This document shows positions 1 to 64,000 of a stretch of 64,000 nucleotides of DNA, one piece after another (positions within the stretch are counted from its first letter, which is position 1; each line of letters opens with the position of its first letter). Origin of the DNA: Croceivirga sp. (GTDB taxonomy: Bacteria; Bacteroidota; Bacteroidia; Flavobacteriales; Flavobacteriaceae); NCBI GenBank assembly GCA_028284935.1, contig JANQQQ010000008.1, positions 434,001-498,000 of the forward strand, in the 5' to 3' direction. Both the position numbers and the translations under genes were made by a program. The notes beneath the pieces were generated by a model. The model ran no database searches. It saw only the letters and a list, made by a program, of their open reading frames with translations, and was not told where the DNA came from.

Positions 1-2
1 GC

Positions 3-2360
3 CTACTTTATGTTTTTATCAGAAGCGCCTGGGTGTCCAAACAGGATGTTGGTGAGGAAAAGATGGCCAAGATTGCCAAAAACATCGCGGATGGGGCAAT
101 GTCCTTCCTAAAAGCTGAATACAAGATACTATCCATTTTCGTAGCCGCGGTAGCCGTGCTACTGTTCTTTAAAGGAAGCAATGAGGCCGGAAGCAATGGC
201 ATGGTGGCTGTTTCATTCATTGTTGGTGCCATTTGTTCCGCATTGGCAGGTTTTATTGGGATGAAAGTAGCCACAAAGGCCAACGTACGTACGACAAATG
301 CTGCTAGGAATTCCTTAGGTAAGGCTTTGGAGGTGGCTTTTGCAGGTGGAGCCGTTATGGGCCTCGGTGTTGTTGGTCTTGGCGTTCTTGGTTTGAGCGG
401 ATTGTTCATGCTTTACAGTGGTCAAGGCTGGGAGATTGGTGAGGTGTTGAATGTACTTTCCGGTTTCTCATTAGGAGCTTCTTCCATTGCTCTTTTTGCC
501 CGTGTAGGTGGTGGTATTTACACCAAAGCTGCAGACGTGGGAGCTGACCTTGTAGGTAAAGTGGAAGCTGGTATTCCGGAAGACCACCCGTTGAACCCTG
601 CGACCATTGCTGATAATGTTGGGGATAACGTAGGTGATGTTGCCGGGATGGGAGCGGACCTTTTTGAATCTTATGTGGGATCTATTATCGGGACCATGGT
701 CTTGGGCGCCGCTTTTACCCAAATCCCAGGTTTTGCCGAAAACTTTGATGGATTGGGTGCCGTTTATCTGCCTTTGGTACTGGCCGCAGTGGGTATCGTA
801 ATGTCCATTATTGGTACGTTTTTCGTACGTGTTAAGGATGGTGGTAATCCACAGACAGCCTTAAACATTGGTGAATTCGGTTCGGCGGGATTGATGTTAG
901 TGGCATCCTACTTTATTATTACTGGTATGTTGCCCGAAAGTTGGTCATTTAATGGAACTGAATATGGTTCTCTAGGTGTTTTCTTTGCTGTAATCGCTGG
1001 TCTTGTTGCAGGTCTTGCCGTAGGTAAGGTTACCGAATATTATACCGGAACAGGTACAAAGCCAGTAAATTCTATTGTTCGTCAGTCAGAGACAGGTTCG
1101 GCAACAAATATTATCGCTGGTTTGGGTGTTGGTATGATGTCCACGATGTTCCCCATTATTTTGATTGCAGCTGCAATTTTAGTGTCGCATCATTTTGCCG
1201 GATTGTATGGAATTGCCATCGCCGCGGTAGGAATGTTGGCGAATACCGGGATTCAACTCGCAGTGGATGCTTACGGACCCATTTCCGATAATGCGGGCGG
1301 TATTGCAGAAATGGCCGAATTGCCAAGCGAAGTTCGCGAACGTACCGATAAGTTGGATGCCGTGGGTAATACTACCGCCGCTATTGGTAAAGGATTTGCC
1401 ATTGCTTCTGCAGCATTGACGGCTTTGGCCTTGTTTGCTGCCTTTATGCAAACGGCGAATGTTACCGGTATTGATGTATCAAAGCCGACGGTTATGGCCG
1501 GTCTATTGATCGGTGGCATGCTACCTTTTGTTTTTTCCGCCTTATCAATGAATGCCGTAGGTCGTGCTGCGATGGCGATGATTGAGGAAGTTCGTCGTCA
1601 ATTCCGTGATATTCCACAATTAAAGGCTGCATTGGAAGTGATGCGTGCCGTGGATTCCGATATGTCAAAAGCAACCGATGCGCAAAGAAAAACCTTTGAT
1701 GCCGCTGATGGGGTTGCCGAATACGATAAGTGTGTCGCCATTTCTACCCAAGCGTCCATTAAGGAAATGGTGCTGCCGGGCCTATTGGCCATTGCGGTAC
1801 CTGTGGCAGTTGGTTTCCTAGGTGGTGCTGAAATGTTGGGAGGATTGCTAGCGGGGGTTACGACCGCAGGTGTGTTGATGGCCATTTTCCAGTCCAACGC
1901 AGGTGGTGCTTGGGATAACGCCAAAAAGACGATAGAAAGTGAAGGGCGCAAAGGTTCTGATGCACACAAAGCTGCCGTTGTAGGGGATACCGTAGGAGAT
2001 CCATTTAAGGATACTTCTGGACCATCATTGAACATTTTGTTGAAATTGATGAGCGTGGTCGCCTTGGTCATTGCACCCAGCTTGGTAAGCCTAGCTCCTG
2101 CAGATGAGGTAAGTATGCTGAAAGAAGACGGTACCAAGATTTCCATTACCACGGAAGGAATGAAAGAAACCAAGGAAGTTGAAAAGCAGGTACGTATGGA
2201 AATGAGCAATACGGAAGATGGTACCTTTAAGGCAGTGGTTACCACGACGTCTGAAGTTGATGGTGAAGTAACGGAAGAGATAAAGGAATTTACTGGGGCT
2301 ACCAAGGAAGAGGTAAAGGCCCAGGTAGAGGCGTACAAAAAGGAAATGAAGATTGAGTAG
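3..2360 (+). CDS. hppA: K+-dependent membrane-bound pyrophosphatase (Na+/H+ pump), 5' end outside window
   Basis: This integral membrane pump hydrolyses pyrophosphate and exports Na+ and/or H+. The reading frame is open to the left edge: codons before the GTG at 33 encode [10 protein letters not shown], which matches the end of the first membrane helix of the family, so the gene starts upstream and GTG 33 is not the true start. The signature [20 protein letters not shown] lies around residues 195-215 (counted from GTG 33). The stretch [13 protein letters not shown] carries Ala where K+-independent enzymes carry Lys, marking the K+-dependent class. The ion pumped cannot be settled by eye. After the last membrane helix the protein continues for about 85 mostly charged residues (about 691-775, nucleotides 2103-2357), which is longer than the usual C-terminus. 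A strong terminator follows. Confidence 0.95.
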
Positions 2361-2390
2361 TAGATAGCTAATTCAAATACTTACAATGGA

Positions 2391-2420
2391 AAACCACGCC
2401 CTTAGGGCGTGGTTTTTTTA
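2391..2420 (+). terminator. Rho-independent terminator after the pyrophosphatase
   Basis: An 11-bp perfect stem (AAACCACGCCC at 2391-2401, GGGCGTGGTTT at 2405-2415) with a 3-nt loop runs into a T tract ending at 2419. It sits 30 bp after the pyrophosphatase stop and just before the convergent TonB-like gene; the A-rich 5' flank may let it work weakly for that gene too. Confidence 0.9.
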
Positions 2421-2439
2421 TTGTACATCTTTGTGGAAG

Positions 2440-3138
2440 CTATTGCAGGACAAAATTAATGGGTATAGAAAAAGGAACTTTGACCGGAGTCCCCCGTTGT
2501 TTTCCTGGAGTCATTTGGGGTAGTTTGGAAATGATACGACTCGCCTCTTCTTCCAGTAATTTAAATGGGCCACGAAGTTTAAGCTCATCTATACTTCCAT
2601 CCTTTTGAATGGTAAACCGTACATAGACTTTGCCCTCCTGGTTCATGGCGATGGCCCGCTCAGGATATTTGAAGTTTTTGCGGATATGCTTTTGCATCAT
2701 TTCCTGAAAACAGGAATACGTGTCAGTTGCATTTTCACACCCAGGGAAAATGGGTTTCTCCTCAACTATATTGATGAGTATTTCCTCAGGAATATCTTCT
2801 TCTACATAGTCTATTGTGGGAACACTGGGAATATGAGTATTTATATCGGATTCTATAAAATCAAGAATGTCCTCTTCCTCATCCGAGTCATTCGGTATTG
2901 GATTTTTTATCAGAGGAATGAATTTTGGCTTAGGTTCAGGCGGTTTTACTGTAGGTGGTGCCTCTTCGAAAACATAATCTGGATTTTCTAAATCTGGATA
3001 GTAAGATTCAGTAATATGATGAAAGGTTTTCCATTCCAACGCAATATAGGTGAGAGTCAAGACCAAGCTTAATCCAAACACGAAGAATAAACCTGATTCT
3101 TTTTCAAGGCGTAACTTTTCATTCTTTTTTACTTCCAT
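2440..3138 (-). CDS. TonB family energy transducer-like protein
   Basis: The 232-residue product has a short cytoplasmic N-terminus rich in Lys/Glu, one membrane helix (about residues 16-34) and a periplasmic Pro/Glu-rich spacer (about 58-75, with PPEPKPK). It ends in a TonB C-terminal domain (about 135-232) with the typical pattern YPERAIAMNQEGKVYVRF and QKDGSIDELKL. Such proteins couple the proton-motive force to outer-membrane receptors or serve as divergent TonB-like adaptors. No ExbB/ExbD genes are adjacent. Asp/Glu clusters in the spacer (NDSDEEEDILDF) make it more acidic than a classical TonB. It is convergent with the pyrophosphatase gene. Confidence 0.85.
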   Translation of the reverse strand: MEVKKNEKLRLEKESGLFFVFGLSLVLTLTYIALEWKTFHHITESYYPDLENPDYVFEEAPPTVKPPEPKPKFIPLIKNPIPNDSDEEEDILDFIESDINTHIPSVPTIDYVEEDIPEEILINIVEEKPIFPGCENATDTYSCFQEMMQKHIRKNFKYPERAIAMNQEGKVYVRFTIQKDGSIDELKLRGPFKLLEEEASRIISKLPQMTPGKQRGTPVKVPFSIPINFVLQ

Positions 3139-3288
3139 GACATCAAATTTTGGTTAATGCCTGGAATGTAAAACGGATAAAATGGTTTTAAAACCTAGAT
3201 TGAGGGAAACAGCTTTGCCGATGAGTAAAAATCCGAAAGCCAAGAAATTTATTCCCTAGACTTTTGGGTAGAATCCTAATATCCGTTA

Positions 3289-3903
3289 TTAAAACAACCC
3301 GTGAATCTCAGCATCAATACGGTTGATGACCTCTCCCAAGTCCTCTGGGTTGTCCACAAAATTGATGTTGTCCACATCAAATACCAACAATTTGCCTTTT
3401 TCGTAGGTATTGATCCAGGCTTCGTAACGTTCGTTCAATCGACTTAGATAATCAATGGAGATACTGCTTTCATATTCACGTCCCCTATTGTGAATTTGTT
3501 GCACCAAATTGGGTATGGAACTGCGCAGATAGATCATCAAGTCTGGAGGCTGTACCAAACTTTCCATGAGCTCAAACAGACTTTTGTAGTTATTAAAGTC
3601 ACGATTGGTCATGAGTCCCATGGCATGCAAGTTGGGTGCAAAAATGTGCGCATCTTCATAAATGGTACGATCTTGGATCACATTTTTCCCACTTTCCCTG
3701 ATCTTAAGGATCTGCCGATACCTGCTGTTCAAAAAATAGATTTGGAGGTTAAAACTCCACCGTTCCATTTGGGTATAAAAATCGTCCAGATAGGGGTTGT
3801 CTACGACATCCTCAAAATGCGCTTCCCATTTATAGTGTTTTGCAAGTAAAGAAGTTAGGGTCGTTTTTCCTGCTCCAATATTTCCGGCAACTGCAATATG
3901 CAT
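3289..3903 (-). CDS. Deoxynucleoside kinase
   Basis: This cytosolic kinase phosphorylates deoxynucleosides with ATP in the nucleotide salvage pathway. From the start chosen here it has 205 residues. The P-loop GNIGAGKT lies at residues 7-14 and the base-binding/catalytic DR motif is in QDRTIYED at about residue 75. The arginine-rich lid is in RGREYESSISIDYLSRLNERY. The ATG at 3903 puts the P-loop strand MHIAVAGN at the very N-terminus, as usual in the family; the longer frame (to 3948) only adds 15 residues with no family match. The substrate (dA/dG or dC) cannot be read from the motifs with confidence. Confidence 0.9.
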   Translation of the reverse strand: MHIAVAGNIGAGKTTLTSLLAKHYKWEAHFEDVVDNPYLDDFYTQMERWSFNLQIYFLNSRYRQILKIRESGKNVIQDRTIYEDAHIFAPNLHAMGLMTNRDFNNYKSLFELMESLVQPPDLMIYLRSSIPNLVQQIHNRGREYESSISIDYLSRLNERYEAWINTYEKGKLLVFDVDNINFVDNPEDLGEVINRIDAEIHGLF

Positions 3904-4004
3904 GGGGTAGTGTTTTTGTTGGCTATTTCTCAAAGTCGGAGCGTGCAATATACGAAGTATTACAGCTAGACTAAAAATAAATATGGAGATAAAAAACCTT
4001 CTTT

Positions 4005-4685
4005 TTACTGCACCAGCTTGTAGCCGTAGCCCCTAACATTGATAATTTTTATAGAGGAGTCTTTTGCCAGTTTTTTTCTAAGTTTCGTTATAAAAACGTC
4101 CATGCTTCGCGCGTTGAAAAAGTCATCATCACCCCAAATCCGTTTGAGTACTTCGGAACGGTCAAGAATTTCATTTTGGTTTTCACAGAGATGATACAAC
4201 AGCTCGGCCTCGCGATGGGTTAATGGAATGGTTTCATCCTCCCATAACAACTGTTGTTTTATGTAATTGAATTGATAGCCTCCTATGGGAATGACCTCCT
4301 TGGATTTCCTTTGCTGGGCCCGACCCAACAGGGCTTTGATACGGACGATGAGCTCTTCCATGCTAAAGGGTTTTTTCAAGTAATCGTTTCCACCCCGCTC
4401 AAAGCCTTCCACCACATCCTTGGTTTGCGATTTTGCTGTTAGAAAAATGATGGGCACTTGTCTGTCATGCTTTCTAATTTGGTGTGCTAAAGTGAATCCG
4501 TCCAGTTTGGGCATCATCACATCGAGTACAAGCAACTCCGGTTTTTCGGTTGTAAAGGTCTGCATCGCTTTTTCCCCATCCTCGCAGAGGAGGACCTCAA
4601 AATTTCGGGTTTCAAGACTTTCCTTTACAATCATCCCTAAAGCGGGTTCGTCTTCGGCAAGTAAGATTTTTATGGGATGGCTCAT
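4005..4685 (-). CDS. OmpR/PhoB-type response regulator
   Basis: The 226-residue product is a receiver domain (residues 1-120) plus a C-terminal winged helix (about 130-226). The acidic pocket is E11-D12-E13, the predicted phosphorylation site is D55 (LLVLDVMMP), and the switch residues T83 and K105 (DYLKKPF) are present. The end reads INVRGYGYKL, which is diagnostic for the OmpR DNA-binding domain. The start codon overlaps the stop of the sensor kinase gene by 4 bp (ATGA type), so the two are translationally coupled. The three GTTAAC half-sites upstream of the kinase gene are the obvious candidate binding sites. Confidence 0.95.
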   Translation of the reverse strand: MSHPIKILLAEDEPALGMIVKESLETRNFEVLLCEDGEKAMQTFTTEKPELLVLDVMMPKLDGFTLAHQIRKHDRQVPIIFLTAKSQTKDVVEGFERGGNDYLKKPFSMEELIVRIKALLGRAQQRKSKEVIPIGGYQFNYIKQQLLWEDETIPLTHREAELLYHLCENQNEILDRSEVLKRIWGDDDFFNARSMDVFITKLRKKLAKDSSIKIINVRGYGYKLVQ

Positions 4686-6142
4686 AGGGTTACTTTAAAA
4701 ATCGTGTGGTTTTTGTTCGGCATTAGTTCTAGGTCACCACCATGTTTATTGATGATTTTTTTGGAATAAAACAGTCCAATGCCAAAACCTTTTACGTCAT
4801 GGCGGTTTCCCGTAGGTACCCGGTAGAATTTTTCGAAGATTTTATCGCGTTGTGCTGGGTCTATTGACCCACCATTGTCGGCAACGCTGATTTCAATCCC
4901 GTCCAAAAGGGCGTTGATATTCACTTCAATCTGGTCGCCCCCATACTTAATGGCATTGTCGATGAGGTTGGCGATTGCGTTTTCAAAATGGAACACATCA
5001 ATATCACGTAGCAGTTCTGGTACATTGGTACTGAACGTCAATTCTTTCTCTGTGGTAATCAAGCGGTATTTCCCAACCAATTGTGTCATAAGTTGAACGA
5101 TATCCGCAGGCTCTCTGTTCAACAAGAGTTTATCGTTATCCAAAGTGGCCGTTTCCAACAGCTTTTCTACCATCTGGTGCAGTTTTTGCAACTGTTGCTT
5201 CGAGATGTCAAGATACTTTTCGGTCTTTGAAGGGTCGTTGGCCTCATTAAAGCTCTTGATGCCCTCAATGGCCGTAGAAACAGTGGCAATGGGGGTTTTG
5301 AACTCGTGGGTAATATTGCTGATAAGGTCGTTTTTGATTTCGGCCAGTTGTTTTTGTTTTTGGATGACATGTAAAAGAAAGAACAAGCTTCCGATGATTA
5401 GGACTGAAAGCAAGATGGATAGCAAGATGCCCGTTAGACTGCGTTTCAAAACCACTAGGGTGGGATTGTTAAATTTTAATTGTAAGGTTTCGTTGGGAGG
5501 CAGGTAGGTTGATTTTGAAAAAGTGGATAAGGGCAACTCCCTATTGGCAGTGGTCTGCCAGTTGAAGGTGCTGTCCTCTGTAGTGTGGGTAAATGCATAT
5601 AGGATGTCGATGTTCTTACGGTAAAGTTCTTTGTTAAAAAAGTTTTGAAGCTTTGGAAAATCAATGGTGTCCCTAACAAATGATACAATAATTTTGTTGG
5701 CCAACCCCTGAAGGTTTCGGATACTATCTGCTGCTTTTCCCCTAAATACGGAGACCGCAGTCATATTTCCCAATGTATCAACGGTAACACCTGAAGATGA
5801 ATCCAATATCTGCGTAAAGGCGCGTCTTTTACGTGACATGGTAAGTGTATCGTTATTTAATTGGAGAAAGAGGGAATCGATTTTACCAGGTAAGATGCTT
5901 CCAATCTCACTAGCTATAGTATTACTTGGTGTTTCCTTGCCCACAAAAGCCATAATATTCATTTTGGCGATTTCAGCAAAATACGCTTCGATGCCATTGT
6001 CAAGACTGATCTGCACTTCATTGATCAATCGCTGTTTGTTGCTCTGATAATTTTGAATATTCCAATAGACCTGTATGGCTATAGTAATGGCAATAGTGAT
6101 ACCAATCAAATACGCCAATCTGTTGAACTTGTTTTGTTTCAC
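4682..6142 (-). CDS. Membrane sensor histidine kinase
   Basis: The 486-residue kinase has one membrane helix at about residues 8-27, a periplasmic sensor region (about 28-235) and a second helix at about 236-258. A dimerisation/phosphoacceptor domain follows with H279 in SNITHEFKTPIA. The ATPase domain carries the N box (N396 in NLIDNAIKYGG), the D422-N423-G424 motif and the GFGIGL loop at 452-457. No HAMP or PAS domain is evident. The start is GTG at 6142. It forms an operon with the response regulator, in the kinase-first order. The divergent neighbours are a GLPGLI protein and an outer-membrane receptor, so envelope stress or import is a plausible theme, but the signal is unknown. Confidence 0.93.
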   Translation of the reverse strand: MKQNKFNRLAYLIGITIAITIAIQVYWNIQNYQSNKQRLINEVQISLDNGIEAYFAEIAKMNIMAFVGKETPSNTIASEIGSILPGKIDSLFLQLNNDTLTMSRKRRAFTQILDSSSGVTVDTLGNMTAVSVFRGKAADSIRNLQGLANKIIVSFVRDTIDFPKLQNFFNKELYRKNIDILYAFTHTTEDSTFNWQTTANRELPLSTFSKSTYLPPNETLQLKFNNPTLVVLKRSLTGILLSILLSVLIIGSLFFLLHVIQKQKQLAEIKNDLISNITHEFKTPIATVSTAIEGIKSFNEANDPSKTEKYLDISKQQLQKLHQMVEKLLETATLDNDKLLLNREPADIVQLMTQLVGKYRLITTEKELTFSTNVPELLRDIDVFHFENAIANLIDNAIKYGGDQIEVNINALLDGIEISVADNGGSIDPAQRDKIFEKFYRVPTGNRHDVKGFGIGLFYSKKIINKHGGDLELMPNKNHTIFKVTL

Positions 6143-6177
6143 AAATCAAATGTAATTACAAAATATGGGGAAGGTTT

Positions 6178-6208
6178 CGTTGGTTAACACACGTTAACGT
6201 TGGTTAAC
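6178..6208. promoter_or_regulatory. Triple GTTAAC direct repeat, 10-bp period, candidate response-regulator site
   Basis: Three GTTAAC hexamers occur at 6183-6188, 6193-6198 and 6203-6208, exactly one helical turn apart. The first and third lie in identical 11-mers CGTTGGTTAAC (6178-6188 and 6198-6208). The array is in the divergent intergenic region, 36 bp upstream of the sensor kinase GTG and 65 bp upstream of the GLPGLI gene. OmpR/PhoB regulators bind direct repeats spaced by about one turn. That the adjacent regulator binds here is inference. Confidence 0.6.
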
Positions 6209-6272
6209 CATTTTCCGGAAACGGATACTTCAAATTTGTGGTCTAGGAACAACCAAAATTTAGAAAGTCATC

Positions 6273-7112
6273 ATGAAACATTTCCTCTTTTTTATCGCAT
6301 TTGGCGTCTCAGCTTTTATCATGTCCATAAACGCCCAAGGATTTACCGGGGTAGCCACGTACAAGTCAGCGTCAAAAATGACCATCACAATGGATAGCTC
6401 AAAAGTTTCAGCAGGGGAACAAGAGCTCATCAACCAACAACTAATGAAAGCCATGCAAAAAGAGTACGATCTGGTTTTTAATGCCACGGCATCCAATTGG
6501 AAGGAAGTTGAAAAATTGGATAATGAAGGTGCCTCTGGTGGGGGAGTTGAGGTTATCATGATTGGTACGGGTGGAGGTAATGGATTGTTGTATAAAAACA
6601 CCAAGGACAAGACCTCTGTGGAGTCTACCGATAGTTTTGGAAAGCGCTTTCTCGTTTCAGGGGAACTGGAGCCCTATCAATGGGAAATCACCCAAGAAAC
6701 CAAGCAAATTGGCAGATATACCTGTTACAAAGCTATTGCCAAAAGAGAGACTACCCAAATCAGTATTTCTGAAGTGAACGATGAAAAAGAAGAAAAAGAG
6801 GAAACAAAGACCCAAATCATCAATGCGTGGTATACCCCGGAAATTCCGGTTAGCCATGGTCCAGATGCCTATTGGGGCCTTCCTGGGCTTATCATGGAGG
6901 TTAGTAATGGCGGCAGGGTTTTGGTCTGCAGCAAGGTAGTCTTGAACCCTAAGGATGCCGTTGCCATTGAGATACCCTCCAAAGGGAAAAAAGTTTCCAC
7001 CGAGGAGTACAAAGTGATACTGAAAGAGCATGCCGAAAAGATGAATAAGATGTATGGAGGGGGGAAGCGTAAAGGCAAAGGAGGAGACATCCAAATTAAA
7101 ATTAACGGCTAA
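6273..7112 (+). CDS. GLPGLI family secreted protein
   Basis: The 279-residue product begins with a signal peptide (MKHFLFFIAFGVSAFIMSINAQG) and contains the family signature YWGLPGLIMEV near residue 205. The preceding NAWYTPEIPVSHGPD is the usual lead-in to that motif. The C-terminus is Lys/Gly-rich (YGGGKRKGKGG). The biochemical function of the family is not known to me. Members are commonly encoded next to an outer-membrane beta-barrel protein with a carboxypeptidase-like N-terminal domain, exactly as here (38 bp downstream), so the two probably act together in the envelope. The gene is divergent from the two-component system and shares its GTTAAC-containing control region. Confidence 0.9.
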   Translation: MKHFLFFIAFGVSAFIMSINAQGFTGVATYKSASKMTITMDSSKVSAGEQELINQQLMKAMQKEYDLVFNATASNWKEVEKLDNEGASGGGVEVIMIGTGGGNGLLYKNTKDKTSVESTDSFGKRFLVSGELEPYQWEITQETKQIGRYTCYKAIAKRETTQISISEVNDEKEEKEETKTQIINAWYTPEIPVSHGPDAYWGLPGLIMEVSNGGRVLVCSKVVLNPKDAVAIEIPSKGKKVSTEEYKVILKEHAEKMNKMYGGGKRKGKGGDIQIKING

Positions 7113-7150
7113 CTACGGCCCACTTCCTACGAATATTTAACCATCAAAAA

Positions 7151-9838
7151 ATGAACAGTAGTGTTTCCAAGTTCCTAAGCGGGGCTGCGGTTTTCTTTTG
7201 CCTTATTCTCAACGCACAGAAGGTTACCCTAACAGGTAAGGTAATGGATTCTACAAATGCCCCCTTGGAGCTTGCCAATGTCATCGCCCTAAATAAGCGA
7301 ACAAAGGCCATGGCCTCGTATGGCATTACCGATGGTGAAGGTCGCTACCAATTGCGTTTGGAAAAAGACAGCGTATATATCCTTAGAATGAGTTTTCTGG
7401 GGTATGCGCCCTTTGAGGAAGATTTCAGGGCTACCACCGACCTTATCAAAAATGTAACCTTACAGGCAGCACCCAACCAGCTGGAAGGGGTTGAATTGGT
7501 TGAAGAATTCCCTATTACCGTTTCTGGCGACACGATTACGTACAATACCGATTCCTTTACCACAGGAAGGGAAAAAAAATTGGAAAATGTATTGGAGGAA
7601 TTGCCCGGTTTTGAAATCACCGATGAAGGCGAGGTGAAAGTACAGGGCAAGAAGGTGGAGAAGGTATTGGTAGAAGGCAAGGAATTTTTTGACGGTGATA
7701 CTAAAATGGCCACTAAAAATATACCGGCCAATGCCGTTAATAAAGTGCAGGTATTACGGGATTTCAATGAAATTACCCCCATGCAAGGGGTTACGGATAG
7801 TGACGCCCTAGCCCTGAACATCAAATTAAAGGATGGGAAGAAAAATCTTTGGTTTGGAGATGTTACTGGTGGTGTTGGGCCGGAAGAACGTTATTTGGCA
7901 CATTCCAATCTATTCTATTATTCCCCTAAAACCAGTTTTAATTTCATCGGAGATTTGAATAATATCGGGGAACAGGCCTTTACCTTGCAGGATTACTTTC
8001 GCTTCAATGGAGGATTGGCCAGTTTGGGAAGACGGTCCGGTTCCACGTTAAATTTATCGGGTGATGATATTGGTCTGTCATTATTGCAGAACAATAGAGC
8101 ACAGAATATTGAGACGCAATTGGCCGCCTTAAATTTCAATCACACGCCAAACAAAAAATGGAAATTTTCGGGATTTGGAATCTTCTCGGATGTTGATACG
8201 GATATCTCAAGCGTAACCAATCGTACCTATATCCGGGAAACGGGCGACAACCAAGAACTATTGGGTACTAGTACCTTACAAAAGAATACCTCCTCTTTAC
8301 TGAAGCTGTCTTCAAAGTTCACGCCAAATTCAGCATGGTATCTCACCTATGATGGTTTTCTCAAAGGTGCGCGCATCGAAGATAGGAGTAATCTATTTTC
8401 AGAATTCGAATCGTTCAGCAATACTATTGTCTCAAACGACCTAAGACGCCCATTTTCCATTGAACAATCCTTAAATGCCTTTTTTGCCAAAGACGAGCAC
8501 AATATCTTTTCCCTAGAAACAAATTACCTGTATAAACAACAGCTGCCTAATTACGCATTGTTATCAAACCAACAGCCATTTCTAGGAACCATTCCCTTAG
8601 TACCGGACGGTCCGTTTAACCTCTTCCAAGGCCAACAGATCTTTACGAATAAATTGGATGCTGAAATCAATTATTATCGGGTGTTGAACAATACCAACCA
8701 CTTGAATTTTAAATTGGGTACTTCAATAAACGGTCAGCGCATGCGCTCATCGCTCGTTCAACGATTTGGTGATGGTTCGGAAACGGAGTTGCCCACTCCA
8801 CAGTTTGGCAATGGGGCCCAGTTCGATTTTTGGGATGTCTATATGGGACTATCCTATCGCGCGAAACTTGGGAAATTGACGCTGAGTCCCGGTCTAAATT
8901 TCCATGTCTATGATACGGAAAACACCCAATTTGATGAGGTTTTTGAATTGGATAAAACCTTATTGTTGCCACAGATGCGTGCCAAGTTTGAGTTCAATAA
9001 AGCACAGAGTTTGAGGTTCGACTATAGTGCACAGGCAGAGTTTGCCGATATCCGTAATCTAGCGCAGGCCACCTTGCTTACGGGTTACAATAGCCTATTC
9101 GCGGGAAATCCCGAATTACGAAACGCTTGGTACCATAATCTCTCATTGAACTATTTTAACTTTAGTATGTTCAGTTTTACAAACATCAATGGAGGTTTGA
9201 CCTACCAAAAACGTTTTCAAGATATCACAAACACCATAAGGTTTGTTGGACTGGATCGTGAATCAACTCCGATTAATATCGATAATCCTAATGAGACTTT
9301 TTCTGTATTTGGAAATTATGAACGCCGTTTTCCGTATTGGAAAGGCCGTTTTGAGGCCAATGTATCCTATTCCAATTTTAACAATCAAATCGATGGACAG
9401 TTCAACTTCAATCGTTCTTTTACCCAAAACTACAAGCTATCCTTGGAAACTCGCTTTAAAGAGGCTCCCAATGTGGAAGTGGGCTTCGAGAAAATTTGGA
9501 ATGACTATACCTCGGTAAATATTGACAACCGCTTCGTGACCAACCGACCTTTTGCCAATCTTGAGGCCTACTTTTTAAAGCATTTTGCCATAACTGTTGA
9601 CTATGAGTATAACGAGTACAAGAATCAGGCAGGTGGCGTAAGCAGTTATTATGATTTTTTGAATGCTGCCCTTTTTTTTGAAAAGGAAGATAGCCCTTGG
9701 GAGATTAAACTATCTGGACTCAACCTTTTGAATACCGCTTCCATTCGACAGGATGCCTTTAGTGAAAACCTGATCAGTACTTTCGAATACTTCGTGCAAC
9801 CCCGTTATTTTATGCTCAGTGTTAAATATTCGCTTTGA
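7151..9838 (+). CDS. TonB-dependent receptor-like outer membrane protein
   Basis: The 895-residue product has a signal peptide (MNSSVSKFLSGAAVFFCLILNAQ), a carboxypeptidase-regulatory-like beta-sandwich at about residues 22-105 (VTLTGKVMDSTNAPLELANV... RYQLRL) and a plug-like region at about 110-225 (VSGDTITYNTDSF, VLEELPGFEI). A long outer-membrane barrel follows and ends in an aromatic-rich strand (FMLSVKYSL). The architecture is that of the TonB-receptor-like partner of GLPGLI proteins. No clear TonB box is visible. It is probably co-transcribed with the GLPGLI gene. The substrate is unknown. Confidence 0.88.
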   Translation: MNSSVSKFLSGAAVFFCLILNAQKVTLTGKVMDSTNAPLELANVIALNKRTKAMASYGITDGEGRYQLRLEKDSVYILRMSFLGYAPFEEDFRATTDLIKNVTLQAAPNQLEGVELVEEFPITVSGDTITYNTDSFTTGREKKLENVLEELPGFEITDEGEVKVQGKKVEKVLVEGKEFFDGDTKMATKNIPANAVNKVQVLRDFNEITPMQGVTDSDALALNIKLKDGKKNLWFGDVTGGVGPEERYLAHSNLFYYSPKTSFNFIGDLNNIGEQAFTLQDYFRFNGGLASLGRRSGSTLNLSGDDIGLSLLQNNRAQNIETQLAALNFNHTPNKKWKFSGFGIFSDVDTDISSVTNRTYIRETGDNQELLGTSTLQKNTSSLLKLSSKFTPNSAWYLTYDGFLKGARIEDRSNLFSEFESFSNTIVSNDLRRPFSIEQSLNAFFAKDEHNIFSLETNYLYKQQLPNYALLSNQQPFLGTIPLVPDGPFNLFQGQQIFTNKLDAEINYYRVLNNTNHLNFKLGTSINGQRMRSSLVQRFGDGSETELPTPQFGNGAQFDFWDVYMGLSYRAKLGKLTLSPGLNFHVYDTENTQFDEVFELDKTLLLPQMRAKFEFNKAQSLRFDYSAQAEFADIRNLAQATLLTGYNSLFAGNPELRNAWYHNLSLNYFNFSMFSFTNINGGLTYQKRFQDITNTIRFVGLDRESTPINIDNPNETFSVFGNYERRFPYWKGRFEANVSYSNFNNQIDGQFNFNRSFTQNYKLSLETRFKEAPNVEVGFEKIWNDYTSVNIDNRFVTNRPFANLEAYFLKHFAITVDYEYNEYKNQAGGVSSYYDFLNAALFFEKEDSPWEIKLSGLNLLNTASIRQDAFSENLISTFEYFVQPRYFMLSVKYSL

Positions 9839-9876
9839 TTTTTTTTGGTAAAGGACAAAAGAAATGAAAGATTTCC

Positions 9877-9884
9877 TATTTTTG
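9877..9884 (+). promoter_or_regulatory. Candidate -7 box for metK
   Basis: TATTTTTG matches the Bacteroidota -7 consensus TAnnTTTG at every fixed position. Transcription would begin at about 9889-9892, a few bases before the candidate SAM-II aptamer, which is the expected geometry. No TTG -33 element is seen at a good distance. Confidence 0.55.
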
Positions 9885-9895
9885 GCATCCGAAAA

Positions 9896-9946
9896 CGAGG
9901 AAGGATTTGACTGATTGCAACCTCAGAAAAAAATGCTAAAAAGTGG
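9896..9946 (+). promoter_or_regulatory. Candidate SAM-II riboswitch upstream of metK
   Basis: A first strand GAGG (9897-9900) pairs with CCTC (9921-9924), enclosing the conserved GATTTGACTGATTGCAA (9904-9920). It is followed by an A-rich linker and GCTAAAAAG (9935-9943). This order and these blocks match the SAM-II pseudoknot aptamer as I remember it (GATTTA..TTGCAA, then GCTAAAAAG). The three bases ACT (9910-9912) can pair with AGT (9942-9944), as the pseudoknot requires. P1 is short, with an AAG bulge. No intrinsic terminator lies between it and the metK ATG at 9997, so control would be at translation. Confidence 0.7.
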
Positions 9947-9996
9947 TGTAAACTTCTTTGGGCTGTTCCGTCAAATCTTTTCACAAAAACGAATGA

Positions 9997-11250
9997 ATGC
10001 CCTATTTATTTACTTCAGAATCTGTAAGTGAAGGACACCCCGATAAGATTGCGGACCAAATTAGTGATGCATTACTGGATAATTTTTTGGCCTTTGATTC
10101 CAATAGTAAGGTGGCTTGCGAAACCTTGGTGACCACTGGGCAGGTAGTGCTGGCCGGGGAAGTGAAGAGCGATACCTATCTTGACGTGCAGACTATTGCA
10201 CGCGAGACCATCAATAAAATTGGCTACACAAAAGGAGCGTATCAATTCAGTGGTGATTCTTGTGGCGTCATATCCTTGATTCATGAACAGTCACAGGACA
10301 TCAATCAAGGAGTAGATCGGGCAACCAAAGAAGAGCAAGGTGCAGGCGACCAAGGTATGATGTTTGGATACGCCAGCAATGAGACCGAGAATTTCATGCC
10401 CTTAGCGTTGGATATTTCCCATAAAATTTTAAAAACCCTAGCCGAACTTCGAAGGGATGGAAAGGAGATTACCTACCTCCGTCCAGATGCGAAGGCACAG
10501 GTTACCATTGAATATTCTGATGCCAATGAACCACAACGAATAGACACTATTGTAGTTTCGACCCAACATGATGATTTTGATGATGATGAGGTGATGTTGG
10601 CAAAAATCAAAAAGGATATCATCGGGATTTTGATTCCTAAGGTTAGGGCACAATTCCCAGAAAAGGTCCAACGGCTTTTTAATGACAGGATTACCTATCA
10701 TATCAATCCTACCGGTAAGTTTGTCATAGGGGGCCCCCACGGGGATGCAGGACTTACGGGTCGAAAAATAATTGTGGATACTTATGGTGGTAAAGGCGCC
10801 CATGGCGGGGGTGCCTTTAGCGGAAAGGATCCAAGCAAAGTGGACCGAAGCGCGGCATACGCTGCGCGGCACGCAGCCAAAAATTTGGTTGCTGCCGGTG
10901 TTGCTGATGAAATTTTGGTACAGGTAAGTTATGCCATTGGGGTTGTAGAACCTACCTCCATTTTTGTGGATACCTATGGCACGGCCAAGGTAAATTTGAC
11001 CGATGGAGAGATTGCTACAAAGGTGGCCCAACTTTTTGATATGAAACCTTATTCCATCGAGACGAGGTTGAAACTGCGAAATCCTATGTATTCAGAAACA
11101 GCGGCCTATGGGCATTTTGGAAAAAACCCCCATACCGTCACCAAGGTTTTTGAGTCCCCTTATAATGGTCGTATTGAAAAAGAAGTGGAACTCTTCACAT
11201 GGGAAAAGCTGGATATTGTTGATACCGTGAAAACTGCTTTTAATATCTAG
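9997..11250 (+). CDS. metK: S-adenosylmethionine synthetase
   Basis: The 417-residue cytosolic enzyme makes SAM from methionine and ATP. The first signature, SEGHPDK, is at residues 11-17. [12 protein letters not shown] (about 117-128), [13 protein letters not shown] and the loop [17 protein letters not shown] are all present and intact. The length is slightly above that of E. coli MetK (384). The leader carries a candidate SAM-II riboswitch and a consensus -7 box, so the enzyme is likely repressed by its own product. It is monocistronic as far as can be seen; a repeat-like sequence follows. Confidence 0.97.
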
Positions 11251-11263
11251 ATTCAATGATTTT

Positions 11264-11332
11264 GGTGACTGAGTAAAGTCGAAGTCGCTTTGTCAAATTG
11301 TACGATGGTCATTTCGATACCGCTCAATGACC
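11264..11332. repeat. REP-like palindromic intergenic sequence
   Basis: After metK lies a sequence beginning GGTGACTGAGTAAAGTCGAA (11264-11283) and ending with a hairpin GGTCATT (11307-11313) / AATGACC (11326-11332). The GACTGAG..AAGTCGAA and TCATTTCGA..CGCTCAATGA blocks resemble the short palindromic repeats scattered between genes in many Flavobacteria. Only one full copy is present here; 18631-18665 is a related fragment. Confidence 0.5.
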
Positions 11333-11381
11333 GCTGGGATATCTTTTCTTCGTAGCTTTAAGATCTACAAAATTCAGATTA

Positions 11382-13316
11382 ATGAGGTTGCTTTTTCGTA
11401 TTTCAATTGCCGTATTACTAACACTTTTTTTCTTCCAATCCTGTAAAAAGACGACTAAGACGGCGGTTGAAATTGAGGAGAATTACGTTGTTAAGAACTA
11501 CACCAAACAAGAAGTAGATATTGAAATGCGCGATGGGGTAAAACTGCACACCACCATTTATTCCCCGAAAGATGCGTCCAAAGAATATCCTATCATCATG
11601 CAACGTACGCCTTACAGTTCCAGACCCTATGGTGAGGGACGATTACGGACAAGAATTGCGCCAAACATCAATATGATGCGGGAAGGGTATATTGTGGTCT
11701 ATCAAGATGTGCGCGGTCGCTGGATGAGCGAAGGACATTATGAGAATATGCGGGCCTACGTTCCAAATAAAACGGATAGTACCCAAGTCGATGAAAGTTC
11801 TGACACCTACGATACCATAGAATGGCTGGTTAATAACGTGGAAAACAATAATGGTCGCGTGGGACTTTGGGGGATTTCCTATCCCGGGTTTTATGCCACA
11901 TATGGAACCATTGACCCGCACCCGGCATTAAAGGCCTCTTCACCGCAGGCCTGTATCGGGGACTTCTTTTTTGATGATTTTCATCACAACGGGGCCTATT
12001 TGTTGAGTTATTTTAGGGCAACCTCCCTATTTGGAACGCCACGGCCCAATGGCGATCAACCCATCGACACCGCTTGGTACACCTTACCTGATATTGGTAC
12101 GGAGGACCAGTACGATTTCTTTTTGGAAGCCGGTTCGCTAAAAAATTTGAATTCCTTTTTTGAGTATGGATTGAAAGATGAGGTTTCCCTTGCTCCCGAT
12201 GGGATGACCGATGATTTCTTTTGGAATGAATTGAAGGAGCATCCTAACTATGACGATTTATGGCAGCGAAGGGGATTGATCCAGCATTTGGACAAAACAA
12301 AATCCCATGTGGCAACTATGATCGTTGGGGGATGGTTCGATGCTGAGGATTTGTATGGACCCTTGGAGACCTACAAGAATATCGAGAAACACAATGAAGG
12401 GGCATACAACACCATGGTTTTTGGCCCGTGGGACCATGGCCGTTGGGCGCGCAGGAGCGAGCGCAATTTGGTAGGGAATTATTATTTTGGTGATTCAATT
12501 TCGGTGTACTACCAAGACCATATAGAAACCAAATTCTTCCATCATTTTTTAAAGGGTGAAGGTGATGGGAAAACAGGGTTGCCAGAAGCCTATGTTTTTG
12601 ATTCCGGTAAAAAAGAATGGAGTGAATTGCCAGCATGGCCACCAAAAGAAGCTGTGAAACAACGGATGTTCCTATCGGAAAATCAGGAATTGACAACAGC
12701 GCAAAAGGGAGCCGTCGGTATTGATTTCATTAGCGATATAAAAAAACCAGTGCCCTATTCCGAGGATATAAAATCGGTATTTACCCCTAGAAAATATATG
12801 ACCGATGATCAGCGTTTTGCTGCACGTCGCTCTGATGTACTGGTTTTTGAAACGGAGGTACTGGAAGAGGACTTGACTTTGGCCGGACCCATTGCGGCCA
12901 ATTTAAAAGTGGCCACCACGGGAACCGGTGCAGATTGGATTGTAAAAATCATCGATGTGCACCCTGCTGATGTTGAAACCCATGAGGAAATGCAAGACCA
13001 TTTAAAAATGAGCAACTATCATTTGATGGTTCGCAGTGAGGTATTGCGTGGTCGATTCAGAAACAGTTTTTCAAATCCAGAACCGTTTACACCGAACAAA
13101 AAAACGGATGTCAATATCACCTTACAAGATGTATACCATACCTTTAAGAAAGGGCACAAATTGCAAGTGCAAGTGCAGAGCACATGGTTTCCATTGATTG
13201 ATTTAAATCCGCAGACCTATGTGGAAAATATTTTCAAAGCTGAGGATGAAGACTTTAAAACCCAGACCCATACTGTTTTTACGGATTCCAGTTTGGAATT
13301 CTCGATTTTAGAATAG
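11382..13316 (+). CDS. CocE/NonD family hydrolase (Xaa-Pro dipeptidyl-peptidase-like lipoprotein)
   Basis: The 644-residue alpha/beta hydrolase carries a lipoprotein signal peptide with lipid-accepting Cys21 (LFFFQSCKK). The nucleophile elbow GISYPG places the catalytic Ser at 166. The catalytic His is probably H352 in GPWDHGRW, and the Asp lies in the GGWFDAEDLYGP segment. The C-terminal third (about 480-640) is the jelly-roll domain typical of CocE and Xaa-Pro dipeptidyl peptidases (DVLVFETEVLEEDLTLAGP). It is likely a peptidase or esterase at the cell surface or in the periplasm; the substrate is not predictable. The next gene begins 26 bp downstream. Confidence 0.9.
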   Translation: MRLLFRISIAVLLTLFFFQSCKKTTKTAVEIEENYVVKNYTKQEVDIEMRDGVKLHTTIYSPKDASKEYPIIMQRTPYSSRPYGEGRLRTRIAPNINMMREGYIVVYQDVRGRWMSEGHYENMRAYVPNKTDSTQVDESSDTYDTIEWLVNNVENNNGRVGLWGISYPGFYATYGTIDPHPALKASSPQACIGDFFFDDFHHNGAYLLSYFRATSLFGTPRPNGDQPIDTAWYTLPDIGTEDQYDFFLEAGSLKNLNSFFEYGLKDEVSLAPDGMTDDFFWNELKEHPNYDDLWQRRGLIQHLDKTKSHVATMIVGGWFDAEDLYGPLETYKNIEKHNEGAYNTMVFGPWDHGRWARRSERNLVGNYYFGDSISVYYQDHIETKFFHHFLKGEGDGKTGLPEAYVFDSGKKEWSELPAWPPKEAVKQRMFLSENQELTTAQKGAVGIDFISDIKKPVPYSEDIKSVFTPRKYMTDDQRFAARRSDVLVFETEVLEEDLTLAGPIAANLKVATTGTGADWIVKIIDVHPADVETHEEMQDHLKMSNYHLMVRSEVLRGRFRNSFSNPEPFTPNKKTDVNITLQDVYHTFKKGHKLQVQVQSTWFPLIDLNPQTYVENIFKAEDEDFKTQTHTVFTDSSLEFSILE

Positions 13317-13342
13317 GAAAATCAAGTAATAAAATAGGAACG

Positions 13343-14290
13343 GTGGAAACAAAAACTACCGAGTTTGAACAAATTACATCCAACATTTTAATGGTAAGAC
13401 CCTCTAATTTTGGGTTCAATTGGGATACAGCTGACCATAATTCCTTCCAAAAAGATGATCGGCGTCTATCAAGAAAAGAGATTATCAAAGAAGCAAGAAA
13501 AGAGTTTGATACCTTCTCAGGTTTGCTGCTGGATTCTGGTATTCAGGTGCATATTCATCATGAGAAGGAAGGGGCAGACAGCACAGACTCCGTTTTTCCG
13601 AACAACTGGTTCAGCAGTCATCAAGATGGTTTATTTGTTACTTATCCCATGTTCTCGGAAAAAAGAAGAACGGAACGGGAATCCGAAATAATTCCCGAGC
13701 TCAGCAAAACGTATCAAATCAGGGAACATTTACGATTGGAAGGATGGGAAAAAGAAGATGTGTTCCTTGAAGGTACGGGCAGTATGGTTTTGGACCGACA
13801 GCATAAAATTGCCTACGCCTGCAAATCGAATAGGACCAGTGAAGTTGTTCTTGATGAATGTTGTGATGTATTGGGCTATTCCAAATTCCTTTTTGATGCC
13901 GTAGATCGCAGTGGGCTTCCTATTTATCATACCAATGTAGTGATGGCAGTAGGGACTTCATTTACAATAATTTGCTGGGATGCGATAAAATACAAGAAAC
14001 AAAGGGCCGACTTGAAAAAGGCCTTTGAACAGACTAAAAAGGAAATCATTCCCATATCATTAGCTCAGATGGAGCAATTTGCCGGAAATATGATTCAGGT
14101 CAAGAGCATGGAAGGTAACGACTTTTTAGTGATGTCAACAACTGCCTTTGATTCGTTGACATCGGAACAGATTGGGAGAATTGAAGAACATACCACGATT
14201 CTTCATAGCGACCTTAGGGTGATAGAAACGTACGGGGGAGGTAGTGCGAGATGTATGATCGCTGAGATTTTCTTGCCCCAAACGAATTGA
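13343..14290 (+). CDS. ctlX: Citrulline utilization hydrolase CtlX-like (amidinotransferase/DDAH fold)
   Basis: The 315-residue enzyme belongs to the guanidino-modifying superfamily. It shows the family-typical N-terminus (ILMVRPSNFGFN), the substrate-binding TDSVFPNNWFSSH, EGTGSMVLDR, YHTNVVMAVG with the catalytic His, and the C-terminal GGGSARCMIAEIF with the nucleophilic Cys. CtlX proteins are annotated as hydrolases in citrulline/arginine use; the exact substrate here is inferred. The start is GTG at 13343, since a start at the internal ATG (13391) would cut the first strand. It is probably co-transcribed with the upstream hydrolase (26 bp gap). Confidence 0.85.
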   Translation: METKTTEFEQITSNILMVRPSNFGFNWDTADHNSFQKDDRRLSRKEIIKEARKEFDTFSGLLLDSGIQVHIHHEKEGADSTDSVFPNNWFSSHQDGLFVTYPMFSEKRRTERESEIIPELSKTYQIREHLRLEGWEKEDVFLEGTGSMVLDRQHKIAYACKSNRTSEVVLDECCDVLGYSKFLFDAVDRSGLPIYHTNVVMAVGTSFTIICWDAIKYKKQRADLKKAFEQTKKEIIPISLAQMEQFAGNMIQVKSMEGNDFLVMSTTAFDSLTSEQIGRIEEHTTILHSDLRVIETYGGGSARCMIAEIFLPQTN

Positions 14291-14454
14291 ATGGCATATG
14301 GAAATGAACCTAGGTTATTTTAACAATGGTATTCAAAAGTAGTACCATGCCCGGAAAATCAAGGGATGGCTTATTAATTTTGTGTATAATCGTTGAAAAA
14401 GATTAAATAAGAAAAAGGGAACAAAGTTTTGGTTTCACAGTCCGATCTGAATTT

Positions 14455-15258
14455 ATGAAGACAAAAAAACTTAAGGCAGGAAAATTTATGGGGCAGACGC
14501 AGAAAATGAGGATGTTACCTGGCTTTATGCTTTCCAGGACCGATCATGGACAACACATGAAAGTTCCCAAGCATGAACATGAGTATCCTTATATAAGCTT
14601 ATTGCTCCATGGACTCTACCACGAGAAATCCATAATTTCTGAACATGACATTAAAACAGGGAGTTCCATACTCAGACCCAAGGGATTTGAACATAAGAAC
14701 GAGATTGGGTCAAGGAACAGCTTTTGTTTCAATATTGAAATAGAGAAGGCATTTTCCAATGACCATAGTTATCCAAAAATGACGGACTTTATACAATTTG
14801 AAAGAAACAATCTGGAAGTTTTTAAAATCTACTTCGGCTTTCAAAATGACTTTTCCAATGAACTTTTGACCATGACCGTTGAAGAGAACCTACGTCTTTT
14901 GTTCCAGCGATACCATAAGGAAAGAATCTTGGGTAGGGCCTTATGGGTCAATGAGATAACCAAAGAGTTACGATTAAGTCCTGAAAAAAAATACAGCATT
15001 GATGAAGTGTCTGATTCATTATGCCTACATCCCAATTATTTTGTGCGAAAGTTTAAATCAAAGACCGGTCATACATTTAGTGAGTTTTTGTTGAGACAGC
15101 GAATTTCCAAGGGATTGGATATGATGTTGAATACAACAACGTCCTTGACGGAAATCGCCGTGGAAAGTGGTTTCTACGATCAAAGTCATTTTATACGGCA
15201 TTTTAAACGCTTTTTTGGTGTTTCGCCCTCGCAATATAGAAAAATTGTAAAAGGTTAA
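14455..15258 (+). CDS. AraC family transcriptional regulator
   Basis: The 267-residue protein has an N-terminal cupin-like sensor region (about 1-150, with HEHEYPYISLLLHGLYHE) and a C-terminal double helix-turn-helix (about 170-265). The second HTH reads SLTEIAVESGFYDQSHFIRHFKRFFGVSPSQYRK, here quoted only to show the family end motif FGVSPSQYRK at 253-262. A consensus -7 box TAATTTTG lies upstream at 14375-14382. No recognisable operon partner adjoins it, and the effector and targets are unknown. It is unrelated in its N-terminus to the AraC regulator at 32172. Confidence 0.9.
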   Translation: MKTKKLKAGKFMGQTQKMRMLPGFMLSRTDHGQHMKVPKHEHEYPYISLLLHGLYHEKSIISEHDIKTGSSILRPKGFEHKNEIGSRNSFCFNIEIEKAFSNDHSYPKMTDFIQFERNNLEVFKIYFGFQNDFSNELLTMTVEENLRLLFQRYHKERILGRALWVNEITKELRLSPEKKYSIDEVSDSLCLHPNYFVRKFKSKTGHTFSEFLLRQRISKGLDMMLNTTTSLTEIAVESGFYDQSHFIRHFKRFFGVSPSQYRKIVKG

Positions 15259-15320
15259 TTCCGTACAATCGGGTCTTTGCCCGGAATCCTTTCTTTGGAC
15301 TTCATTTTAATTAGTGTTTC

Positions 15321-16427
15321 ATGAAGTTCCCTTTAACCCTCGTGGTTTTTGCGATATGTTTGGCAGGTAACGGCCAAGACGAATCGGCCCCTTATCCCAA
15401 AATCGACAGTACGAATTTTAATAAGGTGTATCCCTATGCGCTAAGGGGTAATCTGAATGCCGTTCTTGAAATGTTGGAAATGGCCGAGGACAGTTCCCTG
15501 ACCCAGAAGCAGCGAGACAAAAAGGCGAGGTATCATCAACGCTTTTTGTACCGGAATGAAGATTTTGATTACAATACCAATGAAGCGCAAATTGTAGACC
15601 TTTTTAAACGTTTCCAAAACTACTGGCGCTCCGTAATGGTGGAAAATGTGGAGCAGGATTTGGCAGATCGCCTATTTAGGGATGAAATGACCTACTTTTT
15701 AAAAAAACATTATCAGCCGGAACCCAGTTTAGAGCGAATACGAAAAGAGTACTATACCATGTTCCAAGATTTTTTTAGGAGCAAGAATATGTATGGGCTT
15801 GGGGTGGGAAAAACAGGCCATTTGTATGACCTTTATCTTTGGAAAAACGAGGAAGAAAGGGATTATACCATCAACCTTCCCGAAGGACAAACCATAAAGG
15901 TCTCCGTAGTTTTTATGAGGGATTTTGTAAGCAACGGTTGGGCTCATTACACCACTTTTGGCCGTAGCTTCAGTGGTGGATGGGCCACAAGGGAAAAATT
16001 ATTCTGTGTAGAGGAGTCCTATGGGCCAAAGGATGAGGAAGAATTTTTAATCAGTTATTTATCGCATGAAGGGCAACATTTTTCGGATTACAAAGTCTTT
16101 CCAAAACTGAAGCAGGCAGATTTGGAGTATCGGGCAAAATTGACCGAACTTTCCTTGGCCAAGGAGACCACACATCAAATACTGGACAAATTCATTACCA
16201 ATGCCACAAATGATACGTCATATGCACATGGATTTGCGAATTATATGGTCATTAAATTGTTGTCAAGGGCTGTTTTTGGTTCCGATCTTGAGTCGGGTCT
16301 TGAAAAGTGGGAGCAAGTTTCCGTAAAGAAAATTAACGATGAGGCATTAAAGCTGTTAAAGGCACACTCCAGAGAATTAAAAGCATTGGGCGCTGGGTCC
16401 ATCCAGGCCTATATTACGACTTTATAG
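15321..16427 (+). CDS. Secreted putative zinc metalloprotease (HEXXH protein)
   Basis: I do not recognise the family. The 368-residue product has a short signal peptide (MKFPLTLVVFAICLAGNGQ). A mostly helical N-terminal half is followed by a region with SHEGQH, where H249-E250-x-x-H253 forms an HEXXH zinc site. E269 in DLEYRAKLTEL, 16 residues after the second His, is a plausible third ligand as in gluzincins. No other protease domain is apparent. Metalloprotease activity is inference from this motif and the secretion signal. The gene stands 62 bp after the AraC regulator and 33 bp before another secreted protein. Confidence 0.6.
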   Translation: MKFPLTLVVFAICLAGNGQDESAPYPKIDSTNFNKVYPYALRGNLNAVLEMLEMAEDSSLTQKQRDKKARYHQRFLYRNEDFDYNTNEAQIVDLFKRFQNYWRSVMVENVEQDLADRLFRDEMTYFLKKHYQPEPSLERIRKEYYTMFQDFFRSKNMYGLGVGKTGHLYDLYLWKNEEERDYTINLPEGQTIKVSVVFMRDFVSNGWAHYTTFGRSFSGGWATREKLFCVEESYGPKDEEEFLISYLSHEGQHFSDYKVFPKLKQADLEYRAKLTELSLAKETTHQILDKFITNATNDTSYAHGFANYMVIKLLSRAVFGSDLESGLEKWEQVSVKKINDEALKLLKAHSRELKALGAGSIQAYITTL

Positions 16428-16460
16428 ATTAGTTTAATGAGTTGGTATAAATATTGAGTA

Positions 16461-17207
16461 ATGAAAAAAAGAACATTGTTTCTAGTAGTATTACTAGGGT
16501 ATCAATACAATGCCTTTTGTCAAAATAATCCATTAAAGATTTCCGGAAACGATTTAGAGGTTGGTTATTTGAAAGAAGGTCAAAATAACTATTTGGTATA
16601 TGTAGAAAAGGGGGATGGTACCATTTTAGACATAGCTATTTGGGAGCGAAACATTTCCTTTTCAAAATATAATGGCGAGGATGTTATAGCAGTGTCACAA
16701 CATTGGAAAAATCATGACAGTGTTAGATCTAGAGTCGTTCAATCCATCGTCAAAAAAGAAAACCTTAATCCAATATATCACTATTCAGAAAACGGAAGGG
16801 GTATAAAAGAGGCTTTTGACTTCACGGAGAATACGGTTAAAGGAACGGATACTGTTGTTCAAAATGACAAAAAAGATTTTTATCTAGAGTTGAAAGAACC
16901 AACGTTTAACTGGGAATTGGATTTAGAGATGTTTCAATGCTTGCCTTACCAAAAAAGCAAAGTCTTTAGAATTGGGTTTTATCATCCCGGGGGGCGCATT
17001 GCACCAGCTTTTTACAATTATGAAGTAATCGGCGAAGAAAGCATAATTTTTGATGGAAGTAAGAAAATTGAATGTTGGCTATTGCAATTGAAACAGAAAG
17101 ATGGGAATAAAACCACTTTTTGGATTACCAAAAACACCCGAGAGGTAATGAAAATGGAGGAGCAATGGAAGGGTATAAGGCGCTACAAGATTAAATTCCA
17201 TGGTTAG
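16461..17207 (+). CDS. Secreted protein of unknown function
   Basis: The 248-residue product begins with a cleavable signal peptide (MKKRTLFLVVLLGYQYNAFCQN). The mature part is rich in beta-strand-forming residues and shows no catalytic motif I recognise. The C-terminal half (KKIECWLLQLKQKDGNKTTF, WITKNTREVMKMEEQ) resembles the closing strands of secreted, lipocalin-like or DUF3108-type beta-barrel proteins, but this is only an impression. It follows the putative metalloprotease by 33 bp and precedes a small membrane protein by 31 bp, so the three may form one transcription unit. Confidence 0.65.
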   Translation: MKKRTLFLVVLLGYQYNAFCQNNPLKISGNDLEVGYLKEGQNNYLVYVEKGDGTILDIAIWERNISFSKYNGEDVIAVSQHWKNHDSVRSRVVQSIVKKENLNPIYHYSENGRGIKEAFDFTENTVKGTDTVVQNDKKDFYLELKEPTFNWELDLEMFQCLPYQKSKVFRIGFYHPGGRIAPAFYNYEVIGEESIIFDGSKKIECWLLQLKQKDGNKTTFWITKNTREVMKMEEQWKGIRRYKIKFHG

Positions 17208-17238
17208 ACGTCAATAAACGAACAACCGCCATTGTAAC

Positions 17239-17823
17239 ATGAAAACCAATAAGCGAAGGATACCCTTTAGGTCTGACCATGTAATGGGATTTGCGGCTAT
17301 GGTCATAAGTTTGCTGACATTGCTTATATTCATGTACCAGACTCACCTTTTAAGGGAACAAAGTAGATTGTCAGTTAAGCCAAGATTGACATTTAGTAAG
17401 AATATAGATCGCACAATAACCCTAAGCAAGAAGGATTCCCTAACTTCCACCAAGGTGAGTTTAAGTTTAAGCATAAGAAATGATGGGTTGGGCCCTGCCA
17501 TCATTGAATCCAATAAAGTTGTCCATCAAAATAGGGAATTTGATATCCTCACATTTTTTGATATGGTTTACCCTAAATTGAGAGAATATGGTGTTTTTAA
17601 TCAAATTACAGATCTAAAAGTCGGAGGTGCCATACCTGTTTCACAAAGTGTAAATGTATTTTCCTATTTCTACGACATTGTTGATGAAAACAAGATCAAG
17701 AGTTATTTGGAAATCTCTGACTTCCAAGAATTACCATTCAATATTTCTGTAGTATATTCTTCGATGTATCAAGAGAAATGGATGGTCACCTCAAATGAAG
17801 AAGGCCATCCCCGAGAGAGATGA
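17239..17823 (+). CDS. Membrane-anchored protein of unknown function
   Basis: The 194-residue product has a short positively charged start (MKTNKRRIPFRSDH), one strong membrane helix at about residues 15-35 (MGFAAMVISLLTLLIFMY) and a soluble remainder of alternating beta pattern (SLSLSIRNDGLGPAIIESNK). The segment KPRLTFSK followed by LSIRNDGLGPA is typical of small membrane-attached beta-sandwich proteins of unknown function in Bacteroidota. It lies in a row of three secreted or membrane genes with no recognisable enzyme partner. Confidence 0.65.
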   Translation: MKTNKRRIPFRSDHVMGFAAMVISLLTLLIFMYQTHLLREQSRLSVKPRLTFSKNIDRTITLSKKDSLTSTKVSLSLSIRNDGLGPAIIESNKVVHQNREFDILTFFDMVYPKLREYGVFNQITDLKVGGAIPVSQSVNVFSYFYDIVDENKIKSYLEISDFQELPFNISVVYSSMYQEKWMVTSNEEGHPRER

Positions 17824-17943
17824 AATTTGAATTCATACATTAATCGAACAATTGTTCTGGGTTGTTAAAAATACTGGGTGACTATTGACTAAAATCTGAT
17901 TCCGATTAAAAAAATAAGAGAACCATGGCCCACAAGGGATGCC

Positions 17944-18561
17944 ATGCAACAGGTATATCAAGAAAAACTGTGGGGGGACAATGGAGCAGAATTTTATTCT
18001 GGTGAGGGTTCCCATCATCCTAAATTGGTAAATCCCTATTTAGAGATGGTAACCCCATTTTTGAAGTCCTTTAATCAACCTATGACCGTTTGTGATTTGG
18101 GCTGTGGGGATTTTAATATTGGCAAAGTACTGGTGCCCCACGCCAAAAAATATGTTGCTGTTGATATCGTTCCAGAATTGATTGCGCGCAACAAAAGACA
18201 GTTCCCGTATCCCAATGTAGAATTCTATTGTTTGAACATTGCTAAGGACGATTTGCCAAAGGGAGACTGCGTCATTTTAAGACACGTATTGCAGCACTTA
18301 TCAAATACTGAGGTTGCAGAAGTGGCAGATAAACTCTATGACTACAAATATATACTAGTAACGGAGCATTTGCCTTCTGGGGATTTTGTGCCTAATAGGG
18401 ATATTATTTCAGGACAGGGCATCCGTTTAAAAAAACAAAGTGGGGTGGATTTGTTGGCAGCACCATTTTATTTAGAAGTAAAAGAAGCAAAACGATTACT
18501 TTCCCTAAACCCACATGGTCATCATGGTATCATTGAAACCAAAATCTTCCAGATGTTTTGA
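17944..18561 (+). CDS. Class I SAM-dependent methyltransferase
   Basis: The 205-residue product has the SAM-binding motif I VCDLGCGDFNIGKVL near residues 48-62 and a Rossmann continuation (KYVAVDIVPELI with the acidic ribose-binding residue). VILRHVLQHL forms the post-II region. The substrate is unknown. The first ATG is at 17944, but the codons before it back to the in-frame TAA at 17890 read NLIPIKKIREPWPTRDA, which looks like the genuine N-terminus of this family (a W-P-T-R-x-AM motif). The true start may therefore be a rare codon (ATT 17899 or 17905, CTG 17896). A weak hairpin/T-run follows the gene. Confidence 0.88.
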   Translation: MQQVYQEKLWGDNGAEFYSGEGSHHPKLVNPYLEMVTPFLKSFNQPMTVCDLGCGDFNIGKVLVPHAKKYVAVDIVPELIARNKRQFPYPNVEFYCLNIAKDDLPKGDCVILRHVLQHLSNTEVAEVADKLYDYKYILVTEHLPSGDFVPNRDIISGQGIRLKKQSGVDLLAAPFYLEVKEAKRLLSLNPHGHHGIIETKIFQMF

Positions 18562-18630
18562 ACTTTTGGAATAAAATGGATTTCTCAATCAAATGCCTTT
18601 GGCATTTTCATGTCAAAATGGCAAAACAGG

Positions 18631-18665
18631 CTCATTGGTCATTTCGAACGAATGAGAGAAATCCC
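18631..18665. repeat. Fragment of a REP-like palindrome
   Basis: The stretch contains CATTTCGAACGAATG (inverted repeat around TTCGAA) followed by AGAGAAATCCC. Read on the minus strand it gives GGGATTTCTCTCATTCGTTCGAAATGACC split in two parts at 18665-18637, resembling a short intergenic palindrome common in Flavobacteria and the TCATTTCGA block of the element at 11264-11332. Confidence 0.4.
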
Positions 18666-18674
18666 AAAATCTAT

Positions 18675-18691
18675 AAAACCACTAGGTTTTT
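18675..18691 (+). terminator. Weak intrinsic terminator after the methyltransferase
   Basis: AAAACC (18675-18680), loop ACTA, GGTTTT (18685-18690) and one more T make a 6-bp stem-loop ending in a short T run, 114 bp after the methyltransferase stop and ahead of the SAM-I leader. The stem is short and AT-rich, so its strength is doubtful. Confidence 0.4.
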
Positions 18692-18773
18692 GTGAAATTT
18701 TTCAAAATGATTAGGATTTTTCAAAATTCTGATGTAATCTTTGTCCCATAAGTTCAAACACGTATTGAATAGT

Positions 18774-18920
18774 TATCAAGAAAGGTGGAGGGAATAGACC
18801 CTTTGAAGCCTTAGCAACCCTTGACCCCTTGTGTCAAGAAGGTGCTACATTCTATCCCATTGGGAAAAGATAGCAATCATCGATTCACATCGATATTCAC
18901 TTTCTTATAACTTCTTGATT
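18774..18920 (+). promoter_or_regulatory. SAM-I (S-box) riboswitch upstream of the metY operon
   Basis: The S-box core is plain: AAGGTGGAGGGA (18781-18792) followed by CCCTTTGAAGCC, TAGCAACCC and AAGGTGCTACATTC. P1 forms from ATCAAG (18775-18780) and CTTGAT (18914-18919). The start codon of metY is at 18982. No clear terminator hairpin is seen between P1 and the ATG, so the expression platform may act on translation or be non-canonical. A TCTTTG element lies about 33 bp upstream of the aptamer (18738-18743); a TCTTTG also precedes the other SAM-I leader. Confidence 0.93.
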
Positions 18921-18981
18921 TTGTCTTCCCTTGGGCGGACTCCGTGTTTTTAAAACATTTTTTATATAAAGATTAGAAAAC

Positions 18982-20280
18982 ATGAGCGATCAAAATTTTT
19001 CAACAGCAACAAATGCCCTTCACGCTGGGCATGACACCACGCAAACAAGTGGGACTAGGGCGGTGCCTATTTTTCAATCCACTTCGTATGTCTTTAACAA
19101 CACCGACCATGCAGCCAACCTATTCTCGTTGGCGGAGTTGGGTTTTATTTACACACGCCTGAACAACCCTACCAATCAAGTCTTGCAAGAACGTCTTGCA
19201 GCCATTGAGGGAGGCGTTGGTGCAGTGGTCTTTGCATCAGGTACTTCGGCCATTTCCACTGGCCTATTGACCTTATTAAGAAGCGGGGACCATATTGTGG
19301 CTTCCAGTAGCTTGTATGGGGGAACCTACAACCTACTAAAGGTAACCCTTCCCCGTTTGGGCATTACCACCTCCTTTGTGGACGCATCTGACCCTGAGAA
19401 TTTTGGTAAGGCCGTACAGGAAAACACGCGTGCCATATTTGTAGAATCTTTGGGAAACCCAAAATTGGACGTATTGGATCTAAAAGGAATTTCGGAACAG
19501 GCCAAAGTGGCCAAAGTCCCTTTTATTGTGGATAATACCGTGGCAACTCCTGGATTGCTGAACCCCATAGAACATGGAGCAAATTTGGTCATTCATTCCT
19601 TAACAAAATACATCAATGGGAATGGAACCGCTTTAGGTGGAGCCATTATTGATGCGGGAACCTTTGACTGGGCCAACGGGAAATTCCCGGAATTTACGGA
19701 ACCTTCTGCTGGCTATCACGGCTTGGTGTACCATGAAGCATTAGGTGCCGCCGCCTTTACGTTTAAATTGATTTTGGAAGGACTACGGGATTTTGGAGGC
19801 GCTTTAAGTCCATTCAATGCCTTTCAAATCATTCAAGGATTGGAAACTTTGGATGTGCGTATCAAGAAGCACAGTGAAAATGCCCTGGCCCTGGCCAAAT
19901 GGCTACAGGATAGGGATGAAGTGGCTTGGGTCAACTACCCAGGTTTGGAATCCAGCACGTTCAAGGCCCTGGCTGATGCATATTTGCCCAAAGGGCAGAG
20001 TGGTCTCGTCACTTTTGGGGTCAAAGGTGGATTTGAAGCTGCCAAACAGTTAACCGATGCCACCAAGATCTTCTCTTTATTGGCCAATATCGGTGATACG
20101 AAATCCTTGATTATCCACCCAGCAAGTACCACCCATCAGCAATTGTCAGAAGAAGAGCAGTTAAGTACCGGTGTATCTCAAGACCTTATCCGATTATCCG
20201 TTGGACTTGAGGCGATTGAAGATTTAAAGGCCGATCTGGAGCAAGCTTTTGCCGCCATTGACACATCGGTTTTGGCGTAA
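18982..20280 (+). CDS. metY: O-acetylhomoserine sulfhydrylase (aminocarboxypropyltransferase)
   Basis: This PLP enzyme joins sulfide to O-acetylhomoserine to give homocysteine. The 432-residue length fits MetY rather than the shorter cystathionine enzymes. Characteristic parts are STSYVFNNTDHAANLF with the LGFIYTRLNNPTNQV segment, and the PLP lysine K209 in HSLTKYINGNGTALGG. The C-terminal HPASTTHQQL and LIRLSVGLE are present. It is the first gene after a SAM-I riboswitch and precedes the MetX-AK-HSD fusion that makes its substrate, so high SAM should shut the whole branch. An 81-bp gap with a palindromic repeat separates the two. Confidence 0.95.
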   Translation: MSDQNFSTATNALHAGHDTTQTSGTRAVPIFQSTSYVFNNTDHAANLFSLAELGFIYTRLNNPTNQVLQERLAAIEGGVGAVVFASGTSAISTGLLTLLRSGDHIVASSSLYGGTYNLLKVTLPRLGITTSFVDASDPENFGKAVQENTRAIFVESLGNPKLDVLDLKGISEQAKVAKVPFIVDNTVATPGLLNPIEHGANLVIHSLTKYINGNGTALGGAIIDAGTFDWANGKFPEFTEPSAGYHGLVYHEALGAAAFTFKLILEGLRDFGGALSPFNAFQIIQGLETLDVRIKKHSENALALAKWLQDRDEVAWVNYPGLESSTFKALADAYLPKGQSGLVTFGVKGGFEAAKQLTDATKIFSLLANIGDTKSLIIHPASTTHQQLSEEEQLSTGVSQDLIRLSVGLEAIEDLKADLEQAFAAIDTSVLA

Positions 20281-20291
20281 TAACATAAATA

Positions 20292-20342
20292 GCTCCCCCT
20301 CTTGGTTAAGGGGAGGTGTTCGCTTTTAGCGGACGGAGGGGA
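20292..20342. repeat. Double-hairpin intergenic repeat
   Basis: Between metY and the fusion gene there are two stem-loops: CTCCCC (20293-20298) with GGGGAG (20310-20315), then GTTCGC (20318-20323) with GCGGAC (20329-20334), ending GGAGGGG. This CTCCCC..GGGGAGGTG..CGGAGGGG design resembles a small interspersed palindrome family of Flavobacteria. It has no T run and is unlikely to be a terminator. Confidence 0.5.
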
Positions 20343-20361
20343 TTGAACCTAAATCATTTTA

Positions 20362-23300
20362 ATGCTCCAAAAACTACAACTATCAAATTTCACCACATTT
20401 AGTGGGCACACCCAACACATTCAGTTGTCTTACGAAGTGTTTGGGCGCCCTTTGGATAAAGGTCCCGTGGTTTTGGTGAACCACGCCCTGACCGGAAATT
20501 CCAATGTAGCGGGCAAAAATGGCTGGTGGACCGATTTGATTGGGGATGGTAAATGTATTGACACCCAAAAATTTTCGGTTTTGTCATTCAACATTCCGGG
20601 GAATGGCTATGACGGTTTTGTCATTGATCAGTACAAAGATTTTGTAGCTGGGGATATCGCCACAATTTTCCTTTTGGGATTGAAGCAACTGGGAGTTGCC
20701 CAATTGCATACGATCATTGGAGGTTCCTTAGGCGGTGGTATTGCTTGGGAAATGGCCGCATTGGACCCCAATATTACGAAGCATTTGATTCCGGTGGCCT
20801 CGGATTGGAAATCGACGGATTGGTTAATTGCCAATTGTCAAATCCAAGAGCAGATTTTGAAAAATTCATGTCAACCGGTTCATGATGCCCGTATGCATGC
20901 GATGTTGTGCTATCGCACTCCTGAATCCTTCAAAGAACGGTTCCAACGGAGCACCAATGAAGAACTCAATGTCTTTAATGTGGAGAGTTGGTTGATGCAC
21001 CACGGTAAAAAACTGCAAGAGCGCTTTCAGTTATCTGCTTATCGCCTAATGAACCAATTGCTCAAGACCATTGATGTGACCAGAAATGGTACTGCAAACT
21101 TTGAGGCCCTCCAAAACAGTGCTACAAAGATTCATATCATAGGTGTGAATTCTGACCTGTTCTTTACCGCAGAAGAGAACAAAGAGACCTATCGTAGGAT
21201 TGCACAGGTGAATTCAAATATCACTTATGGCGAAGTACAATCACTTCACGGCCATGATGCCTTTTTGATTGAGTTTAAGCAACTGGAAAACCTGTTGAAG
21301 TCCGTTTTCCCTTCAGAAAACGACCGTCCTTGGAAGGTGCTTAAGTTTGGTGGAAAATCCTTGAGCAATGGGGAAGGTTTGCATACCGTGCTTCAACTTA
21401 TTGAAGAAAAGGCTGCCGAGGGAGAACGCCTGGCTGTGGTGCTATCGGCAAGGGAACGGACTACGGATAATTTGGAACGGGTACTGGAATTGGCAGCAAA
21501 AAGTGAAGATTTTAGTACTGCATTGGTTGAATTGTTCAATTACCAGCAAGAAGGCCATCAAATTGATTTTTCCAATGAGATGGCGAGACTGACCAAAATT
21601 CTTGAAGGGGTTTCCCTCATCGGGGATTACAGCTTGAAGACGAAAGATGAGGTTATGGCCTTTGGCGAAGTGTTTTCCGTGAAGTTGGTAGCAAAACTAT
21701 TGGCCGATAAGGGTTTAAACACACGCTTTGTTGATTCTAGGGAACTCTTGGTAACGGATAGTACCTATGGGGATGGTAAAATCCAAGAAAGTGCTTCCAA
21801 GGCCAAGGTCATTGGACGTTTTCTGGAATTTACCAATGGGGACGTCCCCATTGTTACCGGATTTATTGCGGCCAATGAAAAAGGGGAAACCACCACATTG
21901 GGACGAAATGGCAGCAACTACACGGCCGCCCTCTTGGCCAATTATTTGGATGCAGAGGAAATGCTCAATTACACCCATGTCAATGGGATTTATACGGCAA
22001 ATCCTGATTTGGTCCGAAAGGCTAAAATCATTGAAAACCTTTCTTACGATGAGGCCAATGAGTTGGCTAATTTTGGTGCCAAAGTATTGCACGCAAAAAC
22101 GATTATACCGCTTATTGAAAAGAACATCCCATTGCGCATCCTGAACACGTTCAATAAGGACTCAAAAGGAACCTTGATCAGTTCAAAATCCGATAAGGAC
22201 GGTATTACTTCTCTATCCGTTTTGAATGATGTAGCATTGATCAACCTTGAGGGCCGTGGACTATTGGGCAAGGTTGGGGTGGATGCCCGTATTTTTGGAG
22301 CCTTGGAAAAACGGAATATTAATGTGGGAATCATTTCCCAGGGATCTTCTGAAAGGGGTATTGGACTTATCGTGGAATTGGATAGGGCGGAAGAGGCCAA
22401 AAGGGCTTTAAGGGATGAATTCCAAACAGACTATACCAGCAAGGATGTCAATACCATTTCCGTTCAAAACGATGTAGCCGTTATCTCTGCGGTGGGTCAG
22501 GATTTAAGTTCGTTTCATAGGCCATTCAACGCTTTGGTAAAAAACAAAATTGTACCCCTGCTTTTTAATAATACCGTGACTGGGAAGAACGTAAGTTTAG
22601 TGGTAAAAAAAGAGGATTTGACGAAAGCGGTCAACGTAATGCACGGGCAACTGTTTGGGGTGAACAAGCGCATTAACCTATTCATTTTTGGACACGGAAC
22701 GGTTGGAGGGACCTTGATTGACCAAATACTGAAATCCACGGAGAAGATAAAAGAGCGAAAAGGAATGGAATTGGTGGTCGCCGGGATTGCCAACTCCAAA
22801 AAGGTGTTGTTGGATGTGGACGGTATCTCTGATTCCTGGAGACAGCAATTAAAAGTCCATGGGAAACCTTATGGAATTGAGGATGTTGTTCAATTTGCCT
22901 CACAGCACCATTTGGAGAACCTGATTGCGGTGGACAATACGGCCAGTACTGATTTTGTAGCCCATTACAAAGCATTGATCAATGAAGGTTTTGACTTGGT
23001 CTCCTCCAATAAGATTGCCAATACCCTAGGGTTTGATTTTTACGACGGTGTTCGCGAAGCACTACAAAAAAATCAAAAGCAATATCTGTATGAAACCAAC
23101 GTTGGTGCAGGCTTGCCTTTAATTGATACCATTAAGTTGTTGCATTTGTCCGGTGAAAACATCACAAGGATTAAGGGGGTGTTTTCGGGCTCACTAAGTT
23201 ACATTTTCAACACATTTTCAGAATCTGATGTTGCATTTTCCCAGGTGGTGTTGGAAGCCATGGAAAAAGGCTACACCGAACCGGATCCACGCGAAGATTT

Positions 23301-23742
23301 ATCAGGTAGCGATGTGGGAAGGAAATTATTGATTTTAGCCAGAGAGCTCGATTTGCACAACGAGTTTGAGGACATTTCCATTGAAAACTTGATTCCAGCC
23401 GCCCTGGAAGAAGTGGGCAAAGAGGTGTTTATTTCCAAAGTACAAACCTTGGATTCAAAATTTGAAGAAATCAAATTGCAACAAAAACCCGATCATGTTT
23501 TGCGCTACGTTGGTGATTTGCATGGCGATTTGCAACAAGAAAAAGGCATCTTGGAGGTGAAATTGGTCTCAGTTCCGAAGAGCAGTGCCTTGGGTCAAGT
23601 GAAAGGTTCAGATTCAATCATTGAGATTTACACCGAATCCTATGGGGACAAACCTTTAGTCGTTCAAGGAGCAGGAGCTGGTGCTGCAGTTACCGCTCGT
23701 GGGGTGTTCGGTGATATTTTGAGAATTGCTGAGAAGTTATAG
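20362..23742 (+). CDS. thrA: Trifunctional homoserine O-acetyltransferase / aspartokinase / homoserine dehydrogenase
   Basis: One 1,126-residue protein carries three enzymes. Residues 1-320 are a MetX-like alpha/beta hydrolase: nucleophile S122 in IIGGSLGGG, catalytic His298-Asp299 pair in SLHGHDAFL, and early HALTGNSN. Residues about 322-768 are an aspartokinase (LKFGGKSL at about 325, TLGRNGSNYTAALLA, then ACT regulatory repeats). Residues about 769-1126 are homoserine dehydrogenase (FIFGHGTVGGTLID, SSNKIANT, ETNVGAGLPLIDT, GSLSYIFNTF). It thus covers aspartate to aspartyl phosphate, aspartate semialdehyde to homoserine, and homoserine acetylation; aspartate semialdehyde dehydrogenase is not in the window. 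The acyl donor (acetyl rather than succinyl) is inferred from the MetY partner. The metZ ATG directly abuts its stop. Confidence 0.95.
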   Translation: MLQKLQLSNFTTFSGHTQHIQLSYEVFGRPLDKGPVVLVNHALTGNSNVAGKNGWWTDLIGDGKCIDTQKFSVLSFNIPGNGYDGFVIDQYKDFVAGDIATIFLLGLKQLGVAQLHTIIGGSLGGGIAWEMAALDPNITKHLIPVASDWKSTDWLIANCQIQEQILKNSCQPVHDARMHAMLCYRTPESFKERFQRSTNEELNVFNVESWLMHHGKKLQERFQLSAYRLMNQLLKTIDVTRNGTANFEALQNSATKIHIIGVNSDLFFTAEENKETYRRIAQVNSNITYGEVQSLHGHDAFLIEFKQLENLLKSVFPSENDRPWKVLKFGGKSLSNGEGLHTVLQLIEEKAAEGERLAVVLSARERTTDNLERVLELAAKSEDFSTALVELFNYQQEGHQIDFSNEMARLTKILEGVSLIGDYSLKTKDEVMAFGEVFSVKLVAKLLADKGLNTRFVDSRELLVTDSTYGDGKIQESASKAKVIGRFLEFTNGDVPIVTGFIAANEKGETTTLGRNGSNYTAALLANYLDAEEMLNYTHVNGIYTANPDLVRKAKIIENLSYDEANELANFGAKVLHAKTIIPLIEKNIPLRILNTFNKDSKGTLISSKSDKDGITSLSVLNDVALINLEGRGLLGKVGVDARIFGALEKRNINVGIISQGSSERGIGLIVELDRAEEAKRALRDEFQTDYTSKDVNTISVQNDVAVISAVGQDLSSFHRPFNALVKNKIVPLLFNNTVTGKNVSLVVKKEDLTKAVNVMHGQLFGVNKRINLFIFGHGTVGGTLIDQILKSTEKIKERKGMELVVAGIANSKKVLLDVDGISDSWRQQLKVHGKPYGIEDVVQFASQHHLENLIAVDNTASTDFVAHYKALINEGFDLVSSNKIANTLGFDFYDGVREALQKNQKQYLYETNVGAGLPLIDTIKLLHLSGENITRIKGVFSGSLSYIFNTFSESDVAFSQVVLEAMEKGYTEPDPREDLSGSDVGRKLLILARELDLHNEFEDISIENLIPAALEEVGKEVFISKVQTLDSKFEEIKLQQKPDHVLRYVGDLHGDLQQEKGILEVKLVSVPKSSALGQVKGSDSIIEIYTESYGDKPLVVQGAGAGAAVTARGVFGDILRIAEKL

Positions 23743-24918
23743 ATGACAGAAAAAAAGTTTGAAACCAACGCCATACGTAACCAACTGGAACGAACACAGT
23801 ATCTGGAGCATTCTTCGCCCATGTTCCTAACTTCAAGTTATGTGTTTACCGATGCGGAAGATATGCGGGCTTCTTTCGCAGAGGAAAAAGAACGCAATAT
23901 CTATTCCCGGTATTCCAATCCAAATACGTCAGAATTTGTTGATAAGGTATGCCAGATGGAAGGTGCAGAAGCCGGTTTTGCCTTTGCCTCGGGCATGGCC
24001 GCGGTCTTTTCCACCTTTGCGGCCTTATTGGATAGTGGGGATCACATTTTGTCCTCACGCAGTGTTTTTGGGTCCACGCATAGTCTGTACACCACCTACT
24101 TTCCAAAGTGGCATATTGAAACCACTTTTTTTGAAGGGACCCATTTGGAGGCATTGGAATCAAAGATCCAACCCAATACCAAAATCATATATGCCGAATC
24201 ACCAACCAACCCTGGGGTTGATGTGTTGGATTTGGCATTTATAGGAGACATTGCCAAAAGACATGGTTTGATATTTATCGTAGACAACTGTTTTGCCTCC
24301 CCTTACCTGCAGCAACCCATCAAGTTTGGAGCGGATTTGGTTATCCACTCCGGTACAAAACTCATGGACGGTCAAGGCAGGGTTTTGGCTGGTATCACCG
24401 TTGGAAATGCCCATTGGGTTGAAAAGATCTATCGCTTTTCACGAATTACGGGCCCGGCCTTATCACCGTTCAACGCCTGGATACTTTCCAAAAGTTTGGA
24501 AACCTTGGCCCTTCGTGTGGATCGGCATTGTGAAAACGCCTTAAAAGTGGCTAGTTTCATAGAACACCATTCCAATGTCAATTGGGTGAAATATCCATTT
24601 TTGAAATCACATCCCAATTACGAAATCGCGAAAAAGCAGATGAAAGCAGGTGGTTGTGTCGTTGCCTTTGAAGTCAAGGGCGGATTGGAAGCCGGTCGCA
24701 AGTTCTTTGATGCCATCAAACTCTTGTCACTTTCCGCTAATCTGGGAGATTCTCGCAGTATCGTGACCCACCCGGCTTCAACGACACATAGTAAACTCTC
24801 CAGGGAAGAGCGTTTAAAGGTGGGCATTACCGATGGTATGGTTCGGGTCTCAGTGGGCTTGGAGCATGCTCATGATATCATAGTAGATATAAAACAGGCC
24901 TTGGAGTCCAGATGCTAA
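23743..24918 (+). CDS. metZ: O-succinyl/O-acetylhomoserine sulfhydrylase (MetZ-like PLP enzyme)
   Basis: The 391-residue Cys/Met-metabolism PLP enzyme has its Schiff-base lysine at K206 in HSGTKLMDGQGRVLAG. GFAFASGMAAVFST is the PLP phosphate-binding region, and SPTNPGVDVLD, HPASTTHSKL and MVRVSVGLEH are intact. The DGQGR sequence after the lysine is typical of O-succinylhomoserine sulfhydrylases. Since the partner fusion carries a MetX-type acyltransferase, its substrate may be O-acetylhomoserine, so the operon encodes two potentially overlapping sulfhydrylases. There is no gap after the fusion gene. A diverged 3' remnant of a similar gene lies at 32061-32153. Confidence 0.9.
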   Translation: MTEKKFETNAIRNQLERTQYLEHSSPMFLTSSYVFTDAEDMRASFAEEKERNIYSRYSNPNTSEFVDKVCQMEGAEAGFAFASGMAAVFSTFAALLDSGDHILSSRSVFGSTHSLYTTYFPKWHIETTFFEGTHLEALESKIQPNTKIIYAESPTNPGVDVLDLAFIGDIAKRHGLIFIVDNCFASPYLQQPIKFGADLVIHSGTKLMDGQGRVLAGITVGNAHWVEKIYRFSRITGPALSPFNAWILSKSLETLALRVDRHCENALKVASFIEHHSNVNWVKYPFLKSHPNYEIAKKQMKAGGCVVAFEVKGGLEAGRKFFDAIKLLSLSANLGDSRSIVTHPASTTHSKLSREERLKVGITDGMVRVSVGLEHAHDIIVDIKQALESRC

Positions 24919-24990
24919 CCCCATCATTTTGCTATTTCCTTTATTTTTGGTTTCATCATACTAGATAACCCGTTAAAAAGTCAGTGCTAA

Positions 24991-25524
24991 TTGGAAAAAG
25001 TAAAGATTGGTATCATTAATGTTTCCGACCGCGCCAGTCGTGGGGAATATGAAGATGTACCTGGAAAGGAAGTCAAACGATTGATGGATTTGTGGTTGAA
25101 CAGTCCGTGGGAAGCAGTTTATGCCGTAATCCCGGACGAACAAGAACTACTGGAAGGGGAGATGATTCAAATGGCTGATGAAAAAGGCTGTTGCCTTATT
25201 GTTACCACAGGAGGTACGGGACCCGCCGTTCGTGACGTCACTCCTGAAGCCACCATAGCGGTCTGCGAAAAACTACTTCCAGGTTTTGGGGAGCTCATGC
25301 GACAAACGAGCTTGCAATATGTGCCCACTGCTATACTCTCTCGCCAAACTGCAGGAATTCGAGGCAAGACGTTAATTGTGAATCTGCCGGGCAAACCAAA
25401 ATCCATAAAGGAGTGTTTGGAGGTCGTCTTTCCCGCCATTCCTTATTGTATCGACCTTATTGATGGTCCTTACATAGAGATCAATAATGAAGAGATGCAG
25501 GTGTTTCGACCCAAGAGAGGCTAG
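24991..25524 (+). CDS. mog: Molybdopterin adenylyltransferase
   Basis: The 177-residue product is MogA-like. It adenylylates molybdopterin before molybdate insertion in molybdenum cofactor synthesis. Motifs are IGIINVSDRASRGEYEDVPG at residues 5-24, the TTGGTGPAVRDVTPEAT loop (about 71-87) and LPGKPKSIKECLEVVFPAIP near the end. The start is TTG at 24991. The decayed copy at 37860 has TTG at the same place, which supports this choice. No other molybdenum cofactor gene is in the window. It stands 72 bp after metZ and may be read through from that operon, but its function is unrelated. Confidence 0.92.
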   Translation: MEKVKIGIINVSDRASRGEYEDVPGKEVKRLMDLWLNSPWEAVYAVIPDEQELLEGEMIQMADEKGCCLIVTTGGTGPAVRDVTPEATIAVCEKLLPGFGELMRQTSLQYVPTAILSRQTAGIRGKTLIVNLPGKPKSIKECLEVVFPAIPYCIDLIDGPYIEINNEEMQVFRPKRG

Positions 25525-25882
25525 CTTTGCCTTTAGGGAAAAGGTCCAATTATAGCCTTTTGATAGGGTTGGAATATATTGGTTGTATTATCATAAATGT
25601 CAAGCAAGTGTTGGATTGACTCAAATAGAAGTTCAATGGACTTGGAGTTTTGGGTTCGGGGCTGAACTAATGAAGAGGCTTCCAATTGGCGTTGTTTATT
25701 GCGTCTCGGATTTTAGGTTGAAGATGAATGACATGGGGATTGGAATTTTTTAGGTTTTCCCCACTGAATTTTGGACAGTTAAAAAACAGTGCATTTTACC
25801 GAAAAGAACCTTTCTTCCATTCCATACCCAAAATATTGTTTTGGTATTTTCGTTGAGTATTTCACCCAGACAAACCTAACCT
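25525..25882. other. Intergenic region before the large surface protein
   Basis: This 358-bp stretch has no credible gene and no recognisable RNA. Near its end (25845-25852) TATTTTCG resembles a -7 box about 30 bp before the start of the surface protein gene, and AAAATATTGTTTTGGTATTTT can fold weakly. Nothing else stands out. Confidence 0.5.
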
Positions 25883-28800
25883 ATGAAAAGAATTTTACTC
25901 CTTGTTTTATTTTTTCTTTTCTTTTCTTTTTTCGCCATTGGTCAATGTCCTTCTGGGCAACAAGTGTTCAATTCCCAACAGGAAATAGATGATTTTATAG
26001 TTAACTATCCGACCTGTACGCAATTGAATGAAATTGTAATCATTCAGGGAACAATAACTGACTTACAGGGCTTGTCAAATATCCAGGAATTGGGAAAAAA
26101 TGTGTTCATCTCCCAAACTCAATTAGTGGATTTGGACGGTTTGCAATCCCTGAATAGAATTGGAGGATCCCTATACATAGAAGAAAACAATACTATAACA
26201 AACCTAAACGGCCTTCAAAATCTTTCTTCTGTCGCAGAAGATATTAGTTCACCCGTCACTGGTATGGGAATCATAATAAGGGAAAATCCTCTTTTGACCT
26301 CTTTGGAACAACTATCCAATCTTACACGCTTAAGGGGAGGCGTATTGTTGGGCAATAATGGACTCATCAATTTAAATGGCCCCTTTTCCAATTTATCGGA
26401 AATAGAAGGATCTTTACTCCTCCAAGGCGACGATATTGGCACGCTACAAGGATTGGAAAGTATTCAAAGGGTCGGCCGTGATTTACAACTCATTGAAACA
26501 AGCATAACCGATTTAACGGGCTTGTCAAATTTGGAACATATCGGTAATAGTCTTTCGATTGAGGAAAATGCCAATCTTTTGGGTTTTTCAGGCCTTGATA
26601 AGCTTAAAACAGTCACCCGAAGTCTTCAAATTATTGAGAACATTAACCTTCTTAGCTTAAATGGATTGGAGGAATTACGTAGTCTCGGTATACTTGGTGA
26701 AGAACAATCCAGCAGTCTTAGTATACAAGGGAACACGGTTCTTAATAGTCTTCAAGGCTTAAACAATATAAGGAATGTGAACGGTTCTGTCAACATTGTA
26801 GACAATGACGAACTTCTCAACCTTAGTGGTTTGGACGGTCTGTATTACATAGGTCGGAAACTGAGTATAAGAGGAAATGAAAAATTGGTGAATCTTGAAG
26901 GGCTTTCCAATCTCACATTGTTCAGTGACAACAGCTTTCCCGCAAACACCCATGGTATTTCCATAGTTGCCAATCCAAACTTGGAAAGTCTTTTTGGGAT
27001 TGGAGAAATCATAGAAATGGACGATTTAATTGACATTTCCAATAATTCCAACCTAACAGAGTTGAACGCCTTTCATAATATGGAGTATTTAGGCGATTTA
27101 CAAATCTATGGAAACCCCAAGATGACCAGGTTGTTGGCCTTTGAATCGCTATTGGAAATCGGAGATGACTTGGAGCTGTTTTCAAATCCCGTACTACAAC
27201 AGTTGGAGGGATTTGGAAACCTTCAAAAGGTAGAAAAACTTATAATCAGTAATAATGAGGTACTTACTGATATAAGTTCTTTGTCAAGTTTGCAAGAAGC
27301 ATGGGGTGTTCAAATAAGTCGAAATGATGCCTTACCCAATTTACAAGGCTTGGGGGGTATCCGTGAATTGAATGATTTAGAAATAAGGCAAAACAACAGT
27401 CTAGAGACCCTAACGAACTTTACCAGTTTAGAGGATTTGAAAACCCTGAAGATTCTCAAAAATCCCTTATTGGAAAGCTTGGGAGGATTGGAAAGCCTTA
27501 AAACGGTTACGTATTGGCGCTTTAGTGATGGGTACGTGACCATTGAGGAAAATAACTCCTTGGAAAACCTAAATGGCTTGGAAGGTTTGGAGGAGTTGAG
27601 TGTTGGCATCAGAGTCAAGAACAATGATGCCTTGCTCAATGTGAATGGGCTTGAAAACCTAAAAAAGGTCACTAGGCACATCTACATCGAGAACAATCAA
27701 TCCCTAAATGATGTTTCCGCGCTTTCCAATGTACAATTTACAGGTAGGCAGAATGATACTTTTTTCTTAATAGAAAGCAACCCAGTGCTAACAAGCTGTG
27801 CCATTGAGAGTTTATGTCGTTACATAAAAATGGATAGAAACTGGCGGGTAAATAACAATGCTGGTCAGTGCGAACAGATTCCGGTTGCGGAACTTTGTGG
27901 GTATGCATTTAATCAGATAAGAGGGAACTTGGTCTATAGACCAACAAATGATGATTGTAATGGTTGGGACAGTTACATGGCGAACACTAGGATAACCTCC
28001 ACCAATAACGGCCGGGTATTCTCTACTTTCACCAATAAAGACGGGCAATATCAACTTTATGTTAAGGATGGTCAGAATGATGTAGCTCCAGAGTTTATCG
28101 AATCCCGATTTGAAAGCGTTACCAGAAACTTACCTGGTACTACCTCTTTTGCAAGCTTTGGCGAAATCTATTATCTGGATATATGCAGTCACCCTTCAGG
28201 CACTATTGTTGAGGACTTTAGGGTAACCATTATTCCAATAAGAGCTTTAAACCAAAGTAGTCTGCCCATCTACAGGATTGTTTACCAGAACATTGGCAAT
28301 ATGCAAAGCTCGGCCCGATTGCACCTTAGCTTTGATTCAAACCGTGTGAGTTATGCAGGCGGCACACCCCGTTACGACTCCAATGCTGGTTCAGAGCTCA
28401 TTTGGAACTATCAGAGCTTTGCCCCCATGGAAAGTAAAAGTGTTGATGTTATTTTTAGAGCTGGGGCAAACCCAAACGAAAACCCTCAGAACAGGCCTCT
28501 TTTTACAGCCAATGTAACAGTGGCCAATCCGGACAGTAATGAAACCGATAATAGCTATGAGCTACATTTGCCCTTTGACCATAGCATTGACCCAAACAGC
28601 ATTCAAGTAACGGAAGGAAATGAGCTTGAGATTGACAAAGTGGACAAAAATCTATATTACACGATTTATTTTGAAAACACGACCGATAGTGAAGTCAACT
28701 ATTTAAGAATAGATCAACAATTACCGGACAATCTTGATTGGGACTCCTTTGAACCTGTGGAAATGAGCCATGAGGGGCATACTCGAATTACAAATGGCAA

Positions 28801-31342
28801 TGATATAACCTACATTTTTTACGATATTGGTCTTAGCACAACTTCCGAAGACCCAACCAATAGTAGAGGGTTTATAACATATCGAATAAAACCAAAATCA
28901 GGGATTTCAATAGGAGATGTAGTAGAAAGCTTTGCAACAGTCAATTTTGACAACAATACCCCAATAGCGACAAACCTAGTTCAAACCACCATAATCTCAA
29001 ATGATAAAGACGGAGATGGGGTGTTGAATGGTGAAGATAATTGTCCAAACACCCCAAATCCCAATCAGGAAGATTCAAACAATAATGGCATTGGGGATGT
29101 TTGTGATATTCCTGCCCTTACTTCAACAGCTTCGGTAATCAGTCCTATTTTATGCGCAGGCATCAACAATGCTGAAATTCAAGTAGAGGTCATGGGAGGA
29201 GTTCCTCCTTACTCTTATGAACTTTTGGACGAAAACCTTAATATGCTTATTGCTGCACAAGCAAGTAATATCTTCATTGTCAATGGCGCAGGCAATTACG
29301 TAACAAAGGTCATTGATGATAATGGTGAAGAATCGTTGTTCAATATTACCATTGAAGCACCTTTGCCTCTCAACATTGCTGGAAATGTTAAGGAAATTAC
29401 TTGTAATGCAGCCAATGACGGCGAGATTGAGGTTACCGTGAGTGGTGGAACGGCTCCATATCAATATCGATTGAACGATGGTTCATTTCAAAGCTTAAAC
29501 GTATTTGACAACCTTTCTGTCGGGCTCTACACTATTGAAATTGTTGATGCCAATGGCTGTAATATGCAATCTTCATTCGGTGTCCTAGAACCTGAAACTT
29601 TGACCGCTTCCGTTTCTGTTTCCGAAATAAGTTGCAAAGGATTAAATGATGGAAGCTTGAACCTGTTCGCATCAGGCGGTACTGCCCCCTATGAATACAG
29701 TTTGGATGGTTCCCTCTTTATGAATAATAACCATTTCGCAAACCTTGCTCCCGGCAACTACGATGCTTATGTCCGGGATACCAATGGCTGTTTGGTTTTG
29801 ATTCAAGCAACATTGACAGAATCAAACGATTTTGATTTGGACAATGACGGTCTTGGTGATAGTTGCGATAATGACATTGATGGCGATGGTATATTGAATG
29901 GAGAAGACAATTGTCCCAATATTGCTAATCCAGATCAAGCAGATTCCGATAACAATGGAACAGGTGATGCCTGCGATGGTTTACTGCCTTTGACCATAGA
30001 ATACAGTCTAATATCGGACACCGTCTTGTGCTTTGGCGGTACCGGTGGTCTAATTGAAATAGAAGTGTCAGGAGGAGTTGGACCCTATGCCTATGAACTT
30101 TTGGATGACTCGGGAAGTAGTAGCGTTAGACCCCTACAATCAAGTGATGTTTTTGAAAATCTACCATCTGGAAGCTACGTAATCAGGGTGATTGATTCCA
30201 ATGGCCTATGGGCATTGGGTGATACATTTACTATTGTTGAACCTGAAGTTTTAATGGCTACCACGATAGTTACAGAGATTGGCTGCAAAGGATTGGAAGA
30301 TGGAGAGATAACCGTTGTTGCCTCGGGCGGAATACAGCCTTATGATTACAGTTTGGACGGTATATCCTTTTCAGCGAATAATGGGTTCGGTAATCTAACA
30401 CCTGGTACTTACGTGGTCTGGGTTCGCGATGCCAATGGTTGTATGCTTTCTGACCAAGTTGTCCTATCTGAGTCCGATGGTCCGGATTTTGATAACGATG
30501 GCCTTGGCGATGCCTGCGACGATGATGTGGATGGTGATGGCGTTTTAAATGCCATGGACGAATGTGCGGAAACCCCCTTGGGAACTTTGGTAGGTTCCAA
30601 CGGTTGTGAACGGTTCACCTTGCCGAGCAATAATTTTACGGTACAGACTACGGGTGAGACCTGCGTCTCGAGCAACAACGGGAGTATCCTGGTAACTGCA
30701 GTTGAGGACCATGAATACTTTGCTACCCTGTCAAACGAAGGAAGCACCTCAGAACGTAAGGGTTTCAGAACATTTGTCAGTTTTCAAGATTTGGAAGCGG
30801 GGAATTATAATGTCTGTATCACGGTTGTAGGCGAAACGGAATTTGAACGCTGTTTTTCCGTTCGGATAACCGAACCCGAACCTTTGAATGTCGATTCCAA
30901 AATTGATGTTTCGGGCCAATCAGTGACCTTGAAGATGAGTGGAGGTGACCAATATACCATTACATTGAATGGGGAAACACAAACCACATTTGGTAGTGAG
31001 ATTACACTACCCTTAACTTCTCCAGAAAACCATCTCTTGGTAAGAACGGCTAAGGATTGTCAAGGGGTGTATGAAGAAACGTTTCACATCGATGTTTCCA
31101 CTATTTTGGTATATCCGAATCCAATTTCCCAAGGGGAACTGTCCATTCTGCTTCCATCGGAATCCAATGAAAAGGTTCATTTTTCCCTATTCACCAATTC
31201 AGGGAAGCTGGTGTTTCAAAATACTTTTGAAAATGTCAATGGACCGTTTACAATAGATGTTAGTAGATTGACTTCGGGGGTTTATAATTTAAAAATCGAA
31301 TCGGATTCTACAATGCACTTCCGTAGGATAATAATCAGATAA
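25883..31342 (+). CDS. Giant secreted surface protein: leucine-rich repeats, DUF7619-like, SprB and TSP3 repeats, T9SS signal
   Basis: The 1,819-residue product starts with a signal peptide (residues 1-20). Residues about 45-635 are some twenty leucine-rich repeats of the type L-x-GL-x-x-L..I-x-G-x-L-x-I-x-x-N. Next come a Cys-containing linker and an SdrD-like domain (about 640-760), then a DUF11/DUF7619-like domain (about 895-1035). From about 1040 on, Ca2+-binding thrombospondin type 3 repeats ([20 protein letters not shown]) alternate with five SprB-like repeats ([10 protein letters not shown].. [17 protein letters not shown]). The last 85 residues form a type IX secretion sorting domain ([14 protein letters not shown] ... 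ending RRIIIR). It is likely exported through T9SS and anchored or released at the surface for adhesion. The next lipoprotein gene begins 5 bp downstream. Confidence 0.92.
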
Positions 31343-31347
31343 TAATC

Positions 31348-32055
31348 ATGAAACCATCTTATGCTTTTTGGGGTATGTGCAACATTGTATTGCTATTGTC
31401 ATGTGGTAGTTCCACAGATCCGCTTCCCGAAGAGGAAGAGCAGATTGCACCTCCCGTTGCAGCGACATTGATTTTTCCGGAAGATAATACAGAATGCCAA
31501 GAGGGAACCATTATCAACGATACCCAAAGTAGGCTACTTTTTCAATGGAACGCGTCGGAACATACGGATAGCTATCAAGTTTACCTTAAGCAGTTGGATG
31601 ATGGTACCCAATCGAGCCATGAAAGCAATACCAATGCGTTGGAAATTGCTATTGAAAGGGGAGCACCTTATAGTTGGTCAGTGGTGTCAAAATCTGATGC
31701 GACGGATCAAACCGCCGAAAGTGAGGTTTGGAAATTTTACAATGCCGGCGTGGGAGTGGTCAATCATGCCCCTTTCCCTGCCGATTTACTGAGTCCTGAA
31801 TACAATGAAACCATTGTCGTAAGTTCAGGAAACACTGTGCTCCGCTGGGAAGCATCTGATGTCGATGGTGACATTGTATCCTATGAAGTTTTCTTGGATA
31901 CGAACCACCCACCGGTAACAACCCTGGGAACAACTTCTGAAACCGAAATATCAGTTGAGGTAGCCGCCAATTCAACGTACTATTGGGTGGTTCAGGTAAC
32001 TGATAGTGCAGACAACACTTCTACATCAGATATATTCAGTTTCTCGGTAGAGTAA
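31348..32055 (+). CDS. Surface lipoprotein with two fibronectin-III-like domains
   Basis: The 235-residue product has a lipoprotein signal ending in LLLSCGSS, with the lipidated Cys at residue 19. Two beta-sandwich units follow (about 38-130 and 135-235). Both repeat the pattern of a proline-led strand, LFQWNASEHTDSYQVYL or LRWEASDVDGDIVSYEVFL, and a closing YSWSV/YYWVV strand, as in fibronectin type III or SusE-like domains. It starts 5 bp after the giant surface protein and is surely co-transcribed. A role as a surface partner is inference from this arrangement. Confidence 0.82.
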   Translation: MKPSYAFWGMCNIVLLLSCGSSTDPLPEEEEQIAPPVAATLIFPEDNTECQEGTIINDTQSRLLFQWNASEHTDSYQVYLKQLDDGTQSSHESNTNALEIAIERGAPYSWSVVSKSDATDQTAESEVWKFYNAGVGVVNHAPFPADLLSPEYNETIVVSSGNTVLRWEASDVDGDIVSYEVFLDTNHPPVTTLGTTSETEISVEVAANSTYYWVVQVTDSADNTSTSDIFSFSVE

Positions 32056-32060
32056 AATAC

Positions 32061-32153
32061 CGAAAAATCGCTATAATCATTGGTATGGTACGGGTATCGG
32101 TAGGTTTGGAACATATTGGGGATGTTCAACGATGTATAGTAGGGGTTGGATAA
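32061..32153 (+). pseudogene. 3' remnant of a metZ-like PLP sulfhydrylase gene
   Basis: Right after the lipoprotein stop, one frame reads RKIAIIIGMVRVSVGLEHIG, then DVQRCIVGVG and a stop (TAA 32151-32153). The core GMVRVSVGLEH is identical to the C-terminus of MetZ at about 24836-24868, while the codons differ mainly at third positions. The upstream part of the gene is absent, having been replaced by the lipoprotein gene end. The fragment has no start and is too short to be functional. Its differences from metZ show that it is not a recent duplicate; it could descend from any close member of this PLP family. Confidence 0.75.
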
Positions 32154-32171
32154 TGAAGTATTTTTTATTTA

Positions 32172-33107
32172 TCAATTCAAACTTCGGTACTCGCTGGGGC
32201 TCATTCCTGTTTTGTTCTTAAAGATTTTGGAGAAGTGTTGTGAATACTCATAACCGAGACCATAGGCTATTTCACCCACCGATTCCGTGGTGCGTAAGAG
32301 ACGATTCTTTGCCACGTTCATTAAAAAATCATCAATATGGACCTTAGCGCTTTTACCGGTTTCCTTCTTTAGGAGGTCACTCAAATACTTAGGCGACATG
32401 TTCAGATGTTTTCCGCAGTAGTCTACCGAAGGAATGCCAATATTCAATTGATTTCCATTGGAATAATAATCCTTTAATAGCTGTTCGAATTTTGTTAGGA
32501 TATCTTTATTAAGATTGGTTCGGGTATAGAACTGACGATCATAGTAACGCACACAGTAGTCCAATAACAGCTCAATATTTGAGATGATCAACTTTTGACT
32601 GTGGCGGTCAATGTTTTGGCCGTATTCCTTTTCGATTTTAGCAATCAATTCATTGAGCGTTTGTTTTTCCCCTTCGGAAACATGTAGGGCCTCGGTAATA
32701 TCGTAGGAGAAAAACGAATAATGGTCAATACTGCTTCCCAATTCAGACTTTCGAATTAAATCGGGATGGAACAACAAGGCCCAACCCGGATCCTTGGCCT
32801 TGGATTCATGGCCATCGTAGCTCATTACCTGTCCCGGTTTAATGAACACCATAGAGCCCTCTTGAAAATCGTAGGAACTACGTCCGTACCCCATACTGCC
32901 CTGGGTCTCGTTTTTTTGGGTGATGCAATACATGCCAAAAGAGCAACGCACGTGGTGGTATTCCTGCTTGATTTTGGCATCCATAAACCGAATTACCGAC
33001 ACCAATGGATGTTTTGGCCTAGCCAGTCCAAAGACATCATGCATGTCCGAAATGCTCTCTATGTGCACTATTTCCTGCACGCGTTTACTTTTATCGGGAA
33101 TAAACAT
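32172..33107 (-). CDS. AraC family regulator of the 32-38 kb cluster
   Basis: The 311-residue protein has an N-terminal sensor region with cupin-like features (FGMYCITQKNE, FIKPGQVMSYDGHE) and a C-terminal double HTH. The last third shows VDYCGKHLNMSPKYLSDLLK for HTH 1, and SVGEIAYGLGYEYSQHFSKI with FKNKTGMSPSEYR for HTH 2. It is the last gene of a minus-strand group, 70 bp beyond the SRPBCC gene. Three copies of a 39-bp motif precede the other transcription units of the cluster and are the natural candidates for its binding sites. The inducer is unknown. Confidence 0.92.
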   Translation of the reverse strand: MFIPDKSKRVQEIVHIESISDMHDVFGLARPKHPLVSVIRFMDAKIKQEYHHVRCSFGMYCITQKNETQGSMGYGRSSYDFQEGSMVFIKPGQVMSYDGHESKAKDPGWALLFHPDLIRKSELGSSIDHYSFFSYDITEALHVSEGEKQTLNELIAKIEKEYGQNIDRHSQKLIISNIELLLDYCVRYYDRQFYTRTNLNKDILTKFEQLLKDYYSNGNQLNIGIPSVDYCGKHLNMSPKYLSDLLKKETGKSAKVHIDDFLMNVAKNRLLRTTESVGEIAYGLGYEYSQHFSKIFKNKTGMSPSEYRSLN

Positions 33108-33177
33108 AACAGTTTTTTTAATACGAAACCCTAAGGTTCAAATGTTTCTCAATCGTTGCTAGGACTTTGGTCGTGAA

Positions 33178-33669
33178 TTAGTTAAGGATGTGCCGGCGTA
33201 GGGATTCATTCAAATCGGTATAGGCCTGTTGTACCCAACCCGTATCCCAAAATAGGACAACTAGTCCCTTAAAATCTTCGTGGATGGTCACCTTGGTCGT
33301 ATTCCCAACAGGTTCTAAAATATAGCGATGGTCATAGGTAAATATCCCCGGAATGCCTCCTCGCTGATTCAGTAATTTCAATGGAATCAACTTTGCTACC
33401 GTCATTCCTATTTCGATGGAACCACCATCGGGTTGCACCAACTTATAGGTCAGTTTATTACCCTGTTCAATTTCTCCTTTAATGGGAACCAATACCCCAT
33501 TCCATTTTTTATACCCTTCTTCGTTCATTAAAACTTCCCAAATTTGTTGAGGATTCGCCTCGATTACAAGCTCCGTACGCACTGACTTTCCGCTTAAAAG
33601 GTATAAGAGCGCCAGGATGGCAATGAACATCGATATTGCTAAGGTTCGTTTCCAGCTTAAAACTGCCAT
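33178..33669 (-). CDS. Membrane-anchored SRPBCC (START/Bet v1-like) protein
   Basis: The 163-residue product has an N-terminal membrane helix (about residues 10-27, ISMFIAILALLYLLSG) followed by an SRPBCC domain. ELVIEANPQQIWEVLMNEEG is the typical first strand and helix of this ligand-binding fold, and TKVTIHEDFKGLVV is the late strand pair. The fold encloses a hydrophobic cavity for lipids or other small ligands, and no catalytic residue can be assigned. It is the third gene of an operon with the SDR gene (12 bp gap) and a soluble SRPBCC protein, which hints at work on one hydrophobic substrate. Confidence 0.85.
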   Translation of the reverse strand: MAVLSWKRTLAISMFIAILALLYLLSGKSVRTELVIEANPQQIWEVLMNEEGYKKWNGVLVPIKGEIEQGNKLTYKLVQPDGGSIEIGMTVAKLIPLKLLNQRGGIPGIFTYDHRYILEPVGNTTKVTIHEDFKGLVVLFWDTGWVQQAYTDLNESLRRHILN

Positions 33670-33681
33670 AAGGTTGTGCGA

Positions 33682-34590
33682 TTATAAAAAGGATTGGCCT
33701 GTCATCTCTTCGGACAGTTGCCAAAGTCTTTCTGCCACATCTTTTCGTTTTGAATAGTCGCTTCGCCTTGCAAAACCAACCTTTCCCTTGAACTCCTTAA
33801 AACCTTGGGGTCCAAAATATTCACCTCCCTTTACATCCGGACTTAAAGCGGCAAACAAGGCGGGTTTCGCTGCTGCAGTGTTTGAATTGAGAAGTAATGG
33901 TGATAGCGTTTTGAACATATAGTACCTAAATCCTTTGGACATTTCCGTAAAAAGTCCGGAAAAAGAACCTCCAGGGTGCACAGCGGATGCAATCAGGTTT
34001 TTGCCGGACTTTTTGAGCCGTCGGTTCAGTTCATCGGCAAACATTAGATTCGCCAATTTGGACTGCCCATAAACAGCCTCGGCATCATCAATATGTTCCC
34101 CGTTCAAGTCGTCAAAGTGGATTTTTGCGGTTTTATGGGCCAGACTGCTCAAGGCCACAATACGCGAAGCGGAATAATCGGGCATTACGTCAAGCAACAG
34201 ATTGGTCAATAAAAAATGACCTAAATGGTTGGTGGCAAATTGCAGTTCTATCCCGGCTGCATTCTTTTTGCCGGAGTATATCAGCACCCCAGCATTGTTG
34301 ATGAGCACATCCAATTGGGAATAGTGATCTTTAAAGTTTTTGGCGAAAGCCCTAACACTGTCCAAATCGCTCAAATCCAATTGTAGGGTGTCCAAATCAG
34401 CATTGGGCAGTTTTTGCAGGATATCCGCTTTGGCCTTTTCTGCTTTGGCCATATTGCGGCAGGCCATAACCACTTTAAAACCGTATTGGGCCATGCCCAA
34501 GGTAGTTTCAAAGCCAATACCGTTGTTGGCACCGGTAACAATGGCTATCCTACCTTTTTGTGAAGGAACATTTTTTAGTTTGAAATCCAT
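33682..34590 (-). CDS. Short-chain dehydrogenase/reductase
   Basis: The 302-residue oxidoreductase has the NAD(P)-binding TGANNGIGFE at residues 19-28, the NNAG motif, the catalytic Ser in VALSSLAHKT and the Tyr/Lys pair in VYGQSKLAN. The central NAG and YxxxK spacing and the C-terminal GGEYFGPQGFKEFKG resemble the retinol dehydrogenase/WW-domain oxidoreductase-like SDRs. Arg in MACRNMAKAEK suggests NADP(H) use. It sits between two SRPBCC genes (gaps of 21 and 12 bp) in an operon that starts at 35103 with an AraC-cluster operator upstream. Confidence 0.92.
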   Translation of the reverse strand: MDFKLKNVPSQKGRIAIVTGANNGIGFETTLGMAQYGFKVVMACRNMAKAEKAKADILQKLPNADLDTLQLDLSDLDSVRAFAKNFKDHYSQLDVLINNAGVLIYSGKKNAAGIELQFATNHLGHFLLTNLLLDVMPDYSASRIVALSSLAHKTAKIHFDDLNGEHIDDAEAVYGQSKLANLMFADELNRRLKKSGKNLIASAVHPGGSFSGLFTEMSKGFRYYMFKTLSPLLLNSNTAAAKPALFAALSPDVKGGEYFGPQGFKEFKGKVGFARRSDYSKRKDVAERLWQLSEEMTGQSFL

Positions 34591-34611
34591 TTTCTTCTGG
34601 TATTGTGCTTG

Positions 34612-35103
34612 TTATGGGTTAAATCGTTGTTCTACCTCGGCTTTTAATTTTCGATTGAAAGCCTGATATCCCTCTGCATACATCTTTGATAGGTTGCCGC
34701 CCATTAACCAGGTGACACCTTTCATGATTTCGTCCGATTGTACGAACCGAGTTTTGCCGTCGCCGGTGGGTTCTACCCTAAAGTGATGGTTGTCCCGAAT
34801 ACCGCCCGGGCCTTTTTCCGCCCAATAAAATTCCTTTCCATCCTCTACCGAAATGGTATGCGCAATGGTGTTTAGCTTCTCTTTTTTAGGATTGGTCTGA
34901 AAGATGGCCGTAATTTTTTCCCCATCCTTAATTTCCCCTTTGATATCCACCAAAAAAGTGGCCCAATTTTTATAGGAGGCCGTATCGGTCAACACCGACC
35001 AAACCTGTTCCGGGGTTGCATCAATGACGATATCGGTGTAAATGGTGCGGTGGGAGGCACTTAGCTTTTCTACTTTTACGTTTTCTTTACTGGAAGTTGT
35101 CAT
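34612..35103 (-). CDS. Soluble SRPBCC domain protein
   Basis: The 163-residue product has no signal or membrane helix. The SRPBCC/polyketide-cyclase-like fold is seen in YTDIVIDATPEQVWSVLTDT near residue 21, HHFRVEPTGDGKTRFVQSDE in the middle and the long C-terminal helix YAEGYQAFNRKLKAEVEQRF. It is the first gene of the operon that continues with the SDR and the membrane-anchored SRPBCC protein. A 39-bp motif lies 57 bp before its start. The ligand is unknown. It is similar in plan but not close in sequence to the SRPBCC protein at 33178, so the pair is not a recent duplication. Confidence 0.88.
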   Translation of the reverse strand: MTTSSKENVKVEKLSASHRTIYTDIVIDATPEQVWSVLTDTASYKNWATFLVDIKGEIKDGEKITAIFQTNPKKEKLNTIAHTISVEDGKEFYWAEKGPGGIRDNHHFRVEPTGDGKTRFVQSDEIMKGVTWLMGGNLSKMYAEGYQAFNRKLKAEVEQRFNP

Positions 35104-35159
35104 ACGGCATATTGCTTGTGGTTCAATTACTACCGTAAAATTCCTTCCTTACCAATAGA

Positions 35160-35198
35160 TTACTGTAAAGATTTCTCTAAACATTGTATATATTTTCC
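35160..35198 (-). promoter_or_regulatory. AraC-cluster operator A
   Basis: This is one of three copies of a 39-bp motif. The plus-strand form ends TTGTATATATTTTCC and carries AGATTTCTCT in its middle. It lies 57 bp upstream of the first SRPBCC gene. At the spacing seen for operators B and C the -7 position reads GAATTTTA on the minus strand (35143-35136), which is only a partial match to TAnnTTTG, so this promoter would depend on an activator. Confidence 0.7.
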
Positions 35199-35241
35199 AG
35201 AAGTTAGGTGAGGGCGGGGTTATATCACCAGATACGCCCGG

Positions 35242-35892
35242 TTAGGAGTACGACAAAATATCCTTGTTTTCCAATATTTCGGAAGCCGCGCCATTCAAAC
35301 CCACATGGAACATCGCCAGAGCCAATTCGGTCGATTGGATACTGCTGTTGGGACCCATCCTTCGGATCAAGGGGTACAATGCCCTTGAGATACGATACAT
35401 CATGTTGGGTTCTTTACGTGGGGTCACCGGATAAATGTATCCTGGTCGGAACGTATAAAAATCCAATCCTAAGGCCGAAATTTGGTTTTCGGCCATCCCT
35501 TTGTATTGTGCAAAGGAAGTCCGACTTTTTTCTGAACGGTCCGCTCCGGCACCACTCAATAAACATAGGGTGGCCTTGGGGTTACCTTCCTTAATTGCTT
35601 TTGCGAAAGCAACCGCGTAGTCTACGGTGATTTCCTTGAATTTTTTATTGGATACCTGTCCCGTATAAACGCCAATACAAAAAAAGGCAATATCCACATG
35701 TTCGAAAAGATCTTTATGTTTGGAAAAATCCCCAAAATCGGCAATGACCACCTCGTTTAACTTCGGATGCTCACGGTTTGATTTTTTACGGACCAATGAG
35801 GTTACTTGCCCTATTTCTGAAGAGGATAGGCAATGCTCAAAGATTAAATTTCCTATCATGCCTGATGCTCCTGCTATAATTGCGTTTTTCAT
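35242..35892 (-). CDS. NAD(P)-binding protein, atypical SDR (NmrA/HTATIP2-like)
   Basis: The 216-residue product starts with an NAD(P)-binding GASGMIGN (residues 8-15) in MKNAIIAGASGMIG. VTSLVRKKSN then suggests an NADP-binding Arg/Lys. DIAFFCIGVYTG, LCLLSGAGAD and FYTFRPGYIYP follow the pattern of atypical SDRs such as HTATIP2-like proteins, which usually lack the YxxxK pair. It is the second gene of a two-gene unit with the small membrane protein (78 bp gap). The role is unknown; the context suggests the same physiological purpose as the SDR/SRPBCC operon. Confidence 0.88.
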   Translation of the reverse strand: MKNAIIAGASGMIGNLIFEHCLSSSEIGQVTSLVRKKSNREHPKLNEVVIADFGDFSKHKDLFEHVDIAFFCIGVYTGQVSNKKFKEITVDYAVAFAKAIKEGNPKATLCLLSGAGADRSEKSRTSFAQYKGMAENQISALGLDFYTFRPGYIYPVTPRKEPNMMYRISRALYPLIRRMGPNSSIQSTELALAMFHVGLNGAASEILENKDILSYS

Positions 35893-35970
35893 TTGTTAAA
35901 TGTAGTATCCTGATAATAAATATATTGCAAAGATTCGTGCAGACGAAACTGTTGCACTCCGTATGAATTA

Positions 35971-36375
35971 TTAAAAATGCTTGAAGCGCGATTTGGACAA
36001 GGAGGAACGCAATAAAAATGCCGAATGAACCATGTACGAGGCTATTTCAGTGAAGTAGGCCGAAAAACTCCATTGCGCCGACATAAAATCAAAGCTTTCA
36101 ATGGTGCACAAAACGGCCAGATTGGAGAACAGCAAAACCATAACAAAAGGGGTCCATTTCCATTTGGTCAGATATCCCCATAGAAAAACACTGGCGGTCA
36201 AGGTAATGAGCAGCCAATGCACAAATTGCACCCCACTTGGATAAGCATCGTTCTGTAATTTGATAAAAGGCTTGACTCCGGTGAAATATTCAAAGAATCC
36301 GCCTATGCCCCAAATCAACATTCCTATGCACATCAGGAGCAAAAGGGTCATGTAAATTTTTGATACCAGTTGCAT
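35971..36375 (-). CDS. Small four-helix membrane protein of unknown function
   Basis: The 134-residue product has four predicted membrane helices: about residues 8-28 (MTLLLLMCIGMLIWGIGGFF), 50-68, 74-92 and 108-125. Pro/Gly residues and the short loops resemble DoxX-like or other small integral membrane proteins, but I do not recognise the family. The C-terminus is basic (RSSLSKSRFKHF). It is the first gene of a two-gene unit and has an AraC-cluster operator 43 bp upstream. Confidence 0.75.
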   Translation of the reverse strand: MQLVSKIYMTLLLLMCIGMLIWGIGGFFEYFTGVKPFIKLQNDAYPSGVQFVHWLLITLTASVFLWGYLTKWKWTPFVMVLLFSNLAVLCTIESFDFMSAQWSFSAYFTEIASYMVHSAFLLRSSLSKSRFKHF

Positions 36376-36417
36376 TTGTTCTTTTTCTTTTGACGAAACT
36401 AATGTGCTACACGAAAA

Positions 36418-36456
36418 TCACCGTATAGATTTCTCTGAAGTTTGTATATGTTTTCC
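36418..36456 (-). promoter_or_regulatory. AraC-cluster operator B
   Basis: This is the second copy of the 39-bp motif (plus-strand middle AGATTTCTCT, end TTTGTATATGTTTTCC). A -7-like TAGTTTCG lies on the minus strand at 36401-36394, leaving exactly 16 bp between box and operator, as at operator C. It is 43 bp upstream of the small membrane protein gene. Confidence 0.72.
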
Positions 36457-36482
36457 TGTGTGCACTTTACCATCCTTCGGAA

Positions 36483-37628
36483 TTACCACCACACCGTGGT
36501 CGGTTTTGGCAGTTCGCCAATTAGGATGGGCTCCCCAATCTGTGGTGCAACCAGTGGTATTTGCAGTTCTTTGGCTTTTTTGGAAACCCGCTCAATGGGG
36601 TCGGTCCAGGAATGCAAGGCCAGTTTAAAGGCTCCCCAATGAATGGGCATTATGGCCTGGGCTCCAACATCCACTCCGGCTTGTGCAGTTTCTTCAGGAA
36701 ACATATGGATATCGGGCCACATTTTATTGTATTGACCGCATTCTAGCATGGCAAAATCAAACGGCCCGTATTGTGCTCCAATTTGTTTAAAATGGGGTCC
36801 GTAGCCACTGTCCCCACTAAAAAACAGGGCGGTGCTATCCGACTTGATGACCCAGGAACTCCACAAGGTACTTTGGCCATTGGTAAACTTCCGGCCCGAA
36901 AAATGTTGGGCAGGGGTGCAAGCCAATTGCAGATCTTTAAAGGTGGTTTCTTCCCACCAGTCCATTTCTTTAATGATATCTGGATACACCCCCCAAGCTT
37001 CTAAGTGGACACCAACACCAAGGGGAACAAAATAGGCTTCTACCTTGTCCTTGAGCTTTTTGATGGAACCATAATCCAGATGGTCATAATGGTCGTGCGA
37101 AATTACCACAGCATCAATTTTAGGTAGTTTTTCGATGTCAATTGGCAAATTTAAGTTGAAGCGTTTGGCACCCATCCATTGATGGGGCGCGGGTACGGTA
37201 CCAAGCATGGGATCGATCAAGATATTTTTCCCATCCACTTGTAATAAAAAGGCCGAATGTCCAAACCAAATGAGACGGGCCCCTTTCTGGTAGGAAGCGA
37301 TGTTCGTTGAATCTATTTTTTGAACGGCTAGGTCCTTATTAGGTCTTCCGTTTTCTACCTCTTCGAAGAAAAACTTTCGCCCTATGGATACCATCTTGGA
37401 AAAACTGGCCGCTTCAGGGATTTCCTCTTTGGTATTGATGAACTTTCCGTTGTTGAACTGCTGCGAAGAAATGTATAGGGCCTGCCGTTCTTGGTCCACA
37501 TCGCCGCCAAAGGAAGGATAGAAATTAACAAAGGCTAAATAGATAAGGACCAACGAAACAATGAGTATGGCTATGGACAGAAGCATTCGCGTTACTATTT
37601 TTTTGAGTTTTTTCAAGGATGTAAACAT
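36483..37628 (-). CDS. MBL-fold metallohydrolase, membrane-anchored (NAPE-PLD/UlaG-like)
   Basis: The 381-residue product has an N-terminal membrane helix (about residues 13-35) and a metallo-beta-lactamase domain. Metal ligands are H178, H180, D182 and H183 in SHDHYDHLDY. GHSAFLLQVDGKNILIDP (about 123-140) is the leading strand pair and FFSGDSGYG holds the bridging Asp. IMPIHWGAF carries the last His. The pattern is that of the NAPE-hydrolysing phospholipase D-like/UlaG-like subgroup, so a phospholipid or lactone substrate is plausible but unproven. It is a single-gene unit with operator C 62 bp upstream. Confidence 0.9.
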   Translation of the reverse strand: MFTSLKKLKKIVTRMLLSIAILIVSLVLIYLAFVNFYPSFGGDVDQERQALYISSQQFNNGKFINTKEEIPEAASFSKMVSIGRKFFFEEVENGRPNKDLAVQKIDSTNIASYQKGARLIWFGHSAFLLQVDGKNILIDPMLGTVPAPHQWMGAKRFNLNLPIDIEKLPKIDAVVISHDHYDHLDYGSIKKLKDKVEAYFVPLGVGVHLEAWGVYPDIIKEMDWWEETTFKDLQLACTPAQHFSGRKFTNGQSTLWSSWVIKSDSTALFFSGDSGYGPHFKQIGAQYGPFDFAMLECGQYNKMWPDIHMFPEETAQAGVDVGAQAIMPIHWGAFKLALHSWTDPIERVSKKAKELQIPLVAPQIGEPILIGELPKPTTVWW

Positions 37629-37689
37629 TCAGAGGAATCATCAACGTACCTCTTTGTTTAGGTCACAAAATTAAGGCCGTAAGTTAATT

Positions 37690-37728
37690 TGAAGATATAC
37701 ATTTTACGGATGTTTGTATATATTTTCC
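37690..37728 (-). promoter_or_regulatory. AraC-cluster operator C with -7 box
   Basis: This third copy of the motif (plus-strand end TTTGTATATATTTTCC) precedes the MBL gene. A perfect -7 box TAATTTTG lies on the minus strand at 37673-37666, again 16 bp from the operator edge. This places the operator over the -33 region, as for an activator that contacts RNA polymerase. Confidence 0.75.
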
Positions 37729-37859
37729 ATCAGTACAAAACTCAGACATTACTGATGTTATTAAGCAGCTTCAAATCCGAATGGAATTCAGCTTTTTTTC
37801 GCTATTTCATTTATTTTGGTTCACTTGTGGTAACAGGGTAATTGTATTAAGAAAAACAA

Positions 37860-38073
37860 TTGGCGAAAATAGAAATCGGCATCATCAATGTATCAAGCCA
37901 CTGGAATTCAGGGCAGCACGCTGATTGTCAATTGACCAGGAAGACCAACGTCCATTCAAGCATGTCCAGAGGTCGTTTTTCCTGCTATTCCCTATTGTAG
38001 TGATTTGATTAATGACCCGTAGATAAGGACAGACCAGAAAGAAATGAAAGTGTATTGACCAAAACAGACCTAA
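37860..38073 (+). pseudogene. Decayed mog copy with internal deletion
   Basis: From TTG 37860 the frame reads LAKIEIGIINVSS, parallel to MEKVKIGIINVSD of Mog. It then jumps to GSTLIVN-stop-PGRPTSIQ and EVVFPAIPYCSDLINDP-stop, ending MKVY-stop-PKQT before TAA at 38071. These match the Mog C-terminal part, with stops at the Leu, Tyr and Arg positions. About 320 bp of the middle are missing; the join lies near 37899. Homology extends upstream: GCTATTTCATTTATTTTGG (37800-37818) parallels the metZ-mog gap at about 24934. The copy is clearly non-functional. Confidence 0.85.
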
Positions 38074-38089
38074 GACAAAATCTCACATG

Positions 38090-39025
38090 CTATTCTTTAT
38101 CGTTGGATAAATTCATTATCCAATCCGTCAAAAGCTTGGGCCATTCCTTCACCAAAGGCATTTGCGGGGCCAAACCAAAACCATGGCCTCCTTGTGGAAA
38201 TATGTGTAAGGCCGTTGGAATATTTTTTTGATGCAGGGCCTGATAAAGTGAAAGACTATTTTCCACAGGTACCCCGGTATCATCACTAGCATGGAACAAG
38301 ATAGTGGGAGCATGGTCATCCCTTATCTGTTTTTCAAGCGAAAAAAAATCAACCCATTGCGTTTCTGTACTTTTTCCCAATAGTGCCTCTTGGGAACCCT
38401 TGTGGGTGGAGGCAGATCCAAATTGAATAACCGGATATAGTAGGACAATAAAATTAGGGCGAGCTTCCATTACATCTATTTCATCATGTGGTTTTATGAG
38501 CTCTTGATCATAGTGTGCCCCCAGACTTGCTGTCAAATGCCCTCCGGCCGAAAATCCCATAATTCCTATTTTATTGGAATCAAGGTTGAGTCCTTCGGCC
38601 ATAGTATGGACCAGTTTTAGTGCACGTTGGGCATCTAAAAGGGGCACCAAATGGTTTTTATGGATAGAAGCGGAAGTGGGTAAACGATATTTAACCACAA
38701 CACCAGCAATTCCTTTGGTGTTGAGCATTTTTGCGATATCCCTACCCTCCCAGTCGTATGCAAGGATGTGATAGCCTCCGCCAGGAAAAATGAGTACACC
38801 ATGCCCAGTGGCATTGGCCTTGCTTGGTAGATATACTTCAATTTCTGGATATTGTACTTTACTGATTCGTAGGATGCCTTCTTTTTGATGGACTTCGGTT
38901 TCGTCGGTTTCAATACGAAATGGTATTTTGTCCGGCCAAAGGGGGACAATGGTATCTTGTGACCATCCTGCGGTATGGACAATAAACGAAAAAATCAAGA
39001 ACGCGTAAAAAGTTTTGTTCATCAT
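38090..39025 (-). CDS. Secreted alpha/beta hydrolase (acetyl-xylan-esterase-like, BD-FAE type)
   Basis: From the start chosen here the 311-residue product has a signal peptide (MMNKTFYAFLIFSFIVHTAG, then WSQD). The fold shows an oxyanion segment LIFPGGGYHILAYDWEG, the nucleophile elbow IGIMGFSAGGHL, an Asp in HASDDTGVPVENS and a His in FPQGGHGFGLA. This is the pattern of the small secreted esterases that deacetylate plant or algal polysaccharides. ATG 39025 is preferred over 39088, since the extra 21 residues would bury the signal peptide and reach into the divergent Rrf2 promoter region. It is convergent with the mog remnant. Confidence 0.88.
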   Translation of the reverse strand: MMNKTFYAFLIFSFIVHTAGWSQDTIVPLWPDKIPFRIETDETEVHQKEGILRISKVQYPEIEVYLPSKANATGHGVLIFPGGGYHILAYDWEGRDIAKMLNTKGIAGVVVKYRLPTSASIHKNHLVPLLDAQRALKLVHTMAEGLNLDSNKIGIMGFSAGGHLTASLGAHYDQELIKPHDEIDVMEARPNFIVLLYPVIQFGSASTHKGSQEALLGKSTETQWVDFFSLEKQIRDDHAPTILFHASDDTGVPVENSLSLYQALHQKNIPTALHIFPQGGHGFGLAPQMPLVKEWPKLLTDWIMNLSNDKE

Positions 39026-39110
39026 CTTAAAAATAAAGAAACTCAAGGAATACCGAAACGCCAAAAAACACCATTGGATAATAACCATAGTTTTTGATTA
39101 TCTTCGGAAG

Positions 39111-39524
39111 ATGCTCTCCAAAAAAACGAAATACGGCTTAAAGGCGTTGACTTTTCTTGCCAAAAGGGAAAGTCGTGAACCCATTCAGATTGCTGAAATA
39201 GCGGAAAGCGAGAACATTTCCCAAAAGTTCTTGGAAAGCATTCTACTCACCTTACGCAGAAATGGCTTTTTAGGTTCCAAAAAAGGAAAGGGTGGAGGCT
39301 ACTATTTGATTAAAGATCCCGAAGATATTCCCATGACCGCTATTATGCGTGTTTTGGAGGGCCCAATTGCCATGGTACCCTGTGTAAGTCTCAACTTTTA
39401 TGAAAAATGTGACGATTGCCCAGATGAAAATACCTGTTCCATCTTTGGATTAATGGTAAAAGTAAGGGATGCCAACCTCGAAGTCTATCGAAATACCTCT
39501 CTTGCCGATTTAATTGCCAAATAA
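39111..39524 (+). CDS. Rrf2 family transcriptional regulator of sulfate assimilation
   Basis: The 137-residue protein has a winged HTH (MLSKKTKYGLKALTFLAKRE at residues 1-20, IAEIAESENISQKFLESILL) followed by the wing GSKKGKGGGYYL. Three or more cysteines (PCVSLNFYEKCDDCPDENTC, about 95-115) are placed as in Fe-S or sulfur-sensing Rrf2 proteins (IscR, CymR, NsrR types). ATG 39111 is the natural start; the frame extends to 39015 without family match. It directly precedes the sulfate operon, whose control region holds two copies of a 17-bp palindrome, with a third inside the operon. Regulation of the operon by this protein is inference. Confidence 0.92.
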   Translation: MLSKKTKYGLKALTFLAKRESREPIQIAEIAESENISQKFLESILLTLRRNGFLGSKKGKGGGYYLIKDPEDIPMTAIMRVLEGPIAMVPCVSLNFYEKCDDCPDENTCSIFGLMVKVRDANLEVYRNTSLADLIAK

Positions 39525-39572
39525 CCACACCTAATTATCAATACGCCAATTTCACATTAAGTTTTCTAATTA

Positions 39573-39589
39573 TCTATTAAAACTATAGG
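39573..39589 (+). promoter_or_regulatory. Palindromic operator 1 of the sulfate operon
   Basis: TCTAT-N7-ATAGG followed by ATAA. It is the first of three copies of the motif YCTAY-TAAA-NNN-ATAGG-ATAA and lies 80 bp upstream of copy 2. The tight conservation over about 21 bp points to one regulator, probably the adjacent Rrf2 protein. Confidence 0.7.
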
Positions 39590-39639
39590 ATAAACTAATA
39601 TTTATCGTGACTTTAACTTTCCCATTGACTGAAAAGGTT

Positions 39640-39669
39640 TATGTTTGTATTTCCTACTAAATCTATAGG
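39640..39669 (+). promoter_or_regulatory. Sulfate operon promoter (-7 box) and operator 2
   Basis: TATGTTTG at 39640-39647 is a full match to TAnnTTTG. Operator 2, CCTAC-N7-ATAGG (39653-39669), follows at the expected transcription start, a classic repressor position. The DUF2061 gene starts 10 bp further on, so the leader is very short. Confidence 0.72.
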
Positions 39670-39679
39670 ATAATAAATT

Positions 39680-39943
39680 ATGATTGCAGACCAACTGATT
39701 ATTTCAGAAAAAAAGGAAAAAACCTCTTATAAAAAGGACAAAAGTTCCGAGAGTCCAAAACGCAGTATTGCCAAGTCCATCAGTTGGAGGGCCATAGGGA
39801 CTTTGGACACTATTATTATTTCCTGGGTTATAACAGGTACACTTACCTTGGCTTTTTCCATTGGAGTGGTGGAACTGGTAACTAAAATGGTGCTTTATTT
39901 TTTTCATGAACGAATTTGGAATACCATCAGTTGGGGTAAATAA
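39680..39943 (+). CDS. DUF2061 small membrane protein
   Basis: The 87-residue product has a charged N-terminus (KKEKTSYKKDKSSESPKRS) and the DUF2061 core RSIAKSISWRAIGTLDTIII, then two membrane helices (about 38-58 and 60-76) and FFHERIWNTISWG at the end. The molecular role is unknown. Genes of this family often sit in sulfate assimilation operons of Bacteroidota, as here at the head of the operon, so a part in sulfate or sulfite handling at the membrane is a reasonable guess. The gap to cysH is 15 bp. Confidence 0.88.
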   Translation: MIADQLIISEKKEKTSYKKDKSSESPKRSIAKSISWRAIGTLDTIIISWVITGTLTLAFSIGVVELVTKMVLYFFHERIWNTISWGK

Positions 39944-39958
39944 TTAAAGGAATTCAGT

Positions 39959-40576
39959 ATGTCAGAGGATCAATTACCTAAATGGAACGCTCAATTAAAG
40001 GGCATTCCCCCTCAAGAGATTATTGCTTGGGCCATTCGGCATGGGAATAAACCTGTGGTGACCACAAATTTTAGGCCCTATGAGGTGGCTATTTTACACG
40101 CTGTGGCAGATGTGGACCCTGACATTCCCATAATCTGGTGTGATACTGGGTACAACACCCCAAATACATACCGCCATGCCGAAACCCTAATTTCGCGTTT
40201 GGTATTGAACGTTCAACTTTATGTGCCCGCACAGACCTCTGCCCATCGTGATGTGGTCATGGGAATTCCAGATATTGATGATCCCCTACACAAAGTGTTC
40301 ACGGAACAGGTGAAACTTGAACCCTTTAAAAGGGCCATGAAAGAACACCAACCCGATGTCTGGTTCACTAATCTTCGTAAGGGCCAGACCGCCCTTCGGG
40401 ACTCCTTGGACATATTGAGTTTAAGTAAGGATGGGGTGCTAAAGGTCAGTCCTTTTTTCTATTGGTCGGATACTCAACTTGACAGCTATCTGGAAAAATA
40501 TCAATTACCCAACGAGCACAACTATTTTGACCCCACAAAAGTATTGGCCAATCGAGAGTGCGGCCTTCATACCTAA
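39959..40576 (+). CDS. cysH: Phosphoadenylyl-sulfate (PAPS/APS) reductase
   Basis: The 205-residue enzyme reduces activated sulfate to sulfite. Visible motifs are VTTNFRPYEVAILHAVADVD (P-loop-like region), IIWCDTGYNTP, WFTNLRKGQTALR and the catalytic Cys in the terminal ECGLHT. The CC..CxxC cysteines that bind the 4Fe-4S cluster of APS-type reductases are absent, which argues for PAPS as substrate. The protein is shorter than E. coli CysH (244), mostly from loss of the segment before the ECGLH tail. No APS kinase is fused to CysN or encoded nearby, so the choice between APS and PAPS is open. Confidence 0.9.
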   Translation: MSEDQLPKWNAQLKGIPPQEIIAWAIRHGNKPVVTTNFRPYEVAILHAVADVDPDIPIIWCDTGYNTPNTYRHAETLISRLVLNVQLYVPAQTSAHRDVVMGIPDIDDPLHKVFTEQVKLEPFKRAMKEHQPDVWFTNLRKGQTALRDSLDILSLSKDGVLKVSPFFYWSDTQLDSYLEKYQLPNEHNYFDPTKVLANRECGLHT

Positions 40577-40636
40577 TCAAAGAACAAAACCTTGGAAACA
40601 TTGCTAAAAGACATAGAAGCAGCTACCCCTAAGAGC

Positions 40637-41536
40637 ATGAACAAATTACATGTAAATGCTCTCGAAAATGAGGCTATTTATATTTTCCGCGAAGTAACTG
40701 CCCAATTCGATCGCCCCGTTTTATTATTCTCTGGTGGAAAGGATTCCATTACCCTAGTGCGTTTGGCTCAAAAAGCATTTTGGCCAGCCAAGATCCCCTT
40801 TCCCTTAATGCATATTGATACCGGACACAACTTCCCTGAAACTATTGAATTTAGAGATCGTCTTGTTGCTGAGCTGGGGGTGGAATTGATTGTACGAAAA
40901 GTACAGGATTCCATTGACCAGGGCAAAGTAATTGAAGAATCTGGGAAGTATGCAAGCCGAAATTCACTACAAACCACAACCCTTTTGGACGCCATTGAAG
41001 AATTTAAGTTCGATGCCTGTATTGGAGGTGCTCGAAGGGATGAGGAAAAAGCCCGGGCCAAAGAACGTATTTTTTCGGTCCGTGACGATTTTGGGCAATG
41101 GGACGAAAAAAATCAACGACCCGAATTGTTTGATATGTTGAATGGAAACATTGAGCATGGCCAAAATGTGAGGGTTTTCCCCATTAGCAATTGGACGGAA
41201 CTGGACGTCTGGAGTTACATTCAAGAAGAACAAATAGGAGTACCTTCCATTTACTTTGCACATCAGCGGAATACCTTCATCCGTGATGGGCTCATTTGGT
41301 CCGTACAAGACGATGTGGTGTTTCGAGCGGAGGACGAAGAGGTCCAAGAGCGAACAGTGCGATTCAGAACCGTGGGGGATATGTCCTGCACCGCGGCGGT
41401 GGAATCAGGTGCCGATACCATTGATAAAGTAGTCGCTGAAATCAGGGACTCCAAGATTTCTGAACGCGGAGCCCGTATTGATGACAAACGCTCGGAGGCA
41501 GCTATGGAAAAACGTAAACAACAAGGATATTTTTAG
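40637..41536 (+). CDS. cysD: Sulfate adenylyltransferase subunit 2
   Basis: CysD is the ATP-PPase-like catalytic subunit that makes APS from sulfate and ATP, with CysN as its GTPase partner. The 299-residue product shows the PP-motif LLFSGGKDSITLVRLA, FPLMHIDTGHNFPE, GGARRDEEKARAKER and the end GARIDDKRSEAAMEKRKQQGYF, reported in part. ATG 40637 gives the family-like start MNKLHVNALENEAIYIFRE; TTG 40592 in frame would add 15 residues. CysN follows after 4 bp. Confidence 0.95.
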   Translation: MNKLHVNALENEAIYIFREVTAQFDRPVLLFSGGKDSITLVRLAQKAFWPAKIPFPLMHIDTGHNFPETIEFRDRLVAELGVELIVRKVQDSIDQGKVIEESGKYASRNSLQTTTLLDAIEEFKFDACIGGARRDEEKARAKERIFSVRDDFGQWDEKNQRPELFDMLNGNIEHGQNVRVFPISNWTELDVWSYIQEEQIGVPSIYFAHQRNTFIRDGLIWSVQDDVVFRAEDEEVQERTVRFRTVGDMSCTAAVESGADTIDKVVAEIRDSKISERGARIDDKRSEAAMEKRKQQGYF

Positions 41537-41540
41537 AAAG

Positions 41541-42788
41541 ATGGATGTACTTAAAATTGCAACCGCAGGAAGTGTTGATGATGGTAAAAGTACCTTAATA
41601 GGAAGGCTACTTTACGATACCCATTCTTTGACTGATGATAGAATTGAGGCGATTAGAAGCAGCAGTGAGAAAAAGGGCTATGACTATCTTGATTTTTCAT
41701 TGGCTACTGATGGTTTGGTGGCTGAACGGGAACAGGGCATTACTATTGATGTGGCCCATATCTACTTTTCAACGGCCAATAAAAGTTATATCATAGCGGA
41801 TACCCCAGGTCATGTGGAGTATACTCGAAATATGGTGACGGGTGCTTCAACCTCCCAAGTGGCCATTATCCTAATTGATGCCCGAAAAGGAGTAATTGAA
41901 CAGACCTATCGCCATTTCTTTATCAATAACCTTTTGCGCATTAAAGATGTGATTGTGGCGGTGAATAAAATGGATTTAGTGGGGTATGACCAAAGTGTTT
42001 TTGAAGATATCAAACGCAACTTTGAAAAACTCAATGCAAATAGCACGTATATTGAGCAAAACGTGACCTATATACCCGTAAGCGCCCTTAAAGGAGATAA
42101 CGTGGTGGAAAAATCAACCGAGATGTCTTGGTATGGAGGTGAGACCATACTGGAACATTTGGAAGGACTCCAAGGTAAGGATGTGCAAGAAGAAGGCAAT
42201 TTCCGATTCGCGGTACAAACAGTTATCCGCCCAAAAACGGATGAATTTCATGATTTCAGGGGATTTTCTGGTAAGATAAAAGGAGGGGATTTAAAAGTAG
42301 GAGAGGAGGTAACCATTTTGCCATCTATGATTACCTCAAAAGTAAAGTCCATTTATTTTTATGATAAATCGTATGAGACAGCAACGGCCGGAAGCTCAGT
42401 AACGGTGACCTTAGAAGATGAAATCAATGTCGCTCGAGGCGATATGCTAGTAAAGATCAACGAACTGCCCAAAGTAGAGAAGGATTTGACGGCCATGGTT
42501 TGCTGGATGGACAATAAACAGCTAACAGCCGGGTCAAGGTATATTGTGCAGCACAATACAAATCAAGTGCTGTCAAGGATTTCTGAAGTAGGAAACGTTG
42601 TTGCGACGGACTTTTCAGGTGAAACCGAATCGAAAGGAACGCTAGGACTGAATGAAATAGGAAAGGTCAAAATCAGATTAAGTAAACCGGTTTTTGTCGA
42701 TTCGTACGTGGAGAATAAATCTAACGGAGCTTTTATTCTGATTGATGAACAGACCAATACTACAGCCGGGGTAGGTTTTATTAAATAG
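41541..42788 (+). CDS. cysN: Sulfate adenylyltransferase subunit 1 (GTPase)
   Basis: The 415-residue GTPase drives APS formation by CysD. G1 is GSVDDGKST, G2/switch I includes EREQGITIDVAH, G3 is DTPGHVEYTRNM and G4 is VAVNKMDLVG, followed by EF-Tu-like barrel domains. It ends at NTTAGVGFIK, without the APS kinase (CysC) domain fused in NodQ-like proteins. The ATG at 41541, 4 bp after the cysD stop, gives the normal start MDVLKIATAG; the longer frame from 41478 overlaps cysD and is unlikely. Downstream, a 72-bp gap holds operator 3. Confidence 0.95.
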   Translation: MDVLKIATAGSVDDGKSTLIGRLLYDTHSLTDDRIEAIRSSSEKKGYDYLDFSLATDGLVAEREQGITIDVAHIYFSTANKSYIIADTPGHVEYTRNMVTGASTSQVAIILIDARKGVIEQTYRHFFINNLLRIKDVIVAVNKMDLVGYDQSVFEDIKRNFEKLNANSTYIEQNVTYIPVSALKGDNVVEKSTEMSWYGGETILEHLEGLQGKDVQEEGNFRFAVQTVIRPKTDEFHDFRGFSGKIKGGDLKVGEEVTILPSMITSKVKSIYFYDKSYETATAGSSVTVTLEDEINVARGDMLVKINELPKVEKDLTAMVCWMDNKQLTAGSRYIVQHNTNQVLSRISEVGNVVATDFSGETESKGTLGLNEIGKVKIRLSKPVFVDSYVENKSNGAFILIDEQTNTTAGVGFIK

Positions 42789-42831
42789 AATTGGAATTTG
42801 GATTGGGATTGGAAATTGTTTTGGATAAAAA

Positions 42832-42848
42832 CCTATTAAAAATATAGG
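42832..42848 (+). promoter_or_regulatory. Palindromic operator 3, before the sulfite reductase gene
   Basis: CCTAT-N7-ATAGG, a perfect inverted repeat followed by ATAA, lies 12 bp before the sulfite reductase ATG. It matches operators 1 and 2 closely. An internal promoter for the second half of the operon is therefore likely, under the same regulator. Confidence 0.72.
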
Positions 42849-42860
42849 ATAAATAGGATA

Positions 42861-44951
42861 ATGAAAAGTTTTAGAACCGAAATAGAGAATCCAATAGTCG
42901 AGAAAGACATTATTGAATTGGAACGAAAAATTCGTCAGTTTAAGGAGGGAAATGCAGATGAAGAAAAGTTTCGCAGTCTTCGTTTGGCACGGGGAGTATA
43001 TGGTCAACGGCAGCAGGGGGTTCAAATGGTTCGAATTAAACTTCCTTATGGGAAGGTTACTTCCAACCAATTGCTTCGCATAGCGGATGTTGCCGATGAG
43101 TATTCTACAGGACGTTTGCATATCACCACGCGACAGGATATTCAAATCCATTATGTTGACCTGGAACGTACTCCAGAGTTATGGGCGCAGTTGGAAAGGG
43201 ATGAGGTCACCCTTCGAGAAGCTTGCGGTAACACTGTGCGAAATGTTACTGCATCGGAGACTGCAGGTATTGACCCTGACGAACCTTTTGATGTTTCACC
43301 TTACGCCCAAGCCGTTTTTGAATATTTTTTGCGCAATCCCATCGGTCAGGAAATGGGCCGGAAATTTAAGGTGTCCTTTTCCGGTACCGATTCGGACACT
43401 GGACTTTCCTATATGCATGATTTGGGTTTTATTGCCAAAATCGTTGATGGAATCAGAGGATTTAAAGTAATGCTTGGTGGAGGCTTGGGTTCTCAGCCTC
43501 GACATGCAGATGAATTATATAATTTTCTAGCCGCCGATAAAATCATTCCGTTGATGGAAGGGGTCATAAGGGTTTTTGATCGCTACGGTGAACGCAAAAG
43601 CAGAGCGAAGGCCAGAATGAAGTTTCTTTTGAAGGATATTGGTTTGGATGGGTTTAAAGCACTGTTGAAAGCAGAGCAAAAAGCGATACCAATGCGGTCA
43701 TATCCCATCGATTTTGAAAGCTATCCGAAACCTTTGGTTGCAAATTTCCAAGTACGGGACGTTGAAATCAAGGATAAAAAAGCCTTTGAGCGTTGGAAAT
43801 CCACCAACATCATTCCCCAAAAACAAGAGGGTTTTGTGGCCATTGGCATTAAAGTATTGCTCGGGGATTTTTATACCGATAAAGCGCGTAAGCTGGCCCA
43901 ATTGGTCCAAGAGTATGCGTCTTCAGAGATTCGATTGTCCCTTAGGCAGAATATTTTGATTCCTTTTGTCCGGGAGGATGTATTGCCTTTTTTCTATCAA
44001 GAATTACTGAAATTGGGTTTTGCCGAAGCGGGTTATAATAAGGCCTTGGACATCACTGCCTGCCCCGGTACGGACACCTGCAATTTGGGTATTGCCAGTA
44101 GTACCGGTATTGCCGAAGAGTTGGAAGGGGTCATTGCCCGAGAGTATCCCCAATATGTTCACAATCCTGATGTGGTTATTAAAATAAGTGGCTGTATGAA
44201 TGCCTGTGGGCAGCATAACATGGCCCATATTGGTTTTCAGGGAATGAGTATTCGAACCAAGGATAAATTGGTGGCCCCGGCACTACAAGTGTTATTAGGG
44301 GGAGGAAACCACGGGAATGGAAAAGGAACCTTTGCGGATAAGGTGGTGAAAATTCCCAGTAAGCGTGGGCCAGAAGCACTGCGTTTGATCTTGAACGACT
44401 TTGAGGCCAATGGCAATGGTAAAAAGTTTGAGGAGTATTATGTTGAAAGGGGAGAGCGTTATTTCTATGATTTCCTGAAGCACCTTTCCAATATTGACAA
44501 TCTGACCCAAGATGATTTTATCGATTGGGGCAATACCGAAAAGTACAAAAAGGAAATCGGCATTGGGGAATGTGCCGGTGTCATTGTGGATCTGGTGGCC
44601 ACCTTGTTTTTTGAGAGCCAGGAGAAGATAGAAAGAGCGGAAGAGGCGATTGAAGAAGCCAAGTGGGCTGCTAGTATCTATTACAGTTACCAGTCCATGG
44701 TCAATTCGGCCAAGGCACTGCTCACCGCGGAGAAGACAAAGACCAATACGCACGCCAGCATCATCAAGGATTTTAATCGATTATTTGTTGAGAATGGGAA
44801 GATCATTTTTGAAGGAGGATTTGAAAATCTGGTATTGCAGTTGAATGGCAACCTGCCTTCCGAATCTTTTGCCAAATCCTATTTAGAGGATGCCAAATTG
44901 GTATTGGCAAAATTGGAAGGACATCGAAAACTGGAATTGGCACATGTATAG
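42861..44951 (+). CDS. Ferredoxin-type nitrite/sulfite reductase with C-terminal HEPN-like domain
   Basis: The 696-residue enzyme reduces sulfite to sulfide with six electrons through siroheme and a 4Fe-4S cluster. Cluster cysteines are C401 and C407 (ACPGTDTC) and C445 and C449 (SGCMNACG). The two ferredoxin-like half domains (RQDIQIHYVDL; RLSLRQNILIPF) are both present. No CysJ flavoprotein gene is nearby, so ferredoxin is the probable donor, recharged by the FNR four genes on. After about residue 560 an additional helical segment (WAASIYYSYQSMVNSAKALL, then KTNTHASIIKDFNRLF, about 610-690) resembles a HEPN domain, an unusual appendage. The stop overlaps the next gene by 8 bp. Confidence 0.93.
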   Translation: MKSFRTEIENPIVEKDIIELERKIRQFKEGNADEEKFRSLRLARGVYGQRQQGVQMVRIKLPYGKVTSNQLLRIADVADEYSTGRLHITTRQDIQIHYVDLERTPELWAQLERDEVTLREACGNTVRNVTASETAGIDPDEPFDVSPYAQAVFEYFLRNPIGQEMGRKFKVSFSGTDSDTGLSYMHDLGFIAKIVDGIRGFKVMLGGGLGSQPRHADELYNFLAADKIIPLMEGVIRVFDRYGERKSRAKARMKFLLKDIGLDGFKALLKAEQKAIPMRSYPIDFESYPKPLVANFQVRDVEIKDKKAFERWKSTNIIPQKQEGFVAIGIKVLLGDFYTDKARKLAQLVQEYASSEIRLSLRQNILIPFVREDVLPFFYQELLKLGFAEAGYNKALDITACPGTDTCNLGIASSTGIAEELEGVIAREYPQYVHNPDVVIKISGCMNACGQHNMAHIGFQGMSIRTKDKLVAPALQVLLGGGNHGNGKGTFADKVVKIPSKRGPEALRLILNDFEANGNGKKFEEYYVERGERYFYDFLKHLSNIDNLTQDDFIDWGNTEKYKKEIGIGECAGVIVDLVATLFFESQEKIERAEEAIEEAKWAASIYYSYQSMVNSAKALLTAEKTKTNTHASIIKDFNRLFVENGKIIFEGGFENLVLQLNGNLPSESFAKSYLEDAKLVLAKLEGHRKLELAHV

Positions 44952-45702
44952 GCAAGGTAAATTAACGGTGGTTGGGGCAGGACCTGGTGATTTGGAGTTG
45001 ATTACGCTTAAGGGAATCAAGACGCTCAATATAGCTGACGTGGTTCTCTACGACGCTTTGGTAGATACGCGGCTGTTGGAATATGCCCCGCAGGCCGAAC
45101 ATATTTTTGTGGGTAAGCGAAAGGGGTGTTACCGGTACCAGCAAGAACAAATCAATGAATTGATCGTACAACGGGCACTTTCAGGAAAGCATGTAGTTCG
45201 ACTTAAAGGGGGAGATCCCTTTGTTTTTGGTCGTGGGGCTGAAGAAATGGAATATGCCAGCCAACAAGGGCTAGACGTGGCAGTGGTACCGGGAATTTCT
45301 TCCTCAGTGGCTGTTCCAGCGGCAGCTCAGATTCCAGTAACGAAACGAGGTTCTTCAGAGAGTTTTTGGGTGATAACGGGCACGACCAAAGAGCATAAAT
45401 TATCAAATGACGTGGCTTTGGCGGCAAAATCAACCGCAACCGTTGTGATTTTGATGGGGATGTCAAAATTGTGTGAAATTATGGATTTGTTCCAATCCCA
45501 AGGGAAATCAGAAACCCCTGTTGCCGTGATTCAAGAGGGTACCACCACGAATGAAAGGATAGGCATTGGCACTGTTGCAACCATTGAAGCCAAGGTCAGG
45601 GAGCAACAGTTGTCCAATCCTGCCATCATTGTTATCGGCGAAGTGGTGAATCATCGTAAAAGACTCCTGGAAATTCAACTACAACATGAAGTTTTACTAT
45701 GA
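44944..45702 (+). CDS. cobA: Uroporphyrinogen-III C-methyltransferase
   Basis: This 252-residue SUMT makes precorrin-2, the precursor of siroheme, with SAM as methyl donor. Motifs are VGAGPGDLELITLKG at about residues 9-23, VRLKGGDPFVFGRGAEE, VVPGISSSVAVPAAAQIPVT and the late ATVVILMGMSKL. The ATG at 44944 lies inside the end of the sulfite reductase gene (8 bp overlap) and gives the standard short N-terminus; the frame to 44890 is unrelated to the family. It supplies the cofactor for the sulfite reductase encoded just upstream, and its stop overlaps the next start. Confidence 0.95.
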   Translation: MYRQGKLTVVGAGPGDLELITLKGIKTLNIADVVLYDALVDTRLLEYAPQAEHIFVGKRKGCYRYQQEQINELIVQRALSGKHVVRLKGGDPFVFGRGAEEMEYASQQGLDVAVVPGISSSVAVPAAAQIPVTKRGSSESFWVITGTTKEHKLSNDVALAAKSTATVVILMGMSKLCEIMDLFQSQGKSETPVAVIQEGTTTNERIGIGTVATIEAKVREQQLSNPAIIVIGEVVNHRKRLLEIQLQHEVLL

Positions 45703-46280
45703 TGGAACGAAATAATCTATATCCGATCTTCCTTAAAGCTTCGCAATTGGAGATTTTGATTGTAGGTGGAGGATTTGTAGCTGAGGAAAAATTACATTTT
45801 TTGACAAAATCGAGCCCAGATGCCAAAGTAACCATGGTAGCCCCCATGTTTCGGGAGGCAACCCTACAGTTGGCAAAAAGGCATGAGGTTGCCTTAATCA
45901 AAAATAGCTACAATGCCAATTACCTGTATGGGAAGCATATGGTCATTGCTACTACCGATAAACCAAAAGTCAACCTTCAAGTGTATGCGGACTGTCGAAA
46001 ATTGAACACTTTGGTCAATGTGGCTGACAATCCCCCACTTTGTGATTTTTATATGGGCGGAATTGTCACCAAGGGTCATGTGAAAGTAGCGATTTCTACC
46101 AACGGAAAGTCCCCAACCACAGCCAAACGGTTGCGTCAGTTCTTTGAAGAGGTGTTGCCAGATGACATTACCAAAATGGTTCAAAACCTGAACGAATTCA
46201 GAAAAACGATAAAAGGTGATTTTGAGGAAAAAGTGAATAAAATGAACGAAATCACCCAAAAATTGATTGAAAAAGTATAA
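45699..46280 (+). CDS. Precorrin-2 dehydrogenase / sirohydrochlorin ferrochelatase (Met8/CysG N-terminal type)
   Basis: The 193-residue product resembles the N-terminal half of CysG. It oxidises precorrin-2 with NAD+ and inserts iron to give siroheme. NAD-binding IVGGGFVAEEKL is at residues 20-31 with VTMVAPMF after it. NVADNPPLCDFYMGGIVTKG and VAISTNGKSPTTAKRLRQF are the usual active-site and dimerisation segments. Start and stop overlap with cobA by 4 bp (ATGA) indicate coupling. With cobA and the reductase it forms a siroheme-sulfite module. Confidence 0.92.
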   Translation: MMERNNLYPIFLKASQLEILIVGGGFVAEEKLHFLTKSSPDAKVTMVAPMFREATLQLAKRHEVALIKNSYNANYLYGKHMVIATTDKPKVNLQVYADCRKLNTLVNVADNPPLCDFYMGGIVTKGHVKVAISTNGKSPTTAKRLRQFFEEVLPDDITKMVQNLNEFRKTIKGDFEEKVNKMNEITQKLIEKV

Positions 46281-46293
46281 AAAAATATAAAAA

Positions 46294-47355
46294 ATGATTA
46301 AAACCGATCTATTGATTATAGGCGCTGGGCCAACAGGACTGTTTACGGTTTTTGAGGCAGGACTATTAAAATTAAAGTGCCATTTGATTGATGCTTTACC
46401 GCAACCAGGAGGGCAATGTTCGGAGATTTATCCAAAAAAGCCAATATATGATATTCCTGCTTATCCAGAAATTTTGGCAGGGGATTTGGTTGACCGATTG
46501 TTGGAACAAATACAACCATTCGAAGCAGGGTATACCTTCGGGGAACGTGCCGAAACCCTGGAGAAACAAGAGGATGGCTCGTTCGTCGTAACCACGAACA
46601 AAGGAACACAACATCAGGCCAAAGTAGTGGTCATTGCTGGGGGATTGGGTTCTTTTGAACCCAGAAAGCCCCAATTGGCCAATTTGGAGCAGTTTGAGGA
46701 TAAAGGCGTGGCTTACATCATCAAAGACCCCGAAGTATACCGAAACAAAAAAGTGGTCATTGCCGGTGGCGGGGATTCTGCTTTGGACTGGGCCATTTAT
46801 TTAGCTGATATCGCTTCGGAAGTCTATTTAGTGCATCGAAGAAATGAATTTCGCGGGGCTTTGGATTCTGTTGAAAAGGCAAGGGAACTGGCACAATTGG
46901 GCAAAATAAAATTGTATACCAAAGCCGAAGTGAAGGAACTGCATGGGGGAGAAGAGTTGCAGGCGGTAATTATAAAATACAATGATTTGGAAAAGGAACC
47001 GACGTATCTGGAAGTCGATCATTTCATTCCCTTATTTGGCTTATCCCCTAAGCTGGGTCCATTGGGCGATTGGGGATTGGAGATTGAGAAAAATGCCATC
47101 AAAGTCAACAACGCAAAGGACTATCAAACGAATATTCCAGGTGTTTTTGCCATTGGTGACGTCAATACCTACGAAGGAAAGCTAAAGCTCATCCTTTCTG
47201 GCTTTCATGAGGCTGCCGTGATGTGTCAATACGCTTATCAAATTGTCCATCCCAATAAACGATTTGTAATGAAATATACTACTGTTGGAGGGGTTGAAGG
47301 TTTTGATGGTAGTAAGAAGGAGGCCAAAAAAGAAGTGGTCCAAAGTATTATTTGA
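46294..47355 (+). CDS. Ferredoxin--NADP+ reductase, thioredoxin-reductase-like
   Basis: The 353-residue flavoprotein shows the FAD-binding LLIIGAGPTGLFTVFEAG, QPGGQCSEIYPKKPIYDIP, the NADPH-binding VVIAGGGDSALDWAI (about residues 152-166) and FAIGDVNTYEGKLKLI. There is no CxxC redox pair, which separates it from thioredoxin reductase and marks the bacterial YumC-like FNR type. As the last gene of the sulfate operon it probably provides reduced ferredoxin for sulfite reductase; no ferredoxin gene is present here. It begins 13 bp after the siroheme gene and is followed by a strong terminator. Confidence 0.92.
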   Translation: MIKTDLLIIGAGPTGLFTVFEAGLLKLKCHLIDALPQPGGQCSEIYPKKPIYDIPAYPEILAGDLVDRLLEQIQPFEAGYTFGERAETLEKQEDGSFVVTTNKGTQHQAKVVVIAGGLGSFEPRKPQLANLEQFEDKGVAYIIKDPEVYRNKKVVIAGGGDSALDWAIYLADIASEVYLVHRRNEFRGALDSVEKARELAQLGKIKLYTKAEVKELHGGEELQAVIIKYNDLEKEPTYLEVDHFIPLFGLSPKLGPLGDWGLEIEKNAIKVNNAKDYQTNIPGVFAIGDVNTYEGKLKLILSGFHEAAVMCQYAYQIVHPNKRFVMKYTTVGGVEGFDGSKKEAKKEVVQSII

Positions 47356-47376
47356 GTTAGGAGTTTTTCATCAACC

Positions 47377-47412
47377 AAAACCTTCCAAACGCTTTTTTGG
47401 AAGGTTTTTTTG
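47377..47412 (+). terminator. Terminator of the sulfate assimilation operon
   Basis: A 10-bp stem AACCTTCCAA (47379-47388) / TTGGAAGGTT (47397-47406), extended by CCAA and TTGG flanks, is followed by a T-rich run. It lies 22 bp after the FNR stop and ends the operon before the second SAM-I leader. Confidence 0.88.
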
Positions 47413-47466
47413 GTTTTCATTCCAATGAACCTTTTCTTTGCTTCTAGTTCATTGATTATTGAAAGT

Positions 47467-47596
47467 TATCAAGAAAGGTGGAGGGATTGGACCCTTTGAA
47501 ACCTTGGCAACCCTCGACTACGAGAAGGTGCTACATTCTACCTGCCAAAGTCAGGAAGGATAACAATTAAGAATTCATACTTCCACTTACTTGATA
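47467..47596 (+). promoter_or_regulatory. SAM-I (S-box) riboswitch upstream of split metH-metF
   Basis: P1 is perfect, TATCAAG (47467-47473) with CTTGATA (47590-47596). The core has AAGGTGGAGGGATTGG, CCCTTTGAAACC, TTGGCAACCCTC and GAGAAGGTGCTACATTC. It closely resembles the leader at 18774, including the identical first 15 bases of the aptamer. Only 37 nt separate P1 from the ATG at 47634 and no T-run hairpin is present, favouring control of translation. TCTTTG occurs at 47435-47440, as in the other leader. Confidence 0.94.
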
Positions 47597-47633
47597 TTTT
47601 CCATAAACGCTCCATTGGGACAAGGATTTTGTT

Positions 47634-48635
47634 ATGTCGAGAATTGAAGAAATATTACAGGAACGCATTTTGGTCTTGGATGGTGCCATGGGTACCATGT
47701 TACAACGCTATAAATTCACGGAAGAAGCTTTTAGGGGGGAACGATTTAAGGATTGGCCGATACCCTTAAAGGGAAATAATGACTTATTATCCCTGACCCA
47801 ACCCCAGGCCATAGCGGAAATACACAGGAAATATTTTGAGGCTGGTGCTGATTTGGTAGAGACGAATACGTTCTCTGGAACCACTATTGCCATGGCCGAT
47901 TATGGAATGGAAGCGCTGGTGTATGAATTGAATTTGGAATCTGCTCGTATCGCCAAAAAAGTGGCTGAGGAGTTTACGGCAAAAGACCCTAAGAAACCGC
48001 GTTTTGTCATTGGGACAATGGGACCTACCAATAAAACGGCTAGTATGTCACCTGATGTAAACGACCCTGGATTCAGGGCAATTACCTTTGAGGAACTTAG
48101 AGTTGCCTACAAACAACAGGCCGAAGCCCTGCTAGATGGTGGTGCGGACCTATTAATGGTAGAGACGGTCTTTGATACCCTTAATGCCAAAGCAGCACTA
48201 TTTGCCATTGAAGAGGTTAGTGAGGAAAGAAACAAAAGGATACCCATCATGGTAAGTGGAACGATTACGGATGCCAGTGGTAGAACATTATCTGGACAAA
48301 CAGCGGAAGCTTTTTTAATATCGGTTTCCCACTTACCGTTGTTGTCCGTAGGATTTAATTGTGCATTGGGGGCAAAGCAACTTACTCCGTATTTGGAAGT
48401 GATATCAGCGAAATCAAATTTTGCCATTTCGGCACATCCCAATGCCGGTCTGCCCAATGCCTTTGGCGAGTACGAAGAAACTGCGGAGATCATGGCAAAT
48501 CAAATTGGGGAATACCTTGAAAAAGGATTGATCAATGTAGTTGGGGGGTGTTGCGGGACTACAGAGGAGCATATTAAGGCGATTTCAGAACTGGTCGCAA
48601 AATACCAACCACGCAAATTTAAATACCCTGCTTAA
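47634..48635 (+). CDS. metH: Methionine synthase, homocysteine-binding module (split MetH, part 1)
   Basis: The 333-residue protein corresponds to the N-terminal module of cobalamin-dependent MetH. It binds homocysteine through zinc: MLQRYKF after LVLDGAMGT, then Cys in [12 protein letters not shown], and the Cys pair in [13 protein letters not shown] near the end. [16 protein letters not shown] is conserved. It stops after this module, while the rest of MetH is encoded 14 bp downstream. The split is a known organisation in Bacteroidota, and here both parts share a SAM-I leader. It cannot act alone, as the pterin and B12 modules are on the second protein. Confidence 0.94.
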
Positions 48636-48649
48636 ACAAGCGCTTTCGG

Positions 48650-51355
48650 ATGAGCTCACAAGGATTAAAATATATGCGTTTAAGTGGTCTTGAACCACTT
48701 GTGATTACTCCCGAAAGTAATTTTATTAACGTCGGGGAGCGCACCAATGTGGCGGGTTCCAAGAAATTCCTTCGATTAATCAAGGAAGAAAGGTTTGAAG
48801 AGGCTTTGGAGATTGCGCGTCATCAGGTAGAGGGTGGTGCCCAAATCATTGATGTCAATATGGATGATGGGTTGATTGATGGAAAAACCGCCATGGTCAA
48901 GTTTTTGAACTTAATTGTGGTCGAGCCTGATATTTCAAGGGTACCCATTATGATTGATTCCTCCAAATGGGAAATTATTGAGGCTGGACTTCAAGTGGTC
49001 CAAGGGAAATGTGTGGTCAACTCCATTAGCTTAAAGGAAGGTGAGGGTGAGTTTATTCGTCAAGCAAAATTAATCAAGCGATACGGTGCGGCGGTCATCG
49101 TTATGGCCTTCGATGAGGTGGGTCAAGCCGATAATTTGGAACGCAGAATAGAAATTGCAGCACGTTCCTACGGCATATTGGTGGACCGCGTCAATTTTCC
49201 TCCAGAGGACATCATTTTTGATCTGAATATTTTTCCAGTGGCAACAGGCATGGAGGAGCACAAAAGAAATGCCTTGGACTTTATTGAGGGAACCCAATGG
49301 GTGCGTGAAAACTTACCCTACTGCAGTGTAAGTGGTGGAGTGAGCAATGTTTCCTTCTCTTTCAGGGGAAACAATGCAGTTCGGGAAGCCATGCATTCCG
49401 TGTTCTTATATCATGCGATAAAGGCCGGCATGAATATGGGCATTGTAAATCCTGCGATGCTTGAGGTTTATGATGATATACCGAAGGAATTGTTAGGTCA
49501 TGTTGAAGATGTCATCCTTAACCGAAGGGAAGATGCCACGGAACGACTTTTGGAATTTGCCGAAACGGTTCAGGGCAAAGTAAAGGAAAGTAAGGTGGAT
49601 GTATCATGGCGGGAGGAACCGCTCCAAGATCGTATTACACGAGCGCTTGTTAAGGGAATTGACCAGTATATTATCGAAGATGTTGAGGAAGCCCGTCTAG
49701 AAGCCTCAAAACCGCTTGAGGTAATTGAAGACAACCTTATGAAAGGGATGAACGTAGTAGGCGATTTATTTGGAAGTGGGAAAATGTTTTTGCCACAAGT
49801 AGTAAAATCTGCCCGGGTCATGAAAAAGGCGGTTGCCTATTTGGAACCCTTTATCGAAGAGGAGAAAAAAAACAATGCAGATGCTTCAGCTAGAAAGGCC
49901 GTTGGAAAAATTTTGATGGCCACTGTAAAGGGTGATGTGCATGATATTGGAAAGAATATTGTTTCGGTAGTATTGGCCTGCAATAATTATGAAATAGTGG
50001 ATCTGGGTGTCATGGTGCCCCCAGAAAGAATTATTCAAAAAGCGGTGGAGGAAAAAGTAGATATTATCGGTCTTAGTGGCTTGATAACTCCCTCCCTTGA
50101 CGAAATGGTTTTCCTTGCAAAGGAAATGGAACGTCAAAATTTTGAGGTTCCGCTCTTGATTGGAGGTGCCACAACGAGCAAAGCCCATACTGCAGTAAAA
50201 ATTGATCCGGTTTATAGCCAATCCGTAGTGCATGTAAATGATGCCTCCAGAGCGGTGACCGTTGTAGGAGATCTGTTGCAAAAAGAAAGCTCCGAAGGGT
50301 ATAAAAAAGCGATAAAACTGGATTACGAAAGTTTTCGGGATAAATTTCTAAATCGAACAAAACAAAAGGAATATCTCTCCATAGCAGAAGCCCGAGCGAA
50401 CAGATTGCAGATAGACTTCAAAGAAGAAGACATCAAAGAACCCGAGCAGTTGGGTATTCAAGTTTGGGATGATTTTGATTTGTCCCAGCTTCAAGAGTAT
50501 ATCGATTGGACCCCATTTTTCCGCTCTTGGGACTTACATGGGAAGTATCCCAATATTTTAAAGGACGATGTGGTTGGCCAACAAGCCACTGAACTCTTTG
50601 AAGATGCTCAAGAAATGCTAAAAAAGGTATTCAACGAAAAATTATTGAAAGGTAAAGCCATCTTTGGATTGTTTAGGGCAAATTCCATAGGTGATGATAT
50701 CGAGGTCTCCCTTAAACGGGGAAATTTAGAGGGGTTGAAGAGGACCGTTTTTTGTACCCTCCGTCAGCAGCTAAAAAAGCGTGAAGGTGTACCGAATATT
50801 GCCCTGGCGGATTTTATTGCGCCCAAGGAAAGTGAAATTCAAGATTACATGGGTTGTTTTTGTGTCACGGCAGGTTTTGGCACCCAAGAATTAGCCACTG
50901 AATTTGAAAGGAACCATGATGATTATAGTGCAATTATGATAAAGGCCCTGGCCGACCGTTTGGCGGAAGCCTTTGCAGAATATATGCACAAAGAAGTACG
51001 CAAGAAACATTGGGGTTACGCATTAGGGGAAAACTTTAATAATGAAGCTTTGATTGATGAAAAGTACCAAGGCATTCGCCCAGCACCAGGGTATCCCGCT
51101 TGTCCTGACCATTTGGAAAAATTAACCATTTGGGAAGTCTTGCAAGTAGAGGAGAACATTGGAGTGAAATTGACCGAAAGTCTGGCCATGTGGCCCGCAG
51201 CCAGTGTAAGCGGGTACTACTTCGCCCATCCAAAGGCCAAATATTTTGGTTTGGGGAAAATCCAACAAGATCAAGTAAAGGATTTTGCACAGCGCAAAGG
51301 AATCAAAATAGCGAAGGCCCAAAAGTGGCTTGCTCCCAACATAATTGAACAATAG
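48650..51355 (+). CDS. metH: Methionine synthase, pterin, cobalamin and reactivation modules (split MetH, part 2)
   Basis: The 901-residue protein carries the pterin-binding barrel ([16 protein letters not shown] at about residue 25, [16 protein letters not shown]) and the cobalamin cap and Rossmann domain ([15 protein letters not shown] with the B12-ligating His, [29 protein letters not shown]). The C-terminal SAM-binding reactivation domain shows [15 protein letters not shown] and [15 protein letters not shown]. It transfers the methyl group of methyl-tetrahydrofolate to homocysteine bound by part 1. MetF begins directly at its stop codon (TAG then ATG). All cofactor motifs look intact. Confidence 0.95.
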
Positions 51356-52309
51356 ATGAAGGTTACTGACCATATTAGCAGTGCAAAAGGGGAAACCCTT
51401 TTCAGTTTTGAAATCATTCCTCCGGTTAAGGGAAAGAGTATTCAAGAATTGTACGATAATATTGACCCATTAATGGAGTTTAATCCACCATTCATAGATG
51501 TCACCACTTCCAGGGAAGAGTATGTGTACATAGACCGTGATGGATTACTGGACAAGAAATTGACCCGCATGCGTCCTGGTACGCTCGGAATTTGTGCATC
51601 AATAAAGCATAAATACGATGTAGATGCCATTCCCCATGTACTATGTGGTGGGTTTACGAAAGAAGAGACTGAGTACCTTTTGGTGGATTGTCACTATCTG
51701 GGTATTGATAATGTGATGGCACTTCGCGGGGATGCCATGAAGGAGGAGAAGTATTTTGAGCCCACAAATGGAGGACACTTATATGCTTCCGATTTGGTAA
51801 AACAGATACATGGGTTGAATTGTGGCAATTATCTCCACGAAGTCATTGAAACAGATAATTGTGCTGATTTCTGTATCGGGGTTGCCGGTTATCCGGAAAA
51901 ACATATGGAAGCCCCTTCGTTGAAATCTGACTTAAAGCGACTTAAACAAAAAGTGGACCTCGGAGCCGATTATGTGGTGACCCAAATGTTTTTTGACAAC
52001 AAAAAATACTTTGAGTTTGTTGATGCGGCCAGGGACGTGGGCATTGGTGTTCCCATAATTCCTGGGATAAAGCCCATAGCCATAAAAAAACATCTGCAGC
52101 TGTTGCCCCAAGTTTTTCGTGTTGATATTCCCGAAGAACTAATAGAGGAGGTGGAAAAGTGTACCTCCAATGGGGAAGTAAGACAGGTAGGGGTAGAATG
52201 GTGTATTCAACAGTCGAAAGAGCTTAAGGAAGCCGGGGTCCCTGTGCTCCATTACTATTCCATGGGGAAATCAGATAACATTAAGGCAATAGCCAAAGCA
52301 GTTTTTTAG
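51356..52309 (+). CDS. metF: 5,10-methylenetetrahydrofolate reductase
   Basis: The 317-residue FAD enzyme provides methyl-tetrahydrofolate to MetH. Visible are FSFEIIPPVKGKSIQEL near the start with the catalytic Glu, a conserved NVMALRGDAM, CIGVAGYPEKHMEAPS, LGADYVVTQMFFDNKKYFEF and VPIIPGIKPI. There is no gap after metH, so the three genes are one riboswitch-controlled operon. NADH is the usual reductant of bacterial MetF; a long eukaryotic-type regulatory domain is absent. Confidence 0.95.
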   Translation: MKVTDHISSAKGETLFSFEIIPPVKGKSIQELYDNIDPLMEFNPPFIDVTTSREEYVYIDRDGLLDKKLTRMRPGTLGICASIKHKYDVDAIPHVLCGGFTKEETEYLLVDCHYLGIDNVMALRGDAMKEEKYFEPTNGGHLYASDLVKQIHGLNCGNYLHEVIETDNCADFCIGVAGYPEKHMEAPSLKSDLKRLKQKVDLGADYVVTQMFFDNKKYFEFVDAARDVGIGVPIIPGIKPIAIKKHLQLLPQVFRVDIPEELIEEVEKCTSNGEVRQVGVEWCIQQSKELKEAGVPVLHYYSMGKSDNIKAIAKAVF

Positions 52310-52346
52310 CTACCCTATCATTTAAATATGCCTACTTTTACTTCCG

Positions 52347-53447
52347 ATGAAGCACCTACTTTTCATTGGTTTTTTTCTTTTTATCATTTTTGGCTTTTCC
52401 CAGGAGGATAAAAAGCGAAACAAATATGTTTTGGATGTCAGCCAGTTCAATGGTTCTATCCTTTTGCACAATCCGGATATCTCCCATTTAATAACCGAAC
52501 ATCCTGCAGGATTTATCCTAGGTTTTAATCGAAAACGTTTTGGTCACCAAGATTGGGAGGCGGACTATGGGTACCCTGATTCCGGGTTTACTTTCGTTTA
52601 TCAGGACATGAGGAATCCGACACTTGGGGAACATTTTGGACTCTATGCACATTATAATTTCTATTTCTTCAAAAGAAAATTGCAATTCAGAATAGGTCAA
52701 GGAATTGCCTACAACACCAATCCCTATGACAAAAACACCAATTTTCGTAATAATGCCTATGGCTCCCATTTGTTAAGTTCCACTATGGCCATGATCAATT
52801 TTCACAAAGAAAATTTGGTTGCAGGATTTGGTATAAAAGCAGGACTTTCATTGATTCATTATTCCAACGCCAATTTTAAGGCACCAAATACCTCAACCAA
52901 TACAGCAGCATTTAATTTTGGACTGACGTATGATTTGGACAAAGATCTTAACTATGAGTTCAAAAAGCCCGGGAAAAGGGCGAAATCCCTAGAACCAATT
53001 CACTACAATATTGCATTGAGAGGGGGAATCAATGAAAGTGATGTGGTCAATTCAGGCCGCTACGGTTTTTGGATAATTTCTGCATATGCCGATAAGCGAT
53101 TGGGTAGAAAAAGTGCCCTTCAACTTGGCACAGATCTATTCTTTTCCAATTTTTTAAAAGAATTGATTCGTTTCCAAGCGATTTCGTTTCCTGAAATGAA
53201 CATTGCTGCAAATACGGATTTTAAAAGGGTAGGTGTTTTTTTGGGGCACGAACTGTTTATCAATAAATTAAGTTTGATAACACAACTGGGGTATTACGTC
53301 TATTATCCTTTTGACTTTGAGGGGAGGGTATACAATCGAATAGGATTAAAGCGCTATTTCGGGGATAAAGTTTTTGGGGCGGTGACGTTAAAGTCACATG
53401 CTGCCGCTGCTGAAGCCGTTGAATTTGGAATTGGAATACGATTATGA
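52347..53447 (+). CDS. Acyloxyacyl hydrolase (PagL-like lipid A deacylase)
   Basis: The 366-residue outer membrane protein has a signal peptide (MKHLLFIGFFLFIIFGFSQ) and a PagL-like barrel. The catalytic His171 and Ser173 are in SLIHYSNANFKAPN, with the family's N-x-G/T-x-N continuation. Other family marks are HFGLYAHYNFYF and the NTNPYD..NNAYGSH region. PagL enzymes remove an acyl chain from lipid A in the outer leaflet. It is longer than Pseudomonas PagL (173), as in other Bacteroidota members with extra strands. The gene is 37 bp after metF but unrelated in role; its stop lies 7 bp before an alternative start of the next gene. Confidence 0.88.
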   Translation: MKHLLFIGFFLFIIFGFSQEDKKRNKYVLDVSQFNGSILLHNPDISHLITEHPAGFILGFNRKRFGHQDWEADYGYPDSGFTFVYQDMRNPTLGEHFGLYAHYNFYFFKRKLQFRIGQGIAYNTNPYDKNTNFRNNAYGSHLLSSTMAMINFHKENLVAGFGIKAGLSLIHYSNANFKAPNTSTNTAAFNFGLTYDLDKDLNYEFKKPGKRAKSLEPIHYNIALRGGINESDVVNSGRYGFWIISAYADKRLGRKSALQLGTDLFFSNFLKELIRFQAISFPEMNIAANTDFKRVGVFLGHELFINKLSLITQLGYYVYYPFDFEGRVYNRIGLKRYFGDKVFGAVTLKSHAAAAEAVEFGIGIRL

Positions 53448-53514
53448 AAAAAGTATGAAGTACAACCTGCGAAATACGAACTATTGCAAATGGACCAAAC
53501 TCCTTAAAGTGCCA

Positions 53515-54267
53515 ATGCGACTGGTGTTTCTGACCATCTGGGCGTTTTTTGTTTCCTGCAATTCCGAAAATGCACCGGACTGTTTCCAAAATGCGGGTAA
53601 TCTGACCAGGATTAAGGTCGAAGTCCAGGAATTTACCAATATTACTGTTTTTGAGAATTTGAATCTGGTTTTAAAACAAGGCGAGGAGCAGCTGGTGGAA
53701 ATTGAATCAGGTGAATTTTTGATAAACGATATTTCAGCTGTTGTGGAAGGAAACCGCCTTGTGCTAAGAAATGAAAATGGATGTAACATCTTTAGGGAGT
53801 ATGGCCTCTCTACAGTGTATGTGACCTCCCCAAATCTGAATCAAGTTAGGAGTAGCACGGGACTTTTAATTTCAAGTGATGGACCACTGAATTACCCCGA
53901 TCTTTCCCTGATATCCGAGAGTTTTAACGAACCGGATGCTGAAACTACCGATGGTTCGTTTGATATTGAGGTGGAAAACGAACGGGTGAGTATTGTGGTC
54001 AATGGCATCGCCTATTTTAAATTGAGAGGAGCAACTACCAACCTTTCCATAACCGTTGCGGCAGGGGACTCACGGATTGAGACCCAAGAATTGATGGCGG
54101 AGGAAGTGACAATAAATCATAGGGGATCAAACGATGTTTTTGTGAATCCGCAACAACGAATTTCCGGGGTAATCCGTGGCTATGGTGATGTTATTTGTGT
54201 AAATAGGCCAAATGAAGTTGAGGTGGAGGAGCTTTTTAACGGTCGGCTAATTTTCAGGGACCAATAG
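53515..54267 (+). CDS. GIN-domain (DUF2807) lipoprotein
   Basis: The 250-residue product from ATG 53515 has a compact lipoprotein signal, MRLVFLTIWAFFVSC, with lipidated Cys15. The remainder is a right-handed, repetitive beta structure of the putative auto-transporter adhesin, head GIN type: VQEFTNITVFENLNLVLKQG, VEGNRLVLRNENG, then two later rungs. ATG 53455 in frame would add 20 residues and is the alternative start; the frame to 53398 overlaps the deacylase gene. The function of the family is unknown; a surface or periplasmic binding role is inferred. A serine hydrolase gene begins 1 bp after its stop. Confidence 0.85.
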   Translation: MRLVFLTIWAFFVSCNSENAPDCFQNAGNLTRIKVEVQEFTNITVFENLNLVLKQGEEQLVEIESGEFLINDISAVVEGNRLVLRNENGCNIFREYGLSTVYVTSPNLNQVRSSTGLLISSDGPLNYPDLSLISESFNEPDAETTDGSFDIEVENERVSIVVNGIAYFKLRGATTNLSITVAAGDSRIETQELMAEEVTINHRGSNDVFVNPQQRISGVIRGYGDVICVNRPNEVEVEELFNGRLIFRDQ

Positions 54268-54268
54268 C

Positions 54269-55348
54269 ATGCTATCATATCTTAAAAGGGTCTTCTTCCC
54301 ACCTCCAAAAATCAAATCCCTTGCCAAGCTTTCAGGTATTACGTTTGCTGATGCCATCTTTCACAACTTGGTAAATGGAAACAAAGTTCCAGGTATCTCT
54401 GTCACTATTCTCAAGGACAGTGAGACACTACTTCAAAGAGGGTATGGATATATAAATTTGGAAAAAAAAATATCGGTCAATGCAAGACAATCCATATTTC
54501 GGATAGCCAGTATATCAAAATGCATAACGGGATTGGCCTTTGGAAAAATGGTGGAGGAAGGAATTTTACATTGGGATGATTCCTTCTACAAGCATGTTTC
54601 CTATTATCCTAAAAAAAAATACGATTTTACCTTGAGGCAGCTGGCTTCCCACACTGCAGGAATACGTGGTTACCGTGGAAAAGAATTTGCTCTTAACCGA
54701 CCCTTTTCCATAAGGCAGAGTATTGAAATCTTCAAAAAAGACCCGTTGTTGTTTGAACCGGACAAAGGGTATCTCTACAATAGTTTTGATTTTGTATTGC
54801 TATCATTGGCAATGCAGGAGGCAAGCGGTATTCCTTTTGAGGAGTATGTAAAGGAAAAGGTCCTCAAACCTTTGGGGATGAACACAACATATTGCCCGCC
54901 TAAGATTTCGGATCAACTCGGCCTAACGGTTTCTGAATTTTACTCTAAAACGACCAACGGATTTAAAAAAGCCCTTGAGGTTGATAACTTTTATAAGTTG
55001 GCAGGTGGGGGCTACCTATCCACGAGTGATGACATCGCTACAATGGGGCAAGCCATTTTACAAAAACGATTTTTAAGAAAAGAAAGCTTCGACCAATTGT
55101 TTTTGTCTCGGATGGTCAATGAAAAACCCACATACTATGGGCTAGGATTTCAGGTAAGTCAAGATGCTGATGGCAATTCCTTTATAGGTCATGTCGGAAA
55201 CAGCGTGGGAGCTTATACCAATTTCTTGGTATACCCTAGGAAGCAGGTGGTGATTTCTATATTGATGAACTGCACGGACCCTAAGGTGCAAAACATGGTA
55301 GATAAGGCCGTTCAGGCCGTAATTTCCTACAGTGAATCCAGTATCTAG
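54269..55348 (+). CDS. Serine hydrolase of the beta-lactamase/penicillin-binding class C family
   Basis: The 359-residue enzyme has the SxxK motif S81-I-S-K84 in FRIASISKCITG and a YNS triplet at 170-172 in YLYNSFDF. The third motif is HVGNSVGAYT near residue 310 (HxG type). The fold is that of class C beta-lactamases, esterases and D-aminopeptidases. No normal signal peptide is seen: the N-terminus MLSYLKRVFFPPPKIKS is basic. A resistance role cannot be claimed from these motifs. It is coupled to the GIN-domain gene (1 bp gap). Confidence 0.88.
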   Translation: MLSYLKRVFFPPPKIKSLAKLSGITFADAIFHNLVNGNKVPGISVTILKDSETLLQRGYGYINLEKKISVNARQSIFRIASISKCITGLAFGKMVEEGILHWDDSFYKHVSYYPKKKYDFTLRQLASHTAGIRGYRGKEFALNRPFSIRQSIEIFKKDPLLFEPDKGYLYNSFDFVLLSLAMQEASGIPFEEYVKEKVLKPLGMNTTYCPPKISDQLGLTVSEFYSKTTNGFKKALEVDNFYKLAGGGYLSTSDDIATMGQAILQKRFLRKESFDQLFLSRMVNEKPTYYGLGFQVSQDADGNSFIGHVGNSVGAYTNFLVYPRKQVVISILMNCTDPKVQNMVDKAVQAVISYSESSI

Positions 55349-55458
55349 GTTACAATGAATGTCGTTGCTTGACAGTTCATCGCTTTTTTTCGGCTTTTCA
55401 TAGGAAAAGTATTGATTATGAATGGTCTGGAATTACTTTTACTCCAGATACCCGACCA

Positions 55459-55608
55459 ATGAGAAAAAGTCTACTTCTGTTTTTCCTACTGATTTTTGCT
55501 ATTGTCCTCTGGAAAGTTACCGAAATCAAAGAAGGCGAGCAATGGGATGAAGCCACGGTGGAAGAATTGGTTTCCAATCCGGATGCAAGCAAAATTGTAG
55601 AAAAGTAA
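55459..55608 (+). CDS. Small single-pass membrane protein
   Basis: The 49-residue product starts MRKSLLLFFLLIFAIVLW, one membrane helix with a positive N-terminus, and has an acidic tail (EIKEGEQWDEATVEELVSNP). ATG 55459 is favoured over the TTG at 55369, which would add 30 residues without pattern. I do not recognise a family. The layout (helix plus short acidic tail) suits a small regulatory or complex-forming peptide. It lies 110 bp after the serine hydrolase gene. Confidence 0.5.
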   Translation: MRKSLLLFFLLIFAIVLWKVTEIKEGEQWDEATVEELVSNPDASKIVEK

Positions 55609-55906
55609 ACCTTACATCTTACCCCCCTATTCAAGATTTTAGAGCCAAAAGGAAGGATTTGTGTCTTCCTTTGGAATCACACATGATATGTGTGGGTCAA
55701 GACACGCTACTGGCGTTATCGTCCTTTGGTATTTGATGAATTTTTGAGACATTATGTAGGGTCTACCAGTCGATATATTTTTGGATTATTCATTTCTTCC
55801 TTGATATCTTTTTTATTTGTCGGACTAACCTTTTGTAAGGACAAGAAAAGAGCCTCGCTTTTTGTGATGTTCACTTATTTATAGAACTTTATACAAATCT
55901 GAACGG
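55609..55906. other. Intergenic region with hairpins, no firm gene
   Basis: The stretch contains a hairpin AAAAGGAAG (55647-55655)/CTTCCTTT (55665-55672) without a clear T run, and a palindrome CACACATGATATGTGTG at 55678-55694. A 64-codon frame with GTG start (55690-55884) would encode a basic, partly hydrophobic peptide, but it lacks family features and I treat it as unsupported. Confidence 0.4.
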
Positions 55907-56608
55907 ATGAAATCACTCTTTTTTTTCTTTATTCTAATTTCTTCATCGACACTGGCCCAATCAAAAGATATGAATCCATCGCTATCGCAGCGTTCGGATG
56001 AAGCCTATAAAGAGTTGTCCCTCACGGAATGGAAAAGATTTAAAAACTTTGAGCAAAAGGTGACCGAAAAGCCCCTAAAAGAACGCGAACTTGAATTAAG
56101 GGGATACGTTAGGGACTCCATTCAGATTTTAGGGGTAAAGCTCATGGCGGTGAAGCTTTTAGATGAAAAAGCACTTCTGGATAAAGACATTTCAGAGAAC
56201 CCAACCTACTATGTCACCTTGTTGCAAAGACTTCGGGAAAGTGGCATCCCCCAAGCAGAATATCTGTTCCTGGAGGAAAAGATGGCCTATTTGAAGCAGG
56301 AGGAACTACAAAATCAATTAGGGCGAAGCAGATGGTTGAATATTGTACTGATCGCATCATGCCTAGGCCTTATGTATGCAGTGATGCGTTTGAAAAAAGT
56401 CGTCCGTAAATCTGCACCCCCAGAACTCAGTAGGCAAGAGGTTACTGTTCGTAATTTGATTTTACAGGGTAAATCCAACAAGGAAATAGCCAATGAACTG
56501 TTTATCAGCTTAAGCACGGTAAAATCGCACATCACCAATCTTTACGCGAAGCTCAATGTGGCGAATCGAAGGGAACTTTTTCAAAAAAGTACAGGTGCTA
56601 GTACCTAA
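55907..56608 (+). CDS. Membrane-anchored LuxR-type HTH protein
   Basis: The 233-residue product starts with a signal peptide or uncleaved helix (MKSLFFFFILISSSTLAQS). A helical extracytoplasmic segment (about 20-140) is followed by one membrane helix (about 143-161) and a cytoplasmic LuxR/GerE HTH (about 172-230, LSRQEVTVRNLILQGKSNKE and STVKSHITNLYAKL). The layout suggests a one-component regulator that senses envelope conditions with its outside part and binds DNA from the membrane. Targets are unknown. The next gene, a secreted DinB-like protein, starts 65 bp downstream. Confidence 0.85.
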   Translation: MKSLFFFFILISSSTLAQSKDMNPSLSQRSDEAYKELSLTEWKRFKNFEQKVTEKPLKERELELRGYVRDSIQILGVKLMAVKLLDEKALLDKDISENPTYYVTLLQRLRESGIPQAEYLFLEEKMAYLKQEELQNQLGRSRWLNIVLIASCLGLMYAVMRLKKVVRKSAPPELSRQEVTVRNLILQGKSNKEIANELFISLSTVKSHITNLYAKLNVANRRELFQKSTGAST

Positions 56609-56673
56609 TTCCTACCCTAAAAGTTTTCGATAAGCCTAGTTTCAGGGGTTACTTTGTTTGAAAACCCTGTTTG

Positions 56674-57219
56674 ATGAAACGAGTTCTTACCCTGAATGTC
56701 CTACTTCTTTTTTTGTGTTGGGCCTTGTCACCCCTTATGGCTCAACAAGATTCGTTTATTCATGATTATTTGGAGCGCTTGGAAAATTCCCGCAAGTATT
56801 TGATGCTTGTCGCCGAAACCTTGCCGGAAGACAACTATTTCTTTAAGGCAACTCCCGAATCCTTGTCTTTTGCAGAACATTTAATGCATATAGCATGGGC
56901 CATGGATTGGCATAGTCAGTCTCTTTTGTGCGGACGTGAAGCTAGGGATTGGGAAACGGACACCGAACTTAGGGTACGCTCAAAATCCAAGGAAGAAATG
57001 ATTGCCACCGTTGACAAAACGTTTGATAAGACCATAAGATTGATTAAGCAATTTAATGTATCCAAGCTCGATACCAAGTTGGACTATTTTGGCCTCACCA
57101 GAACAAAAAGACAGATTATGTTGCTGCTTGCGGACCATATAAGTCATCACAGGGGACAAATGCTTGTTTATTTAAGAATAAACGGACATACCCCTCCAAG
57201 ATATGTGTTGTTTCAATAA
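56674..57219 (+). CDS. Secreted DinB-family four-helix protein
   Basis: The 181-residue product has a signal peptide (MKRVLTLNVLLLFLCWALSP, then LMAQQ) and a DinB-like four-helix bundle. The metal-binding histidines are probably those in AEHLMHIAWAMDW (about residues 66-78) and ADHISHHRGQMLVYLR near the end. ATG 56674 is chosen over TTG 56671. DinB proteins often act as metal-dependent thiol-transferases (BshC-like YfiT, MSH transferases), but a secreted form is of unknown role. The stop shares one base with the next start (TAATG). Confidence 0.88.
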   Translation: MKRVLTLNVLLLFLCWALSPLMAQQDSFIHDYLERLENSRKYLMLVAETLPEDNYFFKATPESLSFAEHLMHIAWAMDWHSQSLLCGREARDWETDTELRVRSKSKEEMIATVDKTFDKTIRLIKQFNVSKLDTKLDYFGLTRTKRQIMLLLADHISHHRGQMLVYLRINGHTPPRYVLFQ

Positions 57220-60200
57220 TGGAAGGATGGTTAAAAAACGTGGAGCAAACGAAATGGTTTTCCCAAAAGAAAGCAGTTTTAAATCGTAATTGCCTTTCAG
57301 TGAGGCGCTATCAAAAACGGAACCTTATCATTGGTTGGGCACTGTTCGCTAACGCGTTGATTACCTATGCGTTGACTGTGGAACCTACCGTAAGCTTTTG
57401 GGATGCTGGTGAGTATATCGCTACTTCAGCCAAACTGGGTGTGGCCCACCCACCAGGGGCACCCCTTTTTCAGATGATTGGCGCCTTTTTTTCAATTTTT
57501 GCGATCAACCAAGGAAAGATTGCCCTCTTGGTGAATCATGTATCCTGCCTGTCCAGTGCTTTCACCGTTTTATTTCTTTTTTGGACCATCACCAATTTAA
57601 CCACAAAAATGCTGCCTAAGGAAAATGTTTCCAACAGCAAGTACCTGATTGTGTTGGGGAGTGGCTTGGTGGGGGCCCTCAGCTTTACGTATTCCGATAG
57701 TTTTTGGTTCAATGCCACCGAAACTGAGGTGTACGCCATGGCCAGTTTTATCATGGCCCTTTTACTTTGGTTAGGACTCAAATGGACGGACAATATAGGG
57801 AAACCACGGTCAGGTAAATGGCTGTTGCTTATATCCTTTATCATAGGATTGACTTTTGGTATTCAATTCATGGGTTTTTTGGCTATCCCTTCTTTGGTCC
57901 TGATGTGGTACTTTAAAAAATACAAAAAGGTAACCTTTAAGACTTTTGTGGTAGTACACATTTTTGCTGTGGCCTTACTTTTTTTGATTTTTAAGTATTC
58001 ATTGACGTATGTCCTAAAAATATTTGCTTGGGGCGAGGTCTTTTTTATCAATGAGTTGGGTTTGCCTTTTAATATGGGTTCGTTGGTAATAGGGCTTTTG
58101 TTTGCCTTGTTATTTGGCATAGGCCTGTGGTATACCTCAAAAAATGGATGGTATGGATTAAATAGTGCCATTCTTTCCATTCTTTTTTTGTTTCTAGGAT
58201 TTTCCTCATGGTTGTTACTACCCATTCGCGCCAGTGTCAATGTGGGTATCAATGAAAACGACCCTTCTGACGCCAGAACCTTATTGGCCTATTACAATAG
58301 GGAGCAGTATGGGGGTGAGTTAAGTTCATTGTACGGGGCTTACTATACGGATCGTTTTGCGGCGGCCGAAGGGACAAAAGATGATCATCCTAAATACGAG
58401 CGTAACGATATATTGGGAAAGTATGTGGTGGTCAATGATTACAAAGACGCCATTCAAGGCCCAAACAAAAGACATATGGGTTTTCTGCCAAGAATGTGGA
58501 GCACGGAACACGCCCAAAACTATCATCTCTTTTTTGGTCCAATAGAATTTCATATCAAACCACAATTTATAGGGGAATCCTCCTTAAGGGAAGCAGTAAG
58601 GAATTTTAAAAATGCCTATCAAAACGGTGATGTTGATCATGAAGGGTACATAAAGTTTTTGGACGATTTTAGGGACTACATTGAAATTCAGCCCCCTTCA
58701 ATTTGGGATAATGTGCGTTTTATGTTGTACTATCAATTCAACTACATGTATATAAGGTACTTCATGTGGAACTTTGTTGGGAGGCAAAATGATATACAGG
58801 GCAGGTACGATGGTAATGGAAATTGGCTTAGTGGTATTCATTTTATGGATGAAATTCGATTGGGAAGCCAACAAAACCTGCCGATTGATGTTGAAAACAA
58901 TAAGGCTAGGAATACCTATTTTTTCTTACCCCTGCTATTGGGACTCATAGGGATTGTAGCTCAAGTTAAAGGGGATCCCAAACATTTCTGGGTCCTTTTG
59001 GTGTTCTTTCTTTTTTCAGGCATCGCCATTCAATTCTATACGAATCCCCATATATTTCAACCTAGGGAACGTGATTATTCCTTGGTTGGCTCCTTTTATG
59101 TCTTTTCCATTTGGGTTGGTATCGGGGTATGTGGCATCTATCAAGCGCTCCGGAGCTACGGAAAACCAAAAGTGATTGGGTTTTTTACTGTTCTCATTTG
59201 CTTTTGCACAGTACCACTGTTGATGGCCACTCAAAACTGGGATGATCATGATAGATCAGATCGATATACTGCCCGTGCCTCTGCAAAGGCCTATCTGGAT
59301 TCAACGCAAAAAGATGCGGGTGCCCTACTTTTTACCATTGGCGACAATGATAATTTTCCTTTATGGTACCTTCAGGAGGTTGAGGGGTATAGAACGGATA
59401 CAAGGGTAATTGTGACCACGTACTTTGCGACGGATTGGTATATCGATCAGATGAAAAGAAAGGCCTATCAAAGCGATCCCATTCCTTCCCAACTGTCCCA
59501 TAACAAATACAGCTACGGAACCAGGGATGTTATGTATCATAGGTCAATTACGGACGAAAGATGGAATATAAAAGATTTTATGAACTGGATCGGCAGTGAC
59601 CATCCAAAAACCAAGCTTCGGTATGTCTTGGAGCAGCAGGGCATTGATCTATCCGAGTATCCAAACAGTACTTTAAACCTAGTCTATTATCCTACCAATA
59701 AGATTCGTATTCCTGTAAACAAGGAGAAGGTACTGGAGAATGGCTTGGTCAAAGAAAAAGACTCCACCCAAATCGTAGAGTATATAGATATTGATTTACC
59801 TGGTTATCTGACCAAGAACAGAATGATGATGTTGGATATCATTGCCAACAACAATTGGGAACGGCCCATATACTTTTCAGGAGGAAGTTTTGAGGATGAT
59901 GAATACATATGGATGAAGGACTATTTGCAACAGGATGGATTGGCCTATAAATTGGTTCCCATAAAGACGGCCTATGAAGGTGGTTTCGAAATGGGCCGAA
60001 TTGATGGCGATTTGTCCTATGACATTGTGAAAAATTGGGATTGGGGAAACTCGGGAAACCCCAAAATATATCATGATCCGCAAACAAGAAAACAGTTTGG
60101 TGTCACCTTTAGGTTGAGTTTGGCCAGATTGATGGAAGAACTCATTGCAGCACATAAAATGGACGAGGCCAAAGAAATCATTGCATTGGCCATGCAAAAT

Positions 60201-60518
60201 ATTCCGTTTGAATCTTATGGGTACTACGCATTCATAGAACCCTTTTTGGGCGGGTATTACAAAGTTGGGGACATCAATAATGCCAGAAGGTTATTTGAAA
60301 AACTTAAAATGGTCTATCAAAGTCAGTTGAATTATTATGCTGAAATGGATTTGGACGAACAGTATGTAAACATTGAACCTATTTTTTCCGGTATGCAGAG
60401 TTATGGTCGAATTTTGACCCTGGTGCAGAACCACGATGAACCAAAAAAGGCCGCTACCGAAAAGGTTATTTTTGAAAACTATGTTTCAAGTTTTGAAAAC
60501 ATAATAGCGTATGACTAG
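57219..60518 (+). CDS. DUF2723 membrane protein (GT117-type glycosyltransferase/O-mannosyltransferase-like)
   Basis: The 1,099-residue integral membrane protein begins with a family-specific first segment ALTVEPTVSFWDAGEYIATS (about residues 50-69) and HPPGAPLFQMIG. These resemble the acidic catalytic loop of protein O-mannosyltransferases. About ten membrane helices occupy residues 35-345 and 560-690. A soluble C-terminal half (about 700-1099, GALLFTIGDNDNFPLWYLQE) probably faces the periplasm and ends with TPR-like helices. Bacteroidota members are thought to glycosylate secreted proteins; this is family knowledge, not proven here. It overlaps the DinB gene by 1 bp and the convergent decarboxylase by 4 bp at the stops. 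Confidence 0.88.
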   Translation: MEGWLKNVEQTKWFSQKKAVLNRNCLSVRRYQKRNLIIGWALFANALITYALTVEPTVSFWDAGEYIATSAKLGVAHPPGAPLFQMIGAFFSIFAINQGKIALLVNHVSCLSSAFTVLFLFWTITNLTTKMLPKENVSNSKYLIVLGSGLVGALSFTYSDSFWFNATETEVYAMASFIMALLLWLGLKWTDNIGKPRSGKWLLLISFIIGLTFGIQFMGFLAIPSLVLMWYFKKYKKVTFKTFVVVHIFAVALLFLIFKYSLTYVLKIFAWGEVFFINELGLPFNMGSLVIGLLFALLFGIGLWYTSKNGWYGLNSAILSILFLFLGFSSWLLLPIRASVNVGINENDPSDARTLLAYYNREQYGGELSSLYGAYYTDRFAAAEGTKDDHPKYERNDILGKYVVVNDYKDAIQGPNKRHMGFLPRMWSTEHAQNYHLFFGPIEFHIKPQFIGESSLREAVRNFKNAYQNGDVDHEGYIKFLDDFRDYIEIQPPSIWDNVRFMLYYQFNYMYIRYFMWNFVGRQNDIQGRYDGNGNWLSGIHFMDEIRLGSQQNLPIDVENNKARNTYFFLPLLLGLIGIVAQVKGDPKHFWVLLVFFLFSGIAIQFYTNPHIFQPRERDYSLVGSFYVFSIWVGIGVCGIYQALRSYGKPKVIGFFTVLICFCTVPLLMATQNWDDHDRSDRYTARASAKAYLDSTQKDAGALLFTIGDNDNFPLWYLQEVEGYRTDTRVIVTTYFATDWYIDQMKRKAYQSDPIPSQLSHNKYSYGTRDVMYHRSITDERWNIKDFMNWIGSDHPKTKLRYVLEQQGIDLSEYPNSTLNLVYYPTNKIRIPVNKEKVLENGLVKEKDSTQIVEYIDIDLPGYLTKNRMMMLDIIANNNWERPIYFSGGSFEDDEYIWMKDYLQQDGLAYKLVPIKTAYEGGFEMGRIDGDLSYDIVKNWDWGNSGNPKIYHDPQTRKQFGVTFRLSLARLMEELIAAHKMDEAKEIIALAMQNIPFESYGYYAFIEPFLGGYYKVGDINNARRLFEKLKMVYQSQLNYYAEMDLDEQYVNIEPIFSGMQSYGRILTLVQNHDEPKKAATEKVIFENYVSSFENIIAYD

Positions 60519-61966
60519 ACCATATGCCTATTTGCCTTTTCAAAGGCTTCCGCAAATTCCTCACAAAGTAATAGGGTTTCCTTTACATCATTTAAAGTCG
60601 TTCGAGGGTTGATCAAACACATGCGCAAAACAACCTGCTTGTTTAAAATTGTGGTGACCAAAAGGGCTTTTCTGGAACGCATCATTTTTTCCGAGATGTA
60701 CTGATTGATGGTATCCAACATCAATTCATCATAGTCGCTGTGAATGGGATTGAACCTAAAATTGATAATGGCCAAAGTTGCAGGATGTACAACCTGCCAC
60801 TTTCTACTTCCACGCAGCAGTTCCTCAATTTTTTCCGCGATATCAATATTGTAGGCCACCGCATCTCGAAAAGCGGTAAGTCCAAACGTTTTGATACTCA
60901 TATAGAATTTAAGGGCACGAAACCTTCTGGTCAACTGAATGCCCAAGTCATAAAAATTGATTTCCGAAGTGTTTCCTTCAATATCCCTTAGGTACTCCGG
61001 CTTCTCGGTAAATGTATGGCTTAGGTTTTTGTGGTTGCGCACTAAGAGACATCCCATTTCGTAGGGCTGAAATAGCCATTTATGTGGGTCAATGGTCAAA
61101 GAGTCCGCCTTTTCAATACCCCTTAAGGCTTTTTTCCCTTTAGGTGCCAAAATAGCGGCAGCACCGTAGGCACCATCAATATGAAACCACAGATTTTCCT
61201 TCTTGGAAATTTTGGCCATCTCCCTTAATGGATCTACTGTTCCCGTATTGGTGGTCCCCGCCGAACCGATCAAACAAAAAGGATACAACCCCTGTAATCG
61301 ATCTTTGGCAATACAGTTTTTTAACTTGTTCATTGCAAAATTGAATTCACCGTCAGTAGGGATTACTCGAACCTGTTCCTCTTTAAAACCAAGTACTCGA
61401 ATGGCCTTAATATTACTGGAGTGCGCTTGATCGGAAAGGTAAATCACAGCTTTGGAGAAATCCTTTCCGCATTTGATGTTCCTGGCCGTGGCCAAGGCCG
61501 TTAGATTGGCCATGGAACCGCCACTGGTAAAGATTCCACCACCTTTTTTAGGGGGGAATCCAAATATTTTGAGCAACCACTGAATGGTAATGATTTCCAA
61601 CTCTGCTGCGGGTGGTGATGCCGCCCACCCACCGGAGAATACATTAAATCCAGTGGCTAGGGCGTCGGCCATTACACTCACGTAATTGCTGGGCCCAGGT
61701 ACAAAGGAATAGGCTTTGGGATGGGACAACAAGGTAGTATTGGCCATGACATGCTGCAAGACAAAATCCAGTACTTCCTTTGGGTTTTTTCCTTCTTCCG
61801 GGGCTTCTTCCAAGAATATGGAATCCATTTCCTCACGGGAACCCATGGCCACGGGAAGCTTTTTGCTTTGGGTAAGGTGGTGTTTTACAATGGCATCAAC
61901 CGTAGCATAACCAAGGGCTTTCATTTCCTCGGCAACAAGTTCCAGTTTTGCGTTCCTTTTTGACAT
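60515..61966 (-). CDS. PLP-dependent group II amino acid decarboxylase
   Basis: The 483-residue enzyme has the PLP lysine K296 in TIDPHKWLFQPYEMG, H182 in DQAHSSNIKAI that stacks on PLP, and D264 in FHIDGAYGAAA. It resembles aromatic-L-amino-acid/diaminobutyrate/glutamate decarboxylases (FTSGGSMANLTALATAR). The AYGAAAIL and PAAAELEI segments fit the aromatic-type subgroup best, but the substrate is not settled. Its 3' end overlaps that of the convergent DUF2723 gene by 4 bp, so there is no room for a terminator between them. Confidence 0.9.
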   Translation of the reverse strand: MSKRNAKLELVAEEMKALGYATVDAIVKHHLTQSKKLPVAMGSREEMDSIFLEEAPEEGKNPKEVLDFVLQHVMANTTLLSHPKAYSFVPGPSNYVSVMADALATGFNVFSGGWAASPPAAELEIITIQWLLKIFGFPPKKGGGIFTSGGSMANLTALATARNIKCGKDFSKAVIYLSDQAHSSNIKAIRVLGFKEEQVRVIPTDGEFNFAMNKLKNCIAKDRLQGLYPFCLIGSAGTTNTGTVDPLREMAKISKKENLWFHIDGAYGAAAILAPKGKKALRGIEKADSLTIDPHKWLFQPYEMGCLLVRNHKNLSHTFTEKPEYLRDIEGNTSEINFYDLGIQLTRRFRALKFYMSIKTFGLTAFRDAVAYNIDIAEKIEELLRGSRKWQVVHPATLAIINFRFNPIHSDYDELMLDTINQYISEKMMRSRKALLVTTILNKQVVLRMCLINPRTTLNDVKETLLLCEEFAEAFEKANRHMV

Positions 61967-62397
61967 AAATTCAGTTATAATTCACAAAATCGGGTGCAAA
62001 GATAACCGGTAGATGACCTAGGGTTCCTGATTTTGGTCATTTAATGAAGGATTCATTTGTAATTGAGAATTTATTTCCCATAATTAAAAGTCTTACAAAG
62101 AATTCGAATCAGCCTAATCCTGGAAAAATGCAAAGAGTTTAGAGTTTCAATAAAGGTCAATTGGTGAGATTGCTAAAAAAGACAAAGAATGGGACCGCTT
62201 GGCAAGAAAAAATTTTGTTCAAGGTTAGTACCGTATTATGGCCAATTAAAAGGAATCTCCCAAGTGCTATACTATATAGCTTCTACAACCTAATGCAGAT
62301 GGGGGTTAATTGAATTCCAAATTCATTGTCGATTTGAAAGATTGAGCCATAACTATTGTCCTTCACGATTAACTCTAATTTCATTATGATAGCGTAT
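61967..62397. other. Intergenic region before the TetR gene
   Basis: Some 430 bp carry no supported gene. A 54-codon open frame (about 62147-62311: NKGQLVRLLKKTKNGTAWQE, continuing to a TGA) has only a TTG or GTG start and no family match; it might be a gene remnant. The segment next to 61966 should hold the decarboxylase promoter. No RNA structure was recognised. Confidence 0.4.
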
Positions 62398-62430
62398 AAA
62401 CCAAAAGGTCTATATGTTAATTTATTTTGT
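62398..62430 (+). promoter_or_regulatory. TetR operator/promoter 1 (autoregulation)
   Basis: AAACCAAAAGGTCTAT followed by TGTTAA and TATTTTG. A near-identical block, 26 of 33 bases the same by eye, lies at 63060-63092 before the ketosynthase. The core is an AGACC/GGTCT-like inverted repeat. It lies 24 bp before the TetR start. Confidence 0.68.
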
Positions 62431-62454
62431 ATTTTTAAGCGTATTAATTTTTGT

Positions 62455-63042
62455 ATGGAGAAAAGGGAACGGACAAGAAATCACATTATTTGGACAAGCG
62501 CATCAGTATTCAATACCTATGGTTATGCTGGAACTTCGATATCCGATGTTCTCGAAGTTTCAGGATATTCCAAGGGTGCACTTTATAATGCCTTTAAAGA
62601 TAAAGAGGACCTGTTCAAAGCAGTATTCAAATACAATATCAGTATTCTACAAAAAGCATTTCGGGAACAAGTAAAGAATACTGAATCAGCCAGAGCTAGG
62701 TTACTGGCTATTCCTTTGTTTTACCAAAAAAATATTGTAGACTCACTATTGCCAGGTGGGTGTCCAATATTGAATACAGCGATTGAAGCTGACGATACAA
62801 ATCCAGATTTGAACAATCTGGTTAAAGGTGCTTTTGATGATTGGAAAAATATTGTTCATGAGATAATCGACAAAGGAAAGGAAAGCGGTGAGTTCTCTAA
62901 AAATATTGACGCTGAGGGAATAGCTTTTTTTATGATAGCCACTATTGAAGGAAGTATTGCCTTGGCCAAGAGTTATAAGGACTGGTCGATTGTTTCAAAA
63001 AACATGATGACCCTTAAAGAATTTATGGTGAAAAGAATATAA
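62455..63042 (+). CDS. TetR family transcriptional regulator
   Basis: The 195-residue protein has an N-terminal HTH (KRERTRNHIIWTSASVFNTY, GTSISDVLEVSGYSKGALYN, FKDKEDLFKAVF at residues 2-55) and a C-terminal ligand domain of the TetR_C type with LPGGCPILNTAIEADD near residue 95. ATG 62455 gives the standard start; the frame to 62356 runs through the operator and is unlikely. The gene and the following ketosynthase each have the same palindrome and -7-like element upstream. This strongly suggests that the protein represses both itself and the ketosynthase. Confidence 0.9.
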   Translation: MEKRERTRNHIIWTSASVFNTYGYAGTSISDVLEVSGYSKGALYNAFKDKEDLFKAVFKYNISILQKAFREQVKNTESARARLLAIPLFYQKNIVDSLLPGGCPILNTAIEADDTNPDLNNLVKGAFDDWKNIVHEIIDKGKESGEFSKNIDAEGIAFFMIATIEGSIALAKSYKDWSIVSKNMMTLKEFMVKRI

Positions 63043-63059
63043 TTTTTTTGTTTCATCAT

Positions 63060-63092
63060 AGACCAAACAGTCTATTTGTTAACATATTTTGA
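63060..63092 (+). promoter_or_regulatory. TetR operator/promoter 2 (ketosynthase)
   Basis: The perfect inverted repeat TAGAC-N6-GTCTA (63059-63074) is followed by TGTTAA and TATTTTG in the same order and spacing as at operator 1. It lies 6 bp before the ketosynthase start codon and 18 bp after the TetR stop. Confidence 0.7.
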
Positions 63093-63097
63093 ATAAT

Positions 63098-64000
63098 ATG
63101 AAAAGAGCAGTTATAACCGGCTTGGGTGCAATCACGCCGATAGGTATAGGAATTAGAAAATTTTGGGAGAGTGCTTTGGATGGTAAAAGTGGCTCTAGGC
63201 CTATTGAGCATTTTGATGTTTCTAACATTCGTACACAGTTTGCCTGTCAAATTCCTGAATTTGACAGTGGTGCATTTTTAGACCATAAGACACTAAAGGT
63301 AACCGACCGTTTCTGCCAGTACGCCTTAATAGCTGCGGATGAGGCAATAGCAGATTCTGGATTTGACCGGCATACCTTAAATCCCTCAGATATTGGAGTC
63401 ATTTTCGGAAGTGGTCAAGGCGGTATGCAGACTTTTGAGGATGAAGTATCTAGTTTTCATACGGGTATATCAAAAAGGTATAACCCTTACTTTGTCCCTA
63501 AAATCATTACCAATATGGCCGCTGGTATGATTTCCATAGTACACGGTTTTATGGGTATTAATTACACACCTGTTTCAGCTTGCGCCACCGGAAATACCGC
63601 TTTAATGGAAGCCTTGAACAACATTCGTTTGGGTAATGCTAAGATAATAATTGCTGGTGGCGCTGAAGCCGGTATAACTCAAGCTTCAATGTATGGTTTT
63701 AGTTCCATGCGTGCAATGTCTTCACAAAATGATAGTCCGGAAACAGCATCTCAGCCATTTGATGCAAACAGGGATGGCTTTGTGATGGGGGAAGGTGCAG
63801 GAGCTATTGTAGTCGAAGAATATGGACACGCCAAAAAACGAAATGCCAGGATTTATGCCGAGTTGGTAGGGGCAGCGATGACTGCGGACGCCTTTCATAT
63901 GACTGCAACTCATCCTGAAGGACTTGGAGCGATAATTGCGATGAGAAAAGCACTTATGGATGCAACACTTCATCCTGAACAAATTGACTATCTAAATGCA
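63098..64000 (+). CDS. Beta-ketoacyl-ACP synthase, FabF-like (3' end outside window)
   Basis: The frame runs 301 codons from ATG 63098 to the right edge without a stop, so the gene continues. It begins MKRAVITGLGAITPIGIGI. The catalytic Cys162 is in VSACATGNT, GSGQGGMQTFEDE is present, and FDANRDGFVMGEGAGAIVVE precedes the still absent second His (H of the GHxxG region). THPEGLGAII carries the first catalytic His. It elongates acyl-ACP in fatty acid, polyene or polyketide-like synthesis. The TetR operator before it suggests a regulated, non-housekeeping role. Confidence 0.93.
   Translation, partial: MKRAVITGLGAITPIGIGIRKFWESALDGKSGSRPIEHFDVSNIRTQFACQIPEFDSGAFLDHKTLKVTDRFCQYALIAADEAIADSGFDRHTLNPSDIGVIFGSGQGGMQTFEDEVSSFHTGISKRYNPYFVPKIITNMAAGMISIVHGFMGINYTPVSACATGNTALMEALNNIRLGNAKIIIAGGAEAGITQASMYGFSSMRAMSSQNDSPETASQPFDANRDGFVMGEGAGAIVVEEYGHAKKRNARIYAELVGAAMTADAFHMTATHPEGLGAIIAMRKALMDATLHPEQIDYLNA

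Follow-up and report, generated by a model that had tools for sequence, protein, structure and literature searches.

An element that stands in front of three minus-strand transcription units of the marine bacterium Croceivirga sp. is very probably the operator of a 311-residue AraC-family protein (32172-33107) encoded in the same cluster, which would bind it in tandem and activate the three units, one of which is its own operon. The window, by which we mean the whole 64,000-nucleotide stretch of DNA that was analysed, displays the sites and their fixed spacing, and comparison of genome sequences displays their confinement to the cluster, their conservation and the covariation of half-site letters with the recognition helices of the regulator.

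Tandem sites and the genes behind them

A repeat search of the window returned one family with members at 35159-35198, 36417-36456 and 37689-37728; over 40 nt, copy B is 83% and copy C 65% identical to copy A. Every copy reads along the minus strand and precedes a unit, so that repeat search and gene order agree with the initial annotation, which had placed three copies of a 39-bp motif before minus-strand units. Its description as a single motif was right about the copies and missed their inner structure: a 13-bp half-site, GnnAAAnnTnTAy, recurs as a direct repeat with an exact period of 21 bp, and the reading as one 39-bp word was rejected for that of a tandem. From the end of the second half-site to the -7 box (TAnnTTTG) the distance is 21 bp in all three sites. 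The 39-bp motif and a TAnnTTTG-like box are indeed 16 bp apart, as first described, with an exact box at C, one mismatch at B and a poor match at A. The features are as follows, all on the minus strand.

32172-33107, minus: AraC-family regulator, 311 aa (PF12833), last gene of unit 1
33178-33669, minus: SRPBCC protein 1 (Polyketide_cyc2 / AHSA1), unit 1
33682-34590, minus: SDR oxidoreductase, unit 1 (NCBIfam PRK06197 subfamily, 335.7 bits, cut-off 268)
34612-35103, minus: SRPBCC protein 2, opening gene of unit 1, downstream of putative operator A
35136-35143, minus: candidate -7 box of promoter A, GAATTTTA, poor, two mismatches to TAnnTTTG, at +55
35165-35177, minus: putative operator A, proximal half-site GAGAAATCTTTAC, one 21-bp period from the distal half-site
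35186-35198, minus: putative operator A, distal half-site GGAAAATATATAC
35242-35892, minus: NAD(P)-binding protein (NAD_binding_10), unit 2
35971-36375, minus: 134-aa protein, opening gene of unit 2, downstream of putative operator B
36394-36401, minus: candidate -7 box of promoter B, TAGTTTCG, one mismatch to TAnnTTTG
36423-36435, minus: putative operator B, proximal half-site GAGAAATCTATAC
36444-36456, minus: putative operator B, distal half-site GGAAAACATATAC
36483-37628, minus: MBL-fold hydrolase, unit 3 behind putative operator C (nearest solved structure NAPE-PLD)
37666-37673, minus: candidate -7 box of promoter C, TAATTTTG, exact TAnnTTTG
37695-37707, minus: putative operator C, proximal half-site GTAAAATGTATAT
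37716-37728, minus: putative operator C, distal half-site GGAAAATATATAC

The araC gene lies 70 bp past the second SRPBCC gene of the unit (33178-33669) and closes unit 1, which had been overlooked; the unit is presumably read as a single transcript. Its product has the C-terminal DNA-binding domain with two HTH motifs that marks the AraC/XylS family (PF12833 at 73.6 bits, cut-off 33.6; a structure model with helices at 239-250 and 289-300, two HTHs and matches to 2k9s, MarA and SoxS). The family's N-terminal sensor/dimerisation barrel is found as well: strands predicted between residues 13 and 113, together with long helices, correspond to an AraC-like sensor barrel, with matches to 2arc (TMt 0.56-0.59, E ~1e-4) and to the RhaR sensor (5u93/5u9e). 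This N-terminal part matches no Pfam family, and against the arabinose AraC equivalog PRK10572 the protein scores 60.9 bits, below the 208-bit cut-off. The 134-aa protein is predicted to be all-helical, matches no Pfam or NCBIfam family and no PDB fold at E 0.001 (best E 2.8), and has hydrophobic stretches that suggest a membrane protein; the MBL hydrolase would be membrane-anchored, judging from a hydrophobic stretch at its N-terminus.

We propose that two monomers of the AraC protein would bind head-to-tail on the half-sites, which at 21 bp lie two helical turns apart. The proximal half-site, ending 21 bp upstream of the -7 box, would stand at about -46 to -34, so that the regulator would replace the -33 contact and recruit RNA polymerase, as XylS does at Pm. 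AraC at I1-I2 likewise recruits RNA polymerase from the -33/-35 place. The trigger would be a ligand, perhaps lipophilic or carbonyl-containing, and the targets would be unit 1 (SRPBCC-SDR-SRPBCC-araC, giving positive autoregulation), unit 2 (membrane protein and NAD(P)-binding protein) and unit 3 (NAPE-PLD-like MBL hydrolase).

Promoter geometry and the -7 box

Two features of AraC-type tandem operators, a direct-repeat period of about 21 bp and a proximal half-site that adjoins or overlaps the -35/-33 place, are present at the sites. When tandem sites were picked from 55 loci by half-site score alone, without hand-picking (L172, L174 and L177, from genomes already counted, were dropped), 15 of 29 had an exact TAnnTTTG at +55; elsewhere between +36 and +99 in these 29 sites an exact box occurred only once, at +96. 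With the six training sites removed, the box stood at +55 in 11 of 23. This count supersedes a hand-made table of 27 sites with 16 exact boxes at +55, which had omitted L147:2638 and L155:7584 (both without a box) and L167:6156 (GAAATTTG) and had included L065:5963, a site found using the box. Among 35 tabulated sites, some of them chosen via the box, 24 are exact and 33 have at most one mismatch; the clade 3-5 sites in this table, as in the comparison of helices and half-sites below, were selected by anchoring on the -7 box. At the position of the promoter A box, G400 and an Allomuricauda MAG have GAAATTTG and GAAATTTA. The poor -7 box of promoter A counts against the explanation proposed here.

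A TTG at the -33 place is mostly absent: it occurs at offsets 28-41 in 4 of the 29 sites, none of them one of the window's three, and at offsets 28-35 in 0 of the 35 tabulated sites, which suits promoters that depend on an activator. A scan of 31900-38200 gave 10 sigma-70-like sites (14.1 in shuffles) and 10 terminator-like sites (7.2 in shuffles), and nothing in it alters the operator reading.

The same geometry bears on whether the AraC protein binds the sites and represses, or both represses and activates. AraC proteins can repress and activate, AraC itself doing so without sugar, and the sites do adjoin the promoter. However, the tandem lies upstream, next to the -33 place, and does not cover the -7 box; moreover, the rarity of the -33 TTG suits dependence on an activator, and the -7 box of promoter A is poor, and we therefore regard repression, alone or alongside activation, as unlikely. 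An operator for an AraC-type activator, as initially suggested, is the best reading of the tandem geometry and of its place beside -33.

The candidate -7 box follows the consensus described for Flavobacterium sigmaA promoters, where TAnnTTTG lies at -12 to -5 (PMC9723704); the main text of that paper contains neither the term AraC nor the term direct repeat.

Confinement, conservation and recognition helices

The 15-mer GGAAAAyATATACAA has three exact matches in the 4.23-Mb genome, all in the cluster and within 2.6 kb (at up to two mismatches, 56 matches vs. 35 for the reversed control). The exact 21-bp tandem also matches three times, all in the cluster, and allowing one mismatch adds a single place elsewhere in the genome, vs. 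6 for the reversed control at equal tolerance. A search of the genome for the motif had been named beforehand as a check; it found the exact tandem only at the three cluster units and no further regulon member, and the claim of a self-contained regulon thus stands for exact matches of 15-mer and tandem in this genome. The one-mismatch matches of the 15-mer at L004 and L005, 3-kb loci without a cluster gene, are more than one mismatch away from the tandem and were discarded. Among 11 genomes of the genus, 2 carry the exact tandem (this one and G007), at 5 sites, each before a cluster unit, and both encode the cluster's AraC protein at 80% identity or above.

The tandem of the AraC relatives precedes the same kinds of genes in about 12 genera, one of them of another family, and also in Cytophagia. 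The motif search of relatives, proposed at the outset together with that of the genome, thus located the tandem at operons of AraC relatives across genera. A half-site matrix trained on six sites and run on 51 loci (the window, L061-L078 and L139-L170) gave 21 tandem matches of at least 20 bits at period 21, 15 of them outside the training set; none of the periods 17-20 and 22-26 gave more than one. In 397 genomes of the family there were 40 exact tandem matches, of which 11, in 6 genomes, lay within 5 kb of an AraC relative (E <= 1e-88); the reversed control is commoner than the tandem across these genomes (about 76 vs. 35 genomes, counted by hand), so that the number of matches tells nothing and only where they lie is of use. 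Chance resemblance within AT-rich intergenic DNA would fit the AT-rich motif and the frequency of the reversed control, but the three exact matches of the genome all fall within 2.6 kb, other periods are nearly without matches near AraC relatives and the offset of the -7 box is fixed, which leaves chance a negligible prospect.

We also applied a strict test to the 3 kb upstream of 60 AraC matches (the same three loci from genomes already counted again left out), in which a repeat of at least 9/13 had to be followed by an exact TAnnTTTG 21 bp on. At period 21 it was passed by 3 of 10 loci at 70% identity or above, 20 of 30 at 50-70% and 2 of 20 below 50%, while each other period from 18 to 24 was found at no more than one locus per identity group. 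Of the AraC matches with at least 50% identity, 17 of 40 fail; the window fails because the box of A is inexact and B and C lie farther off. The Saprospiraceae locus L176 has the cluster genes and no site of at least 13.5 bits; its AraC frame contains a stop codon.

Some spacer letters are common to promoters A and B, with TTGGTA in both in G400, and the two may therefore descend from one promoter; the copies could thus be relics of promoter duplication, alike by descent rather than for regulation. Yet the half-sites, part of the linker and the -7 box are kept while spacers differ, copy C differs elsewhere, and other genera keep the geometry with different spacer letters. Such relics alone are a very improbable explanation, and duplication and regulatory function can be compatible.

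The half-site letters shift with the recognition helices of the regulator, while the 21-bp spacing stays. The HTH2 helix QHFSK pairs with mostly TATAC, QSFNK, QSLNK and QGFTK pair with GGTTTA-like letters, and HYFSR pairs with GTGTTA; base 2 of the half-site is T in 27 of 30 half-sites with the HTH1 residue N and in 9 of 44 with K/R, although K can face T too (L141, L157). This parallel change is confounded by descent; L152 resembles an independent switch but is read one base out of phase, as are L157 and L068. The L147 protein is in this comparison and not in the tree, and of L143 and L160, both left out of alignment A2, L143 was used in it.

These observations also weigh on whether the tandem is bound by a different regulator encoded elsewhere, such as an AraC paralogue or a hybrid two-component system. 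There are 51 AraC-type HTH matches in the genome (E <= 1e-8), and further AraC-type proteins may use 21-bp tandems. Against this, the sites lie at operons of the cluster's own AraC clade in many genomes, their letters change with the helices of that clade, and both genus genomes with the exact tandem hold the cluster's AraC protein; we consider another regulator distinctly improbable. Sites at relatives' operons across genera, with letters that vary with the helices, again favour the AraC-type activator as the probable reading.

Known systems and a possible operator grammar

At araBAD of E. coli, the activator AraC uses I1-I2, a 21-bp direct repeat overlapping the -35 place. The cluster resembles it in the 21-bp direct repeat and, as modelled, in the AraC-like sensor barrel, and differs in half-site letters and gene set; the model of the cluster's protein matches both the sensor domain (2arc) and the DNA-binding domain (2k9s) of AraC. 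XylS, of the AraC/XylS family, binds Pm of the Pseudomonas TOL plasmid as two monomers, proximal then distal, and there too two half-sites form a direct repeat with one box per HTH; however, as described for Pm, the half-site letters (TGCA/GGTA) are unrelated to those of the cluster, the promoter is proteobacterial and served by other sigma factors rather than carrying a Bacteroidota -7 box, and the inducer is known (PMC5481539). In Bacteroides, AraC-type motifs were predicted in 2013 for HTCS regulons (PMC3878776) and RhaR (PMC3870299): like the cluster's sites, these are direct repeats spaced by, or recurring with a period of, 21 bp, taken there as two helical turns, and their similarity tracks the regulator tree. 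There the regulator is either a hybrid two-component system of the membrane or one for rhamnose, and the genes it controls are for glycans and sugars; the cluster's regulator is one-component, its genes are of oxidoreductase, SRPBCC and NAPE-PLD-like kinds, and it occurs in Flavobacteriaceae and beyond. No promoter-box distance turned up in a term search of the main texts of both papers.

No description of the gene set was known to the initial annotation, and our searches of the open-access literature found none, nor anything useful pairing NAPE-PLD with AraC; the 21-bp architecture, by contrast, was published in 2013 (PMC3878776, PMC3870299). The tandem geometry is thus known from XylS and Bacteroides, and what would be new is the regulon, its apparent transfer between classes and the constant spacing between tandem and -7 box.

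With somewhat more doubt than confidence, we suggest a grammar for one-component AraC regulators of Bacteroidota: a 21-bp tandem whose end stands some 21 bp ahead of TAnnTTTG, without a -33 box, the half-site letters being dictated by both recognition helices. On this grammar the cluster would be a self-contained module that moved between classes with its own sites. Two genomes were examined near 39 further AraC-type loci: of the 275 TAnnTTTG boxes there, 6 are preceded at 18-24 bp by a period-21 repeat of at least 10/13, vs. none of the 731 found across 40 control regions.

The operators for such AraC-type regulators that we found in the literature are the predictions in Bacteroides (PMC3878776, PMC3870299). 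The analysis now proposes operator, targets and promoter geometry for a single AraC-type regulator among those of a flavobacterial genome, and the constant spacing to the -7 box offers a simple rule for finding more operators of this type. If the grammar is true, many unassigned AraC operators would be readable straight from sequence, since their letters would be set by the two recognition helices.

A tandem site before three promoters

The initial annotation had placed a 39-bp motif before three minus-strand transcription units, and we confirmed all three copies at those positions (the window is G000:C16:434001-498000, in a genome of 4.23 Mb in 38 contigs), each facing one unit. Read on the minus strand, each copy starts with GGAAAAyATATACAA and continues into a looser second half; together the halves form a direct repeat, in which a 13-base half-site, GnnAAAnnTnTAy, returns at exactly 21 bp. 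The second half ends 21 bp before the -7 box at operators A, B and C, and the 16 bp originally noted describes the same box place, counted from the end of the 39-bp motif.

Proposed operators and their -7 boxes, each box 21 bp past the second half
35160-35198, minus strand: operator A, before unit 1 (SRPBCC-SDR-SRPBCC-araC); box GAATTTTA, a poor one
36418-36456, minus strand: operator B, before unit 2 (membrane protein-NAD(P)-binding); box TAGTTTCG
37690-37728, minus strand: operator C, before unit 3 (MBL hydrolase); box TAATTTTG

The genome-wide motif search proposed in the initial annotation gave three exact matches to the 15-mer and three to the tandem, all of them operators A, B and C. An esterase-like gene (BD-FAE, 38090-39088) in the same direction as the cluster has no tandem site in front and therefore is probably not a regulon member. 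Farther on, a 25-bp sequence is directly repeated (84%; core CTATAGGATAA) at 39569-39593 and 39649-39673, 80 bp apart. An Rrf2-like gene precedes this repeat and sulfate-assimilation-like genes follow directly (both named by ORF reading); the two copies are possibly operators.

In a plain-letter test of the window and loci L061-L078 (~362 kb), the tandem occurred six times at period 21 and was absent at every other period from 13 to 31. A half-site matrix trained on these six sites and applied to 51 loci yielded 21 matches of at least 20 bits at period 21 (15 new) and 0 or 1 at each of nine neighbouring periods. We then took all matches of at least 13.5 bits in 55 loci, unpicked (n = 29), the -7 box being outside the score: an exact TAnnTTTG stood at +55, the box place relative to the tandem, in 15/29 (11/23 with the six training sites removed), and elsewhere in +36 to +99 once, at +96, while a TTG around where the -33 element would be expected (offsets 28-41) occurred in 4/29. 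We also searched the 3 kb upstream of each of 60 AraC matches (duplicates removed) for a period-21 repeat of at least 9/13 with an exact TAnnTTTG 21 bp on, which was found at 3/10 loci of at least 70% identity, 20/30 of 50-70% and 2/20 below 50%; the remaining periods between 18 and 24 each yielded no more than one locus per identity group. It was missed at 17 of the 40 loci of at least 50% identity, in some through a farther site or inexact box (the window, L171 and L139) and in some with no visible site (L154, L156 and L176).

An exact-tandem scan of 397 family genomes returned 40 matches in 35 of them. A reversed control pattern matched more often (~76 genomes vs. 35, counted from the listed matches), so the number of matches alone is uninformative and their position is what informs: 11/40 lay within 5 kb of an AraC relative (genomes G000, G400, G110, G028, G243 and G267), and 29/40 were not near one at E <= 1e-88. 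Six of these 29 are almost identical in sequence and probably represent a single conserved gene.

This kind of site is already known. In B. thetaiotaomicron, 16 hybrid AraC-type regulators were predicted to use direct repeats whose sites lie 21 bp apart on average (PMC3878776); for AraC-family rhamnose regulators, a Bacteroides one among them, the predicted direct repeats have a 21-bp periodicity (PMC3870299); and for XylS two direct repeats of 15 bp are described (PMC5481539). The open-access literature searched, which includes few subscription papers, gave no account of the gene set, in line with the initial annotation, or of the fixed -7 box distance.

The regulator and its half-sites

The proposed binder, a 311-residue protein (32172-33107, minus strand), belongs to the AraC/XylS family. 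Its structure model (mean pLDDT 81, pTM 0.58) shows two HTHs besides a beta barrel and long helices. Foldseek ranked the full-length AraC-family proteins Rns, CsvR and ToxT first, at a whole-chain TM of only 0.26-0.36; individual parts of the model matched better, to 2arc (the sensor domain of AraC), to RhaR and to the DNA-binding domains of AraC and MarA. Identity as the arabinose regulator was rejected (60.9 bits vs. a cut-off of 208).

In a tree of 32 AraC proteins we distinguished five groups, four strongly supported and group 2 at 93/87. The 21-bp period and the +55 box are constant across groups while the half-site letters differ: those of groups 1 and 2 mostly end in TATAC, those of group 3 are GGTTTA-like, group 4 has GnATAC and group 5, from one tabulated site, is GTGTTA-like. 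The second recognition helix reads QHFSK in 19/19 aligned group 1-2 proteins, Q(S/G)(F/L)(N/T)K in group 3, QYFSK (QYFST in one) in group 4 and HYFSR in group 5. In the first helix one position is occupied by N or by K/R; half-site base 2 was T in 27/30 half-sites with N and in 9/44 with K/R. Relatedness among the proteins makes these counts non-independent. Such co-variation would be expected were this AraC protein, rather than some other, the one that recognises the site.

In the surroundings of 39 further AraC-type loci from G000 and from G400, a genome of another genus (331 kb, 275 exact TAnnTTTG boxes), a repeat 18-24 bp upstream of the box reached 9/13 at period 21 for 12/275 boxes (other periods from 14 to 32, 0 to 4 each) and 10/13 for 6/275 (others 0 to 2). 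Control regions, 40 of them with 731 boxes in 780 kb, gave 9/731 at 9/13 (others 1 to 9) and 0/731 at 10/13 (others 0 to 5). This excess, small in numbers and with a variable box distance (18-24 bp), suggests that the architecture may be common among AraC-type loci, with half-sites that differ from the cluster's. A different tandem, AACCCA.../AACCTAGGGTCAA, is common to L212 (minus, ~3982; window's genome) and L231 (plus, ~4249; G400), where it stands ~21 bp before TAATTTTG; it is probably an orthologous operator of another AraC protein. A direct repeat of 21-bp period that matches perfectly (13/13), TTTTCGAACAAAT, precedes TAAGTTTG close to a further AraC-type gene in G400 (L242, plus strand, 5344-5400).

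Gene arrangements and spread

With the regulator as query, we found 24 relatives at E <= 1e-40 in 60 related genomes (own included), 28 at E <= 1e-88 in the 397 family genomes and 7 loci among named genomes. The window's other cluster genes occur in many of the neighbourhoods fetched, in varying order; in others AraC was the sole match among eight query genes.

Arrangements in AraC neighbourhoods
SRPBCC-SDR-(SRPBCC)-AraC
membrane protein-NAD(P)-binding
AraC-NAD(P)-binding-MBL
SDR (another type)-AraC-MBL
SRPBCC-NAD(P)-binding-AraC

G400 has a near copy of the three-promoter layout, with one site each ahead of SRPBCC-MBL, membrane-NAD(P)-binding and SRPBCC-SDR-AraC, and in G028 the site is followed by araC as the first gene. 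A bestrophin-like gene sits between the NAD(P)-binding and SRPBCC genes in G110 (L140:6503-7534), and in G001 an extra SDR gene (L061:5966-6847) comes first behind the site, before SRPBCC-SDR-SRPBCC-AraC.

AraC identity to the window's protein is 81% in Splendidivirga corallicola (Cytophagia), 78% in a MAG named Flammeovirgaceae and 76% in a Saprospiraceae MAG, at RpoB identities of 72, 72 and 73%; within the family, G028 has 88% for RpoB and 59% for AraC. The S. corallicola and Flammeovirgaceae MAG proteins group with a Flavobacteriaceae protein (95/85), both genomes retain a site before the membrane-protein gene, and among the 11 genomes of the genus AraC of at least 80% identity occurs in G001, G007 and the window's genome. 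These observations point to a module that moved along with its own operators; old paralogy followed by loss may account for them instead. The Saprospiraceae MAG (L176:10001-10933) keeps most of the gene cluster, with a stop codon within the AraC frame, and its locus has no site of at least 13.5 bits.

Proposed regulation of the cluster

With the -7 box set at -12 to -5, following PMC9723704, the half-sites span roughly -67 to -55 and -46 to -34, and, as in AraC/XylS, the proximal monomer would sit where sigma would touch an upstream element. From this position, the missing -33 element and promoter A's poor -7 box, we infer that the AraC protein would activate rather than repress its cluster promoters. 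Since araC is last in unit 1, activation of that unit would raise araC itself and so be self-reinforcing. The genes under this control would be an MBL hydrolase that is NAPE-PLD-like (E 1.8e-50 to 4qn9), an SDR nearest to 3rd5 and protochlorophyllide reductases, two SRPBCC proteins, an NAD(P)-binding protein and one unnamed helical protein, a set from which we would hazard, as a tentative guess, that it handles a lipophilic carbonyl or lipid-derived compound.
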